From Streptomyces sp. NRRL F-5126 (GTDB lineage Bacteria > Actinomycetota > Actinomycetes > Streptomycetales > Streptomycetaceae): DNA of 64,000 nucleotides. The first letter of the stretch is position 1; each line of letters starts with the position of its first letter. The position numbers and the translations under genes were made by a program. The stretch lies in the NCBI RefSeq assembly GCF_000721265.1, contig NZ_JOFZ01000006.1:186001-250000 (forward strand). Direction: 5' to 3'. The notes under the pieces are model-generated. The model did no database searches and was not told where the DNA came from. It saw only the letters and a program-made list of their open reading frames with translations. Shown here piece by piece: positions 1 through 64,000 of the stretch.

Positions 1-1109
1 TGGAACACGCCGAGTCCGGCGCCCGGCGCCGTGGGGTCGGCGAGGAGTCCCGCGGCCACGGTGTAGGGGCCGCTGAACGCCGCGTGGTAGCCGGAGCGCG
101 GGTGTGCCTTCTCGGTGGCCGGCTCCGCGATGGTGCGCAGGACGGGCGCGGGGACGCCGAGTGTCAGGGCGGTGATGCTGCCGGGGTCGACGCCGCGGCG
201 GCGCAGCCGCATCGCGGCGTCCACGCCCGCGTGGGTGAAGTGGTTGCACGGGTACGGCTTGATGAACAGCCGGGAGAGCTCCCACCGTTCGCCGAGCCCG
301 TCCGTGACTGCGGCGGCGACCAGGTCGGGGTCGAAGCGTTCGCCGCAGAAGGCCTGGAAGAACCCGAAGCGGCCTTCCAGCACCGTCGGCGGGCCCGTGA
401 GGCCGAGCCGCGCCATGTCGGCGGCCACGACGCCCGCGTGTGCGGCCCAGCCGCAGTGCACGCGCTTGACGGTGCCGCCGGTGCGGTTGGCCTCGATGAT
501 GCCGGAGCCCATGCTGGCGGCGATGCCGATGGCGGAGCAGATGCCGTCGGCGTCGAGCCCGCGCAGCATCGCGGCGGCGACGGCAGCGCCGATCGCGCCG
601 CAGATGGCGGTGGCGTGCAGGCCGCGGTCGAAGAAGACCGAGTTGCCCAACTCCTCGTCGTACTGGGCCATGCCGAGGCGGCAGGTCACCTCCACACCGA
701 CGGCGGCGGCCGCGAGCAGGTCGGCCCCCGACGCGCCGACGGCCTCCGCGGTGGCGAGGGCGGCGGGCAGCACGGGCGACGACGGGTGCAGGACGGACGG
801 CAGGTGCGTGTCGTCGAAGTCGAGGCTGTGCGCGAGTGTGCCGTTGACGAGGGCGGCGGACGGCGCGGGCAGCCGCACGGGCGAGCCGATGACGGTGGCG
901 GCGGGCGCGCCGCCCCACTCGTCGGCCAGTTCGCGCACGGCCGCGCCGGGGCGCTCGCCGAGGGCGGCGATGCTGTTGCCCAGCAGGTCGAGCAGGTGGC
1001 CCGTGGTCTTCTCCGCGAGGTCGGCGCGGAGCGTTCCGCCGCGTACGTCGACGGCGAAGCGCGCGAGGGTCTGGGCCGGTGTCGGGGTCTCGCTGGTGGC
1101 AGGGGTCAT
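1..1109 (-). CDS. MmgE/PrpD family protein (partial, C-terminus beyond window)
   Basis: The reading frame runs from ATG at 1109 down to base 1 and continues off the window. The translation has the MmgE/PrpD hallmarks: an N-terminal helical region and a conserved stretch near residues 85-110 reading SLDFDDTHLPSVLHPSSPVL. The family includes 2-methylcitrate dehydratase (PrpD) and cis-aconitate decarboxylase, so a hydratase, dehydratase or decarboxylase acting on a di- or tricarboxylate is expected; the exact substrate cannot be read. Its start overlaps the stop of the cyclase gene by one base (TGATG), so it is the last visible gene of the leftward operon led by the IclR regulator. A second, divergent family member lies at 5293-6723. 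Confidence 0.85.
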   Translation of the reverse strand, partial: MTPATSETPTPAQTLARFAVDVRGGTLRADLAEKTTGHLLDLLGNSIAALGERPGAAVRELADEWGGAPAATVIGSPVRLPAPSAALVNGTLAHSLDFDDTHLPSVLHPSSPVLPAALATAEAVGASGADLLAAAAVGVEVTCRLGMAQYDEELGNSVFFDRGLHATAICGAIGAAVAAAMLRGLDADGICSAIGIAASMGSGIIEANRTGGTVKRVHCGWAAHAGVVAADMARLGLTGPPTVLEGRFGFFQAFCGERFDPDLVAAAVTDGLGERWELSRLFIKPYPCNHFTHAGVDAAMRLRRRGVDPGSITALTLGVPAPVLRTIAEPATEKAHPRSGYHAAFSGPYTVAAGLLADPTAPGAGLGVF

Positions 1110-1936
1110 CAGGCCATCACCGCGATCGGGCGGATCGGGGAGCCTGTGCCGCCGACGATCCTGAGCGGCGCGACCACGAAGAGGAACGCGTGCTGCCCGG
1201 TGGCCGCCAGGTCCTCCAGTGCGAGGTGCTCCATGATGTAGATGCCGTTGTCGACGAGCAGCAGCCGGTGCACGGGCAGCACACTGTGGCCGGCGCCCGG
1301 TGGTATCCGCTCGCACGCGGTGGTGTCGCAGCCGACGGCCCGCACCCCGCGCTCGGCCAGCCACCGTCCCGCGTCCTCGGTGATGCCGGGCACCCCGGAC
1401 TCCTTGCCGAGGTAGGCCACGGCGTCGTCGAACTTCCTTGCCCAGCCTGTCCGTACGAGGGCGACGTCGCCGCGGCCGGGCTCCGCGCCGCCGAGTTTCG
1501 CCGCGCGCTCCAGGTCGTCCGCGCTCACTCCGTATCCGCCGGGCAGCGTGCCGGTGCCGTGCGCGGCGGCCACGTCGAGGAGCACACCGCGGGTGACCAT
1601 GGCGGGCGTGTGTTCCGCGCCGTGCACGGAGAAGGCTCCGCCGGCCTGCGCCTCTGCGGCGTCCGCGCCGCCGTGCAGCTTGCCGTCGTGGCTGACGTGG
1701 GAGAGCGCGTCGATGTGCGTGCCGACGTGTCCGCCGGTGATGATGACCTCGTTGGACGCGGAGCCACCGTCGGGCCTGACCATGTCACCGTGCCTGCGGG
1801 CCAGTGTCATGCGGAAACCGGGGTGGTTCGGCGAGCACGGCATGCCGGTGAACAGCGGCTGGCCGAGCTCGACGATGCGCGGGTCCGCCGGCAGGGCGTC
1901 GAGCAGCGGATTGGTGGATTGTTGTGGTGAGGTCAT
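1109..1936 (-). CDS. cyclase family protein (metal-dependent amidohydrolase fold)
   Basis: 275 aa. The metal-binding motif of the cyclase family (PF04199: kynurenine formamidase, isatin hydrolase and relatives), HxGTHxDxxxH, is intact: His70, His74, Asp76 and His80 in GGHVGTHIDALSH. The family hydrolyses N-formyl or cyclic amides and lactones using Mn or Zn. ATG at 1936 is preceded by AAGG about 9 nt upstream. It sits between a CitE-like lyase (161 bp upstream) and a MmgE/PrpD gene (1-nt overlap), which supports a ring-opening or amide-cleaving step in the same pathway. The substrate is unknown. Confidence 0.85.
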   Translation of the reverse strand: MTSPQQSTNPLLDALPADPRIVELGQPLFTGMPCSPNHPGFRMTLARRHGDMVRPDGGSASNEVIITGGHVGTHIDALSHVSHDGKLHGGADAAEAQAGGAFSVHGAEHTPAMVTRGVLLDVAAAHGTGTLPGGYGVSADDLERAAKLGGAEPGRGDVALVRTGWARKFDDAVAYLGKESGVPGITEDAGRWLAERGVRAVGCDTTACERIPPGAGHSVLPVHRLLLVDNGIYIMEHLALEDLAATGQHAFLFVVAPLRIVGGTGSPIRPIAVMA

Positions 1937-2022
1937 GGCCTGCCTTGCCTCGGTGTGGTGGTGTGGGGGCCGCGTGCCGCGCGGTGGGTGCGGTGCGGTG
2001 GGCCGGTGGGACGGCCGGTGCG

Positions 2023-2052
2023 GGTTGGCTACGTGTGGGTTGGCTACGTGTG
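2023..2052. repeat. perfect 15-bp tandem duplication in an intercistronic gap
   Basis: GGTTGGCTACGTGTG occurs twice head to tail (2023-2037 and 2038-2052) in the 161-bp gap between the CitE-like gene and the cyclase gene. The copies are identical. It may be a recent slippage duplication or a pair of protein- or RNA-binding repeats; the function is unknown. Confidence 0.8.
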
Positions 2053-2097
2053 TGCTGGTGCGGGTGTGGTGGCGAGGCGCGCGCCTCGGGGGTGTGG

Positions 2098-2907
2098 TCA
2101 GCCGGTGCGTTCGAGGACCCAGCGCGCCTGCGCGACGACGGCCGGATCGACGAGCCGGCCGTCGTCGTCGAGCCAGGCCGCGCTGCCCGCGTCCGCCGCC
2201 TCCCGCAGGGAGTCGACGAGGTGGCGCGCCCGCGCCACCTCGTCGGGCGCGGGTGTGAAGGCCGCGTTGACCGGCCCGATCTGCCTCGGGTGGACGACGG
2301 AGCGCCCGAAGTAGCCCTGCTCAAGTGCGTGTTGGGTGCTGCTGACGAGCCCGTCAAGGTCGGCCACGTCGGTCCACACGCTCTGCACGGGCGGTGCAAG
2401 TCCCGCCGCGCGCGCGGCGACCACGATGCCGCCACGTGCCCAGTCGAGCGCGTCGTCCGAACGTACCCGCAGGTCGGCGCGCAGGTCGGCCTCGCCGAGC
2501 GACAAGAGCGCCACCTGCGGTGCCGCGCAGGCCAGTTCGTAGGCGCGCTCGACACCGAGCGCGGTCTCGAAGAGCAGGTGCAGCGGCACGTCGACATGGC
2601 CGAGGACCAGCGCGATCTGCTCCCGCGTCTCGCACTTGGGCAGCCGCAGACCGGCCACGGGGGTGCCGGCGAGCGCCTCCAGGTCGGCCGTTCCGTAGCG
2701 GCCCGCCACGTCGTTGACCCTGACCCACAGCGGCTTCGGCCACGGTTGGCGCGCCGCCTCCGCCGCCCATGCGCGCGCCTCGGCCTTGCGGGCGTGCGGC
2801 ACGGAGTCCTCCAGGTCGAGCACGACGGCGTCGGCGTCGCCGCGCATGGCCTTGGCCAGCAGGTCGGGGCGGGTGGCGGGGACGTAGAGCCACGACCGGG
2901 CGTTCAC
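2098..2907 (-). CDS. HpcH/HpaI aldolase / CitE-like CoA-ester lyase
   Basis: 269 aa, GTG start at 2907 overlapping the stop of the CaiB gene (GTGA). N-terminal RSWLYVP, followed by VVLDLEDSVP and VRVND, is the CitE/malyl-CoA lyase signature; the Asp and Glu of LEDS and the later LPKCE segment are the expected Mg and CoA-ester contacts. Relatives cleave malyl-, citramalyl- or beta-methylmalyl-CoA. Coupling to a CoA-transferase suggests the pair activates and then splits a hydroxyacyl-CoA, as in citramalate or itaconate degradation. The exact substrate is inferred only from context. Confidence 0.85.
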   Translation of the reverse strand: MNARSWLYVPATRPDLLAKAMRGDADAVVLDLEDSVPHARKAEARAWAAEAARQPWPKPLWVRVNDVAGRYGTADLEALAGTPVAGLRLPKCETREQIALVLGHVDVPLHLLFETALGVERAYELACAAPQVALLSLGEADLRADLRVRSDDALDWARGGIVVAARAAGLAPPVQSVWTDVADLDGLVSSTQHALEQGYFGRSVVHPRQIGPVNAAFTPAPDEVARARHLVDSLREAADAGSAAWLDDDGRLVDPAVVAQARWVLERTG

Positions 2908-4178
2908 ACGATCCCCCGTTCCGCGAGGGCCGCGAGCGCCTGCGCGTCCACCCCGTACGCGGCCAGCACCTCCGCCGTGTCGCGTCCCTTGCGCGGGCCG
3001 GACCAGCGGACGGCGCCCGGTGTGTCGCTGAGCCGGAACGGCACGTTCTGGAACCTGACCGTGCCGAGTTCCTCGTCCTCGACGGTGGTGATCGTGTCGA
3101 GCGCGCGGAACTGCGGGTCCTCGAAGATGTCACTCATGTCGTAGATGGGCGCGACGGCGGCCTGCGCCTGCTCGAACGCCTCGATGACCTCGGCGCGGGT
3201 GCGTTCGGCGATCCAGCCGCCGACGGCCTCGTCCAGCTCGTCCGCGTGTTCCGCGCGCTCGGCGCCCGAGGCGAACCACGGCTCGTCCACGTACTCGGGC
3301 CGTCCCACCAGCCGCATCACACGCTCCGCGATGGACTGGGCGCTGGTGGAGACGGCGACCCAACTGCCGTCCTTGGTGCGGTAGGTGTTGCGCGGTGCGT
3401 TGTTCGCCGACCGGTTGCCCGTGCGCGGCTGGAGTTGGCCGAGCTGGTCGTAGGCGATGGCCTGCGGGCCGAGCAGCGTGATCATCGGCTCGATGATGGC
3501 GAGGTCGAGCACCTGGCCCCGGCCCGTGCGGTCGCGGGCGCGCAGCGCGGTCATGATGCCGAACGCGGCGGTCAGCGCGGAGACCCCGTCGGCGAGCCCG
3601 AACGGCGGGAGCGTGGGCGGTCCTTCCGGCCGGCCGGTGATGGCGGCGAAGCCGCTCATGGCCTCGGCGAGTGTGCCGAAGCCGGGGCGCTTGGCGTACG
3701 GGCCGAGTTGGCCGAAGCCCGTGATGCGGGCGAGCACGAGGCCGGGGTTGATCGCGCTGAGCTCGTCGTAGCCGAGGCCCCAGCGCTCCAGCGTGCCGGG
3801 GCGGAAGTTCTCGATCACCACGTCGGCGTCCGCGACCATGCGGCGGAAGACGTCCTGGCCCTCGGGGCTGCCGAGGTAGAGCGTGATGGCCTTCTTGTTG
3901 CGGGAGAGCATCTTCCACCAGAGGCCCACGCCGTCCTTGCTCGCGCCGTGGCTGCGCACCGGGTCGCCCTTGGGGTGCTCGATCTTGGTGACGTCGGCGC
4001 CGTAGTCGGCGAGGAGGGTGGCGGCGAGAGGCCCGGCGAAGAGGGTGGCTATGTCGAGCACCTTGACGCCGTCGAGCGCCGCGCCTGCCGTGGGGCCGCC
4101 GGTGCCGCCCGTGCCCGTCCCGGCGCTGCCGTCGGGGCGGGCGGCGGGGCCGGCGGCGTCGCGGTCGGTGTCAGTCAT
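2904..4178 (-). CDS. CaiB/BaiF (class III) CoA-transferase
   Basis: 424 aa. After a low-complexity Gly/Thr/Ala N-terminal extension (about residues 1-33) the protein has the class III core VKVLDIATLFAGPLAATLLADYG and IEHPKGDP. Asp197 in GLADGVSA is at the position of the catalytic aspartate of formyl-CoA transferase. The family moves CoA between carboxylic acids. It overlaps the IclR gene upstream by 8 nt and the lyase gene downstream by 4 nt, so all three are probably co-translated. Expected role: CoA activation of the pathway intermediate that the CitE-like lyase cleaves. Confidence 0.9.
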   Translation of the reverse strand: MTDTDRDAAGPAARPDGSAGTGTGGTGGPTAGAALDGVKVLDIATLFAGPLAATLLADYGADVTKIEHPKGDPVRSHGASKDGVGLWWKMLSRNKKAITLYLGSPEGQDVFRRMVADADVVIENFRPGTLERWGLGYDELSAINPGLVLARITGFGQLGPYAKRPGFGTLAEAMSGFAAITGRPEGPPTLPPFGLADGVSALTAAFGIMTALRARDRTGRGQVLDLAIIEPMITLLGPQAIAYDQLGQLQPRTGNRSANNAPRNTYRTKDGSWVAVSTSAQSIAERVMRLVGRPEYVDEPWFASGAERAEHADELDEAVGGWIAERTRAEVIEAFEQAQAAVAPIYDMSDIFEDPQFRALDTITTVEDEELGTVRFQNVPFRLSDTPGAVRWSGPRKGRDTAEVLAAYGVDAQALAALAERGIV

Positions 4179-5046
4179 GGGGAGCCGGATCCTTTCGTGG
4201 TCGCGTGGGAGAGGCGGATGCCCTGCCGGGCCGTCCGGCCGGCCATGCGCCGGGCAGGCCGAGCGCGGCGGAGATGTCGCGCGCCGCCTCGACCACGCGG
4301 GGCGCGCAGTCGCGGATGAACGCCGGGGTGACGCGGGAGCGCGGGCCGCAGACGGAGACCGCGCCGCGCACGGCGCCGTCGAGTCCGAACAGCGGCGAGG
4401 CGACGGAACCGGCGTCGGACTGGCGCTCTCCGTGCGAGCTGGCGTAGCCGAGTTCCCTGATCCCGGCCAGTTCCGCGCGCAGGTCGCCCGGGTCGGTCGG
4501 CGTGGTGTCGGTGAGCGCGGGCAGCGAGGCCGCCAGGATCTCCTCGCGCCACGGCTCGGGCAGGTACGCGAGGCAGCACTTGCCCGAACTGCCCGCGTGC
4601 AGCGGGAACCTGCGGCCCAGTTCCACGGTCATCTTCACCTCGTGGGTGCTCACGATCTGGTCGACGTACGCGCGCCCGCCGGGCACGAGGGCGCTGAGTG
4701 TGACGGTCTCGCCCGTGTCCGCCTGGAGCCGCCGCAGTGTGGCGGCCGCCGCCGCGCGGAGGTCGAACTCACGCAGGGCGCGGGCACCGAGCGCGGCCGC
4801 GCTGGGGCCGAGCCGGTAGAGCCGGCTCTCCTGGTCGAGCGCCACCATCCCGCGGCCGACGAGTGTCTGGAGGATGCGGTGGACGACGGCCTTGCTGAGG
4901 CCGAGTTCCCGTGCGATCCCCGAGACGCCGAGTTCGTCGGGTCCGTCGGTGAACAGCAGGAGGACGTCGATCACCCGGCCCGCTGTCTCGGTTCCTGGCT
5001 GTGCCGTCGTTCCGGGGTGGGTTGCTGTTCCGGGTCGAGTCGTCAT
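4171..5046 (-). CDS. IclR family transcriptional regulator
   Basis: 291 aa from ATG at 5046; a longer in-frame start at 5121 adds 25 poorly conserved residues and is less likely. Residues about 22-80 form the IclR winged helix (GVSGIARELGLSKAVVHRILQTL) and about 95-270 the effector-binding domain with FPLHAGSSGKCCLAYLP. It is first in the leftward operon and divergent from the rightward operon. Two similar 17-bp sites in the 246-bp intergenic region are probable operators, so it likely controls both arms in response to a pathway metabolite. Whether it represses or activates is not visible. Confidence 0.92.
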   Translation of the reverse strand: MTTRPGTATHPGTTAQPGTETAGRVIDVLLLFTDGPDELGVSGIARELGLSKAVVHRILQTLVGRGMVALDQESRLYRLGPSAAALGARALREFDLRAAAAATLRRLQADTGETVTLSALVPGGRAYVDQIVSTHEVKMTVELGRRFPLHAGSSGKCCLAYLPEPWREEILAASLPALTDTTPTDPGDLRAELAGIRELGYASSHGERQSDAGSVASPLFGLDGAVRGAVSVCGPRSRVTPAFIRDCAPRVVEAARDISAALGLPGAWPAGRPGRASASPTRPRKDPAPHD

Positions 5047-5110
5047 GGGCCCATTCTCGCCTGCCCCCTTTTCGGGATGGCGGCCGGCCATCGCGTGTTG
5101 CGGATGCCGC

Positions 5111-5127
5111 GTACCGCTCAATGGAAC
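5111..5127. promoter_or_regulatory. candidate IclR operator 1
   Basis: GTACCGCTCAATGGAAC, 65 bp upstream of the IclR start. It matches a second site at 5255-5271 at 15 of 17 positions and contains an imperfect GTNCC...GGAAC inverted repeat, the shape of IclR-family operators. Confidence 0.55.
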
Positions 5128-5210
5128 ATCAGAGAAACACCGGATTCCCGCGAGGTCAAGACCGAATACGCAGGGAATCTTTGAAATTTTCCCGCCCTCG
5201 CGAAGGGGTA

Positions 5211-5240
5211 TTGACGTTTTCCCGAACGCGTTGGAATCAT
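5211..5240 (+). promoter_or_regulatory. candidate promoter of the rightward operon
   Basis: TTGACG at 5211-5216, an 18-nt spacer, and AATCAT at 5235-5240. The predicted start of transcription (about 5247) lies just before operator 2, so bound IclR could block initiation or escape. Confidence 0.4.
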
Positions 5241-5254
5241 TGAATCACCAGAGC

Positions 5255-5271
5255 GTTCCGCTGAATGGAAC
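5255..5271. promoter_or_regulatory. candidate IclR operator 2
   Basis: GTTCCGCTGAATGGAAC with perfect 5-bp arms (GTTCC/GGAAC) around a 7-nt spacer. It ends 21 bp before the GTG start of the rightward operon and is near-identical to the site at 5111-5127. Confidence 0.6.
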
Positions 5272-5292
5272 AGTCGGAAGGAGGTGGCCACC

Positions 5293-6723
5293 GTGCGGAT
5301 GGAAGCCGCCGGGCCGGGCGGGTCGGCCGCGCGCCACACGGACGACCTCGCCCACTGGGCCGCCGGACTCTCCTGGCGCGACGTGCCGGAACCGGTGCGC
5401 CGGCGCCTCTCGCTCGTGCTGCTCGACACCCTCGCCGTGACACTGGCGGGATCGCGCACGCGCGGCCAGCGCGCACTGAGAGAGGTCTGGCCCCTGCCGC
5501 CCGGCGACGCCCCGGTGCTCGGCGGAGGCGCGGTGACGGCCACCGACACGGCGGCGTACCTCAACGCGACGGCGCTGGTGTGCTGCGAGCTCGACGAGGG
5601 CGGCAAGTACGCGAAGGGCCACCCGGCGGGGCACGCGTTCCCCGCGGTGCTCGCCCTCGCCGCGTCCCTGGGCAGCTCGGGCGGGACGACCGCACGCGCG
5701 CTGCTCGCCGGGTACGAGGTGGCCGCGCGCTTCGGCCGCGCCACCGCGCTCGGCGCGGGCGTGCACCCGCACGGCAACTGGGGTGTCACGGGGGCCGCCG
5801 CGGGCTGCGCCGTCCTGCTCGGCCTGCCGGCACCGCAGGTGGCGGCCGCGATCGACACGGCGGCCGGGCTGCCGGTCGCAGGCCACTTCGACTCGGCGCT
5901 CGACGGGCACCGGGTGCGCGACGCCTGGATGGGCGCGGCGGCCGTGTCGGGGCTCGCCGCCGCACGGCTCGCACGCGCCGGTGTCGTGCGCAACACGGGC
6001 ACGGCGGCCCTCTCGCTCGGCACCCTGCTCGGCCGCTTCGACGCCCCCGCCCTCACCGAAGGCCTCGGCTCCGACTGGCAGATCGGCCACAACTACTTCA
6101 AGCGGCACGCCTCGTGCTCCTACACGCACCCGGCCGCCGACCTGGCGCTCACACTGCGCGCCGACCGCCGCCTCGGGGCACTGACGCCCCACCAGGCCGT
6201 GGAGTGCGTCGACACACTCGACGTGGCGACGCACCGGCTGGCCGCGCCCCTCGACCGCACCCACTGGGACAGCGGGCTCGGCGCGATGTTCTCGGTACCG
6301 TACGCGGTGGCCGCCGCCCTGCTGGACGGCGAGGTCGCCCCCGCGACGGCCGACTCCACCGAGCACGAGCGCCCCGAACTCTTCGCGCTGGCACGGAAGG
6401 TGACCGTACGCGAGGACCCGGAGCTGACGGCGCGGCTGCCGCGTGAGCGCCCCACACGCCTGACGGCACACTTCACGGGCGGCCTCGGCACCGTGGAGCT
6501 CACCGCGCCGCACCCCGTCGGGGACAGCGAGCACCATCCGTTCACGGCCGGGACATTGGCGTCGTTCCTCGCCGGACTGCTCGGCGACCGGCCCCTGGTG
6601 GACACACTGGCCCGGCTCGCCGACGGCCTGCCGGACGCGGACGACGTCGGCCCGGCACTGCGCGCGCTGGCGGGCCCCACCACCGCACACGCCGCGTCCG
6701 CGGCCTCGGGAGGCACAGCATGA
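5293..6723 (+). CDS. MmgE/PrpD family protein
   Basis: 476 aa. GTG at 5293 is chosen because GGAGG (5279-5283) sits 9 nt upstream; GTG 5284 would overlap that site, and ATG 5299 is an alternative. The conserved ELDEGGKYAKGHPAGHAFP segment (about residues 100-120) and the later GSDWQIGHNYFKRHASC identify MmgE/PrpD. It is the first gene of a four-gene operon whose members overlap by 4 nt. With the divergent paralog at 1-1109, the locus carries two enzymes of this fold, possibly acting on different intermediates or stereoisomers. The reaction (dehydration, hydration or decarboxylation) is not determined by sequence. Confidence 0.88.
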   Translation: MRMEAAGPGGSAARHTDDLAHWAAGLSWRDVPEPVRRRLSLVLLDTLAVTLAGSRTRGQRALREVWPLPPGDAPVLGGGAVTATDTAAYLNATALVCCELDEGGKYAKGHPAGHAFPAVLALAASLGSSGGTTARALLAGYEVAARFGRATALGAGVHPHGNWGVTGAAAGCAVLLGLPAPQVAAAIDTAAGLPVAGHFDSALDGHRVRDAWMGAAAVSGLAAARLARAGVVRNTGTAALSLGTLLGRFDAPALTEGLGSDWQIGHNYFKRHASCSYTHPAADLALTLRADRRLGALTPHQAVECVDTLDVATHRLAAPLDRTHWDSGLGAMFSVPYAVAAALLDGEVAPATADSTEHERPELFALARKVTVREDPELTARLPRERPTRLTAHFTGGLGTVELTAPHPVGDSEHHPFTAGTLASFLAGLLGDRPLVDTLARLADGLPDADDVGPALRALAGPTTAHAASAASGGTA

Positions 6724-7424
6724 GGATCCTGTCCGTCACACCGGTACGGGTCGACGCGGGCGAACTCGCGCGCAGGCGCGACCGCTACCGCCGGCTGTCG
6801 CCGCCCGGCGTCGAGTTCGTCCTCGAACCCGCGGACGCGACGGCCCCCGCCCAGTTCGCCACGCGCGACGACATCGCCGCGTCGACGGCGTCCGTCACGC
6901 GCACGCTGGCCGCCGCACCCCGCGACGGCTTCGCCTACCGGATGCCGGACTGCGTACTGGACCCGGCCGTGCCCGTCACACCGGACGCCGCCCCTGAGGG
7001 GCGGGTGGCGCACGAGCGGGCGCCGGCCGTCGGCATGCTGCGGCTCACCGCCGCGCACCTGGTCGCGACGGGCCGCCGCTTCGGCGCCGTGACCCGCAAC
7101 CGCGCGATCGGCGACGCGCTGGCCGAGCGCGTCGAGGAGTACGGATACGGCCCCTGGTTCGCCGGGGTGGCCGTGCTCGACCTGGACTTCGACGCCATCG
7201 CCGACACCGGGCGATGGAACGACGCGGTGCACGGAGCGCTCGACGGCCTCGCCGCGCGCGGCGCCGACGCCGTCGTCAACGGGTGCTCGGCCGTGACCGT
7301 GGACGAGGGTGCGACGGCGCACCGCGTACCGCTCGTGGACCCCGCCGAGCTGGCCCTGCGCCTGCTTGCGGCAGGGGCGCGGACCGGGGCGGATGCGGGG
7401 ACAGGGACGGGGACGGAGGTATGA
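6720..7424 (+). CDS. Asp/Glu/hydantoin racemase superfamily protein
   Basis: 234 aa, ATG at 6720 overlapping the previous stop. MRILSVTPV at the N-terminus matches the usual RI-x-x-NP start. Two cysteines sit where the family places its catalytic pair: PDCVLDPAV (about residue 77) and VVNGCSAV (about residue 190). The superfamily includes hydantoin racemase, aspartate/glutamate racemase, maleate cis-trans isomerase and arylmalonate decarboxylase. Beside a dihydropyrimidinase-like enzyme, hydantoin or hydroxyacid racemisation, or cis-trans isomerisation of a maleate-type acid, are all plausible. Confidence 0.72.
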   Translation: MRILSVTPVRVDAGELARRRDRYRRLSPPGVEFVLEPADATAPAQFATRDDIAASTASVTRTLAAAPRDGFAYRMPDCVLDPAVPVTPDAAPEGRVAHERAPAVGMLRLTAAHLVATGRRFGAVTRNRAIGDALAERVEEYGYGPWFAGVAVLDLDFDAIADTGRWNDAVHGALDGLAARGADAVVNGCSAVTVDEGATAHRVPLVDPAELALRLLAAGARTGADAGTGTGTEV

Positions 7425-8920
7425 AGGACGCCATGGCACGTGACGAGACGGGGCAGCGGCGGGCCGGGCACGCGGCGGTGGACGAGCCCGTCGTCGACCT
7501 GGTGGTGGCGGGCGCGGGCGGCGGTCTGGCGGGCGCGCTGCGCGCCGCCGAGGCCGGTCTCGGCGTGCTCGTCGTCGACCCCGACGAGCACTTCCTGCGC
7601 GGCAACAACACCTCGATGTCCACCGCGATGATCCCCGGCGCGGGCTCGCGCTGGCAGCGCGAGGCGGGTGTCGAGGACAGCCCCGAGCGCTTCCTCTCCG
7701 ACATCTCCGCCAAGACCCACGGCACCGCGGATCCCGTCCTGGCCGACGCGCTCGCACGGCTGAGCGCGCCGCTGGTGGAGTGGCTCGCGGACGGCGCGGG
7801 CCTGCCGCTCCAGCTCGTACGGGACTTCAGCTACCCGGGCCACTCGGCGGACCGGCTGCACACGGTGGAGGGGCGGCACGGCTCCGTGCTCCTGCGCCAC
7901 CTGTACGAACGGGTGCGGCGGGCGCCGACGGTCGACATGCTCGTCCCCGCGCGCCTGGTCGACGTCGTCACGAGCGACAGGACCGGAACGAATGACCCGG
8001 GCGCGGTGACCGCCGCCGTCGTCGAGTACCCGGGCGGCCGGCGCGAGACGATCACCACGCGCGCCGTCCTGCTGGCCACCAACGGCTACGGCGCCGACCG
8101 CGTACGCGTCGCGACCCACCTGCCCGAGATCGCGGCGGCCGACTACCACGGCGGCCAGTTCTCGCGCGGCGACGCCCTGGGGATCGGGGCGCGGCTCGGC
8201 GCGCGCTCCGCGTTCCTCGACGCCTACCAGGGCCACGCCGCGCTCGCCCGCAGGTCGAGGACGCTGGTCGGCTGGGCGACGATCATGCACGGCGCGATCA
8301 TGGTCGATGCCGGCGGCGCCAGGTTCGGCGACGAGACCACGGGCTACTCGGAGTACGCGGCGGCGCTCGCCGCCCGGCCGGGCGCGCACGGCTGGATCGT
8401 CCTCGACCGCCGCATCCACGACCTGTGCCGTTCGTTCACGGACTTCCGGGAGACCGCGGACGCGGGCGCGCTGGTGTGGGCGGACGACGTCGAGCAGCTC
8501 GCCGCGCGCACGGGGATGCCGGCCGGCGCGCTCGCCGAGTCGCTCGCGGACCAGGCCGCCGGGGCGGGAGCGGGGGGCGAGGGCGACCCGTTCGGCCGTA
8601 CGTTCTTCGAGGCGCCGCTGCGCGCGCCGTACGCCGCCGTCGAGGTGGTGCCGGCGCTGTTCCACACCCAGGGAGGCCTCACGGTCGACGGCGACGCGCG
8701 TGTACGCGGCGGCGACGGCGGCCCGATCCCCGGCCTGTACGCGTCAGGCGGCGCGGCGCACGGCATCTCCGGGCACGGCGCCGCCGGCTATCTGGCGGGC
8801 AACGGCCTGCTGCCCGCGCTCGGCCTGGCCTGGCAGGCGGCGAACGACGTGGCCCGCGCCCACACACTGAATCCGGCACACCAGCACACCGGCACACCTG
8901 AGGAAGGCACCGCACCATGA
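7421..8920 (+). CDS. FAD-dependent oxidoreductase (fumarate reductase flavoprotein-like)
   Basis: 499 aa from ATG 7421, which overlaps the previous stop (ATGA); ATG 7433 is also possible. Residues about 25-50 contain the dinucleotide motif VVAGAGGGLAGALRAAEAG and VVDPDE. A C-terminal GGLTVDGDARV...GLYASGGAAHGISGHG segment is typical of PF00890 (fumarate reductase, 3-ketosteroid dehydrogenase, urocanate reductase). These enzymes reduce an activated C=C bond or dehydrogenate beside a carbonyl. No heme domain or signal peptide is visible, so it is probably a soluble cytoplasmic flavoprotein. Electron partner and substrate are unknown. Confidence 0.85.
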   Translation: MKDAMARDETGQRRAGHAAVDEPVVDLVVAGAGGGLAGALRAAEAGLGVLVVDPDEHFLRGNNTSMSTAMIPGAGSRWQREAGVEDSPERFLSDISAKTHGTADPVLADALARLSAPLVEWLADGAGLPLQLVRDFSYPGHSADRLHTVEGRHGSVLLRHLYERVRRAPTVDMLVPARLVDVVTSDRTGTNDPGAVTAAVVEYPGGRRETITTRAVLLATNGYGADRVRVATHLPEIAAADYHGGQFSRGDALGIGARLGARSAFLDAYQGHAALARRSRTLVGWATIMHGAIMVDAGGARFGDETTGYSEYAAALAARPGAHGWIVLDRRIHDLCRSFTDFRETADAGALVWADDVEQLAARTGMPAGALAESLADQAAGAGAGGEGDPFGRTFFEAPLRAPYAAVEVVPALFHTQGGLTVDGDARVRGGDGGPIPGLYASGGAAHGISGHGAAGYLAGNGLLPALGLAWQAANDVARAHTLNPAHQHTGTPEEGTAP

Positions 8921-10383
8921 CCGAACTGGACCTGCTGATCAAGAACGTGCGCCTGGTGAGCCACGACCGCGACACCGTCCCGGCGACGGACATCGGCATC
9001 AAGGACGGGAAGTTCCACCGCGTCGCGCCCGGCATCGAACCGTCCCTCGCCCGCGAGGTCGTCGACGGCAAGGGGCTGCTCGCCTTCCCCGGCGTCGTCG
9101 ACGCGCACCAGCACTGGGGGATCTACAACCCGCTGTCCGACGACACCGCGACCGAGTCGCGTGCCTGCGCGCAGGGCGGCGTCACCTCGGCGCTCACGTA
9201 CATGCGGACCGGCCAGTACTACATGAACAGGGGCGGCAGCTACAACGAGGTGTTCCCCCTCGTCCTCGAAGGCGCGCAGGGCCGCTCCCACGTGGACTAC
9301 GCCTTCCACCTGGCGCCCATGCAGAAGTCGCACATCGAGGAGATTCCCGAGCTGATCGCCCGCTTCGGCGTCACCTCGTTCAAGATCTTCATGTTCTACG
9401 GCAGCCACGGCCTGCACGGCCGCTCGGCCGACCAGTCCTCGTTCCTGATGACGCCGCCCGGCGAGCGCTACGACCTCGCGCACTTCGAGTTCGTGATGCG
9501 CGGCGTGCAGGCGGCGCGCGAGGCGTACCCGGAGCTGGCCGAGTCCATCTCGCTGTCGCTGCACTGCGAGACAGCCGAGATCATGACGGCGTACACGAAG
9601 CTGGTCGAGGAGGCGGGCACGCTCGACGGGCTGGCCGCGTACAGCGCGTCCCGCCCACCGCACTCGGAGGGGCTCGCCGTGACGATCGCGAGCTACCTCG
9701 CGGCCGAGACGGAGCTGCCCAACATCAACCTCCTGCACCTGTCGTCGCGCAAGGCGATCGACGCGGCGATGCTGATGGCCAAGGCGTTCCCGCAGGTCGA
9801 CTTCAGGCGCGAGGTGACGATCGGTCATCTGCTGGCGAACATCGACACGGCGTCCGGGATCGGCGGCAAGGTCAACCCGCCGCTGCGGCCGCAGGCCGAC
9901 GTGGACGCGCTGTGGGAGCACCTGGTGGCGGGCAACGTCAGCTGGGTGGTCAGCGACCACGCGTGCTGCAAGGAGGAGACGAAGTTCGGCGACCCCGCGA
10001 GCGACGTGTTCCAGGCCAAGTCGGGCTTCGGCGGCACGGAGTACCTGCTGCCGGGCCTCGTCGGCGCGGCGCCCTCGCACGGCCTGCCGCTGAGCAAGGT
10101 CGCGGAACTGACGGCGTGGGCGCCGGCGCGGCGCTTCGGCCTGCACACGAAGGGCCGGATCGCGGAGGGCTACGACGCGGACCTGGCGCTCGTCGACCCG
10201 TCCCGGTCGTGGACGGTGGACGCGGCGGACTCCGAATCGGCCCAGGAGTACACGCCGTTGCAGGGCCTGGAGATCGGCGCGCGCGTCGAGTCGACGTTCC
10301 TGCGCGGCAGGGCGATCTACGCGGACGGCAAGGTGGCGGGCGACCCGCAGGGCCGCTACCTGTCCCGCCCGACGACGCGCTGA
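8917..10383 (+). CDS. dihydropyrimidinase/hydantoinase-like amidohydrolase
   Basis: 488 aa, ATG at 8917 overlapping the previous stop. The binuclear-metal set of cyclic amidohydrolases is complete: His64 and His66 (DAHQHWG), a probable carbamylated Lys156 (TSFKIFMFY), His216 (LHCE), His274 (LLHLSS) and Asp347 (VVSDHAC). The family opens hydantoins, dihydropyrimidines, dihydroorotate or cyclic imides. It closes the rightward operon and is followed immediately by a strong hairpin. No pyrimidine-degradation partner (beta-ureidopropionase, dihydropyrimidine dehydrogenase) is nearby, so pyrimidine catabolism is not the obvious role. Confidence 0.88.
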   Translation: MTELDLLIKNVRLVSHDRDTVPATDIGIKDGKFHRVAPGIEPSLAREVVDGKGLLAFPGVVDAHQHWGIYNPLSDDTATESRACAQGGVTSALTYMRTGQYYMNRGGSYNEVFPLVLEGAQGRSHVDYAFHLAPMQKSHIEEIPELIARFGVTSFKIFMFYGSHGLHGRSADQSSFLMTPPGERYDLAHFEFVMRGVQAAREAYPELAESISLSLHCETAEIMTAYTKLVEEAGTLDGLAAYSASRPPHSEGLAVTIASYLAAETELPNINLLHLSSRKAIDAAMLMAKAFPQVDFRREVTIGHLLANIDTASGIGGKVNPPLRPQADVDALWEHLVAGNVSWVVSDHACCKEETKFGDPASDVFQAKSGFGGTEYLLPGLVGAAPSHGLPLSKVAELTAWAPARRFGLHTKGRIAEGYDADLALVDPSRSWTVDAADSESAQEYTPLQGLEIGARVESTFLRGRAIYADGKVAGDPQGRYLSRPTTR

Positions 10384-10387
10384 CTCC

Positions 10388-10420
10388 GCGCGGCGCGGCT
10401 TGCGTCGCACCGCGCCGCGC
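10388..10420 (+). terminator. hairpin after the amidohydrolase gene
   Basis: A perfect 11-bp stem (10388-10398 with 10410-10420) and 11-nt loop begins 5 nt after the stop codon at 10381-10383. A second stem (10431-10440 with 10450-10459, 9-nt loop) follows. Neither has a clear U-tract, as is usual in this GC range. The rest of 10384-10654, between two convergent genes, shows no gene. Confidence 0.7.
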
Positions 10421-10654
10421 CCGGGCACGGGCCCCGGCGGTCGGGCCGCCCGCCGGGGCGAGCGGCCCTGCGCCCGCGCGGCGGCGACCTCAGCGGGCGG
10501 GCACCGGCCGCGGGCGGTCGGCAGCCCGGCCGCCCGCGCCGGCGGCCGCCCGCGCCCGGCGCGCGGACCGGCCGGGCGGACCGGGGCGCCGGCGCCGCGG
10601 ACGTGGACGCACCGGCCCCGCCCCGGCGGCTACCGGGGTGGCGACATTCCGCCG

Positions 10655-12514
10655 TCACCCCAGGCGCTTGACCAGCGCCCTGTACTCGTCCCACAGCTCG
10701 GTCGGCGCGTGCTCGCCGAACGTGCCGAGGTGCGCGGGGATGAGCCCGGCCTCCTCGCGCCATGCCTCGCGGTCGACGCTGAGCAGCAGGTCGAGGTCGG
10801 CGTCCGTCAGGCCGAGACCCTCCGTGTCGAGCGCGTCCCGCGTCGGCAGGATGCCGATGGGCGACTCGACGCCGTCCGCCGTGCCGTCGAGGCGCTCGAC
10901 GATCCACTTCAGGACGCGGCTGTTCTCACCGAAGCCCGGCCACACGAACGAGCCCTCGCCGTCCTTGCGGAACCAGTTGACGTAGTAGATCCGCGGCAGC
11001 TTCGCCGGGTCGTGGTCCGCGCCGACCTCCAGCCAGTGGGCCATGTAGTCGCCCATGTTGTAGCCGCAGAACGGCAGCATGGCGAACGGGTCGCGGCGCA
11101 GCTCGCCGACCTTGCCCTCGGCGGCGGCCGTCTTCTCCGACGCGACGTTCGCGCCGAGGAACACGCCGTGCTGCCAGTCGAACGACTCCGTCACCAGCGG
11201 CACCGCGCTCGCTCGGCGCCCGCCGAAGAGGATCGCTGAGATCGGCACGCCCTTCGGGTCCTCCCACTCGGGCGCGATGGTCGGGCACTGCCCGGCCGGG
11301 ACGGTGAAGCGTGCGTTGGGGTGGGAGGCGGGCGTGGCGGACCCGGGCGTCCAGTCGTTGCCCTTCCAGTCGGTGAGGTGCGCGGGCGGCTCCTCGGTCA
11401 TGCCCTCCCACCAGACGTCACCGTCGTCGGTGAGCGCGACGTTGGTGAAGACGGAGTTGCCCCACATGGCCTTCATCGCGTTGGCGTTGGTCTTGTCGCC
11501 GGTGCCGGGGGCGACGCCGAAGAAGCCGGCCTCCGGGTTGATGGCGTAGAGGCGGCCGTCCTCGCCGAACCGCATCCAGGCGATGTCGTCGCCGATGGTC
11601 TCGACGGTCCAGCCGGGGATCGTCGGCTCCAGCATGGCGAGGTTGGTCTTGCCGCATGCCGAGGGGAACGCGGCCGTCACGTATTTCGCCTCGCCGCGCG
11701 GCGGCGTCAGCTTGAGCACGAGCATGTGCTCGGCGAGCCAGCCCTCGTCGCGCGCCATGACGGAGGCGATGCGCAGCGCGTAGCACTTCTTGCCGAGCAG
11801 CGCGTTGCCGCCGTAGCCGGAGCCGTACGACCAGATCTCGCGGTCGTCGGGGAAGTGCGAGATGTACTTGGTCGGGTTGCAGGGCCACGGCACGTCGGCC
11901 TCGCCGGGCGCGAGGGGCGCGCCCACGGTGTGCACGGCCTTGACGAAGAAGCCGTCCGTGCCGAGCTCGTCGAGTACGGGACGGCCCATGCGCGTCATGG
12001 TGCGCATGGAGGCGGCCACGTACGCAGAGTCGGTGATCTCGACGCCGATGGCGGAGAGCGGGGAGCCCAGCGGCCCCATGCAGAACGGGACGACGTACAT
12101 GGTCCTGCCGCGCATCGCACCGCGGAAGACGCCCTGCTCGCCGGTGAAGACCTCCCGCATGCGCGCGGGGTCCATCCAGTTGTTGGTGGGGCCCGCGTCC
12201 TTCTCCTCCGCCGAGCAGATGAACGTACGGTCCTCGACGCGCGCCACGTCCGAGGGGTCGGACGCCGCGTAGTACGAGTTCGGGCGTTTGGCCGGGTCGA
12301 GCTTGACGAACGTGCCCTTGGCGACGAGCTCCCCGCACAGGCGCTCGTACTCGGACTCCGATCCGTCGCACCACACGACGCGGACGGGCTGGGTGATCGA
12401 CGCGATCTCGTCGACCCAGGCGATCAGCCCCTGGTGCCCGGTGGGCGCCTGTGCCGGATCGGACGTGACGACGGGTTCGGACGTGACGACGGGAGCTGCC
12501 ATGTCGCTTGCCAC
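10655..12514 (-). CDS. pckG: phosphoenolpyruvate carboxykinase (GTP)
   Basis: 619 aa from GTG 12514, chosen because AAGGAG lies 5-6 nt upstream; an ATG at 12502 is the alternative, and upstream in-frame ATGs lack a ribosome site. The GTP-type PEPCK signature is present: the kinase-1 loop in [15 protein letters not shown] and kinase-2 in [10 protein letters not shown], plus [14 protein letters not shown]. It converts oxaloacetate and GTP to PEP, CO2 and GDP, the entry step of gluconeogenesis from TCA-cycle acids. It is a core gene convergent with the catabolic operon; its nearness to that pathway may be coincidental. Confidence 0.97.
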
Positions 12515-12701
12515 GAGTGCTCCTTGATGAGGGTTTTGTGTTGAGGCCCCTTGGGGGCTGCGACCCGGACGCTTCGCAGCATGCTCATCCGGTGCCGACC
12601 GCACTCATTTGATCATCCGGCCATAGCGCCCATATGTCCAGAGGGCCTCACACGTGAGCATCACCACGACGGGGTTCACCACTCATGGATGCTCCTACTA
12701 T

Positions 12702-12732
12702 TTGACATACAACTTCTTTTGAGAGTTACTTT
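12702..12732 (+). promoter_or_regulatory. candidate promoter of the DHA2 transporter/TetR operon
   Basis: A consensus -35 TTGACA (12702-12707) and TACTTT (12727-12732), 19-nt spacer, lie in an unusually AT-rich stretch. The predicted start of transcription falls at or next to ATG 12738. A perfect palindrome TCATTAATGA overlaps that codon and could be an operator for the co-transcribed TetR. Confidence 0.45.
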
Positions 12733-12737
12733 CATTA

Positions 12738-14417
12738 ATGAGCCCCGAGACGGGAGAGGCGTTGAAGGCCATGACAGTTCTGCGGTACGGAGGAACGGGG
12801 GCGGCCGGAACCGGCGGCGGCTCCTGGCGAAAGTGGTGGGCGCTCGGCGCCATGGTCGCGAGCATGCTCGTACTCGGCTTCGACATGACGATCCTGAACG
12901 TGGCGTTGCCGACGATGGCGCATGACCTGGGCGCGAGCACCGGGCAGCAGCAGTGGATGGCCGACGTCTACATCGTCGTGTTCGCCGCGCTGATGCTGCC
13001 CGCCGGCCTGCTCGGCGACCGGTTCGGCCGGCGCAGGATGCTCGTGGCCGGGCTCGGGATCTTCCTCGCGGGATCCGTGATGGGTGCGCTGGTGCACAGC
13101 GTCGCGCTGGTCATCGTGGCGCGCGGCGTCATGGGCGTCGGCGCCGCCCTCGTCATGCCGCTCGCGATGGCGATCCTGCCATCGCTGTTCCACGAGCCCG
13201 CGGACCGCGCGAAGGCCGTCGGCATCATCTCCGCGTCCTCCGCGCTCGGCGTGCCGCTCGGCCCCATCGTCGGCGGCTGGCTGCTCGGGCACTTCTGGTG
13301 GGGCTCGATCTTCGTGCTGAACGTCCCGATGGTGGTCATCGGGATCGCGTCCTGCCTGATCCTGCTCCCGGAGACGACCGATCCGGCCGCGCCCCGCATC
13401 GACCTGGTCTCCGCGGCGTGCACGGCCATCGGCTTCGGCTCGTTCGTCTACGGCGTCAACGAGGCGTCGGGCCGCGGCTGGGGCGACCCCCTCGTGCTCG
13501 CGACGCTCGCCGCCGGGGTGGCGTTCATCGCCGTGCTCGTGCTGCGTGGGCGCCGCCAGCAGCGGCCGCTGCTGGACACCGCCCTGCTGCGGCACCGCGC
13601 GTTCCTGCTCAACGCGGTGGCCGCGACGCTGGTGATGTTCGTGATGTCCGGCCTGCTCTTCCTGCTGCCCGGCTACCTCCAGACCGTCCTCGGCAACAGC
13701 ACCCTGGGCACGGGTGTGCGAATGCTGCCCCTGATGGGCGGGCTGCTCATCGCGGCGCGTGGCAGCGGGCCACTCGTCAGCCGGTTCGGGGCGCGGGGAG
13801 TCATCGGCGGAGGGCTCGTCGTCGTCGCGTTCGCGACGCTGCTCGGCAGCCGCACCGGCGTCGGCGACGGCTACGGCTTCACGGCATTGTGGCTGTCCGT
13901 CGCCGGGATCGGCACGGGCTTCGCGATGATCCCCGCGATGGACGCGGCGCTCGGCGCGCTCAGCAAGGACCGCGCGGGCTCCGGATCCGGGCTGCTGATG
14001 ACCGTACGTCAGGCGGGCTCCGCTATCGGCATCGCGCTGCTCGGCACACTGCTGGCCACCACGTACGGCAGCCGCCTCGACACGTCGGCGCTGCCCGCCG
14101 CGGCCGCGCACGCGGCGCGCGAGTCGGTCGTCGGCGCGCACGGGGTAGCCCACCGCGCCGGGCTGCCCGGCCTCGCCTCCGACGCGAACGCGGCGTACGT
14201 GCACGGCCTCGACATGGCGCTGCTGGTCTGTGCGGCGACGGCGCTGGCCACCGCGGTCCTCGTCATGGTGCTCATGCCGCGCGTCCGCGCGGACGTCGGC
14301 GCCGCGGGCTCCGGCTCGATGGACACCGGCCTAGCGGACGCCCCCGGCCCTGGCGCCCGCGCTGCGGACGCTTCAGTTCCGGATGCGGTGCACTCGCCCG
14401 GCCGTGCCCGACAATGA
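12738..14417 (+). CDS. MFS transporter, DHA2 family (EmrB/QacA-type drug efflux)
   Basis: 559 aa with about 14 hydrophobic segments. Motif A appears as GLLGDRFGRRRMLV and motif C-like SSALGVPLGPIVGG follows, typical of the 14-TM DHA2 proton-drug antiporters in the cytoplasmic membrane. ATG 12738 would be nearly leaderless from the predicted promoter; ATG 12771, preceded by GAAGG, would drop 11 residues. The C-terminal tail (after about residue 520) is low-complexity Ala/Gly/Pro. It is coupled to the downstream TetR by ATGA, so an efflux pump with its own regulator is the likely unit. The substrate is unknown. Confidence 0.92.
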   Translation: MSPETGEALKAMTVLRYGGTGAAGTGGGSWRKWWALGAMVASMLVLGFDMTILNVALPTMAHDLGASTGQQQWMADVYIVVFAALMLPAGLLGDRFGRRRMLVAGLGIFLAGSVMGALVHSVALVIVARGVMGVGAALVMPLAMAILPSLFHEPADRAKAVGIISASSALGVPLGPIVGGWLLGHFWWGSIFVLNVPMVVIGIASCLILLPETTDPAAPRIDLVSAACTAIGFGSFVYGVNEASGRGWGDPLVLATLAAGVAFIAVLVLRGRRQQRPLLDTALLRHRAFLLNAVAATLVMFVMSGLLFLLPGYLQTVLGNSTLGTGVRMLPLMGGLLIAARGSGPLVSRFGARGVIGGGLVVVAFATLLGSRTGVGDGYGFTALWLSVAGIGTGFAMIPAMDAALGALSKDRAGSGSGLLMTVRQAGSAIGIALLGTLLATTYGSRLDTSALPAAAAHAARESVVGAHGVAHRAGLPGLASDANAAYVHGLDMALLVCAATALATAVLVMVLMPRVRADVGAAGSGSMDTGLADAPGPGARAADASVPDAVHSPGRARQ

Positions 14418-15052
14418 GAGGCATGGACGTCACCCCGAACAGCTCCTACCTCGCGGAACACGCCGCGGGACTCAGCCTGCGCGAGCGCAAGAAGCTCAGG
14501 ACGAGGAACGCGATCCGCCGCGCCACGTACCGTCTGGTCGCGCAGGATGGTTACGAGGCGACGACCGTCGAGCAGATCGCGGAGGCGGCCGAGGTCTCCC
14601 CGTCCACCGTCTTCCGCTACTTCCCCGTCAAGGAGGACATCGTCCTCACCGACGAGTACGACCCGGTGATGGCGGAGGTCCTGCGGTCAAGGCCCGGGGA
14701 CGAGCCGATGCTCGAATCCCTGCGGTACGTGATCATCGAGAGCCTGCGCAGCATGGTGCGCGACCAGCCGGAGGAGCTGTACGCGCGCACCAGGCTGATG
14801 GTGGAGGTCCCGTCGATCCGTGCCCGCTTGACGGAGACGATGTCCGTGACGACGCAGCTCATGACGAGCATCCTGGCGGAGCGCACGGGCCGCGACCCGG
14901 CGGAGCTCGAACTGCGCCTGTTCGTCTCCACGGTGATCGGCGCCCTGCGCGAAGTCACGCTGTACTGGGCCGAACACGACTTCAAGGACGACCTGTTCGC
15001 CCTCGTCGACCGCGCCATCACCCTCCTGCGGAACCTCGACCTGCGCGACTGA
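14414..15052 (+). CDS. TetR/AcrR family transcriptional regulator
   Basis: 212 aa. ATG 14414 overlaps the transporter stop (ATGA); ATG 14423 is an alternative. The helix-turn-helix is clear at about residues 30-75 ([45 protein letters not shown]). Being coupled to the DHA2 transporter, it is expected to repress that operon until a pump substrate binds the C-terminal pocket. Its last 35 bp are shared with the 3' end of the convergent DUF255 gene. Confidence 0.92.
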
Positions 15053-17090
15053 CCTCCCACTGCCCGGAGCCGAGCGCGGCGGCCAGCGCGCCCGGATCGG
15101 GCGTCGGCGCCTCGCAGACGAAGTGACGGCACACGTAGGCGGCGGGCTCCCCCGACACCAGCGGCCGGTCCACGAGCAGCGGGAACTCGTCGCTGCCCGC
15201 CGCACCGGCCGCGACGACCGCCCCGGGCGCGGTGGCGAGCAGGGCGGCGCGGCGCAGCTCGCCGGCGGTCGGGCCCTCCCCCACGACGGCCACCTCGCGC
15301 GGCCCGTCGAGCGCGGCCTCCGCGACCGCCAGGCCCCAGCCGACGAACCGCGGCACGCGCGGGCCGAGCGAACGCACGACGCCCAACGCCGCCTCGGCGG
15401 CCGCACGGTGGCGTGCGGAGGCGGTGTGCGCCGCGTACGAAAGGAGCGCGCCGGCGGCGGCCGTCCACCCGGACGGGGTCGCGTTGTCAGTGGGGTCCTG
15501 CGGGCGGCGGATCAGCCGCTCGCCGTCATCGGCGGTGTCGTAGAGCGCGCCGTCCTCCCCCGCGAACCGGTCGAGTACGCCGTCGAGCAGGAGGCCGGCG
15601 AACTCCAGCCACACGCCCTCGCCAGTCACCGAGGCGAGCGCGATGAACCCCTCGGCGACGTCGCCGTAGTCCTCGAGGACGCCCGCGCTCGCGCCGGGCC
15701 TGCCGTCCTTCGACGTCCGGTGCAACCTGGCCGTCTCGTCAAGGTGGACGCGTACGAGCAGGTCGGCGGCCTCCGTCGCCCGTTCGACGAGGTCGGGCCG
15801 GTCGAAATACACGCCCGTCTCGGCGAGCGCGGCGATCGCCAGGCCGTTCCACGCCGCGACCACCTTGTCGTCGCGCCCGGGACGCGGCCGCCGCTCGCGG
15901 GCCCCGAGGAGCCGCTCCCGCACGCGGGCGACCCGTTCGGAATCCGTCGCCGCTTCACCCTCAGGCTTCGGGAGCCGGAGCACGGAGGTCCCGTGCTCGA
16001 AGGTGCCCTCGGGGGTGACGCCGAAGAGCCGGCCGGCGAACTCGGCGTCGTCCTCGCCGAGCACCTCGGCGAGCTGCGCGGGCGACCACACGTAGTACGC
16101 GCCCTCCGCGTGCGCGCCGCTGCCGTCGTCACTGTCGGCGTCGAGCGCGGAGGCGAACCCGCCCTCGGGGGTGCGCAGTTCGCGCACCATGAAGTCGGCG
16201 GTCTCGACGGCGATGCGGCGCGCGAGCTCGGACCCTGTGGCGCGCCACAGGTGCGCGTACACGCGGCAGAGGAGCGCATTGTCGTACAGCATCTTCTCGA
16301 AGTGCGGCACGACCCACGCGCGGTCGACGGAGTAGCGCGCGAAGCCCCCGCCGAGCTGGTCGTAGAGCCCGCCCCTGGCCATGGCCTCGCACGTGTCGGC
16401 GGCCATCCGGAGCGCGCCCTCGGCGCCGGTGCGCGCATGGTGGCGCAGCAGGAACTCCAGCGCCATCGACGGCGGGAACTTCGGCGCGCCCCCGAACCCG
16501 CCGGCTTGCGCGTCGTAGTCCCGGGTGAGCCCGAGCAGCGCCTGCGCGAGCTCCGCCTCGCCGGGCGGGGTGGCGTCGCCGGAGGCGAGGGAGCGGCCCG
16601 CGAGCTCGGTGACGATGCGCCCCGCGACCTCGGCGACCTCCTCACGCCGGTCACGCCACGCGGCGGTCACGCCCTCAAGCACCTGCGAGAACGACGGCAT
16701 GCCGGAGCGTGGCTCGGGCGGGAAGTACGTACCGAAGTAGAAGGGCCGCGCGTCGGCGTCGAGGAACACCGTCATGGGCCACCCCCCGTGCCCGGTGGCG
16801 GCCTGCACGGCCTCCATGTACACGGCGTCGACGTCGGGCCGCTCCTCGCGGTCGACCTTGACGCTGACGAAGTGCTCGTTCATGTACGCGGCGGTGGCGT
16901 CGTCCTCAAAGCTTTCGTGTGCCATGACGTGGCACCAGTGGCACGCCGAGTACCCCACGGACAGCAGCACGGGCACACCGCGCCGCCGCGCCTCCTCGAA
17001 CGCGCCGGCCTCCCACGACCACCAGTCGACGGGGTTGTCCGCGTGCTGGAGGAGGTAGGGGGACGTGGCCTGCGCGAGTCGGTTGGGCAT
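15018..17090 (-). CDS. DUF255 thioredoxin-fold protein (YyaL/SSP411 family)
   Basis: 690 aa from ATG 17090 ([13 protein letters not shown]), the usual start of the family; 17108 gives six extra residues. Residues about 1-160 form the DUF255 thioredoxin-like domain with SACHWCHVM (a CxxC motif), [12 protein letters not shown] and GGWPMTVFL. The rest is the (alpha/alpha)6-barrel-like region found in YyaL proteins. The physiological reaction is not established for bacteria; a redox or cellobiose-epimerase-like fold has been proposed. It is monocistronic here, and its 3' end overlaps the TetR gene. Confidence 0.9.
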
Positions 17091-17213
17091 GCCCCCATCC
17101 TTGCGCACGCACCGGCGCTATCGGTGGAGCACTTGATATGTCTGCTCGTCGGCGGTGCACCGGCGACGGCCATACGGGTACGCCTGTGGTCCCGACGTCC
17201 GGAACGGAGAAAC

Positions 17214-17609
17214 ATGAGCATCGAGGAGATCGGCCCACGGATGATGGGCGGAAAGCTCATGTACAACCGTGCCGTCAGGGTGGACGAGCCGCGCAGCCGG
17301 CTGTTCGTCTCCGGGCATGAAGCGCGTGACGACGAGGGCAATATCACGCACCAGGGGGACATGGCCGGCCAGATGAGGCTGACACTGCGGCGGCTCAGGG
17401 AGACCGTTGAAGAGGGCGGCATGACTCTGGCGGACGTTGTACAGATCCGGATCGTCACTACGGATCTGCCCACGTGCAAGGCTCAGTACGGCGTACTCCT
17501 CGACGAACTCGCGGCACAGCGTTGCCGGCCGGCGAGCCTCCTCGCCGAGGTCAGCGCCCTGTCCGACCCTGACATGCTCATTGAGATCGAGGCCGTCGCG
17601 GCACGCTGA
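17214..17609 (+). CDS. RidA (YjgF/UK114) family protein
   Basis: 131 aa, ATG at 17214 preceded by GGAACGGAGAAAC. The RidA core is visible: LFVSGHEARDDEGNITHQGDM, a central EGGMTLADVVQIRIVTTDL, and the late Arg of CRPASLLAEVSAL followed by IEIEAVA. RidA proteins deaminate reactive enamine/imine intermediates made by PLP enzymes. The N-terminal extension (EEIGPRMMGGKLMYNRAVR) is longer than in canonical RidA, so a sub-family function is possible. It stands alone and ends at a strong hairpin shared with gdhA. Confidence 0.88.
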   Translation: MSIEEIGPRMMGGKLMYNRAVRVDEPRSRLFVSGHEARDDEGNITHQGDMAGQMRLTLRRLRETVEEGGMTLADVVQIRIVTTDLPTCKAQYGVLLDELAAQRCRPASLLAEVSALSDPDMLIEIEAVAAR

Positions 17610-17633
17610 CGACCGAACCGGCGCGCTCGGGTG

Positions 17634-17667
17634 CCGGTGGGGAGCCGCATGGCCGGCTCCCCACCGG
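17634..17667. terminator. bidirectional terminator between ridA-like gene and gdhA
   Basis: A perfect 14-bp stem (17634-17647 with 17654-17667) and 6-nt loop lies in the 90-bp gap between the two convergent genes, so it can serve both. Confidence 0.85.
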
Positions 17668-17699
17668 GGTGACGGGGCATCAGCGCCGTGAGCGTCGCG

Positions 17700-19345
<1,646 letters not shown>

Positions 19346-20011
19346 TCAGAGGCGGCAGCTGATTTCCAGGCCGTCCTCCACGGGGAACGTGACGCTCTGG
19401 TAGCCATGGGCCGTGTCACGGACGTGGTCGAGGTAGGTGCCGAGGTGAGGCAGGTCGACGTCGTCGGCGACGACGAGAGTGCCCGGGGCCAGTCGGGGTT
19501 CGAGCAGCCGCAGGACCGGCAGGCACAGGTCCTTCCAGCCGTCGAGGAACAGGAGGCCGACTGGCTCGTCCAGCTCTGCGAGTGTCTCCAGGGCGTCGCC
19601 CTCCAGCAGGCTGATCACGTCATCGAGGCCGGTGGTCGCGAAGGTGCGGCGGGCCTCGGCCGCCTTGGCGCGGTTCATCTCCGTGGTGATGACCCGGCCC
19701 GAGCCGTTGTCGCGGACGGCGGCGGCCAGATGCAGAGTGGAGATGCCGTACGAGGTGCCGAACTCGACGACGGTGGCCGGCCTGACGGCGCGGACGAGGT
19801 TGTAGAGCAGCCTGCCGCCGTCGGCGGAGACCGGCATGTATATCTCGTGTGCCGCGTCGGCCAGTTCCTGCGCGGTCATCGTCTCGCGGTCGAAGGGCAG
19901 GGCGCTTCCCAGGCGGGCCTCGGCCTGGTCGTCACGCGAGGCTGCGTCGAACATCCGGGCCAGGGCCGCGGAGACGCGCGGTTCGGCGAGGGTGTGCGTG
20001 TGAGTGGTCAT
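19346..20011 (-). CDS. class I SAM-dependent methyltransferase (O-methyltransferase type)
   Basis: 221 aa from ATG 20011, which has GGAGGAG 7-8 nt upstream. SAM-binding motif I is VVEFGTSYGISTLHLAAAVRD, followed by RVITTEMNRAKA and LLFLDGWKDL, typical of the methyltransferase-24/O-methyltransferase group. It is the last gene of a leftward set with an NAD-dependent reductase and an MFS pump, and the divergent TetR probably controls the set. The substrate is unknown; a small hydroxylated or xenobiotic molecule would fit modification plus export. Confidence 0.85.
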   Translation of the reverse strand: MTTHTHTLAEPRVSAALARMFDAASRDDQAEARLGSALPFDRETMTAQELADAAHEIYMPVSADGGRLLYNLVRAVRPATVVEFGTSYGISTLHLAAAVRDNGSGRVITTEMNRAKAAEARRTFATTGLDDVISLLEGDALETLAELDEPVGLLFLDGWKDLCLPVLRLLEPRLAPGTLVVADDVDLPHLGTYLDHVRDTAHGYQSVTFPVEDGLEISCRL

Positions 20012-20084
20012 GGTGCGGGCTCCTCCGGAGAGTTGTTGGCATCGGTCTGGTTGCTGATGGCGGCACTGGTACAGGTGTTTCCGG

Positions 20085-20978
20085 TCAGGATGTGTAGGCG
20101 CCCGCATCGATGTCCTCGACCAGGGTCGGCCCGGTGGGCTGCCAGGACAGGAGCTGCCTGGTCACTTGGCTGGACGCGGTCATCGTCGTGGCGAAGAAGC
20201 CGCCGACGAAGCCGAAGTGGGCCTCGGCGTTCTCCGGGGCGACGGAGACGGTCGGCACGCCGAGAACACGCCCGATCGCCTCGGCGATCGCCTTGGTGGT
20301 GACCGCCTCCTCGGCCGTGGCGTGCAGGCGCGTGCCCGCGGGCGCCTTCTCCATGCCGAGGCGGACGAGGCGGGCCGCGTCGGCGCGATGCACCGCGGAC
20401 CAGCGGGTGGACCCGTCGCCGATGCAGGCGGAGACCCCGTGCTTGCGGGCTGCGGCGGTCAGGAAGTTCACGAACCCCCAGTCGCCCACGCCGTGGACGC
20501 TCGGCGCGAACCTGACGATCACGGTCCGCACTCCCCGCTCCGCGTGGTCGAGAGCGAGGTTCTCGCTGCCGCCCCTGTTGGAGTCAGGACCGACGGCCGG
20601 TGAGACGTCGGCCTCCGTGGCGGAGCGACCCTCGACCAGTCCCGACAGGGGTGCGGCCACCACGAACGGACGGCCGCTGCCGGCCAGGGCGTCGCCGAGG
20701 GCCTGCACCGCGGCGCGCTCCGAGCGGTCGGACTCGGCAGGGTCGCCCCAGTCGTGCTTGTTGGCCATGTGGATGACCGCGTCCGCCTCGGCGGCGCCGC
20801 GCCGCAGCGAGTCGAGGTCGTCCAGGTCGCCACGGAGAGCGGCGACGCCCTTGGCCGCGAGGGCCGCTTCGGCCCGGTCCGACCGTGCCAGGCCGATCAC
20901 CTGGTGGCCCGCCGAGACGAGGTCGTCGACGACGGCTGAGCCGATCCAGCCTGTCGCACCGGTAATGAACGCACGCAT
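20085..20978 (-). CDS. NAD(P)-dependent atypical SDR (NAD-dependent epimerase/dehydratase-like)
   Basis: 297 aa from ATG 20978 with AAGGAGG 9 nt upstream. The nucleotide-binding motif GATGWIGS (residues about 7-14) and the D-x-x-D pair after RGDLDDLDSLR are typical of extended/atypical SDRs; the usual YxxxK motif is not obvious (residues SNRGGSEN lie near the expected position). It resembles the protein at 57431-58366 in layout (ITGATG/VAGGTG, late GFVGGFF/YFGFLTN segments). Stress-type oxidoreduction of an unknown small molecule is inferred. Confidence 0.83.
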   Translation of the reverse strand: MRAFITGATGWIGSAVVDDLVSAGHQVIGLARSDRAEAALAAKGVAALRGDLDDLDSLRRGAAEADAVIHMANKHDWGDPAESDRSERAAVQALGDALAGSGRPFVVAAPLSGLVEGRSATEADVSPAVGPDSNRGGSENLALDHAERGVRTVIVRFAPSVHGVGDWGFVNFLTAAARKHGVSACIGDGSTRWSAVHRADAARLVRLGMEKAPAGTRLHATAEEAVTTKAIAEAIGRVLGVPTVSVAPENAEAHFGFVGGFFATTMTASSQVTRQLLSWQPTGPTLVEDIDAGAYTS

Positions 20979-21067
20979 GAGCGTGGCCTCCTTACACCCC
21001 ACAGAGGGGGTCTGTTTCGCCCCGCGACGGGGGCGGCGAATGATGGAGAGGGGCCGGCGGCCCACTG

Positions 21068-22552
21068 CTACCGAGGGACTCGGCGGCCCCGCCTGGCACC
21101 AGCGACAACGAGGGCTCCGGCGAGCAGTACGACCAGGGCGGCGGCGCGCAGCGCGGTGTCGGCGCCCTGGGTGAAGGCATCGGTTATGGCGGCCTGTTCC
21201 GACGGGGCCAGAGCGAATGCTTCCTTGACCGTGTGCGGGGCCGGCGTGTGCTCGCTCAGGCCGCCGGGCAGGCGGTGGGTGAACCCGGCGGTGAGGACCG
21301 TGCCGACGACAGCCACACCCAGGGCGCTGCCCAACTCGCGGGTCGCCGACTGCAGACCACCGGCGATGCCCGCCCTTTCCACGGGCAGGGCGGCGGCGAT
21401 CTCGGCCGTCAGGCATGGCGCGGCCAGCATGATGCCGAGCCCGATGACGACCAGGCCCGCGGCGTACGCGGGGTAGGCCAGGGACGAGGCGTACGAGAGC
21501 GCGACCAGGCCGGCGCTGGTGAGCAGGAAGGCCGCGCAGAGTGTCGCGGGCACGCCGACGCGCCGGATGAGTGCGGGGACGTAGCGGGTGCCGACGAGGA
21601 GTGGCACGGTCAGCGGGATGATGCCGAGTCCCGCCTGGAGGACGGAGAACCCGCGGCCGTACTGAAGGAGCGAGGCGTTGACGTAGAAGAGCCCGAAGTT
21701 GCCGAAGAACGTGATGGCCATGCCGAGGCCGGCGCTGCTGAGCGCCGGGTCGCGAAACAGCCGCGGATCGAGCATGGGGTGCGCGACGCGCAGTTCGACG
21801 AGGACCCAGCACAGGCTGAGCAGGATGCCGCAGGCGAAGGCGGTGATGACGGCTGGGCTGCCCCAGCCTCGTTCAGGGCCTTCGATGATTCCGATCAGCA
21901 ACGCCACGACAGCGGTGACGGACAGCAGGGTGCCGGGCACGTCGAGGGTGCGGTCGTGTCGGGCGCTGCTCGGCGCGGACCGCGACACCCACACGAGGCA
22001 GCAAGCCGCGACGAATGCGACTGCCGCGAACAGCGTGCGCCAGGAGCCCACGGTCAGCACTGCGCCGCCGCCGACGTTGCCGACGACGCCGCCGATGCCG
22101 GAGGCCGCCGCCCAGACCGCCAGCGCGTGCGGACGGCGCTGGGGGGCGGTGGCGTGCAGGAGGACGCCGACGCAATTGGGCAGCACGCACGCGGCGCCGA
22201 GACCGGTGACGGCACGGCCGGCCAGCATGATCGGCACGTTCGGCGCGAGCGCCGAGATGACGGCTCCGGCCGCGAATACGCCCAGCCCGGTCACGAGCGT
22301 TCCCTTACGGCCGAGCTTGTCACCGGCCGCACCGGCGGGGATGACAAGGCAGGCGAAGATCACGACGTAGGCGTCGACGATCCACAGCACGCCCGACGAG
22401 GTCGGCTGCAGCGAACTCGCCGCCAGTTTCGGTACTGCCAGGTTGATCGCCGCGACGAATCCGACGACCAGTGCGGTGCAGACGCTCATGCAGGCGAGCA
22501 CCGGGCCGGTCCCCTGCGCGGGACGCGCGGGGGACTCCTGCGTGGACACCAT
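21068..22552 (-). CDS. MFS transporter, DHA2 family (EmrB/QacA-type)
   Basis: 494 aa with about 14 hydrophobic segments. AGAAGDKLGRKGTLVTGLG is motif A, and GLGAACVLPNCVGVLLHATAPQRRPHALAVW is the following conserved loop. It is the first gene of a leftward trio (pump, SDR, methyltransferase) and is divergent from a TetR gene with a 93-bp shared control region. Probable proton-driven efflux of a compound sensed by that TetR. Confidence 0.92.
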   Translation of the reverse strand: MVSTQESPARPAQGTGPVLACMSVCTALVVGFVAAINLAVPKLAASSLQPTSSGVLWIVDAYVVIFACLVIPAGAAGDKLGRKGTLVTGLGVFAAGAVISALAPNVPIMLAGRAVTGLGAACVLPNCVGVLLHATAPQRRPHALAVWAAASGIGGVVGNVGGGAVLTVGSWRTLFAAVAFVAACCLVWVSRSAPSSARHDRTLDVPGTLLSVTAVVALLIGIIEGPERGWGSPAVITAFACGILLSLCWVLVELRVAHPMLDPRLFRDPALSSAGLGMAITFFGNFGLFYVNASLLQYGRGFSVLQAGLGIIPLTVPLLVGTRYVPALIRRVGVPATLCAAFLLTSAGLVALSYASSLAYPAYAAGLVVIGLGIMLAAPCLTAEIAAALPVERAGIAGGLQSATRELGSALGVAVVGTVLTAGFTHRLPGGLSEHTPAPHTVKEAFALAPSEQAAITDAFTQGADTALRAAALVVLLAGALVVAGARRGRRVPR

Positions 22553-22612
22553 TGCTCCCGTTCCTTCCCAGGACAGTATTTCGAGTCACCGTGCACCGTA
22601 AAGGTAACACAT

Positions 22613-22631
22613 ACGAGGCACGGTGCCTCGT
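22613..22631. promoter_or_regulatory. TetR-type operator
   Basis: ACGAGGCACGGTGCCTCGT: 9-bp arms, perfectly complementary, around a single central G. It lies between the divergent MFS and TetR genes, 15 bp before the TetR start, and overlaps the predicted TetR promoter, so auto-repression is expected. Confidence 0.8.
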
Positions 22632-22633
22632 TT

Positions 22634-22646
22634 TATAGTGGTGCCA
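22634..22646 (+). promoter_or_regulatory. -10 box placing transcription start at the TetR ATG
   Basis: TATAGT at 22634-22639 puts the likely start of transcription at 22646, the A of the TetR ATG; no Shine-Dalgarno sequence lies before that codon. A leaderless mRNA is likely. The -35 region is poor, as in many regulator promoters. Confidence 0.5.
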
Positions 22647-23218
22647 TGGTGGATGGGAGCGGCCGCGGACGGCCTCGCAGTGAAAGTGCGCGGGTCGCCG
22701 TGCTGCACGCCGTCGACGACCTCCTCGTCGAGGTCGGATACGCGGCGCTGACCATGAAGGGCATCGCCGAGCGCGCCGGTGTGGGCCGCCAGACCGTGTA
22801 CCGCTGGTGGTCGAACAAGGCGGAGGTCCTCTACGAGGCCAGCGTCATCGACGCCCTGCAAGAGCTGTCGGTGGTCCGTACCGGCAAGCCGCGCGAGGAC
22901 GTCAAGGCCTACCTCGACGCACTCGTCGGCTTCCTGACCCGCTCTCACGCCGGGGCTGCCTACCGCGCGCTCGTCGGGGAGGCGCAGCACGACGCTGACG
23001 TCGCCACGCTGCTCGCCTCCCGCGACATCCTCGGCGAGAGCGCCGCACGCGTCGTGGAGCCGCTACGCGCAGGCGGCGGCGACACCCTGCCGCTGGATCA
23101 GGCGACCGCGCTCCTGATCGGCCCCCCGTTCTTCCATGTCCTGTCCGGACGGAGCGCGGACGGCATCGACACCGGCAGGCTCGCCGAACAGTTCCTGCGC
23201 GGCCTGGAAGCCGCCTGA
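22646..23218 (+). CDS. TetR/AcrR family transcriptional regulator
   Basis: 190 aa from ATG 22646. Residues about 10-60 contain the helix-turn-helix (ALTMKGIAERAGVGRQTVYRWWSNKAEVLYEA); the C-terminal part resembles TetR_C_33-type ligand domains (FLTRSHAGAAYRALVGEAQHD, GPPFFHVLSG). It is divergent from the MFS/SDR/methyltransferase set and adjoins a near-ideal operator, so it is the probable repressor of that set and of itself. Confidence 0.93.
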   Translation: MVDGSGRGRPRSESARVAVLHAVDDLLVEVGYAALTMKGIAERAGVGRQTVYRWWSNKAEVLYEASVIDALQELSVVRTGKPREDVKAYLDALVGFLTRSHAGAAYRALVGEAQHDADVATLLASRDILGESAARVVEPLRAGGGDTLPLDQATALLIGPPFFHVLSGRSADGIDTGRLAEQFLRGLEAA

Positions 23219-23242
23219 GCGGCGTCGAGCGGCCGTACCGGT

Positions 23243-24052
23243 CTAGACGAGCCGTTCCCAGCGTCCGGCCGCCGCGTTCCAGGTCACGGTGACGGCGCGG
23301 CCGCGCGGGTCGGGGGCCGCGAGGCTTTCGAGGCCCTCGTCGCCGAGGGCGACGAGCGCTTCGAGTGCCGCGTCGGGGACCTCGCTCGGGACGCGGAACG
23401 CCAGGCGGCCGTCGCGCTCCTCGATCAGCAGGTTCGGCCCGGCGATCCGGCCCTCGCCGCGGCGGAGCCGTTCCCGGATCGTGGCGCGTGCGGCCTCGAA
23501 CGTGCGTTGAGCGGCCTGCGTGGCGAGTGTCTGGAGGAACGGTACGACCCCGACGGTGACCGCGAACGCCGCCGCCTCGAACACCTCGTGGGGGATTGCG
23601 CCGGGCTGCCCGTCCAGGGCCGGGGAAGGGGGCGGCCACGGTGCCGGGACCGGAGCCGGAACGGGCGGGACCGGAGCCGGCGGTCCGGGCGTGAAGGGCG
23701 CCGCGGGCGCGGGCGGCAGCGGCGGCGGCTCGGGGGCGGTGATGACGTCCGACGTGAACAGCGGGTGGGCGAGCAGGGCGTTCCACGGCTCGCCCGTCTT
23801 CGCGGCGAGGGGGACGAGCTGTCCTGCGGCGCCGGCGAGTTGGATGGCGAACATGCGCTCCTCGTGCCGGTCGGAGCGCGGCCGGTGTGCCTGCGCCGCG
23901 TCCAGCCAGGCCCACAGGGCCCGGGGCGTCGCCTCCGCCGCCACGGCGCGGTCGGCCGGTGACGCCAGGTCCGGGTAGCCGAGCGCGTGCAGCAGAGCGG
24001 CGATCGCCTCGATGTCCCCCTGCGCTGCGCGCACTCGTGAGTCCTCGGCCAC
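23243..24052 (-). CDS. hypothetical protein with proline-rich linker
   Basis: 269 aa from GTG 24052, preferred over ATG 24085 because GGAGGAGG lies 5-6 nt upstream of it. Not recognised. Residues about 1-110 are a helical domain that includes ATPRALWAWLDAAQAHRP; residues about 110-160 are a Pro/Ala-rich linker; about 165-269 form a second mixed domain (EVFEAAAFAVTVGVVPFLQTL, then IREERLRR-like basic stretch and EALVALGDEGLESLAAPDP). No signal peptide or membrane span. It is separated from its neighbours and gives no functional hint. Confidence 0.7.
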   Translation of the reverse strand: MAEDSRVRAAQGDIEAIAALLHALGYPDLASPADRAVAAEATPRALWAWLDAAQAHRPRSDRHEERMFAIQLAGAAGQLVPLAAKTGEPWNALLAHPLFTSDVITAPEPPPLPPAPAAPFTPGPPAPVPPVPAPVPAPWPPPSPALDGQPGAIPHEVFEAAAFAVTVGVVPFLQTLATQAAQRTFEAARATIRERLRRGEGRIAGPNLLIEERDGRLAFRVPSEVPDAALEALVALGDEGLESLAAPDPRGRAVTVTWNAAAGRWERLV

Positions 24053-24136
24053 CGGCCCCTCCTCCTGTCGTGACAGGGCCATCATGACGCAGCCTCGCGG
24101 GAGCGCGGGGCCGATTGCGGGCGCCGACCGCGACGG

Positions 24137-25525
24137 TCAGGCTCCGCCGCGTACCTGCACGGGCACGCCTGCGGTGTCCCCCGTCAGGGCCGACAGCGCG
24201 TCGGCGTGCGCCGCCCCGCTCTCCTCGACCACCTCGCGCAGGCTCTGGGCCGAGCGGATCGGCGCGAACCGCACGTGCCCGGCCTCGTCGGCCCGGTAGC
24301 CGTGGACGGCGGGCCGGGGCAGCGAGTTGTAGGCGAAGTGCGAGGAGAAGTAGTAGGCGCCGGTGTCGTACAGGGCCACGAGGTCGCCCTGGTCGACGGC
24401 GGGCAGTTCGCGTTCGACGGCGGTCAGGTCGCCCGCGAAGCAGCAGGGGCCCGCGATGTCCACGGTCTCCACCGGCCCCTGCTTGGGGGATCCGTCCGCG
24501 TCGAAGACCCCGACCCGCAGGGGCCAGGCGTCCGGCATGAAGACGGTGCGGGTGGCCACTTGAGCGCCGGCGTGGGTGACCGCGATGCGGCGGCCGCCGG
24601 CCGACTTGGTGTACTCCACGAGCGAGGCGATCGTGCCGCTCTTGGCGAGCAGGGACCGGCCGAACTCGGTGACCAGGGTGTAGCGGCCGTCGAGCAACTC
24701 CGGTACGGCGGCGCGCAGTTCGGCCACGTAGTCGGCGTAGCCCGGCCGGTCCTCGTCGGTGGTGAAGTCGACCGGCAGGCCGCCGCCGATGTCGAGGCCG
24801 GTCACCTGGCGGCGCCCCAGGGTCTCGTTGATCCGCTCGGCCAGCTCGTACGCCGCGCGGACACCCTGCGCGATGAGCGGCAGCGGGCAGCCCTGGGAGC
24901 CCACGTGGGCGTGCAGCCGGTTCAGCCACGGCCTACCCGCGAACGCGTCGACGACGGCCTCGACGGCGCCGGGGTCGCGCAGCGGGATGCCGAACTTGGA
25001 CGTCGCGGTGGCGGTGCTCATGGCGCCGATGGCTCCCGCGCCGACCTGCGGGTTGACGCGCAGCCCCACCGGGCCGGGTGCGGGGCGCCCGGCCAGGATG
25101 CGGTCGACGCGGGCGAGTTCCTGCCAGTTGTCCAGGTTGATCGCGATGCCGTGTCCGAGGGCGAGTTCCAGCTCCTCGACGGTCTTGGCCGGGCTGTCGA
25201 AGACCAGTTGGCCGTACGTGAACCCGGCGGCCAGCGCCTGCCGCAGTTCGCCGGGCGAGGCCACCTCGCAGCCCATGCCCGCCCGGGCGAGCAGCCGCAG
25301 CACGGGGACCAGGCCGCACGCCTTGGCCGCGAAGGTGTGCTGCACGGTGGCGGGCCCGGCGAACGCGCTGTGCAGGGACGCTGCCGCGTCCAGCACGCCG
25401 TCCACGTCGAGCAGGCCGATCACGGGGGACGCCGGCCCGATCAGCCCCTCGGCGACGGCGCCGCGCAGCGCCGCCTCGCGAGCCGTTCGCCGCCGCTCGG
25501 CCAGACCGGAAGTCACCTGGAACAC
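24137..25525 (-). CDS. fold-type III PLP-dependent enzyme (DapDC/ornithine decarboxylase-like)
   Basis: 462 aa from GTG 25525 (GTG 25516 also possible). The PLP-binding lysine is in QHTFAAKACGLVPVL (about residue 68); HVGSQG, the phosphate loop GLDIGGGLPVDF and C-terminal DTGAYYFSSHFAYNSLPRP follow the diaminopimelate decarboxylase layout. The usual CESGD is GPCCFAGD here, keeping a Cys and the Asp but losing the Glu. It is therefore probably not the housekeeping lysA product; a decarboxylase or racemase on another amino acid is inferred, possibly Y4yA-like. The upstream PucR-type gene probably regulates it. Confidence 0.8.
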   Translation of the reverse strand: MFQVTSGLAERRRTAREAALRGAVAEGLIGPASPVIGLLDVDGVLDAAASLHSAFAGPATVQHTFAAKACGLVPVLRLLARAGMGCEVASPGELRQALAAGFTYGQLVFDSPAKTVEELELALGHGIAINLDNWQELARVDRILAGRPAPGPVGLRVNPQVGAGAIGAMSTATATSKFGIPLRDPGAVEAVVDAFAGRPWLNRLHAHVGSQGCPLPLIAQGVRAAYELAERINETLGRRQVTGLDIGGGLPVDFTTDEDRPGYADYVAELRAAVPELLDGRYTLVTEFGRSLLAKSGTIASLVEYTKSAGGRRIAVTHAGAQVATRTVFMPDAWPLRVGVFDADGSPKQGPVETVDIAGPCCFAGDLTAVERELPAVDQGDLVALYDTGAYYFSSHFAYNSLPRPAVHGYRADEAGHVRFAPIRSAQSLREVVEESGAAHADALSALTGDTAGVPVQVRGGA

Positions 25526-25648
25526 ACCTCGTTACCTGCGTCGGGAAGTCTCGAAGAGTCTCGGGACGTCTGCGTCGCGGCGCGTGCCGCACGCAACAGT
25601 CTCGACGTCGCGGTGGCGCACGTCTTCATCGCACGCGACCATGCCTGA

Positions 25649-25674
25649 CCTGCTTGATTGTGCAGACAAACAGG
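25649..25674. promoter_or_regulatory. candidate operator upstream of the PLP enzyme
   Basis: CCTGCTTG (25649-25656) and CAAACAGG (25667-25674) are inverted arms with one mismatch and a 10-nt spacer, about 125 bp before the PLP-enzyme start, in a locally AT-richer stretch. It may be bound by the adjacent PucR-type regulator. Confidence 0.35.
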
Positions 25675-25695
25675 TAAACGATCACGTGTGGGCCG

Positions 25696-27405
25696 TCAGG
25701 CGGTGCGGCGGGCGAGTCGCAGGCCGATGTCCGCCAGCAGCCTGCCGTCGGGGTCCGTGAGGTCCACGCCGAACAGTTCGCGTGCACGGCGCAGCCGGTA
25801 GCGCAGGGTGTTGGGGTGGATGTTGAGGCGTGCCGCGGCCGCCGTGGTGTCGCCGAAGGCCCGCAGGTAGGCGGCGGCCGACTCGCCGTACGCCGAGCCG
25901 TGCGCCCGGTCGTGGGCGACCATCGCGTGCACGGGCCCCCGCAGCTCGGGCCAGAGCGGCTCCACGTGGTCGAGTACGCGCAGCAGCCCCGCCATCGGCG
26001 CGACGTCGTCGTACACCGCCCAGGCCGGCGCCGACGGTACGTCCTCGGCGCGCTCCCGCAGTACCCGCACCACCAGCGCGGCGGTCTCCCGGGACGCGGG
26101 CAGCCCGGCCGGCCCGTCGGCCACCGAGCCGACGCCCGCGAAGACGACGGTGTGCGGCACCGAGCGCGCCGTCGCCACGAGCCTGCGCGCCCGTTCCGCG
26201 GCGGTGCCGGCGCCGCCCGGTATCAGGACGAACAGCCGCCGCCCCGAGCGAGCCGTCACACAGCCGGGACGGTAGGACGCGGCCTGGAGCGCCAGCACGT
26301 CGAGCACCCGCTGCTCGGCCGCGGCGGGCAGGGCCGCGGCGGGCAGGGCCGCGGCGGCGGCGTCCGAGGCGGCCGGGGCGTCGGGGGCCGCCGCGTCCCG
26401 CGTCCGCGTGTCGTGGGCCTCGACCACGGCGACCGTGTACGGCTGGTCCTGCGCGAGATCGAGGAGCCTCGCGGCCTGCTCGGCGTCCGCGCCCCCCGTC
26501 AGCACCGCACGCACCGCCTCCTCCCGCCGCCTCGCCGTCCGGCGTCCCCAGGCGTTGTGGTGCGCGAGGTGCGGCACGGCGGCCCGCGCGGCTGAGCGCA
26601 GCCCGGCCTCGGCGTACTCGGGGAGCGGGGCCTTGTCCGCCGCTGCCCAGATCGACCCGAAGATCTCGCCGCCGTGCCGCACCGCGATGGCCAGGCGCTC
26701 CGCGTACGGGCCCTCCGCGGGCCGCCGCACCACGCCGTCGGTGGACCACAGGGCGCGGAAGAACCCGCTCTCGCGCAGCTCGTCGACGCGCCAGCGCGGC
26801 ACCTGCCGGCCCAGGATGGTGAGCCTGCGCATCGGGTCGGGCTCGTGCTCGACGCGCGAGTACGCAAGGACGCGCGACTGCGGGTCCTCGATGGTGACCG
26901 CGCCGCCGACCAGGTCGGCCACCGTGTTGGCGAGGCCCGGCAGGTCGCCGAGGCGCAGCCCGTCCCCCGCGTCCGAGCCGGACGGGGTGCACTGCAGGAG
27001 CGCGGTACGCAGCCGCGCGTGCACTTGCGTCCAGCTCGCGGACGGGGCACGCGTCAGCAGCGCGGTACGCCCCTTCCGCGCGGCGTCGGCGAGGGCCTGC
27101 GGCACCTCCTTCGTGCCGCATCGCATCACGACCGCCGTCGCACCGGCCCGGTCGGCGGCGCGCAGCACCTCGCGGGCGTCGGGCGAGCCGGCGTCGAGGC
27201 CGACGCCGAGCAGCACGAGGCCGGGCGCGGTCCAGGCGCCGTCGCGCGCGTCGCCCGGGTCGTGCAGCACGACATCGGCGACGGGCACGCCGGTGCCGCG
27301 CGGCGCCGCGGCCACGTCGAGCAGCCCGGCGCCTGCCAGCCGCAGGACCTGCGCCAGCGACGGCCCGGCGGCCGCGCCGTCCTGGTCCGGTTCGTGCGTG
27401 TTCAT
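25696..27405 (-). CDS. PucR family transcriptional regulator
   Basis: 569 aa from ATG 27405 (MNTHEPDQD) with GGGCGG just upstream; the 68 residues added by 27609 are not family-like. Residues about 20-150 match the PucR N-terminal sensor-like domain. The C-terminal 60 residues hold the HTH_30 domain: GESAAAYLRAFGDTTAAAARLNIHPNTLRYRLRRA. PucR proteins regulate purine, GABA or amino-acid-related catabolism. It lies 170 bp upstream of, and on the same strand as, the fold-III PLP gene. Confidence 0.9.
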   Translation of the reverse strand: MNTHEPDQDGAAAGPSLAQVLRLAGAGLLDVAAAPRGTGVPVADVVLHDPGDARDGAWTAPGLVLLGVGLDAGSPDAREVLRAADRAGATAVVMRCGTKEVPQALADAARKGRTALLTRAPSASWTQVHARLRTALLQCTPSGSDAGDGLRLGDLPGLANTVADLVGGAVTIEDPQSRVLAYSRVEHEPDPMRRLTILGRQVPRWRVDELRESGFFRALWSTDGVVRRPAEGPYAERLAIAVRHGGEIFGSIWAAADKAPLPEYAEAGLRSAARAAVPHLAHHNAWGRRTARRREEAVRAVLTGGADAEQAARLLDLAQDQPYTVAVVEAHDTRTRDAAAPDAPAASDAAAAALPAAALPAAAEQRVLDVLALQAASYRPGCVTARSGRRLFVLIPGGAGTAAERARRLVATARSVPHTVVFAGVGSVADGPAGLPASRETAALVVRVLRERAEDVPSAPAWAVYDDVAPMAGLLRVLDHVEPLWPELRGPVHAMVAHDRAHGSAYGESAAAYLRAFGDTTAAAARLNIHPNTLRYRLRRARELFGVDLTDPDGRLLADIGLRLARRTA

Positions 27406-27695
27406 CCGCCCATGATGCCGCGTGCCTGTGACAGCGGCCCTTACCGCCCCTGTGCCTGGCGGCTCCGCCCCGCGCCTTGCCGTGCGGCGCGCGGCGCGCC
27501 ATCCTGCTCGTCCCGGTCCCGTGCCGGTTTCGTACGGGTGTTCCGTGTCCGGCTTCACAGGCGCGGCGGCCGGGCAGGACACTGGCACGTCCCGGGGACA
27601 CAGGACCACGCCCCGGGGACCGGACAGGCGGGCGAGGACGGACGGGTACGGGCGGGCGCCCGCCCGCGCAGGGGCGAATGCGGAGGGGGACGCGT

Positions 27696-30600
27696 ATGCG
27701 GAGCAGCCATCGGGACGAGGCCGAGCGGCTGTTGGAGCGGGCGGTGGACGCGGAGGTGCGGCGCGCCGGCGCGGGGGGCGGCGTCGACGGGGCGGCGCTC
27801 CTGGCGCGTGCGCACGCGCAGTTCGACCAGATCACGGGGGCCGCCGCCGAGGAGTACGCCGGGTACACGGCGGCCCTCGACGCGCTGGAGGCCGGCGGTT
27901 CGCGGCTGACCGGCGGCCTCAGCAGGGGGACGGTGGCGACCCCTGCGCTCGTCACCGTCGTCGCGGCCGTCGCGGCGGCCTGCGCCGACGGCGCGTTCGG
28001 CACGGGCGTGGGAACGGCCGCCGGCACGGGCGCGGTCGTCGCCGTCGCGGGCGCGGCCACGACGGTCGCGCGGGTGACGGGCACGCACCGGCCCGCGCCC
28101 GGCCCGAGGATGGATCCCGAACGGGTCGAGCAGGCGCGGCTCGCGTGGCTGACGGCTCTCGACGTGCGGGGCATCCGGCCCTTCCTCGACCAGCAGCGCG
28201 TGATCGTCTCGTCCACGCGCCGCGAGACGCGCAAGCGCGCGGGCGTGATCTCGCAGCTGCGCGGCCAGGACCGCAGCGCGGCGGCGCGCAAGCGCACCGT
28301 GCTGCAGCAGTCGTTCGGCCATCTCCCCGACCCGGAGGGGCCGTTCGCGGGCCGCAGGCAGGACACGGCGCAGATCACCCAGTGGGTGCACGCGGCGCGC
28401 GCGTCGACGGATACGCGGCCGACCGTGGTGGTGCTGCACGGCGATCCCGGCTCGGGGCGCACGACGCTCGCGGTGCGTGCGACGCACGCGCTGCGCGACC
28501 AGTTCAGGGGCGCGTGCGTGGTGGACATGCGCGGCGGCGGTGGCGGGGGCCAGGCGCCGCTGTCGACGCGCGACGCGCTGCTGCACCTGCTGAACCGGCT
28601 GGGCGCGCCGCGCGAGCAGCTGCTTTTCCGGGAGACGCCGTCCCATGACCAGCAGGTCAAACGGTTGAGCCAGCTGTACAACGAGCACCTCACGGGGTTC
28701 CCCGTGACGATCGTGCTGGACGACGCGAGGGACGCCGAGCAGGTGCGCGCCCTCGTCCCCGAGCGCTCCGACAGCCTCGTCCTCGTCACATCGCGCGAAC
28801 CGCTCGACCTGCCCGAGGACCTGGCGGCGTGGGTGCACCAGCTGCCCGTCGGCCCCCTCGACAGCGCGGGGGCCGAGGAGTTGCTCCGGGAGGCCGCGGC
28901 CGGGCCCGCCGAGGAGCCCTACGACGCGCAGGCGGTGGACCTCGTCGCGGAGCTGTGCGGCGGGCTGCCGCTCGCGCTGCGCATCGCGGGCTCGTCGCTC
29001 GGCGTGCGCTCCGCGCAGGCGCTCGCCGCCGACCTCGGCGCGTACGGTCCCGTCGCGCCGGTGGACCGCGCGCTGTGGCTGCGCTACACCGACCAGGACG
29101 AGCAGGCCCGCAGGCTGCTGCGGCGCCTCGCGCTCGCGGGCCGCGCCTCGCTCGGCGCGTCCGCCGCGGCCGCGCTGCTCGCGTCCGAGGAGCAGGAGGC
29201 GCAGGGTCTGCTGACGGCGCTCGCGGGTGCGGGCCTCATCGACCATGTGCGCGGCCGCCGTTACCGGCTCCACGACGAGGTGCGGGTGTTCGCGCTTGCA
29301 CGGCTCCTCGACGAGGAGCCCGCCGAGGAGCGCACGGCCGCGCAGGAACGGCTCGTACGCGACTACAGCGAGCTCGCCGACACGGTGATCCGGCTGGTCG
29401 ACGGCAACATGTCGACGCGCGCCGACCTGTTCCGCACCACGGCGGGCGCACACGGCTTCTCGTCGCCCGACGCGGCGCTGCGCTGGCTGGACGACGAGTC
29501 GAGCTTCATCACGGCCGCGCTGCGGCACGCGGAGGGCGTGGACCAGGACACGGTGCTCGGCCTGCTCGGCGCGCTGTGCGACTACTGCCTGCTGCGCGGC
29601 GACCTCTACCGGCTCGGCGAGATCAACGAGCTGGCGAACGCGGTGGGCCAGGGGCTGCTTGTGCGGTCCGTGCAGTGGCGTACGGGCATCGCGGCCAGGC
29701 AGCTCGGCGAGCTCGACAAGGCGCACACCACGCTCACATCCGTGGTGGAGCTGTACCACGAGGCGCGTCAGGTCGCGGGCGAGGCGCTGGCCCTGTGCTC
29801 GCTCGGCATCACGCTGCACCACCAGGGCAATCTGACGGGCGCGGCGGACAAGCTCGGGCAGGCACTCGCGCTCCAGGAGCCCGAGGCGCTCGCGGGCGAC
29901 CGCGCGTGGACGCTGCACGCGCTGGCCGCCGTCGAGCGCGACCGCGGCCGTGTCGCCGAGGCGCGGTCCATGCTGACGACGGCGCTCGCACTGCACGAGG
30001 CGAACGGCTCGGTGCACGGCGAGGCGTGGGCGCACTTCCAGCTCGGCCAGGTGTGCCTGCGCACGAACGACCCGGCGCGCGCGGAGGACGAACTGCGCGA
30101 GGCCCTCGACCTGTACGGCTCGACGCGCGACGGGCGCGGCGAGGCGTGGGCGATGACGCAGCTGGCCCGCACGCGCCTCGTCGTGGGCGAGCCCGGTCAG
30201 GCGGCGGACGGCCTGCGGGAGGCGCTGACGCGCCACCGGGACAACGAGGACGCGCGCGGCGAGGCGTGGACGCTGTACTACCTCGGCCAGGCGCTTGAGG
30301 ACGACGGCGACCGCGACCAGGCGGTACGCGAGTTGGAGCGCGCCCGGACGATGTTCTCGCGCATGCGGGACGTGTACGGGCTGGCCTGCGCCCGCCACCA
30401 CTCGGGCCGCGTCACCCGCGACCAGCGGGCCGCCCGCACCGGCAACCTCCGCAACTCGGGCTTCGCCCGCCAGCTGCTCGTCGACGCACGCGCCGACTTC
30501 CGCCGCGCGGGCGACCCGTTCGGCGAGGCGTGGACGTGCGTGGAGCTGGCGATCATCGACGCGGGCAACAACCGGGCGGGTCAGGCGCTCGCGCTGTGCG

Positions 30601-30926
30601 ACGAGGCGACGGAGCTGTTCGCCTCGTACGGCGACGAGCGCGGCGCCGACTGGTCGCGCTTCCTGCGCTGCACGCTGCTGCCGTACGCCTCGGCGGGCGG
30701 CACGGACGTGGGCGCGGCGGTCGCGGAGCAGGAACTCGCGGAGCTGGCGTCGTCGGGCCACGCGATGCGGGACCCGCGTCTCGACGACTGCGTGGAGGCG
30801 CTGTCGGTGATGCTGGCGCGCGGCGTGACGCTGGAGGACGGCTGGCAGGCCTGGAACCTCGGCATGGTCCCGAGCAGGCACGCGCAGGAGATCATGGGGG
30901 TGACGGCAGCACCGGCCCGCGGCTGA
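27696..30926 (+). CDS. STAND NTPase with NB-ARC and TPR repeats (AfsR-like core, no SARP domain)
   Basis: 1076 aa from ATG 27696, preceded by GGAGGGGGA at 6-7 nt. Residues about 1-60 are helical; about 78-125 are Ala/Gly/Val-rich and could form one or two membrane helices; about 210-520 form the NB-ARC NTPase with P-loop GDPGSGRTTLAV, Walker B VTIVLDDARD and a GLPLALR-type motif; then a winged-helix part and at least eight TPR-like repeats to the end (GEAWAHFQLGQVCLRTNDPARAEDEL and similar). STAND proteins switch on ATP/ADP exchange and oligomerise. Streptomyces AfsR has the same core plus a DNA-binding domain, which is absent here. The signal and output are unknown. Confidence 0.88.
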   Translation: MRSSHRDEAERLLERAVDAEVRRAGAGGGVDGAALLARAHAQFDQITGAAAEEYAGYTAALDALEAGGSRLTGGLSRGTVATPALVTVVAAVAAACADGAFGTGVGTAAGTGAVVAVAGAATTVARVTGTHRPAPGPRMDPERVEQARLAWLTALDVRGIRPFLDQQRVIVSSTRRETRKRAGVISQLRGQDRSAAARKRTVLQQSFGHLPDPEGPFAGRRQDTAQITQWVHAARASTDTRPTVVVLHGDPGSGRTTLAVRATHALRDQFRGACVVDMRGGGGGGQAPLSTRDALLHLLNRLGAPREQLLFRETPSHDQQVKRLSQLYNEHLTGFPVTIVLDDARDAEQVRALVPERSDSLVLVTSREPLDLPEDLAAWVHQLPVGPLDSAGAEELLREAAAGPAEEPYDAQAVDLVAELCGGLPLALRIAGSSLGVRSAQALAADLGAYGPVAPVDRALWLRYTDQDEQARRLLRRLALAGRASLGASAAAALLASEEQEAQGLLTALAGAGLIDHVRGRRYRLHDEVRVFALARLLDEEPAEERTAAQERLVRDYSELADTVIRLVDGNMSTRADLFRTTAGAHGFSSPDAALRWLDDESSFITAALRHAEGVDQDTVLGLLGALCDYCLLRGDLYRLGEINELANAVGQGLLVRSVQWRTGIAARQLGELDKAHTTLTSVVELYHEARQVAGEALALCSLGITLHHQGNLTGAADKLGQALALQEPEALAGDRAWTLHALAAVERDRGRVAEARSMLTTALALHEANGSVHGEAWAHFQLGQVCLRTNDPARAEDELREALDLYGSTRDGRGEAWAMTQLARTRLVVGEPGQAADGLREALTRHRDNEDARGEAWTLYYLGQALEDDGDRDQAVRELERARTMFSRMRDVYGLACARHHSGRVTRDQRAARTGNLRNSGFARQLLVDARADFRRAGDPFGEAWTCVELAIIDAGNNRAGQALALCDEATELFASYGDERGADWSRFLRCTLLPYASAGGTDVGAAVAEQELAELASSGHAMRDPRLDDCVEALSVMLARGVTLEDGWQAWNLGMVPSRHAQEIMGVTAAPARG

Positions 30927-30932
30927 CGCGGC

Positions 30933-31250
30933 CCCCGCATGGCATCGCCGAAAACGCCACGCCGGACCTGCGGCCCGGGCCCGCACTGTGAGCCGACCCA
31001 CGGGGGCACGCGGCGCGGCGAGTGGCCGTCGGGCCGGGTCTCGGGTGGCCGGGGCGGTCGGCCCCTCCGGACCCGCGAACGCCACCACCGGGCCTGCGGC
31101 CCGGGCCCCGTGTGAGCCGGCCTACGGGGGCGCCCGGCCGACCCTGTCCCCGTGTGGCATCGCGGAAGAGCCACACCGGGCCTGCGGCCCGGGGGCCCTG
31201 AGAGCCGGCTCACAGGAGCGCGCGGCGCCGCGAGTGGCCGGTGGGCCGGG
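30933..31250. repeat. three degenerate ~100-bp repeats with GC hairpin cores
   Basis: Related segments at about 30933-31035, 31078-31140 and 31148-31250 each contain the core CCGGRCCTGCGGCCCGG, whose arms CCGGGCC/GGCCCGG pair around TGC (one mismatch in the first copy). The first and third also share flanks such as GGCATCGC...GAA and GCGAGTGGCC. They follow the STAND gene stop, so they could act as tandem terminators or be a mobile palindromic repeat family. The rest of the 749-bp gap (30927-31675) shows no gene I can support. Confidence 0.65.
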
Positions 31251-31675
31251 GCGGCGGGCCCGCCCCTCGGCGGCGGAGCCAGTACCTACCCGTGCAGCGA
31301 TGGCCCGGGCACAACGGCCGGACCGGGCCGGACGCACATGACGGACGCCGCCTGTACCGCCGACCACCGCCAGAGGCGGGCGCCAAGCACGCGGCGCGGC
31401 GGACGGGCCGGCCCCGCCGCCGCGAGGCGCCGCGCATCCGGCGGTCTGTCGGTACCGGGCCGCACGACGTGAACTGTCCGCGCTGGACGTGCGGCATGGT
31501 GCCCGCCACCGGCGGCATGAGGCAGGACGCTGTCCCCGGCAGCGGGGCCGTCCACCCCGGACAGCACAGCATGGCCCCGCCGCGGGTCACGACGCGCAGG
31601 CGCCCCGTCGCGACGTCGGACGCGGCGCGACGCCCCCGCCACGGGGCCCGTGGCAGAGCCGGCCCGCGTCGGGGG

Positions 31676-31909
31676 CTACTCCTTGGGGTGTTCCCCGTCG
31701 TTCGCCGCCGCTTCCGTGCGCGTCGCCGTCGTCGACGGCTTCTCCGTGAAGTCGACCCGGGCCATGTGCCGGTTCATCGACTTCATGAGCTGCCAGACGC
31801 CGACCGCGAGCACCGCGAAGACGACGAATCCCAGCAGGCCCGGGGTCACCTTGTCCTGGTTGACCTCGGCGAGCGTGACCATGTTCGTCACTGCGTGAGT
31901 CGCATCCAT
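31676..31909 (-). CDS. small single-span membrane protein
   Basis: 77 aa from ATG 31909; ATG 31918 overlaps the mca stop by 8 nt and would add three residues. One hydrophobic helix (about residues 22-42, VTPGLLGFVVFAVLAVGVWQL) is followed by a basic loop and a polar tail (KSMNRHMARVDF...), so Nout-Cin is likely by the positive-inside rule. Its coupling to mca suggests co-expression with mycothiol metabolism. No function is known to me. Confidence 0.82.
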   Translation of the reverse strand: MDATHAVTNMVTLAEVNQDKVTPGLLGFVVFAVLAVGVWQLMKSMNRHMARVDFTEKPSTTATRTEAAANDGEHPKE

Positions 31910-31910
31910 G

Positions 31911-32792
31911 TCATGCATTGTCGCGGATGCCCGCGAAGAGGTCGTCCTCGGGGAGGGACGTATCGACGAGAGAGCGCGCGAGCTCGTACTCCTCGGTCGG
32001 CCAGACCTCCTTCTGGAGGTCGAGTGGGACGCGGAACCAGCCGCCGTCCGGGTCGATCTGCGTCGCGTGCGCGAGCAGCGCCTTGTCGCGGGTCTCGAAG
32101 TACTCCGCGCACGGCACATGCGTCGTCAGCGTGCGCTCCGGGCGGTTGCTGTCCTTCCACCGCTCAAGCCACTCCGCGTACGGGGACTCCATGCCGCGCG
32201 CAAGCAGCGCCTCGTGCAGCGCGAGCGTGCGCGCGCGGTTGAAGCCCTGGTTGTAGTAGAGCTTCTGCGGCTGCCAGGCCGGGCCGAACTCCGCCTCGGG
32301 GTACTTCTCCGTATCCGTCGCGTGCTCGAACGCCACCATGGTGATCTTGTGCGTCATGATGTGGTCGGGGTGCGGGTAGCCGCCGTTCTCGTCGTACGTC
32401 GTGACGACCTGCGGCCTGAACGAGCGGATCAGGCGGACGAGCCGGCCCGCCGCCTCGTCGACGTCGGCGAGGGCGAAGCAGCCCTGCGGGAGGGGCGGCA
32501 GCGGGTCGCCCTCGGGCAGCCCCGAGTCGACATAGCCGAGCCACTCCTGCTTGACGCCGAGGATCTCCCGGGCCTGGTCCATCTCCCTCTTGCGCACCTC
32601 GTGGATGTGCTCAAGGATCTCCGGGTCCCCCTGGAGCCTGGGGTTGAGGATGTCACCGCGCTCGCCTCCCGTGCACGTCACGACGACCACGTCCACCTCC
32701 TCGGAGACGTACTTGGCCATCGTGGCGGCGCCCTTGCTCGACTCGTCGTCGGGGTGGGCGTGAACGGCCATCAGTCGCAGCTGCTCAGTCAA
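31911..32792 (-). CDS. mca: mycothiol S-conjugate amidase
   Basis: 293 aa from TTG 32792, chosen because GAGG lies 8 nt upstream and the length matches Mca; a TTG at 32819 would add nine residues. The PIG-L/MshB-type metal site is visible: LMAVHAHPDDESSKG near the start and GGYPHPDHIMTH (about residues 140-152). Mca cleaves mycothiol S-conjugates to a mercapturic acid, which is exported, and GlcN-Ins, which is recycled. It is a core actinobacterial detoxification enzyme, divergent from the DUF4307 gene. Confidence 0.95.
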   Translation of the reverse strand: MTEQLRLMAVHAHPDDESSKGAATMAKYVSEEVDVVVVTCTGGERGDILNPRLQGDPEILEHIHEVRKREMDQAREILGVKQEWLGYVDSGLPEGDPLPPLPQGCFALADVDEAAGRLVRLIRSFRPQVVTTYDENGGYPHPDHIMTHKITMVAFEHATDTEKYPEAEFGPAWQPQKLYYNQGFNRARTLALHEALLARGMESPYAEWLERWKDSNRPERTLTTHVPCAEYFETRDKALLAHATQIDPDGGWFRVPLDLQKEVWPTEEYELARSLVDTSLPEDDLFAGIRDNA

Positions 32793-32897
32793 GGCTCGAT
32801 CCTCAGTGATTCGTCGCAAAGGGCGGCTTCTATAGTGACGGATACCGGGGGGCGATTATTCCGGCACCCGGCGACGCTCGCCGCGAGAGGACTGACC

Positions 32898-33299
32898 ATG
32901 GCCCAGGCGCGTACGCAGGCCCCAGTGGGCCGCTACGGACGCTCGGCGGACGAGCGCGCGGACCGCAAGCTCAAGATCATCGGCGCCGTCGTCGGCGGCC
33001 TCGCGGTGATCGGCCTCGGCTACTACGGGTTCCACACGATCGCCGACCAGAGCGTATCGGGCCAGGTCGTCACGTACGAGAAGGTCAACTCCTCCGAGGT
33101 GCAGATCCACCTCCAGGTGAACAAGGGGAAGTCGACGACGGGCACCTGCACGGTCCGCGCCGTCGACGCCGACCACCAGGAGGTCGGCCGCAAGACGGTC
33201 CGCTACGACCAGTCGAAGTCGCAGATCGACCAGGTCATCTCGTTGCGCACGACCGGTGACGCGGTCGCGGCCGAGCTCGTCGGCTGCTCGGACGACTGA
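32898..33299 (+). CDS. DUF4307 family membrane protein
   Basis: 133 aa, ATG at 32898. A basic N-terminus (RYGRSADERADRKLK) is followed by one membrane helix (about residues 31-52, IIGAVVGGLAVIGLGYYGFH) and an extracytoplasmic beta-rich domain with two cysteines (GTCTVRAV and LVGCSDD). This matches the actinobacterial DUF4307 family that neighbours mca; the function is unknown. A TATAGT box at 32831-32836 may be its -10. Confidence 0.9.
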   Translation: MAQARTQAPVGRYGRSADERADRKLKIIGAVVGGLAVIGLGYYGFHTIADQSVSGQVVTYEKVNSSEVQIHLQVNKGKSTTGTCTVRAVDADHQEVGRKTVRYDQSKSQIDQVISLRTTGDAVAAELVGCSDD

Positions 33300-33502
33300 C
33301 CGCGCACGGCGGCGCCGCGAGGATCTGCCCTCTCGGACGCACACGTCACGCCGCTGACCTGGGACGGCACAATCCTGGCGGCTTTTGTGCTCCCCCTTTC
33401 GCCACGGAATTGTTAGGCTCGTGGTTTCGCCCGACCGGGAAGGCCACATCCTTACTGGTAGGGCGATGCTTTGTATTTTCCCAGTACCTACGAGGAGCAC
33501 CT

Positions 33503-34000
33503 GTGACCCAGACCAGCGACAACGTCACCTGGCTCACCCAGGAGGCGTACAACCAGCTGAAGGCCGAGCTGGAGTACCTGTCTGGTCCCGCGCGCACCGA
33601 GATCGCCAAGAAGATCGAGGCTGCGCGCGAGGAGGGGGACCTGCGCGAGAACGGCGGGTACCACGCGGCCAAGGAGGAGCAGGGCAAGCAGGAGCTCCGC
33701 GTGCGCCAGCTGACCCAGCTCCTCGAACACGCGAAGGTCGGCGAGGCGCCCGCGGACGACGGCGTGGTGGAGCCCGGCATGGTCGTCACGATCGCCTTCG
33801 ACGGCGACGAGGACGACACCCTGACGTTCCTGATGGCGTCCCGCGAGTACGCGAGCGCCGACATCGAGACCTACTCGCCGCAGTCGCCGCTCGGCTCCGG
33901 GGTGAACGGCAAGAAGGTCGGCGACGACGCGGAGTACGAGCTGCCGAACGGCAAGAAGGCGACGGTGAAGATCCTCGCCGCCAAGCCGTACACCGGCTGA
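33503..34000 (+). CDS. greA: transcription elongation factor GreA
   Basis: 165 aa from GTG 33503 with GAGGAG 6-7 nt upstream; an ATG at 33410 adds 31 non-family residues. Residues about 1-80 form the N-terminal coiled coil (WLTQEAYNQLKAELEYL, AREEGDLRENGGYHAAKEEQG, which has the acidic tip); about 85-165 form the FKBP-like C-domain (GMVVTIAFDGD, SPLGSGVNGKKVGDDAEYELPNG). GreA binds the RNA-polymerase secondary channel and stimulates cleavage of backtracked transcripts. Confidence 0.97.
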   Translation: MTQTSDNVTWLTQEAYNQLKAELEYLSGPARTEIAKKIEAAREEGDLRENGGYHAAKEEQGKQELRVRQLTQLLEHAKVGEAPADDGVVEPGMVVTIAFDGDEDDTLTFLMASREYASADIETYSPQSPLGSGVNGKKVGDDAEYELPNGKKATVKILAAKPYTG

Positions 34001-34037
34001 CCGTCGTCAGCACCGCGTAGCGGCCGCGGGGCCGCCC

Positions 34038-34073
34038 AGGGGCGGGGCCGGAGGATTCTCCGGCCCCGCCCCT
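34038..34073 (+). terminator. greA terminator
   Basis: A perfect 16-bp stem (34038-34053 with 34058-34073) with a GATT loop, 37 nt past the greA stop. Confidence 0.88.
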
Positions 34074-34345
34074 TCGCGTGCGAAAAGCGCCGCCGAACAC
34101 GCCGCGCGGGAACCAATCCTCCGGCGGATCCAAGGCTGCGCACGTAAATCCCCATGCGGTGGTCAACCCGTACCGGGCAACGGCAAAGAAGTCTTCCGCG
34201 GGCTGGCGCAGGGCCGGGTACCGGGGAGTAGGTTCCCCCCGCATCCTGTCATGTCGCGCTCACACAGCGCACATCCCTGTATGTCATGTGCCTGACATGC
34301 ATGACATGCACGCCCGGTTTCCCCACCTCCATGGAGGCAGTACCC
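34074..34345 (+). promoter_or_regulatory. upstream region of the S53 peptidase gene with TGACATGCA repeats
   Basis: The region after the greA terminator contains a perfect 9-bp tandem repeat TGACATGCATGACATGCA (34293-34310) and nearby TGTCATG elements (about 34247 and 34280) in both orientations. These look like binding sites for a regulator of the peptidase. No gene is seen. Confidence 0.5.
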
Positions 34346-36430
34346 ATGCGTGAGTCACGCACGAGCGGGCGCAGACCCAGTCTGCGCAGGCTCGTCTCCG
34401 TCGCGATCCCGGCGCTCGGCCTCGCCGTCGCAGGCCTCGCCGCGGCACCGGTCGCAGGCGCCTCGCCCGCCACCACCGCGCACCAAACCTCCCCCTCGAC
34501 CTCGCACGCGGCACAGAACGCCAAGGCCCTGACGGCCCCGGCGCGCCAGGCGGTCCACCCCACCGGCAAGGCCGGCGAGAAGGTGCCCACCCAGCGCCTG
34601 TGCGCCACCGCCGAGCCCGGTCACGCGTCCTGCCTCGCCCTGCGCCGCACCGACATCAAGCAGCACCTCGCCTCGGCGCTCGCCGCCGCGGCCGCCACCC
34701 CCTCCGGCCTCTCCCCGGCCAACCTGCACGACGCGTACAAGCTGCCCTCGACGGGCGGTTCCGGCATGACGGTCGCCCTGGTCGACGCGTACAACGACCC
34801 CAACGCCGCGTCCGACCTCGCGACGTACCGCTCCACGTACGGCCTGTCCTCGTGCACCAAGGCCAACGGCTGCTTCAAGCAGGTCAGCCAGACCGGCTCC
34901 ACCACCAACCTCCCCACCAACGACTCGGGTTGGGCCGGCGAGGAGGCGCTGGACATCGACATGGTCAGCGCGGCGTGCCCGAACTGCCACATCATCCTGG
35001 TCGAGGCGGACTCCGCGAGCATGGCCGACCTCGGCACCGCGGAGAACGAGGCCGTCGCACTGGGCGCGCAGGCCGTCTCCAACAGCTACGGCGGGGGCGA
35101 GGACTCGTCCGACACGTCGAGCGACGCCGCCTACTTCGACCACCCGGGCGTCGCGATCACCGTCTCCGCGGGTGACTCCGCCTACGGCGCCGAGTACCCG
35201 GCGACCTCGCAGTACGTGACCGCCGTCGGCGGCACCGCGCTCAACAGCGCCTCCAACTCACGCGGCTGGTCGGAGTCGGTGTGGCACACCAACTCCACCG
35301 AGGGCACGGGATCCGGCTGCTCCGCGTACGACCCCAAGCCCAGCTGGCAGACCGACAGCGGCTGCTCGAAGCGCATGGAGGCCGACGTCTCGGCGGTCGC
35401 CGACCCGGCCACGGGCGTCGCGGTCTACGACACCTACGGCGGCTCCGGCTGGGGCGTCTACGGCGGCACCAGCGCCTCGTCCCCGCTCATCGCCGGCGTC
35501 TACGCGCTCGCGGGCAACCCGGGCGGCAGCGACTACCCGGCGAAGTACCCGTACGCCCACACCGGCAACCTGTTCGACGTCACCAGCGGCAACAACGGCT
35601 CCTGCTCCACGTCGTACTTCTGCACCGCGCGCACCGGCTACGACGGGCCGACCGGCTGGGGCACCCCCAACGGCACCGCCGCCTTCACCGCCGGATCCTC
35701 CACCGGCAACACGGTGAGCGTCACCGACCCCGGCAACCAGTCCACCACGACCGGCGGCTCCGTCAGCCTGCAGATACGCGCGACCGACAGCTCGGGTGCC
35801 GCGCTGACCTACACGGCCGCGGGCCTGCCCACCGGCCTGTCCATCAACAGCTCCAGCGGCCTCGTCTCGGGCACGGCGTCCACCGCGGGCACGTACCAGG
35901 TGACCGTCACCGCCAAGGACTCCACCGGCGCCACCGGCTCGACGTCCTTCACCTGGACGGTCGGCAGCTCCCAGGGCTGCTCCACGCAGCAGCTGCTCGC
36001 CAACCCGGGGTTCGAGTCGGGCAACACCGGCTGGAACGCGTCCAGCGGCGTCATCACCACGCAGAGCGGTGAGCCCGCGCACAGCGGCTCCTACAAGGCG
36101 TGGCTGGACGGCTACGGCACCTCGCACACCGACAACGTGTCCCAGTCGGTGACGATCCCGGCGGGCTGCTCGGCCGAGCTCACCTTCTACCTGCACATCG
36201 ACACCAACGAGTCCACCTCGGGCGCGGCGTACGACAACCTGAAGGTGACCGCGGGCTCGAAGACCCTGGCGACGTACTCGAACCTGAACGCGAACTCCGG
36301 CTACAGCAAGAAGTCGTTCGACCTGTCCTCGCTGGCGGGCCAGACGGTCACGCTGAAGTTCACCGGCGTCGAGGACGTCTCGCTGTACACCAGCTTCGTC
36401 GTGGACGACACGGCCCTGACGATCAGCTGA
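34346..36430 (+). CDS. secreted S53 family peptidase (sedolisin-like) with Ig-like and C-terminal beta domains
   Basis: 694 aa, ATG 34346 with GGAGG 8 nt upstream. A signal peptide occupies about residues 1-40 ([26 protein letters not shown]). The protease domain (about 125-455) has the S53 Glu and Asp in [11 protein letters not shown] and the nucleophile Ser in [12 protein letters not shown]; an Asp for the oxyanion hole lies in the preceding region. The usual large S53 pro-domain seems short or absent. Residues about 455-545 form a putative-Ig (He_PIG/cadherin-like) domain, and about 550-694 a jelly-roll-like domain ([14 protein letters not shown]). Extracellular protein degradation is the expected role. 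Confidence 0.88.
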
Positions 36431-36448
36431 GTACCGGCACCCAAAAAC

Positions 36449-36485
36449 GGGTCCCGCACGCGGAGAACGTCCGCGTGCGGGACCC
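36449..36485. terminator. bidirectional terminator
   Basis: A perfect 16-bp stem (36449-36464 with 36470-36485) with 5-nt loop GAACG lies between the convergent S53 peptidase and glutamate-synthase-like genes. AAAAA precedes the stem, giving a U-tract for the leftward transcript. Confidence 0.92.
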
Positions 36486-36506
36486 TTCCCGCCTTGCCGG
36501 CGGATG

Positions 36507-38060
36507 TCAGACGACCGGCTCCCGCACGGCGGCGGGCTTGGCGGCGAGCAGCGCGGTGATCTCCTCGGCGAGGTGCGGGCCCAGCTCGCCCCAGCCGTCC
36601 TTGTAGCCGTAGGCGGCGGCCAGGGTGCGGGCGTCGTAGTCGCCGTTGAGTATCTCGATGTCGGTGGCCGTGATCAGCGACGGGTGGGCGACGCCGACCG
36701 CCGACGACAGCTTCGTCAGCTCCTTGCGCAGGGTGCGCAGGTACGTGGCGGTCCTCGTCGACTTCGATGCCGGGTCGACGCCGCGGGCGAGCCACTGGTT
36801 CTGCGTGGCGACGCCGGTCGGGCACTTGTCGGTGTGGCACTTCTGCGACTGGATGCAGCCGATCGACAGCATCGCCTCACGCGCCACGTTGATCATGTCG
36901 GCGCCCAGGGCGAACGCGACCGCCGCGTTCTCGGGCAGCCCCAGCTTGCCCGACCCGATGAACACGACATCATCGGTCAGCCCCAGCTCGGCGAAGGTGC
37001 CGTACACGCGGGAGAAGCCCATCCGGAACGGCAGCGACACCGAGTCCGCGAACGTCAGCGGCGCGGCACCGGTGCCGCCCTCACCGCCGTCGACGGTGAT
37101 GAAGTCGACACCCCGGTCGCCGCGCGCCATCAGCTTGGCCAGCTCGCGCCAGAAGCCCATCTCCCCCACCGCGCTCTTGATCCCGACCGGCAGACCGGTC
37201 TCGGCGGCGAGCAGCTCGACGAAATCGAGCATCGAGTCGACGTCGCCGAACGCGGTGTGCCGCGACGGGGACGCGCAGTCCTGGCCGACCGGGATGCCGC
37301 GGATGTCCGCGATCTCCTGGGTCACCTTCGCGCCGGGCAGCATCCCGCCGAGACCCGGCTTGGCACCCTGCGAGAGCTTGATCTCCAGCGCCTTGACCGG
37401 GGCGCTCGCGACCACGGCCTTGAGCTTGTCGAGGTTGAAGCTGCCGTCCTCGTTGCGGCAGCCGAAGTACGCCGTGCCGATCTGCAGGATGAGGTCGCCG
37501 CCGTTGCGGTGGTACGGCGAGAGCCCGCCCTCGCCGGTGTTGTGCATGGCGCCCGCCTGCTCGGCGCCCTTGTTGAGGGCCGTGATCGCCGCCCCCGACA
37601 GCGACCCGAAGCTCATCGCCGAGATGTTGACCACACTGGCCGGCCGGAACGCCTTGGCACGTCCGCGCGGCCCGCCGAGCACCTTCGCGCAGGGCAGCGG
37701 GGCCTGCGGGTCGTGCGGCCCCTGGGCCTCGGACAGCGCCTCGGCGAACGTGCGCTGCTTCAGGTACGCGTGGCCCTGCATGTGCTCGACGTCGTTGTCG
37801 GTGCCGAACCCGAAGTAGTTGTTCTCCGACTTCGCCGACGCGTAGATCCAGGACCGCTGGTCGCGGGTGAAGGGGCGCTCCTCGTCGTTGGAGGTCACGA
37901 TGTACTGCCGCAGCTCGGGGCCGATCGTCTCCAGCAGATACCGGGCGTGCCCGATCAGCGGGAACGTCCGGAGCAGCGCGTGCTTCTTCTGGACGAGATC
38001 GCGTGCGACCACCACCGCCAATGCGGCCGCGGCGGCCACGCCTATGCTCCGGACGCGCAT
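36507..38060 (-). CDS. FMN-binding glutamate synthase family protein
   Basis: 517 aa from ATG 38060 with AAGGAG 6 nt upstream. One N-terminal hydrophobic segment (VRSIGVAAAAALAVVVARDLV) may anchor it. The body matches the GltB FMN-binding domain: MSFGSLSGAAITALNKGA, NTGEGGLSPYH, KLSQGAKPGLGGMLPG and DGGEGGTGAAPLTF, with IGCIQSQKCHTDKCPTGVATQ supplying cysteines of a 3Fe-4S-like site. It lacks the amidotransferase domain, so it is not a complete glutamate synthase; the electron donor and substrate are unknown. It is divergent from the aldo/keto reductase. Confidence 0.88.
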   Translation of the reverse strand: MRVRSIGVAAAAALAVVVARDLVQKKHALLRTFPLIGHARYLLETIGPELRQYIVTSNDEERPFTRDQRSWIYASAKSENNYFGFGTDNDVEHMQGHAYLKQRTFAEALSEAQGPHDPQAPLPCAKVLGGPRGRAKAFRPASVVNISAMSFGSLSGAAITALNKGAEQAGAMHNTGEGGLSPYHRNGGDLILQIGTAYFGCRNEDGSFNLDKLKAVVASAPVKALEIKLSQGAKPGLGGMLPGAKVTQEIADIRGIPVGQDCASPSRHTAFGDVDSMLDFVELLAAETGLPVGIKSAVGEMGFWRELAKLMARGDRGVDFITVDGGEGGTGAAPLTFADSVSLPFRMGFSRVYGTFAELGLTDDVVFIGSGKLGLPENAAVAFALGADMINVAREAMLSIGCIQSQKCHTDKCPTGVATQNQWLARGVDPASKSTRTATYLRTLRKELTKLSSAVGVAHPSLITATDIEILNGDYDARTLAAAYGYKDGWGELGPHLAEEITALLAAKPAAVREPVV

Positions 38061-38219
38061 GAACGCTCCTTTCCTCGGGTGCGCGACGCCACCGCCCACG
38101 CGGTGGACGCCGCCGTGTCAAGTCGAACGGCGGCCGCGCCCGGGCAGGCGTCGATGACCGCCGAAGAGGCCCAAAGGGTACCGTTCCGCCCTGACAGGGC
38201 GGGGGGCCGGTCCTCCGGC

Positions 38220-38250
38220 TTGACTTGGAGCGCGCTCCAATTCCTAGCGT
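38220..38250 (+). promoter_or_regulatory. MerR-type promoter of the aldo/keto reductase
   Basis: TTGACT (38220-38225) and TAGCGT (38245-38250) are separated by 19 nt, and the 16-bp perfect palindrome TTGGAGCGCGCTCCAA (38225-38240) fills the spacer. This over-long spacer with a centred palindrome is the hallmark of MerR-activated promoters. No MerR gene lies in the window, so the activator acts in trans. Confidence 0.75.
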
Positions 38251-38312
38251 CGGAGGCGTTCGTCAGCCCCCGAGGTACCGCCCGGTCCGCCGGGCAGGAG
38301 GAGTATCCGCGC

Positions 38313-39305
38313 ATGATCACCCGAACCACGCTCGGCCCGCCCGGTCTCGCCGTCAGCGCGATGGGCCTGGGGTGCATGGGGATGAGCGAGAGCTACGGCG
38401 CCGCCGACTGGGACGGCGGCCTGGCCACCATCGGCCGGGCCCTTGATCTTGGCATCACGTTCCTGGACACCGCCGACGCCTACGGCACCGGGCACAACGA
38501 GGTGCTGGTGGGCCGGGCCGTCCACGGCCGCCGGGACCAGGTGCAGCTGGCCACCAAGTTCGGCATCGACCGCAGCGCAGGTGACCGGGCACGCCGCATC
38601 CGCGGTGCCCGGGACTACGTGCTGCGCTCCTGCGACGCCTCGCTGCTGCGGCTCGGCGTCGAGGTGATCGACCTGTACTACGCCCACCGCCCGCCCCAGG
38701 ACGTGGAGATCGAGGAGACCGTGGGGGCGATGGCCGAGTTGGTCGAGGCGGGTAAGGTTCGCCATCTGGGCCTGTCCGAGGTCGACGGCGAGCTGCTGCG
38801 CCGGGCGCACGCGGTGCACCCGATCACGGCGGTGCAGAGCGAGTACTCGCTGTGGACCCGCGACGTCGAGGCGGTCACCCCGGTGATGGCCGAGCTGGGC
38901 GTCGGCCTCGTGCCGTACTCGCCGCTGGGGCGGGGGTTCCTGACCGGCACCCTGGACCGCTCCGCACTGGGCGAGAAGGACTTCAGGCGCACCAACCCGC
39001 GCTTCGCCGGCGAGGCGGGCGAGGCCAACGAGAAGATCGCGCGGACCGTGCGCGAGGTGGCCGACCGGCTGGATGCCACCCCGGCCCAGGTGGCGCTGGC
39101 CTGGGTGTACGCGCAGGCCGAGCGGCTCGGGGTGGCGTTGGCGGCCATTCCGGGCACCCGCAGCCCGGCCCGGCTCGAGCAGAACGCGGCCGCGCTGGAG
39201 CTCACCCTGGACGCCGAGGCGCTGGCCGCACTGGATCCGCTGAGCGACCAGGTGAGGGGCGAGCGCTACGCCCCCGCGCACACCGCCGAGGTCGCTCGGG
39301 GTTAG
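38313..39305 (+). CDS. aldo/keto reductase
   Basis: 330 aa, ATG 38313 with GGAGGAG 9 nt upstream. The AKR catalytic tetrad is visible: Asp and Tyr in LDTADAYGTGHNE, Lys in LATKFGID and His in YYAHRPP. The C-terminal IPGTRSPARLEQNAAAL is the NADPH-phosphate-binding segment. It reduces aldehydes or ketones with NADPH in the cytoplasm. The MerR-type promoter suggests induction by electrophiles, aldehydes or thiol stress. Confidence 0.95.
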   Translation: MITRTTLGPPGLAVSAMGLGCMGMSESYGAADWDGGLATIGRALDLGITFLDTADAYGTGHNEVLVGRAVHGRRDQVQLATKFGIDRSAGDRARRIRGARDYVLRSCDASLLRLGVEVIDLYYAHRPPQDVEIEETVGAMAELVEAGKVRHLGLSEVDGELLRRAHAVHPITAVQSEYSLWTRDVEAVTPVMAELGVGLVPYSPLGRGFLTGTLDRSALGEKDFRRTNPRFAGEAGEANEKIARTVREVADRLDATPAQVALAWVYAQAERLGVALAAIPGTRSPARLEQNAAALELTLDAEALAALDPLSDQVRGERYAPAHTAEVARG

Positions 39306-39343
39306 CCCGGTGACTCGCCGGTCACGACCAGCCTGCTGCGAGC

Positions 39344-39393
39344 GCGGGCCCGGGTTGGCGGGACGTCCTCGTCCCCGTCAGGCCCGGGCCCGC
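39344..39393. terminator. nested hairpin after the aldo/keto reductase
   Basis: An 11-bp perfect outer stem (39344-39354 with 39383-39393) encloses an inner GGGACG/CGTCCC hairpin. It lies between the convergent reductase and a small leftward gene. Confidence 0.65.
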
Positions 39394-39427
39394 CGGAGCC
39401 AGGGGGAGCCACGGCGGGGCCGGTTGA

Positions 39428-39592
39428 TCATTTGCGACTGACCTTCACTTCGTCACACACGGCACGAATGGATCGAATCGCAGTGATCATCTTCTGGGCA
39501 AGTGTCGGAACTTGGTCGAAGAGATGTCCCACCAGCGTGAAACCCCCAACGATTGCCGCTGTTCCGACAGTCACCCAACCCGCCAACTCCAT
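39428..39592 (-). CDS. hypothetical small membrane-associated protein
   Basis: 54 aa from ATG 39592 with GGAAGGAG 4 nt upstream; a longer frame to 39700 is less likely. One hydrophobic segment (about residues 3-24, LAGWVTVGTAAIVGGFTLVGHLF) is followed by an amphipathic basic tail (KMITAIRSIRAVCDEVKVSRK). Composition is less GC-biased than its neighbours. Not recognised; it lies beside a truncated regulator, so the patch may be a remnant of acquired DNA. Confidence 0.5.
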   Translation of the reverse strand: MELAGWVTVGTAAIVGGFTLVGHLFDQVPTLAQKMITAIRSIRAVCDEVKVSRK

Positions 39593-39717
39593 ATAGCTCC
39601 TTCCCACAGAGACCGACGCAGACCCGAGTGGCCCGCCCCTGAAGGGCCCCTCGCGGTTACGCCTGCCAAGCCGATCTCTTGTGGTACGAACTACTGTCAT
39701 TCGCGGACGAGTTGAGT

Positions 39718-40221
39718 TTACCGCCCCGTGACTGCCCGGTTGGTGGCCAACTGGGTGTCGTCGGCCTCCCGAGCGCCGCGAGACGCGTCCCCATCGCTGA
39801 GAGCGACCGCCGCGTCGGCGGACCGCAGGATGCCGGGCAGGGCCTTCGCCACACTGTCGTAGCGGTCCGTGCGGTACGGGGCGTGCTGATCATCAATGTC
39901 ACGCTGAATGGCGGTCAGGTCCCGTGCCTCGGCAGGCTCCGCGAGCACGGCGGACAGACCGGCCGGAGGCATGAGTGCGCGTCGCAGCGCCATCAGCTTG
40001 GGGCCGTCGCCCTCGGGCTCCGGCGTGGGGGCCGGCACCCCGGACGCGAACAGGCTCGATGTCGTGGTGCCGAGGGCTCGGGCCAGCGTGTGGATCGTCT
40101 CCACGGAGACGCTTCCGCCCTGCTCCACCTTGCGGATGGTGCTGAGTGAGAGGCTGGCATCCTCGGCGAGTTGTTCCTGAGTCAATCCCGCCGCCCGGGC
40201 AAACGGGGAGGATGTCCGCAC
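39718..40221 (-). pseudogene. truncated XRE-family regulator
   Basis: The frame encodes an XRE helix-turn-helix (AGLTQEQLAEDASLSLSTIRKVEQGG, SVSVETIHTLARALGTTTSSLF) and then the start of a typical Streptomyces sensor region (ALRRALMPPAGLSAVL, YDSVAKALPGILRSADAAVALSDGDA), but ends after only about 167 codons where relatives continue for 200 or more with TPR-like helices. The final 20 residues look unrelated. No Shine-Dalgarno precedes the GTG at 40221 or the ATG at 40254, and the first HTH helix is degraded. A terminator hairpin overlaps the ATG. It is most likely a decayed gene. Confidence 0.6.
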
Positions 40222-40239
40222 GGCGGGCGGAACGCGCGG

Positions 40240-40266
40240 AACCCCCACCCGCATGAGGTGGGGGTT
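40240..40266 (-). terminator. terminator of the ABC transporter operon
   Basis: A 10-bp perfect stem (40240-40249 with 40257-40266) with 7-nt loop starts 9 nt past the permease stop on the minus strand. Confidence 0.75.
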
Positions 40267-40274
40267 CACACCCA

Positions 40275-41120
40275 TCAGCCCGCCGCACGGCGGTACTTGC
40301 GTACCGCCAGCGTGCGGAAGACCGCGATGATCAGCGCCGACCAGATCAGCGACGCCCACACCGGGTGCTCCATGGGCCACGCCGTGGACGCCGAGACGCC
40401 CGGGTTGCCGAAGAGTTCGCGGCTCGCCTGGACCGTCGCGCTGAACGGGTTCCACTCCGCGATGGGCTGCAGCCAGCCCGGCATCCTGCTGGAGTCCACG
40501 AACGCGTTGGAGATGAACGTGACGGGGAAGAGCCAGATCAGCCCGCCGGACGTGGCCGCCTCGGGCGTGCGGACGGACAGGCCGATCAGGGCGCCGATCC
40601 ACGAGAACGCGTAGCCGAGCAGGAGCAGCAGCCCGAACGCGGCGAACATCTTGCCGACACCCTCGTGGATCCGCCAGCCGACCAGGACGGCCACGATCGC
40701 GAGGACCACGACCGTCAGCGCGGTCTGCACGAGGTCCGCGAGCGTGCGGCCCGTGAGGACCGCGCCGCGCGCCATGGGCAGTGACCTGAAGCGGTCGACC
40801 AGGCCCTTGTGCATGTCGTCCGCGATGCCGGCTCCCGCGCCCGCCGTGGCGAACGTGACCGTCTGCGCGAAGATGCCGGCCATCAGGAAGTTGCGGTAGA
40901 CGCTCGGGTCGGTGGTGCCGCCCACCGTGAGCGAGCCACCGAAGACGTAGCTGAACAGCACCACGAACATGATGGGCTGGAACAGGCCGAAAAGAATGAC
41001 CTCAGGGATCCTGGTCATGCGGATCAGGTTCCTGCGGGCGACGACGAGCGAGTCGCGCACGGAGCCCGCTACGCCGCCGCGCGCGGGCGGCATCCGGCGG
41101 GCGCTGGTGATGGTCGTCAT
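40275..41120 (-). CDS. ABC-2 type transporter permease (DrrB-like)
   Basis: 281 aa from ATG 41120, overlapping the ATPase stop by ATGA. Six predicted membrane segments follow a short cytoplasmic N-terminus (VARRNLIRMTRIPEVILFGLFQPIMFVVLFSYVFGG). The conserved ABC-2 region GLVDRFRSLPMARGAVLTGRTLADL is typical of DrrB-type drug-efflux permeases. It works with the coupled ATPase; the substrate is unknown. The divergent MarR gene probably regulates the pair. Confidence 0.92.
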   Translation of the reverse strand: MTTITSARRMPPARGGVAGSVRDSLVVARRNLIRMTRIPEVILFGLFQPIMFVVLFSYVFGGSLTVGGTTDPSVYRNFLMAGIFAQTVTFATAGAGAGIADDMHKGLVDRFRSLPMARGAVLTGRTLADLVQTALTVVVLAIVAVLVGWRIHEGVGKMFAAFGLLLLLGYAFSWIGALIGLSVRTPEAATSGGLIWLFPVTFISNAFVDSSRMPGWLQPIAEWNPFSATVQASRELFGNPGVSASTAWPMEHPVWASLIWSALIIAVFRTLAVRKYRRAAG

Positions 41121-42151
41121 GTCGTCTTCCCCTTGCCGCGGGCGGCCGAGCGGGCCCTGTCGCCGTCTTCGCCGCTTTCTTCGCCGGTCTCCTCCGCGAC
41201 GTGCCCCGTCAGGGAGATGAACACGTCGTCCAGGGTGGGCCTGCGCAGGCCGATGTCGTCGATCTCGATGCCGCGCGCGTCCAGTTCCCTGATCACCTCG
41301 GCGAGCAGCTTGGCGCCGCCGGTGACGGGGATGGTGAGCTTGCGGGTGTGTTCCGAGACGGTCACCGCGGCGTCGCCCGACACGTTGCCCGCCTTGCCGA
41401 AGCCGGCGAGCACGGTGCGCGCGGTGGCGATGTGGTCGCGTTCGTGGACGACGACCTCGACGCGCTCGCCGCCCGTGCGCGCCTTCAACTCGTCGGCCGT
41501 GCCCCGCTCGATGACCCTGCCGCGGTCGACGACGGCGATGTCGTGGGCGAGGTGGTCGGCCTCCTCCAGGTACTGCGTGGTCAGCAGCAGCGTGGTGCCG
41601 CCTGCCACCAGCTCCTGGATGATCGACCACAGCTGCTGGCGGTTGCGCGGGTCGAGGCCTGTGGTGGGCTCGTCCATGAACATGACGGGCGGCGAGACGA
41701 CGAGCGCGGCGGCGAGGTCGAGCCTGCGCCGCATGCCGCCCGAGTACGTCTTCGTCGTGCGGTCACCCGCGTCCGCGAGGTGGAAGCGTTCGAGCAGTTC
41801 GTCGGCGCGGGCCTTGGCCTCGCGCGCGCCCATCTGGTAGAGCTGCCCGACCATCCTGAGGTTCTCCCGGCCGGTGAGGTACTCGTCCACCGCCGCGAAC
41901 TGGCCGGACAGGCCGATGGAACGTCGCACGTCGTTGGGGCGCTTGAGGACGTCGATGCCGGCGACGACCGCGCGGCCGCTGTCCGGGCGCAGCAGGGTCG
42001 TCAGCACGCGCACCGCGGTCGTCTTGCCCGCGCCGTTGGGCCCGAGCAGGCCGAGCACGGTTCCTTCTGGGACGTCGAGGTCCACGCCGTCCAGAGCCCG
42101 TACGTCGCCGAAGGTCTTGACGAGACCCTCGGCATAGATGGCGCCTGGCAT
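41117..42151 (-). CDS. ABC transporter ATP-binding protein (DrrA-like)
   Basis: 344 aa from ATG 42151; the longer upstream frame is not family-like. Walker A GLLGPNGAGKTTAV, Q-loop GLSGQFAAVDEYLTGREN, signature YSGGMRRRLDLAAALV, Walker B VMFMDEPTTGLDPRNR and the late GLRRPTLDDVFISLTG of DrrA-type proteins are all visible. It energises export by the coupled ABC-2 permease, probably of a hydrophobic drug or antibiotic. The last 25 residues are charged low complexity (EETGEESGEDGDRARSAARG). Confidence 0.95.
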   Translation of the reverse strand: MPGAIYAEGLVKTFGDVRALDGVDLDVPEGTVLGLLGPNGAGKTTAVRVLTTLLRPDSGRAVVAGIDVLKRPNDVRRSIGLSGQFAAVDEYLTGRENLRMVGQLYQMGAREAKARADELLERFHLADAGDRTTKTYSGGMRRRLDLAAALVVSPPVMFMDEPTTGLDPRNRQQLWSIIQELVAGGTTLLLTTQYLEEADHLAHDIAVVDRGRVIERGTADELKARTGGERVEVVVHERDHIATARTVLAGFGKAGNVSGDAAVTVSEHTRKLTIPVTGGAKLLAEVIRELDARGIEIDDIGLRRPTLDDVFISLTGHVAEETGEESGEDGDRARSAARGKGKTT

Positions 42152-42203
42152 AAGGGTTTCTCCTGTAGTCGTGTGGCCGGAGCCGATGGAGAAGGCACAG
42201 TAA

Positions 42204-42223
42204 CGCGATACATCGCGATACAC
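42204..42223. promoter_or_regulatory. candidate operator between the ABC and MarR genes
   Basis: CGCGATACAT and CGCGATACAC lie head to tail (42204-42213, 42214-42223), together an imperfect palindrome around ATCGCGAT, 53 bp upstream of the ATPase start. This resembles MarR/PadR-type operators controlling drug pumps. The rest of the 315-bp region 42152-42466 shows no gene. Confidence 0.5.
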
Positions 42224-42466
42224 AATCACTCGAACGAGATGCGATGAGGTCGCGTTCGCGTTCCACGGTCCGCTTCTTTCGAGGGGCAGACGAGGAACGG
42301 CGCCGCGACTCATCGGCGCGGAGCCGAATCGCCCACGGCTCCGGGCGGCGGACGGTGGACGACGGGTGCCGCGCCGTGGGGCGTTCGGGTGGGCGCCGCA
42401 CGTGAACGCCTCGTTCCGCGTACCCTTGACCACCACCAACCCGACCCTCACGAGAGAGCCCCGGCC

Positions 42467-43054
42467 ATGCCCCCTATTCAGGACATGACTTCAGCTGCGT
42501 CGGTCTCCCAGGACGCGGAGGGTACCCAGGGTCACAAGGATTCCAGGGAACCCCGGGAGACGGCATCTGATTTCCCGCACGGCGCCGGTCTCCTCGACGC
42601 CCTCCAGCACCAGGTCGCCATCTTCGCCCGGCGCGCCGAGCAGACCAGGCTCGGCGGGGTGGGCCAGGTGCGCAACACGATGGACCGGGCGGCGTACCTG
42701 CTGCTCAACCGGCTCGACCTGGAGGGCCCGATGGGCGTCAAGGCGCTCGCCGCGGGGATGGGCATCGACTCGTCCACCGTGACGCGCCAGGTCGCGCCGC
42801 TGGTGGAGAGCGGCCTGGTCAAGCGCGCGTCGCATCCGGAGGACGGGCGCGCCGTCGTCCTCGAACTGTCGGAGGGCGGGCACGCGCGGCTTGACGAGGT
42901 GCGGCACTCCAGGCGGTGCCTGATGGAGCGTGTGACGGACGGCTGGACGGAGGACGAGCGGGTGTCCTTCACGGCCCTGCTCACCCGGTTCAACCAGGCG
43001 CTGCCCGCAGCCAAGAACCCCGGGCCGCCGGAAGAGGCGCCGCCCGCCTCTTGA
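42467..43054 (+). CDS. MarR family transcriptional regulator
   Basis: 195 aa from ATG 42467. Residues about 60-165 carry the MarR winged helix: MGVKALAAGMGIDSSTVTRQVAPLVESGLVKR and the wing HPEDGRAVVLELSEGG. An N-terminal polar extension of about 35 residues and a Pro-rich C-terminal tail flank it. It is divergent from the DrrAB-like ABC pair across a region with a repeat-type operator, so repression of the pump is the likely role. Confidence 0.92.
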   Translation: MPPIQDMTSAASVSQDAEGTQGHKDSREPRETASDFPHGAGLLDALQHQVAIFARRAEQTRLGGVGQVRNTMDRAAYLLLNRLDLEGPMGVKALAAGMGIDSSTVTRQVAPLVESGLVKRASHPEDGRAVVLELSEGGHARLDEVRHSRRCLMERVTDGWTEDERVSFTALLTRFNQALPAAKNPGPPEEAPPAS

Positions 43055-43085
43055 CCGCCGGGCAGCGCCGGGCCTCATATGAAGC

Positions 43086-43610
43086 GTGCGGCAACGGCGG
43101 GCTGACGAGGAGCGCCGCCGCGCCCAGGAGTTCGAGTCCTTCGTCGCGGGCGCGGCGGGCAGGCTGCTGCACGTGGCCGTGCTGCTCACGGGCGAGCCGC
43201 CGGGGGATTCGCCGCGCGCGCTGCGCCTGTTGACGGCCGCGCTGGCCGCTACGTACGCGGACTGGCACCGGTTGCGCGGCGAGGATCCGTACGACAGGGC
43301 ACGCCAGGAACTCGCGACGGGGTACGCGCGCTCGGCCGCCTGGCGGATGGGGCGTACGCGGGACGGCGTACTCGGCCCGCTCTCGCGCCAGGAGCGGCTG
43401 ACGCTGGTGCTGCGCCTGTACGAGGGTGCCGACGAGGAGCGCACGGCGGCGCTGATGGGGCTGCCGGTGGAGCGCGTCAGGGCGCTGTGCGCGCGGGGCG
43501 TCGGGACGATGCGCGCACGGGAGCACGCGGGGCGCGCCGCACGCGCCGCGGCCACGGGGCGCCGGGGCCCGGCGGCGGGGCCGGCCTCGGGGCCGGCGGT
43601 CGCGCCGTGA
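43086..43610 (+). CDS. sigma-70 region 4-type protein (degenerate SigE-like ECF)
   Basis: 174 aa, GTG 43086 with no clear Shine-Dalgarno. The N-terminus (EFESFVAGAAGRLLHVAVLLTG) resembles the start of SigE-type ECF sigma factors, but the region 2 core that melts the -10 is not convincing. Residues about 98-143 match region 4 (LSRQERLTLVLRLYEGADEERTAALMGLPVERVRALCARGVGTMR). The C-terminal tail is Ala/Gly-rich. It ends in a GTGA overlap with a small membrane-protein gene, a layout seen for sigma/anti-sigma pairs. Confidence 0.68.
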   Translation: MRQRRADEERRRAQEFESFVAGAAGRLLHVAVLLTGEPPGDSPRALRLLTAALAATYADWHRLRGEDPYDRARQELATGYARSAAWRMGRTRDGVLGPLSRQERLTLVLRLYEGADEERTAALMGLPVERVRALCARGVGTMRAREHAGRAARAAATGRRGPAAGPASGPAVAP

Positions 43611-43852
43611 CCCCGAAGGAGGACCGCGTCCGGCGGATGATGGACACACCCCACCCGCCGGTGCCGCCCGACCTGGCCCGCCGGGCCTCGACGCGAGGCG
43701 CCCGTATCGATTACCGAAGACGAGTGACACGGCGTGTCGCGCTGTTGACGTTGCTCGCGGCCGTCACAGCGCTGCTGACGTGGCTGGCCGTCGCGGGCCC
43801 CTGGCCGCAGCAGGCTCCCTCGGTCATCGCGCCGCCGCCACGCCTGCTGTGA
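43607..43852 (+). CDS. small membrane protein coupled to the sigma-like gene
   Basis: 81 aa from GTG 43607, overlapping the previous stop; ATG 43637 is an alternative. A basic cytoplasmic segment (TRGARIDYRRRVTRRV) precedes one membrane helix (about residues 44-63, ALLTLLAAVTALLTWLAVAG) and a short Pro-rich outer tail. It has no recognisable anti-sigma zinc finger (HxxxCxxC). The coupling suggests it may tether or modulate the upstream protein; this is inference. Confidence 0.7.
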   Translation: MTPKEDRVRRMMDTPHPPVPPDLARRASTRGARIDYRRRVTRRVALLTLLAAVTALLTWLAVAGPWPQQAPSVIAPPPRLL

Positions 43853-44218
43853 CGGCGTGTGCGCGCCGTCCGCGTGCGGCACGCACCCGCGGGGGTCCGG
43901 GCCCCGGGCTCTCGACAGGCCGGCCGGACCCGCGCGCCGAGGCCCGCGGACCCCGGACCCGCAGGCGCCCGCGCGCCCCGGGCGCCGGGCATGTGGGGCC
44001 TGTCGGGCACGTGGGGTGAAACTCGCACACACCGCCCCCGGGTGGGGGTCCTCCGGGCCTGACCGGGGCGCCCGACACCCTGCGCCGGAGCGCGGGCGTC
44101 GCAAGCACGCTCGGCTTCCCGGCAGGGCCGGGTCGCCGGGCCCCGGGTGATCGACGTGGGCCGGGGGCACCCGTCCGCCCTGGTGCGGGCCCGGCAGGCG
44201 CCGAGCCCGCACCCGGCG
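43853..44218. other. 366-bp GC-rich convergent intergenic region
   Basis: Lies between the small membrane-protein gene and the cystathionine synthase gene. It is very GC-rich with many short G/C runs. No gene or single convincing hairpin was seen, although transcription from both sides must end here. Confidence 0.5.
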
Positions 44219-45385
44219 TCAGTCGCGTGCCAGGGCCTGCTTCAGGTCCTCGAGCAGGTCGTCGCCCGACTCGATGCCCACCGAGAGGCGCACCAGGTCC
44301 GACGGGACTTCGAGGGGTGAGCCCGCCGCCGAGGCGTGGGTCATGCGGCCGGGGTGCTCGATGAGCGACTCGACGCCGCCGAGCGACTCGCCGAGCGTGA
44401 ACAGCCGGGCGCGGTCGCAGACCGCCACGGCCGCCGCCTCGCCGTCGGCGACACGGAACGACACCATCCCGCCGAACGCCTTCATATGCTTGGCCGCGAC
44501 CTCGTGTCCCGGGTGGTCGGGCAGGCCCGGGTAGAGCACGTGCGAGACGCGGGGGTGGTGCGTGAGCATGTCGGCGATCCTGGCGGCGTTCTCGCAGTGG
44601 CGGTCCATCCGCACGGCGAGCGTCTTCACGCCGCGCAGCACCAGCCAGGCGTCGAACGGTCCAGCGATGGCGCCCATCGCGTTCTGGTGGAAGGCCAGTT
44701 CGTCGCCGAGGCCGGCGTCGGCGACGATCAGCGCGCCGCCCACGACGTCCGAGTGCCCGCCCATGTACTTGGTCGTGGAGTGCACGACGACGTCGGCACC
44801 GAGCGCGAGCGGCTGCTGCAGGTAGGGGCTGGCGAACGTGTTGTCCACGACCAGCCTGACGCCGGCCGAGCGCGCGACGCCCGAGAGCGCCGCGATGTCG
44901 CTGATGCCGAGCAGCGGGTTGGAGGGCGTCTCGACCCAGATCGCCTTGGTGCGCGGGGTCAGCGCCGCACGCACCGCCTCGGCGTCCGAGCTGTTCGCGA
45001 CGGACCACTCCACGCCCCACCGGGAGGCGACCTTCGCGAAGAGGCGGAACGTGCCGCCGTACGCGTCGTTCGGGATCACGACGTGGTCGCCGGGCGACAG
45101 CAGGGTGCGCAGCAGGCAGTCCTCGGCCGCCAGGCCGGACGCGAACGCGAGGGCGCGGGTGCCGCCCTCGATGGCCGCGAGGTTCTCCTCCAGCGCGCTG
45201 CGGGTCGGGTTGGCGCTGCGGCTGTACTCGTAGCCGCCGCGCAGCCCGCCCACGCCGTCCTGCTTGTAGGTGGACACCTGGTAGATCGGGGGGACGACCG
45301 CCCCTGTCGCCGGGTCGGCGGTGTTGCCCGCGTGGATGGCGCGGGTCTCGAAGTGGAACGTGTCGCCGGTGTGCTCGTGGGTCAT
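44219..45385 (-). CDS. metB: cystathionine gamma-synthase / gamma-lyase
   Basis: 388 aa from ATG 45385. Cys/Met-metabolism PLP enzyme: YEYSRSANPTRSALE near the start, SGLAAEDCLL, VDNTFASPYLQQPLALGADVVVHSTTKYMGGHSD with the PLP lysine (about residue 205), and C-terminal SLGGVESLIEHPGRMTHAS. The family condenses O-acyl-homoserine with cysteine (MetB) or cleaves cystathionine; sequence alone does not separate synthase from lyase, so the symbol is tentative. It starts 65 bp from a divergent gene. Confidence 0.9.
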   Translation of the reverse strand: MTHEHTGDTFHFETRAIHAGNTADPATGAVVPPIYQVSTYKQDGVGGLRGGYEYSRSANPTRSALEENLAAIEGGTRALAFASGLAAEDCLLRTLLSPGDHVVIPNDAYGGTFRLFAKVASRWGVEWSVANSSDAEAVRAALTPRTKAIWVETPSNPLLGISDIAALSGVARSAGVRLVVDNTFASPYLQQPLALGADVVVHSTTKYMGGHSDVVGGALIVADAGLGDELAFHQNAMGAIAGPFDAWLVLRGVKTLAVRMDRHCENAARIADMLTHHPRVSHVLYPGLPDHPGHEVAAKHMKAFGGMVSFRVADGEAAAVAVCDRARLFTLGESLGGVESLIEHPGRMTHASAAGSPLEVPSDLVRLSVGIESGDDLLEDLKQALARD

Positions 45386-45450
45386 GGGGCCCGAGCGTAG
45401 CCGGGATACGGGCGGCGCCGGTCGCGTGGCGTCTCCGCGACAATGGCCGT

Positions 45451-46560
45451 ATGGACGTTCTCTGGTTCGTGTTCGCGTTCGTCCTCCTGGCCGCCCCCGT
45501 GGGCCTGCTCATGCGTCTGCGGCGGGTCGCTGCCTCGGAGGCCGTGCGCGGGTCGGTCGAGTCGGCGGATCCGGAAGCGTACGGGTTCGTGCCGCGCGAG
45601 GAGCTCGACGTGCGGTTGCCGGGCCCCGACGAGGACCTGCTGCACGTGATCGACGTCGTCCAGGGCACGCGGCGGTGGCAGCCCGCGGCGCGGCTGCTGG
45701 CCGGGACGCCGGAGCGCGGTGAGGCGCGCTGGCAGCGCGTCCAGGGGTTCGCGGGCGCGGCCTGCCTGGAGCTCACGGCGCGGCCGGGGCGCGGGGCGGG
45801 CGCCGACTGGCTGCGCGAATGGCGGGCGGATGCGCCGGACGACGCGGGTGCGGCGGAGGTCTTCGCGGAGTTCCTCGTGCAGCAGGCGTGGCGCACGGCC
45901 CGGCCGGGGACGGACGAGTTCCGGATCATCCTGGAGGAGGCGCGCACGGTGAGCGAGGAGGCGGCGATGCTCGCGCCGCGCGACCCGGTGCCGTACATGA
46001 TCGAGCTGGCGGTGGCTCGCGGCCTCGGCTACGGGAGGGAGCGGTTCGAGCGGCTGTGGGCCGAGGTCGTGGACCGGGCGCCTGCGCACATGGGCGCGCA
46101 CCTGGCGGCGCTGCGCTACTTCACCGCCCGGTGGCACGGCTCCCGCAAGGACGCGGTCGCCTTCGCGACGGCGGCAGCGGCCCGCGCGCCGCGTGGCTCG
46201 CTGCTCGCGGCGCTGCCGCTGTTCGCGGTGTACGAGCACCTGCCGCGGCCCGGTCTCGGGCGGAGCCGGTACCGGGGTGAGGCCGTGAGGCGCGCGGTGG
46301 CGGGGGCCGTGTTCGCGGTGCGCGAGGCGGCGGCGGACGACCCGGTGGTGCCGCACGTGCGGCACCTGCTGGTGCTCTTCCTCGTACGCATGTCGCGGTG
46401 GCGCGAGGCGATGGAGCAGCTGCTGCTCGTGGACGGGCACGTGGGTGCGGTGCCCTGGACGTACGCACGGGACCCGGCGGCCGCGTACGCCGCACACCGG
46501 GCGAGAGCGGTCGCCGGGTACGAGGCGAGCGGCGGCAGCCCGGCGACGCTGCGGGGGTGA
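45451..46560 (+). CDS. membrane-anchored TPR-like protein, paralog 1
   Basis: 369 aa. One N-terminal membrane helix (LWFVFAFVLLAAPVGLLMRL) is followed by a soluble all-helical region resembling TPR/Sel1-like repeats. The C-terminal MSRWREAMEQLLLVDGHVGAVPW aligns with the next gene, which has the same layout, so the two are tandem paralogs. No enzymatic motif. A scaffold or binding role on the cytoplasmic face is inferred. Confidence 0.75.
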   Translation: MDVLWFVFAFVLLAAPVGLLMRLRRVAASEAVRGSVESADPEAYGFVPREELDVRLPGPDEDLLHVIDVVQGTRRWQPAARLLAGTPERGEARWQRVQGFAGAACLELTARPGRGAGADWLREWRADAPDDAGAAEVFAEFLVQQAWRTARPGTDEFRIILEEARTVSEEAAMLAPRDPVPYMIELAVARGLGYGRERFERLWAEVVDRAPAHMGAHLAALRYFTARWHGSRKDAVAFATAAAARAPRGSLLAALPLFAVYEHLPRPGLGRSRYRGEAVRRAVAGAVFAVREAAADDPVVPHVRHLLVLFLVRMSRWREAMEQLLLVDGHVGAVPWTYARDPAAAYAAHRARAVAGYEASGGSPATLRG

Positions 46561-46643
46561 CGCCGCCGGCGTAGCGGCGTACGCGCCGCGGGAGCGCACA
46601 CTGAAGGGAGCGACCGAAGCGCCCGCCGACCGATTGGAACCCC

Positions 46644-47720
46644 GTGTCACGCGTCATCCTGGTGATCCTCGTAGGGATCTGCATCTACTTCTGGTTCAGG
46701 TCGCGGCGCGGCGCGGACCGCATGATCAAGACGATGACCGGCCCCGAGGCCGCCTCGTCCCAGGACGCCGTGGTCCCCTCGGAGCGCTCGGCGGAGCTGG
46801 GTCTGCTGCCCGCGCAGAAGCAGGACAGCCGGTACGCGGCCGCCCCCGGGCCCGAGGCGGCGCGCGCGCTCGCCGCGGCCGAGGCGGGCGAGTGGGAGCC
46901 CGCGGCCGAGCTGCTCGCGACGGCGGCCGGGAGCAAGGACTGGGAGCGGCGCGCCCTGTGGACCGACCTGCTCGGCGCGGCGGCGGCCGGCAGCGCGGCG
47001 CCGGACGGCACGGCGCCGGCCGGCACGGCGCCGCTCGGCACGGCGCCGGCCTGGCTCGCCGCGTGGGAGAAGGCGCGTGAGGGCGACGCGGGCGCGGCGC
47101 TCGTCCGGGCCGCGGCGGAGGGCCCCGGTGCGGCGAGGACGGCCGCGCTGCGGCGCGCCAAGGAGGCCGACCCCGCGGACCCCACGCCGTACGTGGTGGA
47201 GATGGGCGGCGCGGTGGCGGCCGGGGTGGAGCACGCGGAGCTGAGCGGGATCTTCCGCGAGGCGATCACCCGCGCGCCGTACCTGTACGCGGCGCACGCG
47301 GCGGCGCTGCGGTACTGGCTGCCGAAGGGCAGGGGGTCGGCGCCGCTGGCGGAGGAGTTCGCCGCGGACGCGGCGGCCGGAGCGCCGCTCGGGTCGCTGA
47401 TGACGGCGTTCCCGCTGATCGCGTGGTTCGAGGAGCACCTGGAGTCGACACGCGATCCGGAGGAGTACCGCACGGCGGAGCTGACCGGCCGGATCGACCG
47501 CGCCCTGATGGACGCCGCCGCGGCGCCCGCCGACCACCCGCGCCTGCCGGAACTGCGTCACCTGCTCGCGTACTTCCTCTACAAGCAGGACAGGTTCGAC
47601 GCCGCGCTCGAGCAGTTCCGGCACATAGACGGGTATGTGAACGCGCTGCCGTGGAGCTACTACACGCGACAGGACCTGTACATGCGGGCGCGAGAGACGA
47701 CGGTGCGCAACGCGGCCTGA
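46644..47720 (+). CDS. membrane-anchored TPR-like protein, paralog 2
   Basis: 358 aa from GTG 46644. N-terminal helix SRVILVILVGICIYFWF, then a helical region that ends QDRFDAALEQFRHIDGYVNALPWSYY, matching paralog 1 in order and spacing. Residues about 114-133 hold a GTAPxx repeat (GTAPAGTAPLGTAPA) encoded by three near-identical 15-nt units around 46995-47050, absent from paralog 1. It lies 83 bp after paralog 1 and is probably co-transcribed. Function unknown. Confidence 0.75.
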   Translation: MSRVILVILVGICIYFWFRSRRGADRMIKTMTGPEAASSQDAVVPSERSAELGLLPAQKQDSRYAAAPGPEAARALAAAEAGEWEPAAELLATAAGSKDWERRALWTDLLGAAAAGSAAPDGTAPAGTAPLGTAPAWLAAWEKAREGDAGAALVRAAAEGPGAARTAALRRAKEADPADPTPYVVEMGGAVAAGVEHAELSGIFREAITRAPYLYAAHAAALRYWLPKGRGSAPLAEEFAADAAAGAPLGSLMTAFPLIAWFEEHLESTRDPEEYRTAELTGRIDRALMDAAAAPADHPRLPELRHLLAYFLYKQDRFDAALEQFRHIDGYVNALPWSYYTRQDLYMRARETTVRNAA

Positions 47721-47735
47721 CCTCCGAGCCCGGGC

Positions 47736-48725
47736 TCAGACCTTCATCTCGAACAGGCCCGCGGGCCGTTCGCGCCGGTAGCCGAGCGACTCGTTGACGG
47801 CGAGCATCGCGCCGTTCCCGTCCGCGACCGACGTCACGATCTCGCGCACTTGCGGGTGCTCGTCGTGCAGCACGTCAAGCAGGTGGCGCTTGACCGCGCG
47901 ACCCACGCCCCGGCCGCGGTGTCCCGGCAGGACGACCGTGTCGCCGGTGGCCGCGCGCGTGTCGTGGGGCGTGTGCAGCACGGCCTCGGTGTACGCGACG
48001 ACGGCGCCGTCCGTCGACACGCTGGTGTCGAGAGCGGCAGTGGTCACCAGCAGCCCGCCACGTTCCCCCACCAGCCGGGCGGCCGCGCGCACCCGCGGCT
48101 CGTCCCAGTGCGGCGGCCGAGCCGCCAGGTCGCCGCTCGGCGCGTCCACGAGCGCGTTGTGCGCCTCGGCGAGGCTGCCGGCCAGCGCGCCGGGCGCGAC
48201 GCCCGTCCAGTGCGCGAAGCGCAGCCCGTCCGGCAGCGGCAGGCGGCGCGTGCTCGCACGCGCCTGCTCCACCCGCTGGACGTACCGGGTGAGCGGCAGC
48301 ATCTTCACGAACCCCAGGCTGTCCACGAACGCCTCGCCCGCTCCGCCGAGTTCGAGGCGTGTGGAGACCGACGTGCGGCCCTCGGCGGCGAGCCGCTCGC
48401 GTATCGCGCCCCACAGCAGCGCGCCGACGCCCCTGCGCCTCGCCCCGGGGTCCACCACGAGTTTGTGAAGATAGGCCGCATGCTGGTTGGGCGGCTCCGT
48501 CCACAGCAGGAGCGAGGCCACGCCCTCGTACCTGCCGTCCTCCGCCACCGCCGCCAGGTGCACCTCGCGGCCGTTGAACGGCGGCACGCGCAGCTTCCCC
48601 GCCGTCTCGGAGCGGTTCGGCTCCGGGACGGCGGCCGGCAGGTCCCGCACGTGCGCGGCGCTGACGACCGCGTGCCAAGCGTCGATCTCGGCGTCCGATG
48701 GCGGCTGTGCCAGTGTGATCAGCAT
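47736..48725 (-). CDS. GNAT acetyltransferase with two tandem GNAT domains
   Basis: 329 aa. The N-terminal domain has the acetyl-CoA loop DPGARRRGVGALLW (about residues 92-105) and the C-terminal domain has LPGHRGRGVGRAVK (about 268-281), so both keep the R/Q-x-x-G-x-G/A motif. The two-domain layout is like mycothiol synthase MshD, but residues between the domains differ and mshD normally has other neighbours, so identity with MshD is not claimed. Acetylation of a small amine is expected. Confidence 0.85.
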   Translation of the reverse strand: MLITLAQPPSDAEIDAWHAVVSAAHVRDLPAAVPEPNRSETAGKLRVPPFNGREVHLAAVAEDGRYEGVASLLLWTEPPNQHAAYLHKLVVDPGARRRGVGALLWGAIRERLAAEGRTSVSTRLELGGAGEAFVDSLGFVKMLPLTRYVQRVEQARASTRRLPLPDGLRFAHWTGVAPGALAGSLAEAHNALVDAPSGDLAARPPHWDEPRVRAAARLVGERGGLLVTTAALDTSVSTDGAVVAYTEAVLHTPHDTRAATGDTVVLPGHRGRGVGRAVKRHLLDVLHDEHPQVREIVTSVADGNGAMLAVNESLGYRRERPAGLFEMKV

Positions 48726-48850
48726 GTGGAGAACCTACGCGTACGAGGGTGGCGACGCCCCTGACTTACGGAGACGTCCTGACGACGGCCAGGACACGGG
48801 CCGGCGGTGACAGTCGGTGGAACCGAGCGGTGCTGGTCAGGCGGTGCTGG

Positions 48851-49534
<684 letters not shown>

Positions 49535-49651
49535 GAGGTGACTCCTGCGGGACGAGTGGGGTGAGGCGAAGACGGGAGTGCCGGCCCCGGTACGGGCTCC
49601 GCGGGTACGCGGAACCCGCACCGGCACGTGCGTGGGAGCGGCCACCGGGTG

Positions 49652-50205
49652 CGGCGCGCCGGCTCCCTGACGGGGGTCCGGCTCCCGAGCCGGGCGGCCG
49701 GCTCCCGGCCGGGGGATGCGCCAGATCCCTAGGCGGGGTCCGGCTCCCGAGGCCGGGTGCGCCGGATCCCCTGGCGGGGGTCCGACTCCCGGGCCGGGCA
49801 TGCACCGGCTCCCGACGGGGTCCGACTCCGAAGCCGGGGTCCGACTCCCGGCCCGGGAATACGCCGGCTCCCGAGGCGGGGTCCAGCTCCCCGGCCAGGT
49901 GCCCCGGATCCCTGGCGGGGGTCCGACTCCCGGGGCGGGCATGCGCCGGATCCCGAGGCGGGGGGCTGCGCCGGATCCTGACAGGGTCCAGCTCCCGAGG
50001 CGAGGGTCCAGCTCCCCGGCCGGGGTGCGCCGAATCCCGAGGCGGGGCCAGCTTCCCAGCCGGGTGTGCCAGATCCCTGACCGGGTCCGACTCCCGAAGC
50101 CGGATGCGCCGGATCCCTGGCGGGGGTCCGACTCCCGGGGCGGGATGCGCCAGGTCCCTGGCGGGGCCCGGATCTCGGGGCGGGATGCGCCGGATCATGG
50201 GGCGG
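49652..50205. repeat. array of ~12-13 imperfect 39-43-bp tandem repeats
   Basis: Units begin GCGCCGGATCCC and run through a GGCGGGGGTCCGACTCCCG-like centre to GGGCGGGCAT, with substitutions, some truncated units (about 49965) and some with a duplicated centre. Best-preserved units are near 49766, 49892 and 50105. Unit lengths are not multiples of three, and no frame stays open with a constant repeat peptide, so it is probably non-coding. It fills the gap between the permease stop/start region and the ATPase start of one operon. Spacers and constant repeats of a CRISPR array are absent. Confidence 0.85.
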
Positions 50206-51723
50206 CTACTCGATGCGGCGCAGCGCGTCCGCCGGGCGCAGACGGGACGCGCGCCAGCCGCCGAAGCCGCCGGCGATGAGGCCGCCGGCCACCGCGAGAC
50301 CGACCGCGACGGCGATCACGCTCAGCGAGACGGGCGCGGTGAGGGTCACCTGCACGGCCTTCGCGGCCAGTCGGCGTCCCGGGCCGCCCGCGCCCCCGCC
50401 GCCGAAGCCGCCACCGCCGAAGCCCCTGCCGCCCCCGGCCCCGGCCCCGGAGCCGCCCGCGAGCTGCGCGGTCAGCGTCGGGCTGATCGCCGAGACCACG
50501 TACGCGCCGACCAGACCGAGCACGATGCCGAGGACGCCGCCCATCAACCCGTTGACCAGGGCCTCGCCCATGACCTGCCGGGTCACCCTGCCGCTCTTCC
50601 AGCCGAGCGCCTTGAGCGTGCCGAATTCGCGTACCCGGCGGCGCACGGCCGACGAGGTGAGCAGGCCCGCGACGAGGAACGCGGCCACGAGCACCGCGAT
50701 CGACAGCCACCTGCCGACGTCCGAGGCGAGCCCGGACGCCGTGGACAGCGAGCCGGAGACGGTGGAGGCGAGGTCGGCCGAGGTGGTGACCGTCGTGCCG
50801 GGCACGTTCTTGCGGATGGCGGACTTGACCGCGTTGATCTGCTGGGAGTCGGACGCCTTCACGTACACGGTGGTGACCTTCGCCTTGGTGCCGGCGAGCG
50901 TCTGCGCCTTCTTCAGCGGTATGTACACGTCGGCGGCGGAGTCACCGCTGTCAGCCGTGGCGATGCCGATGATCGTGAACTTGGTGCCGTGGATGGTGAG
51001 TGTCTTGCCGACGGCGAGGCTCTTCTGCTTGGCGTAGGAGCTGTCCACGAGGGCCACGTCGGCGTTGGTCTCCGACGTCTTGAACGTCCGGCCCTTCGTG
51101 AGCTTGGAGCTCGTCAGCGGGCCGAGCGTCGCGTCGGTGACGTCCGTGCCGTAGACGGTGTAGGAGTCGACGTCGAACGACGCGCCGCCGCCCTGCACCT
51201 GCCCGCCGCCCGCGGCCCCGCCGGAGCCGCCTGACCCGCCGCTGCCGCCGCTGCCGCCGCGCCCCGGCATGCCGCCGCCGCTCTGGCCCGGAGCGACCTG
51301 GCCGCGCTTGAACTGCCCGTTGACCTTGAGGACGTTGAGGCTGAGCCCGCCGACCGCGGAGGCGACACCGTGCTGGCCCTTGACCTTGGTGACGGTCGAG
51401 TCGGCCAGGGTCTGGAACCCCTGGACCATCACGCGGTCGGTGGACTGGGTGCTGTCGTCATCCTTGTCCTGCCCCTTGAAGCTGAACCTGGGGCGCCCGG
51501 AGGAGCCCGAGCCCGAACTCGGCGGCGAGGCGGCCTTGGTGACGGTCATGTCGGTGCCGAGACCGTAGAGGGACTGCAGGACCTTGTCCTGAGCCTTGTT
51601 CATGCCCGAGGTGACCGAACTGACCACGATCACGAGCGCGATGCCGAGGGCGAGTCCTGACGCGATGACGAGTGCCGCTCTTCTGCGGCGACGCAATTCG
51701 CGCCGGAGGTAGGTGACGAACAT
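50206..51723 (-). CDS. ABC transporter permease (FtsX/MacB family)
   Basis: 505 aa. A first membrane helix (AALVIASGLALGIALVIVVSSV) is followed by a large extracytoplasmic MacB-PCD-like region (about residues 45-350) and three C-terminal helices (about 365-385, 410-435 and 460-490), the FtsX layout. Gly/Ser-rich inserts occur near residues 150-180 (GGSGGSGGSGGSGG) and 425-455 (GGGRGFGGGGFGGGG). It forms the membrane part of the ABC system with the ATPase at 48851-49534. Confidence 0.93.
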   Translation of the reverse strand: MFVTYLRRELRRRRRAALVIASGLALGIALVIVVSSVTSGMNKAQDKVLQSLYGLGTDMTVTKAASPPSSGSGSSGRPRFSFKGQDKDDDSTQSTDRVMVQGFQTLADSTVTKVKGQHGVASAVGGLSLNVLKVNGQFKRGQVAPGQSGGGMPGRGGSGGSGGSGGSGGAAGGGQVQGGGASFDVDSYTVYGTDVTDATLGPLTSSKLTKGRTFKTSETNADVALVDSSYAKQKSLAVGKTLTIHGTKFTIIGIATADSGDSAADVYIPLKKAQTLAGTKAKVTTVYVKASDSQQINAVKSAIRKNVPGTTVTTSADLASTVSGSLSTASGLASDVGRWLSIAVLVAAFLVAGLLTSSAVRRRVREFGTLKALGWKSGRVTRQVMGEALVNGLMGGVLGIVLGLVGAYVVSAISPTLTAQLAGGSGAGAGGGRGFGGGGFGGGGAGGPGRRLAAKAVQVTLTAPVSLSVIAVAVGLAVAGGLIAGGFGGWRASRLRPADALRRIE

Positions 51724-51800
51724 GCCGTGAAGTTATGGGCATGTCGTGACAGGTCCTTGAGGCGACGATGAGAGCCCCGTGAGAACGCGGCGGCACAGCG

Positions 51801-51838
51801 CGGCGGCCCGCACCCCTGCCGAGGGGTGCGGGCCGCCG
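51801..51838 (-). terminator. terminator after the L,D-transpeptidase gene
   Basis: A perfect 17-bp stem (51801-51817 with 51822-51838) with GCCG loop lies 12 nt past the transpeptidase stop, in the direction of its transcript. Confidence 0.9.
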
Positions 51839-51849
51839 TGGCGCGCGGC

Positions 51850-53103
51850 TCAGACGGCCGAGCCGGCCTGCCAGTCGCTCCAGCTCATGTTCCAGCCGTT
51901 GAGGCCGTTGTCGGGCTGGACCGTCTTGTCGTGGGAGTTCTTCACGATGACCACGTCACCGAGCAGGGAGTGGTCGAAGAGCCAGTGGGCGGGCGTGCTC
52001 GGGTCGCCCGCGCCCTTCACGTCCCGCAGGCCCACGCAGCCGTGGCTGGTGTTGGCGCTGCCGAACACCGAGGGCGCGCCCCAGTAGTTGCCGTGGATGA
52101 ACGTGCCCGAGCTGGTCAGGCGCATGGCGTCCGGCACGTCCTTGATGTCGTACTCGCCCTTGCCGTCGGAGTCCGTGAAGCCGACCGTCGCGCCGTTCAT
52201 GCGGGTCTTCTTGTACTTCTCCGAGATGACCATCTGGCCGTTGTACGTGGTGTGCTCGGGCGAGCCCGCGGAGATGGGGATCGTCCTGATGGCCTTGCCG
52301 TCCTTGCGCACGACCATCGTCTTCGTCTTCGCGTCGACGGTGCTGACCTGGCTGCGGCCGACGGTGAAGGACACCGTCTTCTGCTGGACGCCGTAGACGC
52401 CGTTCGCGCCCTGGACGCCGTCGAGCGACAGCTTCATGGTGACCTTGCTGCCGGCCTTCCAGTAGTTCTCCGGCCGGAAGTCGAGGCGCTTGGAATTGAA
52501 CCAGTGGCCGACGACCTGCTGGCCGCTCGACGAGGAGACCTGGATGTTCTTCTGGACGTCCTTCTTGTCCGTGATCGCCTTGTCGAAGTTGATCGAGACG
52601 GGCATGCCGACGCCGACGGTCGAGCCGTCCTCGGGAGTGAAGTTGCCGATGAAGCTGTTGCCCGGCGAGACGGTGGTGAAGGTGGCGTTCTCGTTGGCGC
52701 CGCGGCCCTTGGCGTCCTTGGCCGTGGCGGCGATCTTGTACGTGGTGGAGCGCTCCAACTGGCCGTCCGGGCTCCAGCTCTTGCCGTCGGCGGCGAGGGT
52801 GCCCTTGACGGCCTTCCCGTCGGCGGTGGAGAGGCTCACCTGCGTGAGCGTGCCGCCGGAGACGGTGACCTTGGCGGCGTTGTTGATGCTCGCGTTGTCC
52901 GAGCCGTTGCCCGGCGTGATGGATATCTTCGCGTCGGACGTGTCCTGCGCGGCGGCCTTGTCCGCGGCCGCCTGGCCCGACTTCGTCGGCGCGGCGGACG
53001 CGCTGCCTCCGTCGTGGCCGCCGCTGCACGCCGACAGCGCCAGCACGCCACCGAGCACCGCGGACGCGGCGGCGATGCTCGTCCGCCGCTTCCTTTCCGT
53101 CAT
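51850..53103 (-). CDS. L,D-transpeptidase lipoprotein (YkuD domain)
   Basis: 417 aa from ATG 53103, with GGAGAAG about 9 nt upstream; in-frame ATG 53118 is possible. A lipoprotein signal peptide ends in LALSAC (Cys about residue 26). Two Ig-like domains (about 55-140 and 145-255) precede the YkuD catalytic domain, whose active site IHGNYW...TSHGCVGLRD (His, Ser, His, Gly, Cys) is complete. It forms 3-3 cross-links in peptidoglycan outside the membrane. It is divergent from a small secreted-protein gene. Confidence 0.95.
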   Translation of the reverse strand: MTERKRRTSIAAASAVLGGVLALSACSGGHDGGSASAAPTKSGQAAADKAAAQDTSDAKISITPGNGSDNASINNAAKVTVSGGTLTQVSLSTADGKAVKGTLAADGKSWSPDGQLERSTTYKIAATAKDAKGRGANENATFTTVSPGNSFIGNFTPEDGSTVGVGMPVSINFDKAITDKKDVQKNIQVSSSSGQQVVGHWFNSKRLDFRPENYWKAGSKVTMKLSLDGVQGANGVYGVQQKTVSFTVGRSQVSTVDAKTKTMVVRKDGKAIRTIPISAGSPEHTTYNGQMVISEKYKKTRMNGATVGFTDSDGKGEYDIKDVPDAMRLTSSGTFIHGNYWGAPSVFGSANTSHGCVGLRDVKGAGDPSTPAHWLFDHSLLGDVVIVKNSHDKTVQPDNGLNGWNMSWSDWQAGSAV

Positions 53104-53445
53104 CACACGCTTCTCCATCGTCGCCGGATAATGTGCCGATGGCTCCGGGGAGCCCACAGCGGCTGAAACGCCCTCGGCGGGCCGTTCGGTACCCGTGGGT
53201 GGGCGGTGTGGCCGAGGCCACTGCGGCTCGCCGCGCCGCTCTGGCGCGGAGCCGGGCCTTCCAGGGTGACACGGTTTCCGGGAACCTCGTGACACCTCGT
53301 CCCGTTCGGGACTTCCGTCCCTGACGGCGTGTGTTCGCGTGCGCACACCGAGTAGACGAACTGGAACGCGGCTTTCCCCGGGCGGCCGCTTTCACTAGCA
53401 TCGGCGCACCCCGCCAATTCGACGTCGTCACAAGGGATCGATCTC
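53104..53445. other. divergent control region, transpeptidase / small secreted protein
   Basis: 342 bp with no gene seen. It contains a perfect inverted repeat GTCCCGTTCGGGAC (53299-53312) and two GTGACAC elements (about 53268 and 53288) that may be regulatory. Promoters for both genes should lie here but were not assigned. Confidence 0.45.
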
Positions 53446-53805
53446 GTGTCCGTCGCTTTCCGCTCCGCCGCGTTCCGTCCGCTCGTCACCGCGGGTGCCG
53501 CCGGGATCATGCTGTGCGGGCTGTTCTTCATCCCGTCCGCCCACGGCGAGGGACCGCACGGCGTGGCCCCGCGCGGCCACGCGCGCACGGTGGACTCGGT
53601 GGACGCGGCGAACTCGACGGGTTCGGCCGACTCCGCGGACAGGAGCGCGGCCTTCTCCGGGCAGAGCCCGCGGGCGTCGCGCCAACTCGCCTTCGGCGGG
53701 GTGAGTGGGAGCGCTGCCACGCCGTACGTGGCGGGCGGCGCGGGCGCGCTGTGCGCGGGTGCGGCGTTCGTCACACGTGCGGTGCACCGCAGGGACGAGG
53801 CCTGA
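53446..53805 (+). CDS. small secreted or membrane protein, unknown
   Basis: 119 aa from GTG 53446. A signal peptide is likely (PLVTAGAAGIMLCGLFFIPSAHG, about residues 12-35), followed by a polar Asp/Ser/Ala-rich middle and a C-terminal hydrophobic segment (VAGGAGALCAGAAFVTRAV) ending in basic residues. It could be secreted or anchored at the C-terminus. Not recognised; divergence from a cell-wall enzyme suggests an envelope role. Confidence 0.7.
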   Translation: MSVAFRSAAFRPLVTAGAAGIMLCGLFFIPSAHGEGPHGVAPRGHARTVDSVDAANSTGSADSADRSAAFSGQSPRASRQLAFGGVSGSAATPYVAGGAGALCAGAAFVTRAVHRRDEA

Positions 53806-53806
53806 A

Positions 53807-53830
53807 GGCCCGGGCCGTTGTGCCCGGGCC
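53807..53830. terminator. hairpin between the small secreted protein gene and hutH
   Basis: A 9-bp perfect stem GGCCCGGGC/GCCCGGGCC (53807-53815 with 53822-53830) and 6-nt loop lies between these convergent genes. Confidence 0.7.
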
Positions 53831-53856
53831 CCCTCCTGTCGGGCCGGTCAGCCCTG

Positions 53857-55416
53857 TCAGGCCAGCGGCCCGGTGACGGCCTGGACGGCGGCCGTCAGCC
53901 TTCCGGACCGTACGAACGCGTCGGCGGCCGCCAGGTCGGGCGCGAGGTAGCGGTCGGGCCCCGCGCCCGCCACGCCCGCCTTCCGCAGCGCGTCGAGCGC
54001 GGCACGCGACGCGGGCGCCGCTTCGAGGCCCGAGCCCTCCGCCGTGCGCAGTTCGAGCGCGCGGGTCGCCGCGTACAGCTCGACGGCGACGATCCGCGTC
54101 AGGTTGTCCACGGCGGTGCGCAGCTTGCGCGCGGCCGACCAGCCCATGGAGACGTGGTCCTCCTGCATCGCCGACGACGGGATCGAGTCGACGGACGCGG
54201 GGACGGCGAGCCGCTTCATCTCGCTGACGAGGGCCGCCTGCGTGTACTGCGCGATCATCAGCCCCGAGTCGACGCCGGGGTCGTCGGCGAGGAACGCGGG
54301 CAGGCCGTGCGAGCGGTTCTTGTCGAGCAGCCGGTCGGTGCGGCGCTCGCAGATCGACCCGAGGTCGGCGGCGGCGATGGCGAGGAAGTCGAGGACGTAC
54401 GCGACGGGCGCGCCGTGGAAGTTGCCGTTCGACTCGACCCTGCCGTCCGGCAGGACGACCGGGTTGTCGACGGCGGAGGCGAGCTCGCGCTCCGCGACCG
54501 TGCGGGCGTGCGCGAGGGTGTCCCGGCCCGCGCCAGCGACCTGCGGGGCGCACCGCACCGAGTAGGCGTCCTGCACGCGCGGCGCCTCGTCCTCCTGGAA
54601 GTGGCCGGTGAGGCCGGAGCCCGCGAGGACGCGCAGCATGTTGTCGGCGCTCGCGCCCTGGCCGGGGTGCGGGCGGATGGCGTGCAGCTCGGGGGCGAGC
54701 ACCCGGTGCGAGCCGAGCAGCGCCTCCAGGGTGAGGGCGGCGGTGATGTCGGCCGAGGTGTAGAGGCGGTCGAGGTCCGCGAGCGCGAGGAGGAGCATGC
54801 CGAGCATGCCGTCGGTGCCGTTGAGGAGGGCGAGCCCCTCCTTCTCGCGCAGTTCGACGGGCGTGATGCCGTGGGCGGCGAGCAGCTCGCCGGCCGGCCG
54901 GACCGTCCCGTCCGGGCCCTCGGCGTCGCCCTCGCCCATGAGCGCGAGCGCGCAGTGCGAGAGCGGCGCGAGGTCGCCTGAGCAGCCGAGGGAGCCGTAC
55001 TCGTGGACGACGGGCGTGATGCCCGCGTTGAGCACGTCGGCCATGGCCTGCGCGACCTCGGGCCGCACGCCGGTACGGCCGGAGGCGAGCGTCTTCAGGC
55101 GCAGGAACATCAGGGCGCGCACGACGTCACGCTCGACGCGGGGTCCCATGCCGGCGGCGTGGCTGCGCACGATGTTGCGCTGGAGCTGGGCACGCAGGTC
55201 CTGCCCGATGTGGCGGGTGGCGAGCGCGCCGAAGCCGGTGGAGACGCCGTAGACGGGCTCGGGCTTTGCGGCGAGCGCGTCCACGACGGCGCGGGCGGCG
55301 GCGAGGGCGTCGAGCGCCCCGGCATCGAGCTCGACACGCGCGCCCTGCCGGGCGACGGCGATGACGTCCTCGGCGGTGGCGCCCGAGGTTCCCAGCACGA
55401 CGGTATGCATATCCAT
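53857..55416 (-). CDS. hutH: histidine ammonia-lyase
   Basis: 519 aa from ATG 55416 (MDMHTVVLGTSG). HutH hallmarks: PVYGVSTGFGAL with the catalytic Tyr (residue 56), the MIO-forming loop GSLGCSGDLAPLSH (Cys145-Ser146-Gly147), and SIPSSAMQEDHVSMG. The MIO triad is Cys-Ser-Gly rather than the usual Ala-Ser-Gly. It deaminates L-histidine to urocanate, the first step of histidine use. There is no Shine-Dalgarno; a promoter ending 7 nt before the ATG suggests a leaderless transcript. No other hut gene is adjacent. Confidence 0.95.
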   Translation of the reverse strand: MDMHTVVLGTSGATAEDVIAVARQGARVELDAGALDALAAARAVVDALAAKPEPVYGVSTGFGALATRHIGQDLRAQLQRNIVRSHAAGMGPRVERDVVRALMFLRLKTLASGRTGVRPEVAQAMADVLNAGITPVVHEYGSLGCSGDLAPLSHCALALMGEGDAEGPDGTVRPAGELLAAHGITPVELREKEGLALLNGTDGMLGMLLLALADLDRLYTSADITAALTLEALLGSHRVLAPELHAIRPHPGQGASADNMLRVLAGSGLTGHFQEDEAPRVQDAYSVRCAPQVAGAGRDTLAHARTVAERELASAVDNPVVLPDGRVESNGNFHGAPVAYVLDFLAIAAADLGSICERRTDRLLDKNRSHGLPAFLADDPGVDSGLMIAQYTQAALVSEMKRLAVPASVDSIPSSAMQEDHVSMGWSAARKLRTAVDNLTRIVAVELYAATRALELRTAEGSGLEAAPASRAALDALRKAGVAGAGPDRYLAPDLAAADAFVRSGRLTAAVQAVTGPLA

Positions 55417-55452
55417 ATTCAGCAGCGTACGGACTGAATCGGAAACTGTCAC
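55417..55452 (-). promoter_or_regulatory. hutH promoter, leaderless
   Basis: On the minus strand GTGACA (55452-55447), a 17-nt spacer and TACGCT (55429-55424) are followed by 7 nt and the ATG at 55416, which would be the first transcribed codon. Confidence 0.6.
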
Positions 55453-55694
55453 CGTACGCGGCGCGCGTCCTGCCGCGGGGCGCGGCGGCGACGGGGCAGG
55501 CGCCTCAGCGCGGGCCGGGCCCGCCACCCCGGCCCGCTCCGGTGGACCGCACCGCACCTGCGGGGGCGGGTCTCACGACACCGGCCCTGCCCGGCGGCAC
55601 GGGCCAGGCCCAGCGTCAGGCGAAGGCCCACATCGTCGGCAGGCAAAGGCCCGCAGCCGCAGGCCGACCCCGCCATGGCGAGGCCCCGTGTTGC

Positions 55695-56612
55695 TCAGGC
55701 ATCCCGTGCGGCGAGTTCGCCTCCGCGCTGCCACATCTCGTAGTTCCCGCACTCCGCCGTGATCCCGGCCGTCGACCGGGCCGCGGCGACGAAGTCGTCG
55801 GCCAGTGGCGAGGTGTGCGACGCCGCCACCGCGAGGCACACCTGATCGGGCGCCAGATCCGGGATGGGCACGTAGACGACGTCCGGGTGCGAGAAGAACA
55901 CGGACGCCGAACGGGGCAGGAAGGAGATGCCCCGTCCGGCCGCGACATGCTCGAGCGTCTCGTCCACCCCGCGCACCGGGTATCCGGCGTTTCGCAGCGG
56001 GCGCCTGGTGGGCTGCGTGCCCGGGTCGCCGTGCCAGAGCAGCGGTTCGCCGGCCAGGTCGGCCTCGGCTACCTCCTCCTTGCCCGCAAGCCGGTGCCCG
56101 GCGGGCAGTACCGCGACCCGCGGCTCGGTGTACAGCGGGGTGACGCGCAGGCCGGCCTCGTCGATGGGCAGCCGCACGTAGCCGACGTCGAGGCGGCCGT
56201 CGAGCAGCATCTGGGCCTGCTCGTCCCCTTCGACCCGCTGCACGTCCACGACGACGTCCTGGTGCCGGTCCTCGAACGCACGGACCGCCGGGATGACCGC
56301 GACGCCGGCGCGGAAACCGACCATCAGCCGCCGCTTGCCACCGGCGGCCGCGGCCACCCGGCGGCGGACCGCCCGGGTCGAGGCGAGCAGCGGACCCGCG
56401 TCGGCCAGCAGTTGCCGGCCCGCGTCCGTCAGCTCCACGCCGTGGCGGTCCCTGGTGAACAGCGAGGCGCCGAGATCCTGCTCGAGCGCGCGGATCTGCC
56501 GGCTGAGCGCCGGCTGCGCGATGTGCAGCTCGTCGGCGGCGCGACCGAAGTGCAACCGGTCGGCCACGGCGACGAAGTAACGCAGTTTGCGCAGATCCAG
56601 GTCCAGGTCCAT
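55695..56612 (-). CDS. LysR family transcriptional regulator
   Basis: 305 aa from ATG 56612 with GGGAGG 4-5 nt upstream; the 22 residues added by 56678 are unlikely. Residues about 6-65 form the LysR winged helix (LRYFVAVADRLHFGRAADELHIAQPALSRQIRALEQ); about 90-300 form the co-inducer-binding domain. It is divergent from a cluster of three NAD(P)-binding proteins and probably controls it. The co-inducer is unknown. Confidence 0.93.
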   Translation of the reverse strand: MDLDLDLRKLRYFVAVADRLHFGRAADELHIAQPALSRQIRALEQDLGASLFTRDRHGVELTDAGRQLLADAGPLLASTRAVRRRVAAAAGGKRRLMVGFRAGVAVIPAVRAFEDRHQDVVVDVQRVEGDEQAQMLLDGRLDVGYVRLPIDEAGLRVTPLYTEPRVAVLPAGHRLAGKEEVAEADLAGEPLLWHGDPGTQPTRRPLRNAGYPVRGVDETLEHVAAGRGISFLPRSASVFFSHPDVVYVPIPDLAPDQVCLAVAASHTSPLADDFVAAARSTAGITAECGNYEMWQRGGELAARDA

Positions 56613-56707
56613 GGCACCTCCCGAGCCCGGTGATGCCTTCAGGCTATCACCAGCGCCAAAAGAGGTCTTGGACACCAACTCACGCCAATGGAAGCCTGAA
56701 CAGGTAC

Positions 56708-56731
56708 TTCACGGGCCGAAGAAACCGTGAA
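56708..56731. promoter_or_regulatory. inverted repeat between the LysR gene and the reductase cluster
   Basis: TTCACGG (56708-56714) and CCGTGAA (56725-56731) are perfect 7-bp arms with a 10-nt spacer, 39 bp before the first reductase start. It is a candidate LysR site overlapping the promoter; its long spacer fits a dimeric binding protein. Confidence 0.5.
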
Positions 56732-56769
56732 CCATTATCTCTGTCCAGCCCCGGAAAGCAGGCACAACA

Positions 56770-57402
56770 ATGAGCAGCATCAGCATTGTCGGACTGGGAA
56801 ACATGGCCCGCGCATTGGCAGGCCGGGCACTCGCCGGCGGAAACACCGTCGAGATCATCGGCCGCGACCGGGCCAAGGCCGAGGAATCGGCCGCCACGCT
56901 CGCAGGCGCCACCGCCGGGACGATCGGCGCCACCCCGGCCGGGGACCTCGTCGTCCTCGCCGCGCCGTACCCAGGCGCGATGGCGGTGGTGAGGGAGTAC
57001 GGGGACGCACTGCGCGGCAGGATCATCGTCGACATCACCAACCCTGTCGCCGCTGACCTGCGGGGCTTCGTCGTCCCGGACGACAGTTCCGGCGCACAGG
57101 AGATCGCCGGAGCCGCTCCCGACGACGCACATGTCGTCAAGGCGTTCAACACGATGTTCTCCCACGTTCTGGCGGCAGGACCGACCGAGGATCGCCCTCT
57201 GGACGTGTTCCTCGCAGGCGACGACGCGCAGGCGAAGACACGCGTGTCGGAGTTCGTCGAGAGCCTGGGGCTGCGCCCCTGGGACACCGGGGAATTGTTC
57301 ATGGCGCGGGCTCTGGAGAATGTCGGTCTGCTGGAACTGGGCCTCATGAATCACTCCGTCAAGCACACCGATTTCTCTCTCGGCATCACCCTTCTCCGCT
57401 GA
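56770..57402 (+). CDS. NAD(P)-binding reductase, F420-dependent NADP oxidoreductase family
   Basis: 210 aa. The Rossmann motif SIVGLGNMARALAGRAL (GxGxxA) and IIGRDRAKAEE are at the N-terminus, followed by LVVLAAPYPGAM, IIVDITNPV and VVKAFNTMF, the PF03807 layout shared by F420:NADP oxidoreductases. F420 use is not proven by sequence; many members use other cofactors. It leads a three-gene set with an SDR and a second family member. Confidence 0.82.
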   Translation: MSSISIVGLGNMARALAGRALAGGNTVEIIGRDRAKAEESAATLAGATAGTIGATPAGDLVVLAAPYPGAMAVVREYGDALRGRIIVDITNPVAADLRGFVVPDDSSGAQEIAGAAPDDAHVVKAFNTMFSHVLAAGPTEDRPLDVFLAGDDAQAKTRVSEFVESLGLRPWDTGELFMARALENVGLLELGLMNHSVKHTDFSLGITLLR

Positions 57403-57430
57403 GCACACCCACCCCCATAAGGACAGTCAC

Positions 57431-58366
57431 ATGCGCGTATTCGTTGCCGGGGGGACCGGCCATTTCGGTTCGTACATCATCCCCGAGCTCATCGCCGGCG
57501 GGCACGAGGTCACCGCCCTTGCCCGGTCGGGCGCTTCCGCGGCGGCCCTGTCCGCGCTCGGCGTGAAGGTGCGTCCCGGCGACCTTCAGGACCTCGACGG
57601 ACTCAAGGAGGCGGCCTCGGACTCCGACGGCGTCATCCACGTCGCCCACAGGCAGGATCTGCTGGCCTCGGGCGGGATGGACGCCGTGGCCGCGGCGGAA
57701 CTCCCGATCATGCTCGCGTACGGCGAGGCACTCGCGGGCACCGGAAAGCCGCTGGTCACCGCGGGAAGCATAGGCTCGCCCGGGAGCCTGGGGCGCCCTG
57801 CCACCGAGGAGGACCCGGCCCTGCCCGCCGGCGAGGAGCACAGGGGCACGCTGCGGGTACGCAACATCGTGGAAAGGGCCGTTGTCGACCTCGCCGGGCA
57901 GGGGGTTCGGTCCTCGGTCGTGCGGATCGCCAACATCGCACACGGCATGACCGACCGTGCCGGCTTCCTCCCCACGCTGATCGGGCTCGCCAAGGAGAAG
58001 GGGTTCGCCGGCTATCACGGCGACGGTGCGAACCTGTGGAACGCCGTGCACATCCGCGATGCCGCCGCCTTGTTCCGCCTGGCGCTGGAGAAGGGCCCGG
58101 CCGGCAGATACTGGCACGCTGTCGAGGACGGGGGCATCGCGTTCCGCGACATCGCCGAGGCCATCGCGGGCCGGCTGGGCCTGCCCGCCGTGAGCGTTCC
58201 CGACGACGCCCTGATGACGCCGGGGTACTTCGGGTTCCTCACGAATATCGTCACGCAGAGCTACCCGGCGTCCAACCTCATCACCCGCAGGGCCCTCGGC
58301 TGGGAACCCGGACGGCCCGGCCTGCTCGCCGATCTGGACAACGGCCACTATTTTCCGGCCGGCTGA
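57431..58366 (+). CDS. NAD(P)-dependent atypical SDR
   Basis: 311 aa. VFVAGGTGHFGSYIIPELIAGGHEVTALAR is the nucleotide-binding motif, followed by GDLQDLDGL and VIHVAH. The C-terminal AEAIAGRLGLPAVSVPDDAL...YFGFLTN segment parallels the SDR at 20085-20978. A clear YxxxK is not visible. It lies 28 bp after the previous reductase, on the same strand. Reduction or epimerisation of an unknown compound is inferred. Confidence 0.83.
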   Translation: MRVFVAGGTGHFGSYIIPELIAGGHEVTALARSGASAAALSALGVKVRPGDLQDLDGLKEAASDSDGVIHVAHRQDLLASGGMDAVAAAELPIMLAYGEALAGTGKPLVTAGSIGSPGSLGRPATEEDPALPAGEEHRGTLRVRNIVERAVVDLAGQGVRSSVVRIANIAHGMTDRAGFLPTLIGLAKEKGFAGYHGDGANLWNAVHIRDAAALFRLALEKGPAGRYWHAVEDGGIAFRDIAEAIAGRLGLPAVSVPDDALMTPGYFGFLTNIVTQSYPASNLITRRALGWEPGRPGLLADLDNGHYFPAG

Positions 58367-58434
58367 CTGCCGGAATCCGCATCGCAATACCCCGGCAACC
58401 GGCAACTCCGGTTCTTCTGAGAGACGTTGAGATT

Positions 58435-59103
58435 ATGACAACTGTGGGATTCGTCGGAAGCGGAAGCATCGGCATGACCCTCGCGCGACTCGCTGCCGGG
58501 GCCGGGCACCATGTGGTGCTCAGCAACTCGCGCGGTCCCGAAACGCTCGTGGAGCCGGTCCGGGAGCTGGGACCGCTCGCGTCCGCGGCGACGAGCGAAG
58601 AGGCCGCGGCGGCCGGTGACATCGTCGTGGTCACGGTGCCGGTCAGCGCCTTCCCGCACGTGCCCGCCGCGCCACTGGCCGGAAAGACGGTCATCGACAC
58701 CTGCAACTACGGCCCCGAGCGTGACGGGCGCATCCCCGAGCTCGACGGCACGTCGCTCACCTCGAGCGAGCTGCTCCTGCGGTACGTCCCGGACGCGCTG
58801 CTCGTCAAGGCGTTCAACAACATCTTCTTCAAGCACCTGCTCTCACTCGCCCGCCCGGCAGGGGCGTCCGACCGCTCCTGCCTGCCGATCGCCGGGGACT
58901 GGGCACCGGCGAAGGCGGCGGTGACCGAATTCGTCGAATCCATCGGCTACGGCGTGGTGGACGCGGGAACGCTGGCCGACAGCTGGCGGCAGGCGACGGG
59001 CACGCCGGTGTGGGGAGCACCGTACGGCCCGTACTCGAACGAGAAGGGCCGCCCGGCCGGCGAGGACGCCATCCGCACCGCGCTGGCCGCCGCGACGCGG
59101 TAA
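58435..59103 (+). CDS. NAD(P)-binding reductase, F420-dependent NADP oxidoreductase family (second copy)
   Basis: 222 aa from ATG 58435 (MTTVGFVGSGSIGMTLARLA). GxGxxG motif, then HHVVLSNSRGPETL with the NADP-type Ser-Asn-Ser-Arg loop, VVVTVPVSAF, TVIDTCNYGPERDG and LVKAFNNIF. It shares the family of the gene at 56770 but is clearly distinct, and has C-terminal WRQATGTPVWGAPYGPYSN. It is last of the set and followed by two strong hairpins. Confidence 0.85.
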   Translation: MTTVGFVGSGSIGMTLARLAAGAGHHVVLSNSRGPETLVEPVRELGPLASAATSEEAAAAGDIVVVTVPVSAFPHVPAAPLAGKTVIDTCNYGPERDGRIPELDGTSLTSSELLLRYVPDALLVKAFNNIFFKHLLSLARPAGASDRSCLPIAGDWAPAKAAVTEFVESIGYGVVDAGTLADSWRQATGTPVWGAPYGPYSNEKGRPAGEDAIRTALAAATR

Positions 59104-59154
59104 CCGCCGGCTCTCGCGGATCGCGACGTGGCCCGGCCGTGTCGTGCCACCGCC

Positions 59155-59229
59155 CTGAGTGCGCGGGCGCCCGCGCACTCAGCCGCACTCCAGGGGGCGT
59201 CGCAACACTCTGAGTGCTGCGACGCCCCC
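59155..59229. terminator. double hairpin ending the reductase cluster
   Basis: A perfect 28-bp palindrome (59155-59168 with 59169-59182) and a 12-bp stem (59193-59204 with 59218-59229) lie back to back between convergent transcription units. The second loop repeats the CTGAGTG element found in the first. The lack of any loop makes the first a possible protein-binding palindrome or cruciform as well as a terminator. Confidence 0.8.
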
Positions 59230-59241
59230 ATTCCGTGTTCT

Positions 59242-59967
59242 TCATTCGGCAAGCAATGCCTGAGCGCGCAGGAAGTCATGCATGGACCGGGTACGGCGTC
59301 CAAGTAGAGGGATGAGCTCACGACGTTCCCCTTCGTCGAGGCCATAGGCGTTGACGAAGACCCTCAGCCGGTCTGCAGCATCATGGCGTTGCCATGCGGT
59401 ATCCGCAGAAAGCGGGATGAACCCGTGAACGGCGTAGGCGATGTCCCACAAGCGGGCACCGGGCCCTGCGCAGTCCCAGTCGATGAAGGCCCACTGCGTG
59501 TCGTCTGCGATGACCAGGTTCCATGGGGCCAGGTCGTGATGGGCGATCATGTCACTGCCGTCAGCCGGGATCAGCCTCTGCCAACGCAGCGTCGGACGGC
59601 GGCCTGAAGCTCTTGACTGCCTCGTGGAACTCCCGGACCAGTTGAGCTACATGAGCCAGTCGGGGGCTGGGTCCAGCTGCGAGAACCGATCCGGCCACAC
59701 CACGTGTCCCGGCATGAAGGTCAGGACCTCCCGGCCTTGATCGTCGACGCCCAGCGGACGAGGGGCCACCCTGAATCCCACCTCGTGCAGGTGAGTGAGC
59801 AGGGCATGGACTGCCGGCGTCCACGGTCCGGCAGGACGGCGCACAGTGTCTCCGTCGCGCACGCTTCGGGTACGCAGGGCGGTGGGCCGCTCCGGACGCG
59901 GGGCGGGCCACACCAGGTAGGGAGGGCGTCCCTCGTGGCATGCCAGGGCGTGCCCCGCTCCCTCCAA
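59242..59967 (-). pseudogene. aminoglycoside phosphotransferase (APH) family pseudogene
   Basis: Conserved APH pieces appear in three segments. DGDTVRRPAGPWTPAVHALL to VVWPDRFSQLDPAP ends at a stop (59647). HVAQLVREFHEAVKSFRPP continues in another frame. LRWQRLIPADGSDMIAHHDLAPWNLV...FIDWDCAGP returns to the first frame and runs to 59242. A lost base in a C-run (about 59662) and a gained base (about 59590) would explain this. The catalytic HHDLAPWN and FIDWD are intact. The usual last 30-40 residues are missing and the N-terminus is atypical. Confidence 0.8.
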
Positions 59968-60003
59968 AACTGGATCGTGGCCCCGGCCCGGGTGGCCCCT
60001 GGG

Positions 60004-60129
60004 TCAGTCTCCGTCGGGCGCGGGGATGACAAACCCTCGCGCGGGGATGTCAGCCGCGCGCCGCTCGTCGTTGGCCTGATTCAGCGCCTCCACCAGCTCG
60101 CGGTACCGCGGGTTGGTCCACTCCTGCAT
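60004..60129 (-). CDS. very small protein, 41 aa
   Basis: ATG 60129 has AAGGAG about 8 nt upstream. The product MQEWTNPRYRELVEALNQAN then continues with a basic/acidic helix and FVIPAPDGD. It lies 32 bp after the DUF1399-like gene and is likely co-transcribed. Not recognised; predicted soluble and mostly one helix. The strong ribosome site and position are the main support. Confidence 0.6.
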   Translation of the reverse strand: MQEWTNPRYRELVEALNQANDERRAADIPARGFVIPAPDGD

Positions 60130-60160
60130 CCCACCGCTCCTTCCGTCCGGTCCCGGAACT

Positions 60161-60664
60161 CTACTTACCCGCTTTCGGCTTCGGCTTCGGGATCAGGACG
60201 ATCGGCTTGCAGTTCGGGCCCGCCGGCGTGTGCCATGTGAGTGCGCCCACGGTGATGCTGCTGCGGTCCGGGCCGCGCCACAGTTCCATGTCGATCGGGT
60301 ATCCGGCGGACGCCATGACGACGAGGGTACGGGTGGTGAGGTCCGGGTCGTACTCGGATCCGTCGGGCCGCTCGGGCATGCGGTGCACGAACCGGCCGAG
60401 GCGGTCGCAGAGCTCGGCGTACAGGCGGGTGTGGAGGATGAGGGCGTGCCATCCCTCGTCGACGACGGGCGAGGGCGCGATGGATGCGTCCGGGTGCGCG
60501 GCCGCGGTGGCGACGAACGCGAGCGCCTGGTGGACGATGCGGTCGGCGATGTCCTCGGCCATGCCCGGGTTGGCGTCCAGGACGGTCATGCGGACGCCGG
60601 CGAACTGCTGGTCCGTGAGCAGCCGACGGGGGTCGTGCACGGTCATAGGTGCGCTGGTGGTCAA
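60161..60664 (-). CDS. glycine-rich domain-containing protein-like (DUF1399-type)
   Basis: 167 aa if the TTG at 60664 is used (TTSAPMTVHDPR...); ATG 60646 gives 161 aa. The conserved region has RIVHQALAFVATAAAHP and VVDEGWHALILHTRLYAELCDRLGRFVHRMP, in which His and Trp residues recur in relatives of glycine-rich domain proteins. The function is not known to me. It sits in a leftward group of small genes downstream of the XRE regulator, interrupted by the GNAT unit. Confidence 0.68.
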   Translation of the reverse strand: MTTSAPMTVHDPRRLLTDQQFAGVRMTVLDANPGMAEDIADRIVHQALAFVATAAAHPDASIAPSPVVDEGWHALILHTRLYAELCDRLGRFVHRMPERPDGSEYDPDLTTRTLVVMASAGYPIDMELWRGPDRSSITVGALTWHTPAGPNCKPIVLIPKPKPKAGK

Positions 60665-60795
60665 GGTGGTGCCGCCTTCGGATCCGACGGGTGGGGCTGC
60701 CCTGGGTGTCGACTGCCGGGTAGGCACTCGGGGCAGAGTGGTGGGCTTCGGTGTGCGGGTGTGACGAGTACGAGTGCTCCCGCCGGAGGGAGCGC

Positions 60796-60975
60796 TCAGG
60801 TTGCGCGCGACGCCTGCTCGTCGACGTCGGCGGCAGGCCGGGGCATGAGCGGGGGCGGCGGGCGCACCACGTCGTGCGCACGCTTCCGGATGAGTTCGAC
60901 CCCGTGCTCCTCGCAGTAGGCGCCGTACTCGTCCTCGATGGGGAAGTCGTGACCGCCCTTGAAGCACTGCGTCAT
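60796..60975 (-). CDS. small protein with Cys/His pattern
   Basis: 59 aa from ATG 60975, overlapping the previous stop (ATGA). MTQCFKGGHDFPIEDEYGAYCEEHG has spaced Cys and His residues (C4, H9, C21, H24) that could bind zinc. The C-terminus is Pro-rich and basic. Coupled to the CxxC protein upstream; function unknown. Confidence 0.65.
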   Translation of the reverse strand: MTQCFKGGHDFPIEDEYGAYCEEHGVELIRKRAHDVVRPPPPLMPRPAADVDEQASRAT

Positions 60976-61187
60976 GACGCGCACCTCTCGGCGCAGGCCG
61001 GGCAGGCTCGCGGGAACACGCGCACCCCGTCGGAGTCACGGCGCTCGCCGAGGTCGACGGCGGTGCCGGTCGCCAGTGGACCGCCGCAGTACGTACATGC
61101 GCCGCCGCGGCGCTGCTCGTCGGTGAGCCCGTCCGTGTTTGGATTCGGGTGCAGCGCCTCGGCTGGGGGCCCCGTCGTCTCGGTCAT
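60972..61187 (-). CDS. small putative zinc-ribbon protein
   Basis: 71 aa from ATG 61187. Two CxxC knuckles, CTYCGG (about residue 31) and CPACAERC (about 62), predict a zinc ribbon. It overlaps the next small gene by 4 nt. Start and composition are normal for the chromosome. Function unknown; perhaps a nucleic-acid or protein-binding accessory. Confidence 0.68.
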   Translation of the reverse strand: MTETTGPPAEALHPNPNTDGLTDEQRRGGACTYCGGPLATGTAVDLGERRDSDGVRVFPRACPACAERCAS

Positions 61188-61249
61188 GTTGTGACCGTAA
61201 GTGCGATCGGCGTTACTGAGGGGCAGGAATCCTGTCCCCCAGCCGGCTG

Positions 61250-61278
61250 GTGCTCTGACCGCACAGGTTCGCCGGGTT
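61250..61278 (+). repeat. left terminal inverted repeat
   Basis: Begins GTGCTCTGACCGCACAGG; matches the reverse complement of 62064-62092 at 28 of 29 positions (mismatch at 61271). Confidence 0.88.
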
Positions 61279-61301
61279 GGCGGTCATGACGGTTGGACCG
61301 G

Positions 61302-61520
61302 GTGCCGGTGATCGCCCAGCGGGTGCAGGCCGACGAGGGCACCGTGCGCGAACTACCCCAACCACTGGGTTCAGACGCGGGCCCTGCACGCCTACCTGCG
61401 GCGGCGCGACGCCAACGCCCGCCATCGCGATGTCCTGGCCGCCGAGGGCCGTGAACGCGCCCGCATCCGCGCGGGAAGGGCATCCGCTGGGGTGGACGAC
61501 AACTCGCCCAGGCGGCGTGA
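61302..61520 (+). pseudogene. IS630 family transposase relic
   Basis: VPVIAQRVQADEGTVRE (frame from 61302) matches the N-terminal helix-turn-helix of IS630-type transposases. It is joined, with a frame change at about 61350, to ANYPNHWVQTRALHAYLRRR...DVLAAEGRERARIR and, after a second shift near 61473, GKGIRWGGRQLAQAA-stop, the usual C-terminal end. The DDE catalytic core is missing, so it cannot be active. Identification rests on remembered family sequences and was not searched. Confidence 0.65.
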
Positions 61521-61526
61521 GCATCC

Positions 61527-62021
61527 TCAGGGCTCTTGCTCCCCGGGGGACCATACATACCGGATGTCCGGCTCGTGCTCCTCGTTGCGGTGCCCATCGG
61601 TGGACTCGGCAGCGATGAAGCCGTGCCGCTCATAGAAGCGACGTGCCGACTCGTTGACCTGGAATGTCCACAGTGCCAACCCGGCGGGACGACGCTGCTT
61701 CGCCAGGTGCACGAGGCGGCCGCCGATGCCCTGGCCCTGCCAGGCCGGATCGAGATAGAGCTGCTCCAGGTATTCGGCGTCCAGCACCATTATCCCGACC
61801 ACCGGGCCATGGACCGTCGCCACCCACGTCTCCTGGCCCGGCACGACCACTTCTCGGAACCAGGACCGCACTTGGTCGTCCGTGTGCGCCCGGCGCACGC
61901 TCGGAAGCGCCGCCGCGAAGGAACGCAGCCAGACATCGGCCACGGCAGCAGCGTCGGAGGCGACAGCGCGTCGGAGGACAGGTCCGTTGATCTCCACAGC
62001 GACGCATGCTCGCAGACGCAC
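61527..62021 (-). CDS. GNAT family N-acetyltransferase (cargo of the inverted-repeat unit)
   Basis: 164 aa from GTG 62021; GTG 61997 (VEINGPVLRRAV) would be closer to the family start. The acetyl-CoA motif is LYLDPAWQGQGIGGRLVHLAK (about residues 92-112), with RRFYERHGFIAAES as motif B. The frame is intact, unlike the neighbouring transposase. It ends 7 bp from the transposase relic's stop and is enclosed by the inverted repeats. The substrate is unknown; small-molecule, antibiotic or toxin-type acetylation are all possible. Confidence 0.85.
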   Translation of the reverse strand: MRLRACVAVEINGPVLRRAVASDAAAVADVWLRSFAAALPSVRRAHTDDQVRSWFREVVVPGQETWVATVHGPVVGIMVLDAEYLEQLYLDPAWQGQGIGGRLVHLAKQRRPAGLALWTFQVNESARRFYERHGFIAAESTDGHRNEEHEPDIRYVWSPGEQEP

Positions 62022-62063
62022 GACGCGGCCGCATCCGACTTCTACGTCCTCGAACCAGGACGG

Positions 62064-62092
62064 AACCCGGTGAACCTGTGCGGTCAGAGCAC
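62064..62092 (-). repeat. right terminal inverted repeat
   Basis: Inverted partner of 61250-61278. Its outer end shares base 62092 with the TAG stop codon of the XRE regulator. Confidence 0.88.
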
Positions 62093-63342
62093 TAGGCGGA
62101 CAGGATGCCCAGCTTTACCGCGAGCCCTGCGGCGGCCTGGCGCCGGGCCGGGCTACGGGCCTCCGTCTCTTCCAGCACGATGCGTCGGGCGTAGCCGTTG
62201 TACTTGATCGTCTCAGGTGCGGCCGCGTGCGCCCGCTCCAACGTCGCCAACGCCGTCTGGGCTTGGCCGTCCAGCTGGTAGGCCCGCGCCTCCTCGATGC
62301 GGTGACGGGCCAGCCGCGGCCGCGACGGGATGGCCAGCGCGTCGGAGGCTGCCACCTGCCGGACGCTCTCCCCGCCGGCGCCGAGCTCCACGGCGACGGT
62401 GACGGCGTGGGCGCCCATGATGGCCCGCGAGAACGAGGTGACCGGGTCGTAGTAGCCCGGGGCGAGCCGCTTGGCGGCACGTTGTGCCCGGTCCCACAGG
62501 CCCCACGCTTCCCCGCTCGTGCCGCGCCGCGCGGCTGTGTACCCGGCCTCGAACTGAAGGGCACCCGCGATGGCTTGCACGCCGTCACCGCCGTCCGGCA
62601 GATGAGGGGCCAGGTAGCGCAAGGCCTCCCGGGTGACGGCGTCGGCCGCATCGAAATGGGCGGGACCGCTGTCTCGGTGCGCCTGCGCGGCCAGCCAGGC
62701 GGCGAGGCCGATCGCACGCGGGTCCTCGCTCTCCTGCGCGGCGACCATGCCGCGCTCGGCGACGCGCCAGAGCAACGCGCTGTCGGGCTGGTAGGCGAGG
62801 AAGAACTGCGAGAGCGAGTACACCTCGGAGAGGATCGCCTGCGCTGCTCGCCGGTCGGCGGGCGCGTCTGCCTGGCGCACAGCGAGCTGCGCGTCACGGA
62901 CGAGGTCGGGCAGCAGGCCACCGATGACCTCACGGTGGTTCGGGGCCCGGTGGCGTGCGACCCACGCGCGATCGAGACGTGCCCGCAGGTGCTCGGGCGG
63001 CGGCGCCTTGCGATCGCCGACGACGGGGAAGGCGTTGATCGCGTCGCGCACCGCAGGCAGCCGCGAGTGCCCGGGACCGATGAACAGGTCCACCGGGGCA
63101 GCCTGGTCACCTGTCAGGTCCGAGAGGTCACGGACCCGGAGGACCTCGGCGATCCGGAGGATCGTGGCCAGCTTCGGCGTCTGGATCTGGCCGCCCTCCA
63201 CCTGCTTGACCCAGGACTGCGACCGTCCGAGCAGACCCGCCAGAACGGGGCGGGTCAAGCCACGCTTCTGCCGGAGGATCTGCATGCGCTGGCCGAATAC
63301 GAGAGGGTCGGCGTAGGGGTCCGGGGTAGCGTCTGACGGCAC
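62092..63342 (-). CDS. XRE family regulator with TPR-like C-terminal region
   Basis: 416 aa from GTG 63342, preceded by AAGG. Residues about 17-80 form the helix-turn-helix (RMQILRQKRGLTRPVLAGLLGRSQSWVKQVEGGQIQTPKLATILRIAEVL). The rest is helical with a TPR-like pattern (LARHRIEEARAYQLDGQAQTALATLERAHAAAPE), the layout of many Streptomyces XRE regulators. The stop codon coincides with the border of the inverted-repeat unit, but the frame seems complete. It probably regulated the small genes now located beyond the inserted unit. Confidence 0.87.
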   Translation of the reverse strand: MPSDATPDPYADPLVFGQRMQILRQKRGLTRPVLAGLLGRSQSWVKQVEGGQIQTPKLATILRIAEVLRVRDLSDLTGDQAAPVDLFIGPGHSRLPAVRDAINAFPVVGDRKAPPPEHLRARLDRAWVARHRAPNHREVIGGLLPDLVRDAQLAVRQADAPADRRAAQAILSEVYSLSQFFLAYQPDSALLWRVAERGMVAAQESEDPRAIGLAAWLAAQAHRDSGPAHFDAADAVTREALRYLAPHLPDGGDGVQAIAGALQFEAGYTAARRGTSGEAWGLWDRAQRAAKRLAPGYYDPVTSFSRAIMGAHAVTVAVELGAGGESVRQVAASDALAIPSRPRLARHRIEEARAYQLDGQAQTALATLERAHAAAPETIKYNGYARRIVLEETEARSPARRQAAAGLAVKLGILSA

Positions 63343-63431
63343 TGCCTTGCCCCCTCTCTGAACAGCTCGACGCTGTCAGGGTAGGGGCAAGGCCTTTCGC
63401 ATGTGAGGGCTCTGGCAAGACATGACGAAAG

Positions 63432-63468
63432 CGCCCCCTGCCCACGGCATGCAGCCGGGACAGGGGCG
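63432..63468 (-). terminator. hairpin after the GGDEF gene
   Basis: CGCCCCCTG (63432-63440) pairs with CAGGGGCG (63461-63468) with one bulged C, just past the GGDEF stop on the minus strand. Confidence 0.55.
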
Positions 63469-63475
63469 GGGTGGG

Positions 63476-64000
63476 TCACGGTCGGGCCGGGCCCTCCTCC
63501 GGGGCGTCCGGGGGCCCCGGCTTCGCCGGGGGGAGCGGGGGGCGGGTGTCGCGGAAGTGGCGGCGGGCGCCCTCGGCCGCCGCCGGGACGTCGGGTGCCG
63601 CGTCCGCGAGGCGGATCGTCACGTCGTCGCGGCCCGCGACGACCGGGCCGCACGCGTGCTCGGCCTTGGCCCGGTACTGCGCGGCGTCGGCGAGGCGGAA
63701 CAGCCGGCGCGCCGAGCCGACCCGGCCGATCGGGTCGGCCGTCGACGCGACCCCGCAGGCCACTCCGTCGCCGAGGTCGAGCCGGCCGGCGCGCCGGCAC
63801 AGCTCGTCCGCGACCACGATCACCTCGTCCGCGCCGGGGCCCGTGGTCAGCAGGCAGAACTCGTCCCCGCCGAGGCGTGCGGCGAGCGCGCCGGGCAGCT
63901 TGGCGCCGCATACGGAGAGCACCGTGCCGAAACGTTCGAGCAGCCGGTCGCCCACCGCGTGGCCGTGGGTGTCGTTCACCCTCTTCAGCCCGTTGAGGTC
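63476..64000 (-). CDS. GGDEF domain protein, probable diguanylate cyclase (partial)
   Basis: Runs in from beyond 64000. The visible 174 residues start DLNGLKRVNDTHGHAVGDRLL, the substrate-binding half of the GGDEF fold, and contain the active site ARLGGDEFCLL intact, so c-di-GMP synthesis is expected. No RxxD inhibitory site is seen upstream of GGDEF in the visible part. The C-terminus is a Pro-rich tail of about 30 residues. Any sensor or membrane domain lies outside the window. Confidence 0.9.
   Translation of the reverse strand, partial: DLNGLKRVNDTHGHAVGDRLLERFGTVLSVCGAKLPGALAARLGGDEFCLLTTGPGADEVIVVADELCRRAGRLDLGDGVACGVASTADPIGRVGSARRLFRLADAAQYRAKAEHACGPVVAGRDDVTIRLADAAPDVPAAAEGARRHFRDTRPPLPPAKPGPPDAPEEGPARP

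Follow-up and report, generated by a model that had tools for sequence, protein, structure and literature searches.

The unit and its neighbours

The window, meaning the whole 64,000-nucleotide stretch of Streptomyces DNA analysed here, harbours an 843-bp unit (847 bp, 61248–62094, with the flanking dinucleotides) whose contents run in the order end, transposase pieces, GNAT gene, end. Repeat comparison delimits a left terminal inverted repeat on the transposase side (61250–61278, plus strand) and a right one on the cargo side (62064–62092, minus strand). These 29-bp repeats are identical at 28 of 29 positions, the inverted repeat reaches 36 nucleotides at 92% identity, and the two ends mismatch at 2 of 31 positions. 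The cargo is an intact gene for a GNAT N-acetyltransferase of 164 amino acids (61527–62021, minus strand), characterized by Pfam, by comparison with longer elements and by dN/dS; its reading frame is open and matches PF13508 (4.9e-14). Convergent with it, with 6 bp between the two stop codons, lies a plus-strand transposase remnant made of two pieces: approximately 49 bp from the N-terminal helix-turn-helix region (61297–61345) joined to a C-terminal region (61346–61520, stop codon TGA at 61518–61520) that displays 76% identity to residues 335–379 of an IS630 transposase. The boundaries of these pieces derive from alignment with three longer elements, L053, L074 and L075. The original prediction had described 29-bp ends, matching at 28 positions, around an 843-bp unit containing an intact GNAT gene and a transposase fragment, and the sequence confirms this description.

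On the right, the unit is followed by the target dinucleotide TA (62093–62094, unstranded), which together with base 62092 constitutes the TAG stop codon of an XRE-family regulator gene (416 amino acids, 62092–63342, minus strand). This host gene, recognized by HTH_31 and by its homologs, lies outside the element and is the insertion target; its stop codon consists of the target TA and the first base of the element. On the left, the flanking dinucleotide (61248–61249, unstranded) is TG, a changed TA at a position where TA is expected and is found in most relatives, so that the window unit has no perfect target duplication. Beyond it are a palindrome, GGGGCAGGAATCCTGTCCCC (61220–61239, unstranded), and the next host gene, of 71 amino acids (60972–61187, minus strand). 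Diverged copies of part of this gene (60972–61128), with 78–82% nucleotide identity, occur elsewhere in the source genome, at G000:C6:264469, C1:903819 and C1:825695. The GNAT gene is co-directional with the XRE gene, and its start lies 42 bp inward of the right repeat; transcription may reach it by read-through or begin at a short promoter belonging to the gene.

The unit is present in one copy in the source genome, a 7.18-Mb draft of 167 contigs. Only its two ends match the first 21 bp of the end when up to three mismatches are allowed (reversed control, one hit), and a longer end pattern with at most two mismatches occurs at two sites (reversed control, none).

Homologous sites without the unit

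A scan with the XRE protein identified matches in 68 of 392 genomes at E≤1e-150, and the best 30 loci were taken, one of them being the window's own. None of the 29 others has an end or a GNAT gene beyond the XRE stop codon within the stretch covered, 554 bp for L286 and approximately 1.5 kb for the other 28; these loci are homologs, 71–82% identical, and not all are proven to be the same locus. At the locus of the closest XRE homolog (L266, 81.5% amino acid identity) the XRE stop codon, a palindrome, GGGGCAGGATTCCTGCCCC, and a gene starting ATGACCGAGATGACGGGG are contiguous. A similar palindrome stands close after the XRE stop in relatives, and the start of the 71-amino acid gene resembles that of the gene following XRE in L266; in the window both lie across the unit from the XRE gene. 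The original prediction had named one finding that would count against it, the GNAT gene between these same neighbours without the repeats, and this arrangement was seen in none of the 29 homologous XRE loci.

These empty sites contradict the idea that the GNAT gene is a resident of the XRE neighbourhood, the repeats being a product of chance or a separate feature. Homologs of the gene without an adjoining element do exist (L078–L080, 81–82% amino acid identity), with homology limited to the GNAT module (84–88% nucleotide identity). However, besides the absence of GNAT from all 29 loci, the ends are found within the source genome only at the unit and the same arrangement recurs at other sites in other genomes. 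A resident gene is scarcely credible on this evidence and has been set aside.

Longer relatives with the same GNAT gene

A GNAT scan of the GTDB genome collection found 82 loci, 80 of which were kept and all checked for ends and a transposase. Longer elements with the gene in the same position, in the order end, transposase region, GNAT, end, occur at other sites in three other Streptomyces. The element of genome G012 (L053) measures 1,769 bp from end to end, is flanked by TA on both sides and comprises a transposase region that is whole but frameshifted, the same GNAT gene and the right end; it shares 85% nucleotide identity with the window unit over 745 bp. The full architecture is also present in Streptomyces narbonensis (L074), with TA at one side only, and in Streptomyces diacarni (L075), with TA at both sides. 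As the transposases of all three longer elements look broken or frameshifted, no working GNAT element has been seen.

Compared with these three elements, the window unit is without approximately 170 bp and approximately 760 bp of transposase, and its remnant bears two deletions and a frameshift. The internal deletion that had been postulated is borne out by this alignment, and the proposed placing of the cargo, after the C-terminal part of the transposase and before the right end, recurs in the longer relatives. The order of events initially suggested is contradicted: GNAT was held to have become cargo through the deletion, whereas it occupies the corresponding position in elements that have a transposase region, which implies that it was cargo before the transposase was deleted.

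The longer elements also bear on a composite origin, whereby GNAT was flanked by two IS630 copies and the whole later shrank. Transposase pieces do lie at the cargo-side end of some elements (L062 and L071, N-terminal and inverted; L067, C-terminal), but the right ends of the window unit, L053, L074 and L075 have none, and such an origin is improbable for the unit. A composite transposon with two flanking IS copies was rejected on the same grounds, transposase pieces being found on one side of GNAT only.

Elsewhere among the GNAT loci, a transposase piece adjoins the gene in L076 and L077, the latter also having one end at five mismatches, and L088 has one end and a transposase beside it. No transposase of the same kind lies next to the gene at 75 of the 80 loci, four of which (L104, L111, L134 and L138) show a lone end-like match at five mismatches. 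In a tree of 58 GNAT sequences the window gene groups with L074, L075 and L076 (97/79, just under full support), and L080, which has no element, comes next. Element status needs four changes on this tree, and at least two on well-supported branches, so that more than one capture or loss of the gene is likely.

Pairwise dN/dS between the window GNAT and its counterparts in L053, L074 and L076 is 0.29, 0.24 and 0.26, respectively; comparisons involving L075 and L079 were left out as their reading frame was wrong. Values of 0.24–0.29 would fit a useful function, but they average a history that mostly predates the insertion. Relatives of solved structure are weak and of different kinds, namely yjaB, a streptothricin acetyltransferase and AAC(3)-XI. 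The most likely task would be a protective one, through acetylation of a protein or small molecule, and this is the weakest step of the account.

An IS630 clade that carries genes

The assignment to IS630 made in the original prediction is upheld by an intact relative, the 392-amino acid transposase of L054, which scores 151.5 bits against NCBIfam transpos_IS630 (cut-off 100) and contains DDE_3 by Pfam. Transposases of this type occur at E≤1e-110 in 115 of 392 genomes of the genus; with four candidates scored per genome, counts per genome are lower bounds. The sample comprised 105 loci: 80 from the top of the transposase score list, apart from hits already in the set, 20 regions chosen from the listed end matches with ends 0.8 to 11.4 kb apart, and five more reached via the window and GNAT. 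Elements with a transposase and both ends number 86. Of the 80 loci sampled through the transposase, 65 gave a resolved element, some of the remaining 15 being cut by contig ends, and 57 of the 65 carry at least 250 bp of extra DNA: downstream in 54, upstream in two and on both sides in one, leaving eight bare. The consensus-end rule gave 148 hits in the 707,822 bases of these loci, as against none for the reversed pattern and a total of one for ten shuffled patterns, so the ends were not created by the calling method.

The control was a sister IS630 clade, also from Streptomyces (30 loci, L305–L334, best per genome), analysed with a de novo repeat-plus-TA method. Here 27 of 30 elements have less than 250 bp of extra DNA, with three weak 13/20 calls and spans of 1.12–1.42 kb; L330, one of the 27 bare elements, also rests on a weak 13/20 repeat. 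The same method applied to the cargo clade resolved 27 of 30 elements, 22 of them with extra DNA; two of these 22 long calls (L159 and L164) used wrong repeats, and by the consensus method both have cargo (L190 and L195). The premise that almost nothing normally follows the transposase holds, then, for the sister clade and fails for the cargo clade, whose elements seem, as a rule, to carry an extra gene. This clade was found here mainly in Streptomyces.

On plasmids, the transposase is present at E≤1e-100 on 59 records, 57 from Streptomyces and two from Kitasatospora; no phage record contains it at E≤1e-60. Ten plasmid loci were chosen among 40 of the 59 records as listed, all with an annotated IS630 transposase and with cargo disregarded, and all ten have such ends around the transposase, annotated as IS630 family. 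Annotated genes between the ends encode GNAT (L295, L304), Imm53 (L297), maleylpyruvate isomerase (L298, L301) and a methyltransferase (L303); L296 has Imm51 annotated outside an inner end, and L302 has no annotated cargo. Genome G456 holds seven full-length transposase hits of equal or near-equal score, suggesting recent activity.

The cargo of the whole element set is diverse. Its reading frames form 46 clusters, or approximately 40 types once later IS insertions and errors are removed: clusters CL13, CL20 and CL24 stem from IS that inserted later and CL21 from a piece of transposase, and the automatic choice was wrong or doubtful in L066 (a 51-amino acid frame was picked, the true cargo being Imm51-like), L211 (the same element as L210) and L062. 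A Pfam scan of 40 cargo frames, a few from the same cluster, matched 33 at 1e-3, although one of these matches falls short of the threshold that Pfam itself sets. The families include GNAT types, Imm53, Imm51, SUKH-4, DUF6368, NADAR, S1, alpha/beta hydrolases, glyoxalase-type and CPT-like proteins, APH, aminoglycoside adenylyltransferase-like proteins, mycothiol transferase, methyltransferases, S66, ABC ATPase, MFS, OMP decarboxylase and others; the cargo of L223 matches the MafI immunity family (NCBIfam). To us a protective theme is tentatively visible, into which several cargos (OMP decarboxylase, S1 and the inositol phosphatase type) do not fit. One narrow IS clade acts as a gene-moving platform for cargo that includes the immunity families Imm53, Imm51, SUKH-4 and MafI, as well as enzymes of resistance-like families in a genus that makes many antibiotics.

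Mobility, target sites and small derivatives

Genome G324 contains three copies of one element that are 100% identical over 1,942 bp and have unrelated flanks; G004 contains two copies at 99.8% identity, and near-identical pairs are also found in G172 and G308. The copies in G324 and G004 show that in these relatives cargo and transposase move together. The left and right ends of one element differ on average by 4.16 mismatches versus 5.14 for shuffled pairs (77 elements; 0 of 5,000 shuffles), a difference to which relatedness among elements contributes.

IS630 elements prefer CTAG. The TA target that had been anticipated is correct for the relatives: 74 of the 86 resolved elements read CTA...TAG, equivalent to a CTAG target, and the window unit, with TG on the left and TA on the right, belongs to the other 12. 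Among 169 flanks, reading frames of at least 200 codons open to the junction fall 36 times in the frame in which the element makes the stop, as compared with 20 and 15 times in the other frames; with a filter chosen afterwards (at least 100 codons, GC3 ≥0.85) the figures are 19 versus 3 and 5. By this measure the elements are over-represented at stop codons.

Units devoid of transposase are delimited by the same ends. One of 923 bp (L364:372-1294, genome G024) contains a gene for a LysE-type translocator and another spans 765 bp (L059:2046-2814, genome G219). In L059 a 246-amino acid frame, which looks like a relative of maleylpyruvate isomerase, exits through one end. Genome G012 has 164 end sites, which suggests a MITE swarm; all nine sites examined (L350–L358) are MITEs, of 163 bp (seven) or 189 bp (two), and eight of the nine lie at CTAG. 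Similar MITEs of 163–219 bp are present in G046, G054, G099 and G101, one having been examined from each. The original prediction had also named lone ends unrelated to IS630 as a finding that would count against it. Lone ends are common among the end matches listed, and those examined adjoin this transposase or lie in MITEs or transposase-free units with the same ends.

State of the window copy and relation to known systems

The window unit is very probably what decay has left of an IS630 element with cargo, a transporter IS belonging to this mainly streptomycete clade. The element would have pasted itself into a CTAG containing the XRE stop codon, its G, the first base after TA, restoring the stop; approximately 0.93 kb of transposase would then have been lost while the ends and GNAT stayed. 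At E≤1e-5 no further transposase of the same kind was detected in the source draft genome, where a helper could sit in an assembly gap, nor was the deleted form encountered a second time. With no other such transposase found, the unit is probably stranded, and it should now be movable only if a related transposase is supplied.

The nearly intact, matched ends would also suit a mobile insertion cassette that reached its present position in the deleted form, a related transposase acting on it in trans. L364 and L059 show that such ends can enclose units lacking a transposase, and the seemingly numerous MITEs of G012 suggest that transposases of this kind act in trans. Nevertheless, the deleted form was seen in one copy, no helper was found in the source genome, and the two deletions and frameshift of the remnant look like decay in place; movement of the deleted unit is unlikely. 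Decay of a full element in place is simpler, since neither a helper nor a second deleted copy was found, and the single copy suggests that the deleted form never moved.

Transporter IS are IS with passenger genes, and the available parts of the sources do not name IS630 as one of their families (PMC3129680, PMC9330008). The elements described here resemble them in having one transposase gene, terminal repeats and, inside the unit, a passenger unrelated to transposition; they differ in that an IS630 clade shows carriage in 57 of 65 sampled elements and approximately 40 cargo types. An open transposase frame and cargo within one end pair, as in a transporter IS, are found in L054 and L184–L186, whereas the window copy has pieces of transposase only and is a derivative rather than a member. 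IS231 belongs to the IS4 family. Mobile insertion cassettes include MIC231 of Bacillus cereus, mobilized in trans by the IS231A transposase, and mic-qnrD, according to the accessible part of the source (PMC3913671). The window unit, a passenger between IS ends with its transposase in pieces only, has the structure of such a cassette, and L364 looks alike; it differs in its IS630 ends and TA target, and its movement in trans is putative. The sister clade shares the TA target and a similar transposase, RefSeq naming its query an IS630 family transposase, but 27 of its 30 elements are without cargo. The 163-bp and 189-bp MITEs of G012 have ends in common with the cargo elements and are too short for a gene. 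No IS630 clade with routine cargo was found in the open literature searched, ISfinder and most subscription papers being outside its scope. Transporter IS and mobile insertion cassettes are known kinds, and a gene-carrying IS630 family was not found described there. The window unit alone is modest; the family and the capture series give it weight.

Possible capture of cargo

A possible route of capture starts with an IS that enters CTAG, in many cases where this overlaps a gene's stop codon, and restores the stop. A farther end beyond that gene, supplied by a MITE, a second copy or a cassette, would be used instead of the inner end; the gene would become cargo and the bypassed inner end would decay. 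A right-end remnant matching at least 20 of 31 positions directly after the transposase is present in seven of 68 downstream-cargo elements versus none of 292 control windows, the seven representing four cargo types because four of them share DUF6368 cargo. The other 61 score below 20/31, and the window unit, L053, L074 and L075 are not among the 30 best scores. In the Imm51 element L296 the inner end is intact (28/31) and supplies, with its outer bases, the stop codon of Imm51. L222 and L066, also with Imm51 cargo, are 81% and 86% identical to L296 over approximately 455 bp and have decayed inner ends scoring 20/31 and 18/31, respectively, the latter within the control range.

The outer ends often seem to be of another source, as 38 of 66 cargo-side ends have an A at position 24, compared with 14 of 66 transposase-side ends (Fisher p 3e-5, related elements not being independent). 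The transposase pieces at the outer ends of L062, L067 and L071 are a further line of evidence on capture. The outer 31 bp of L259 equal a MITE end of the same genome, the match being limited to those 31 bp, and the MITE ends of G012 are one candidate source of outer ends.

On a tree of 73 transposase sequences, 52 cargo changes are needed for 41 labels, the minimum possible being 40, and several cargo types sit on distant branches. Shuffled labels require a mean of 61.8 changes, and none of 200 shuffles needs as few as 52; cargo therefore also follows transposase lineage, which argues against free swapping. Some labels are affected by reading-frame errors.

Together these lines of evidence support, and do not prove, capture by the bypassing of an end. 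We regard it as a serious, if tentative, possibility that this IS630 clade builds single-gene cassettes stepwise, via insertion at CTAG and end bypass, into a pool that passes between Streptomyces transposase lineages. If true, repeated capture would yield mobile single-gene cassettes, including immunity, resistance-like and detoxification-type genes. The elements offer a testable series for the change from IS to transposon, and candidate protective genes could be found between these ends. Under the proposed route the XRE gene, whose stop codon (62092–62094) is now made by the element end, is the next candidate cargo.
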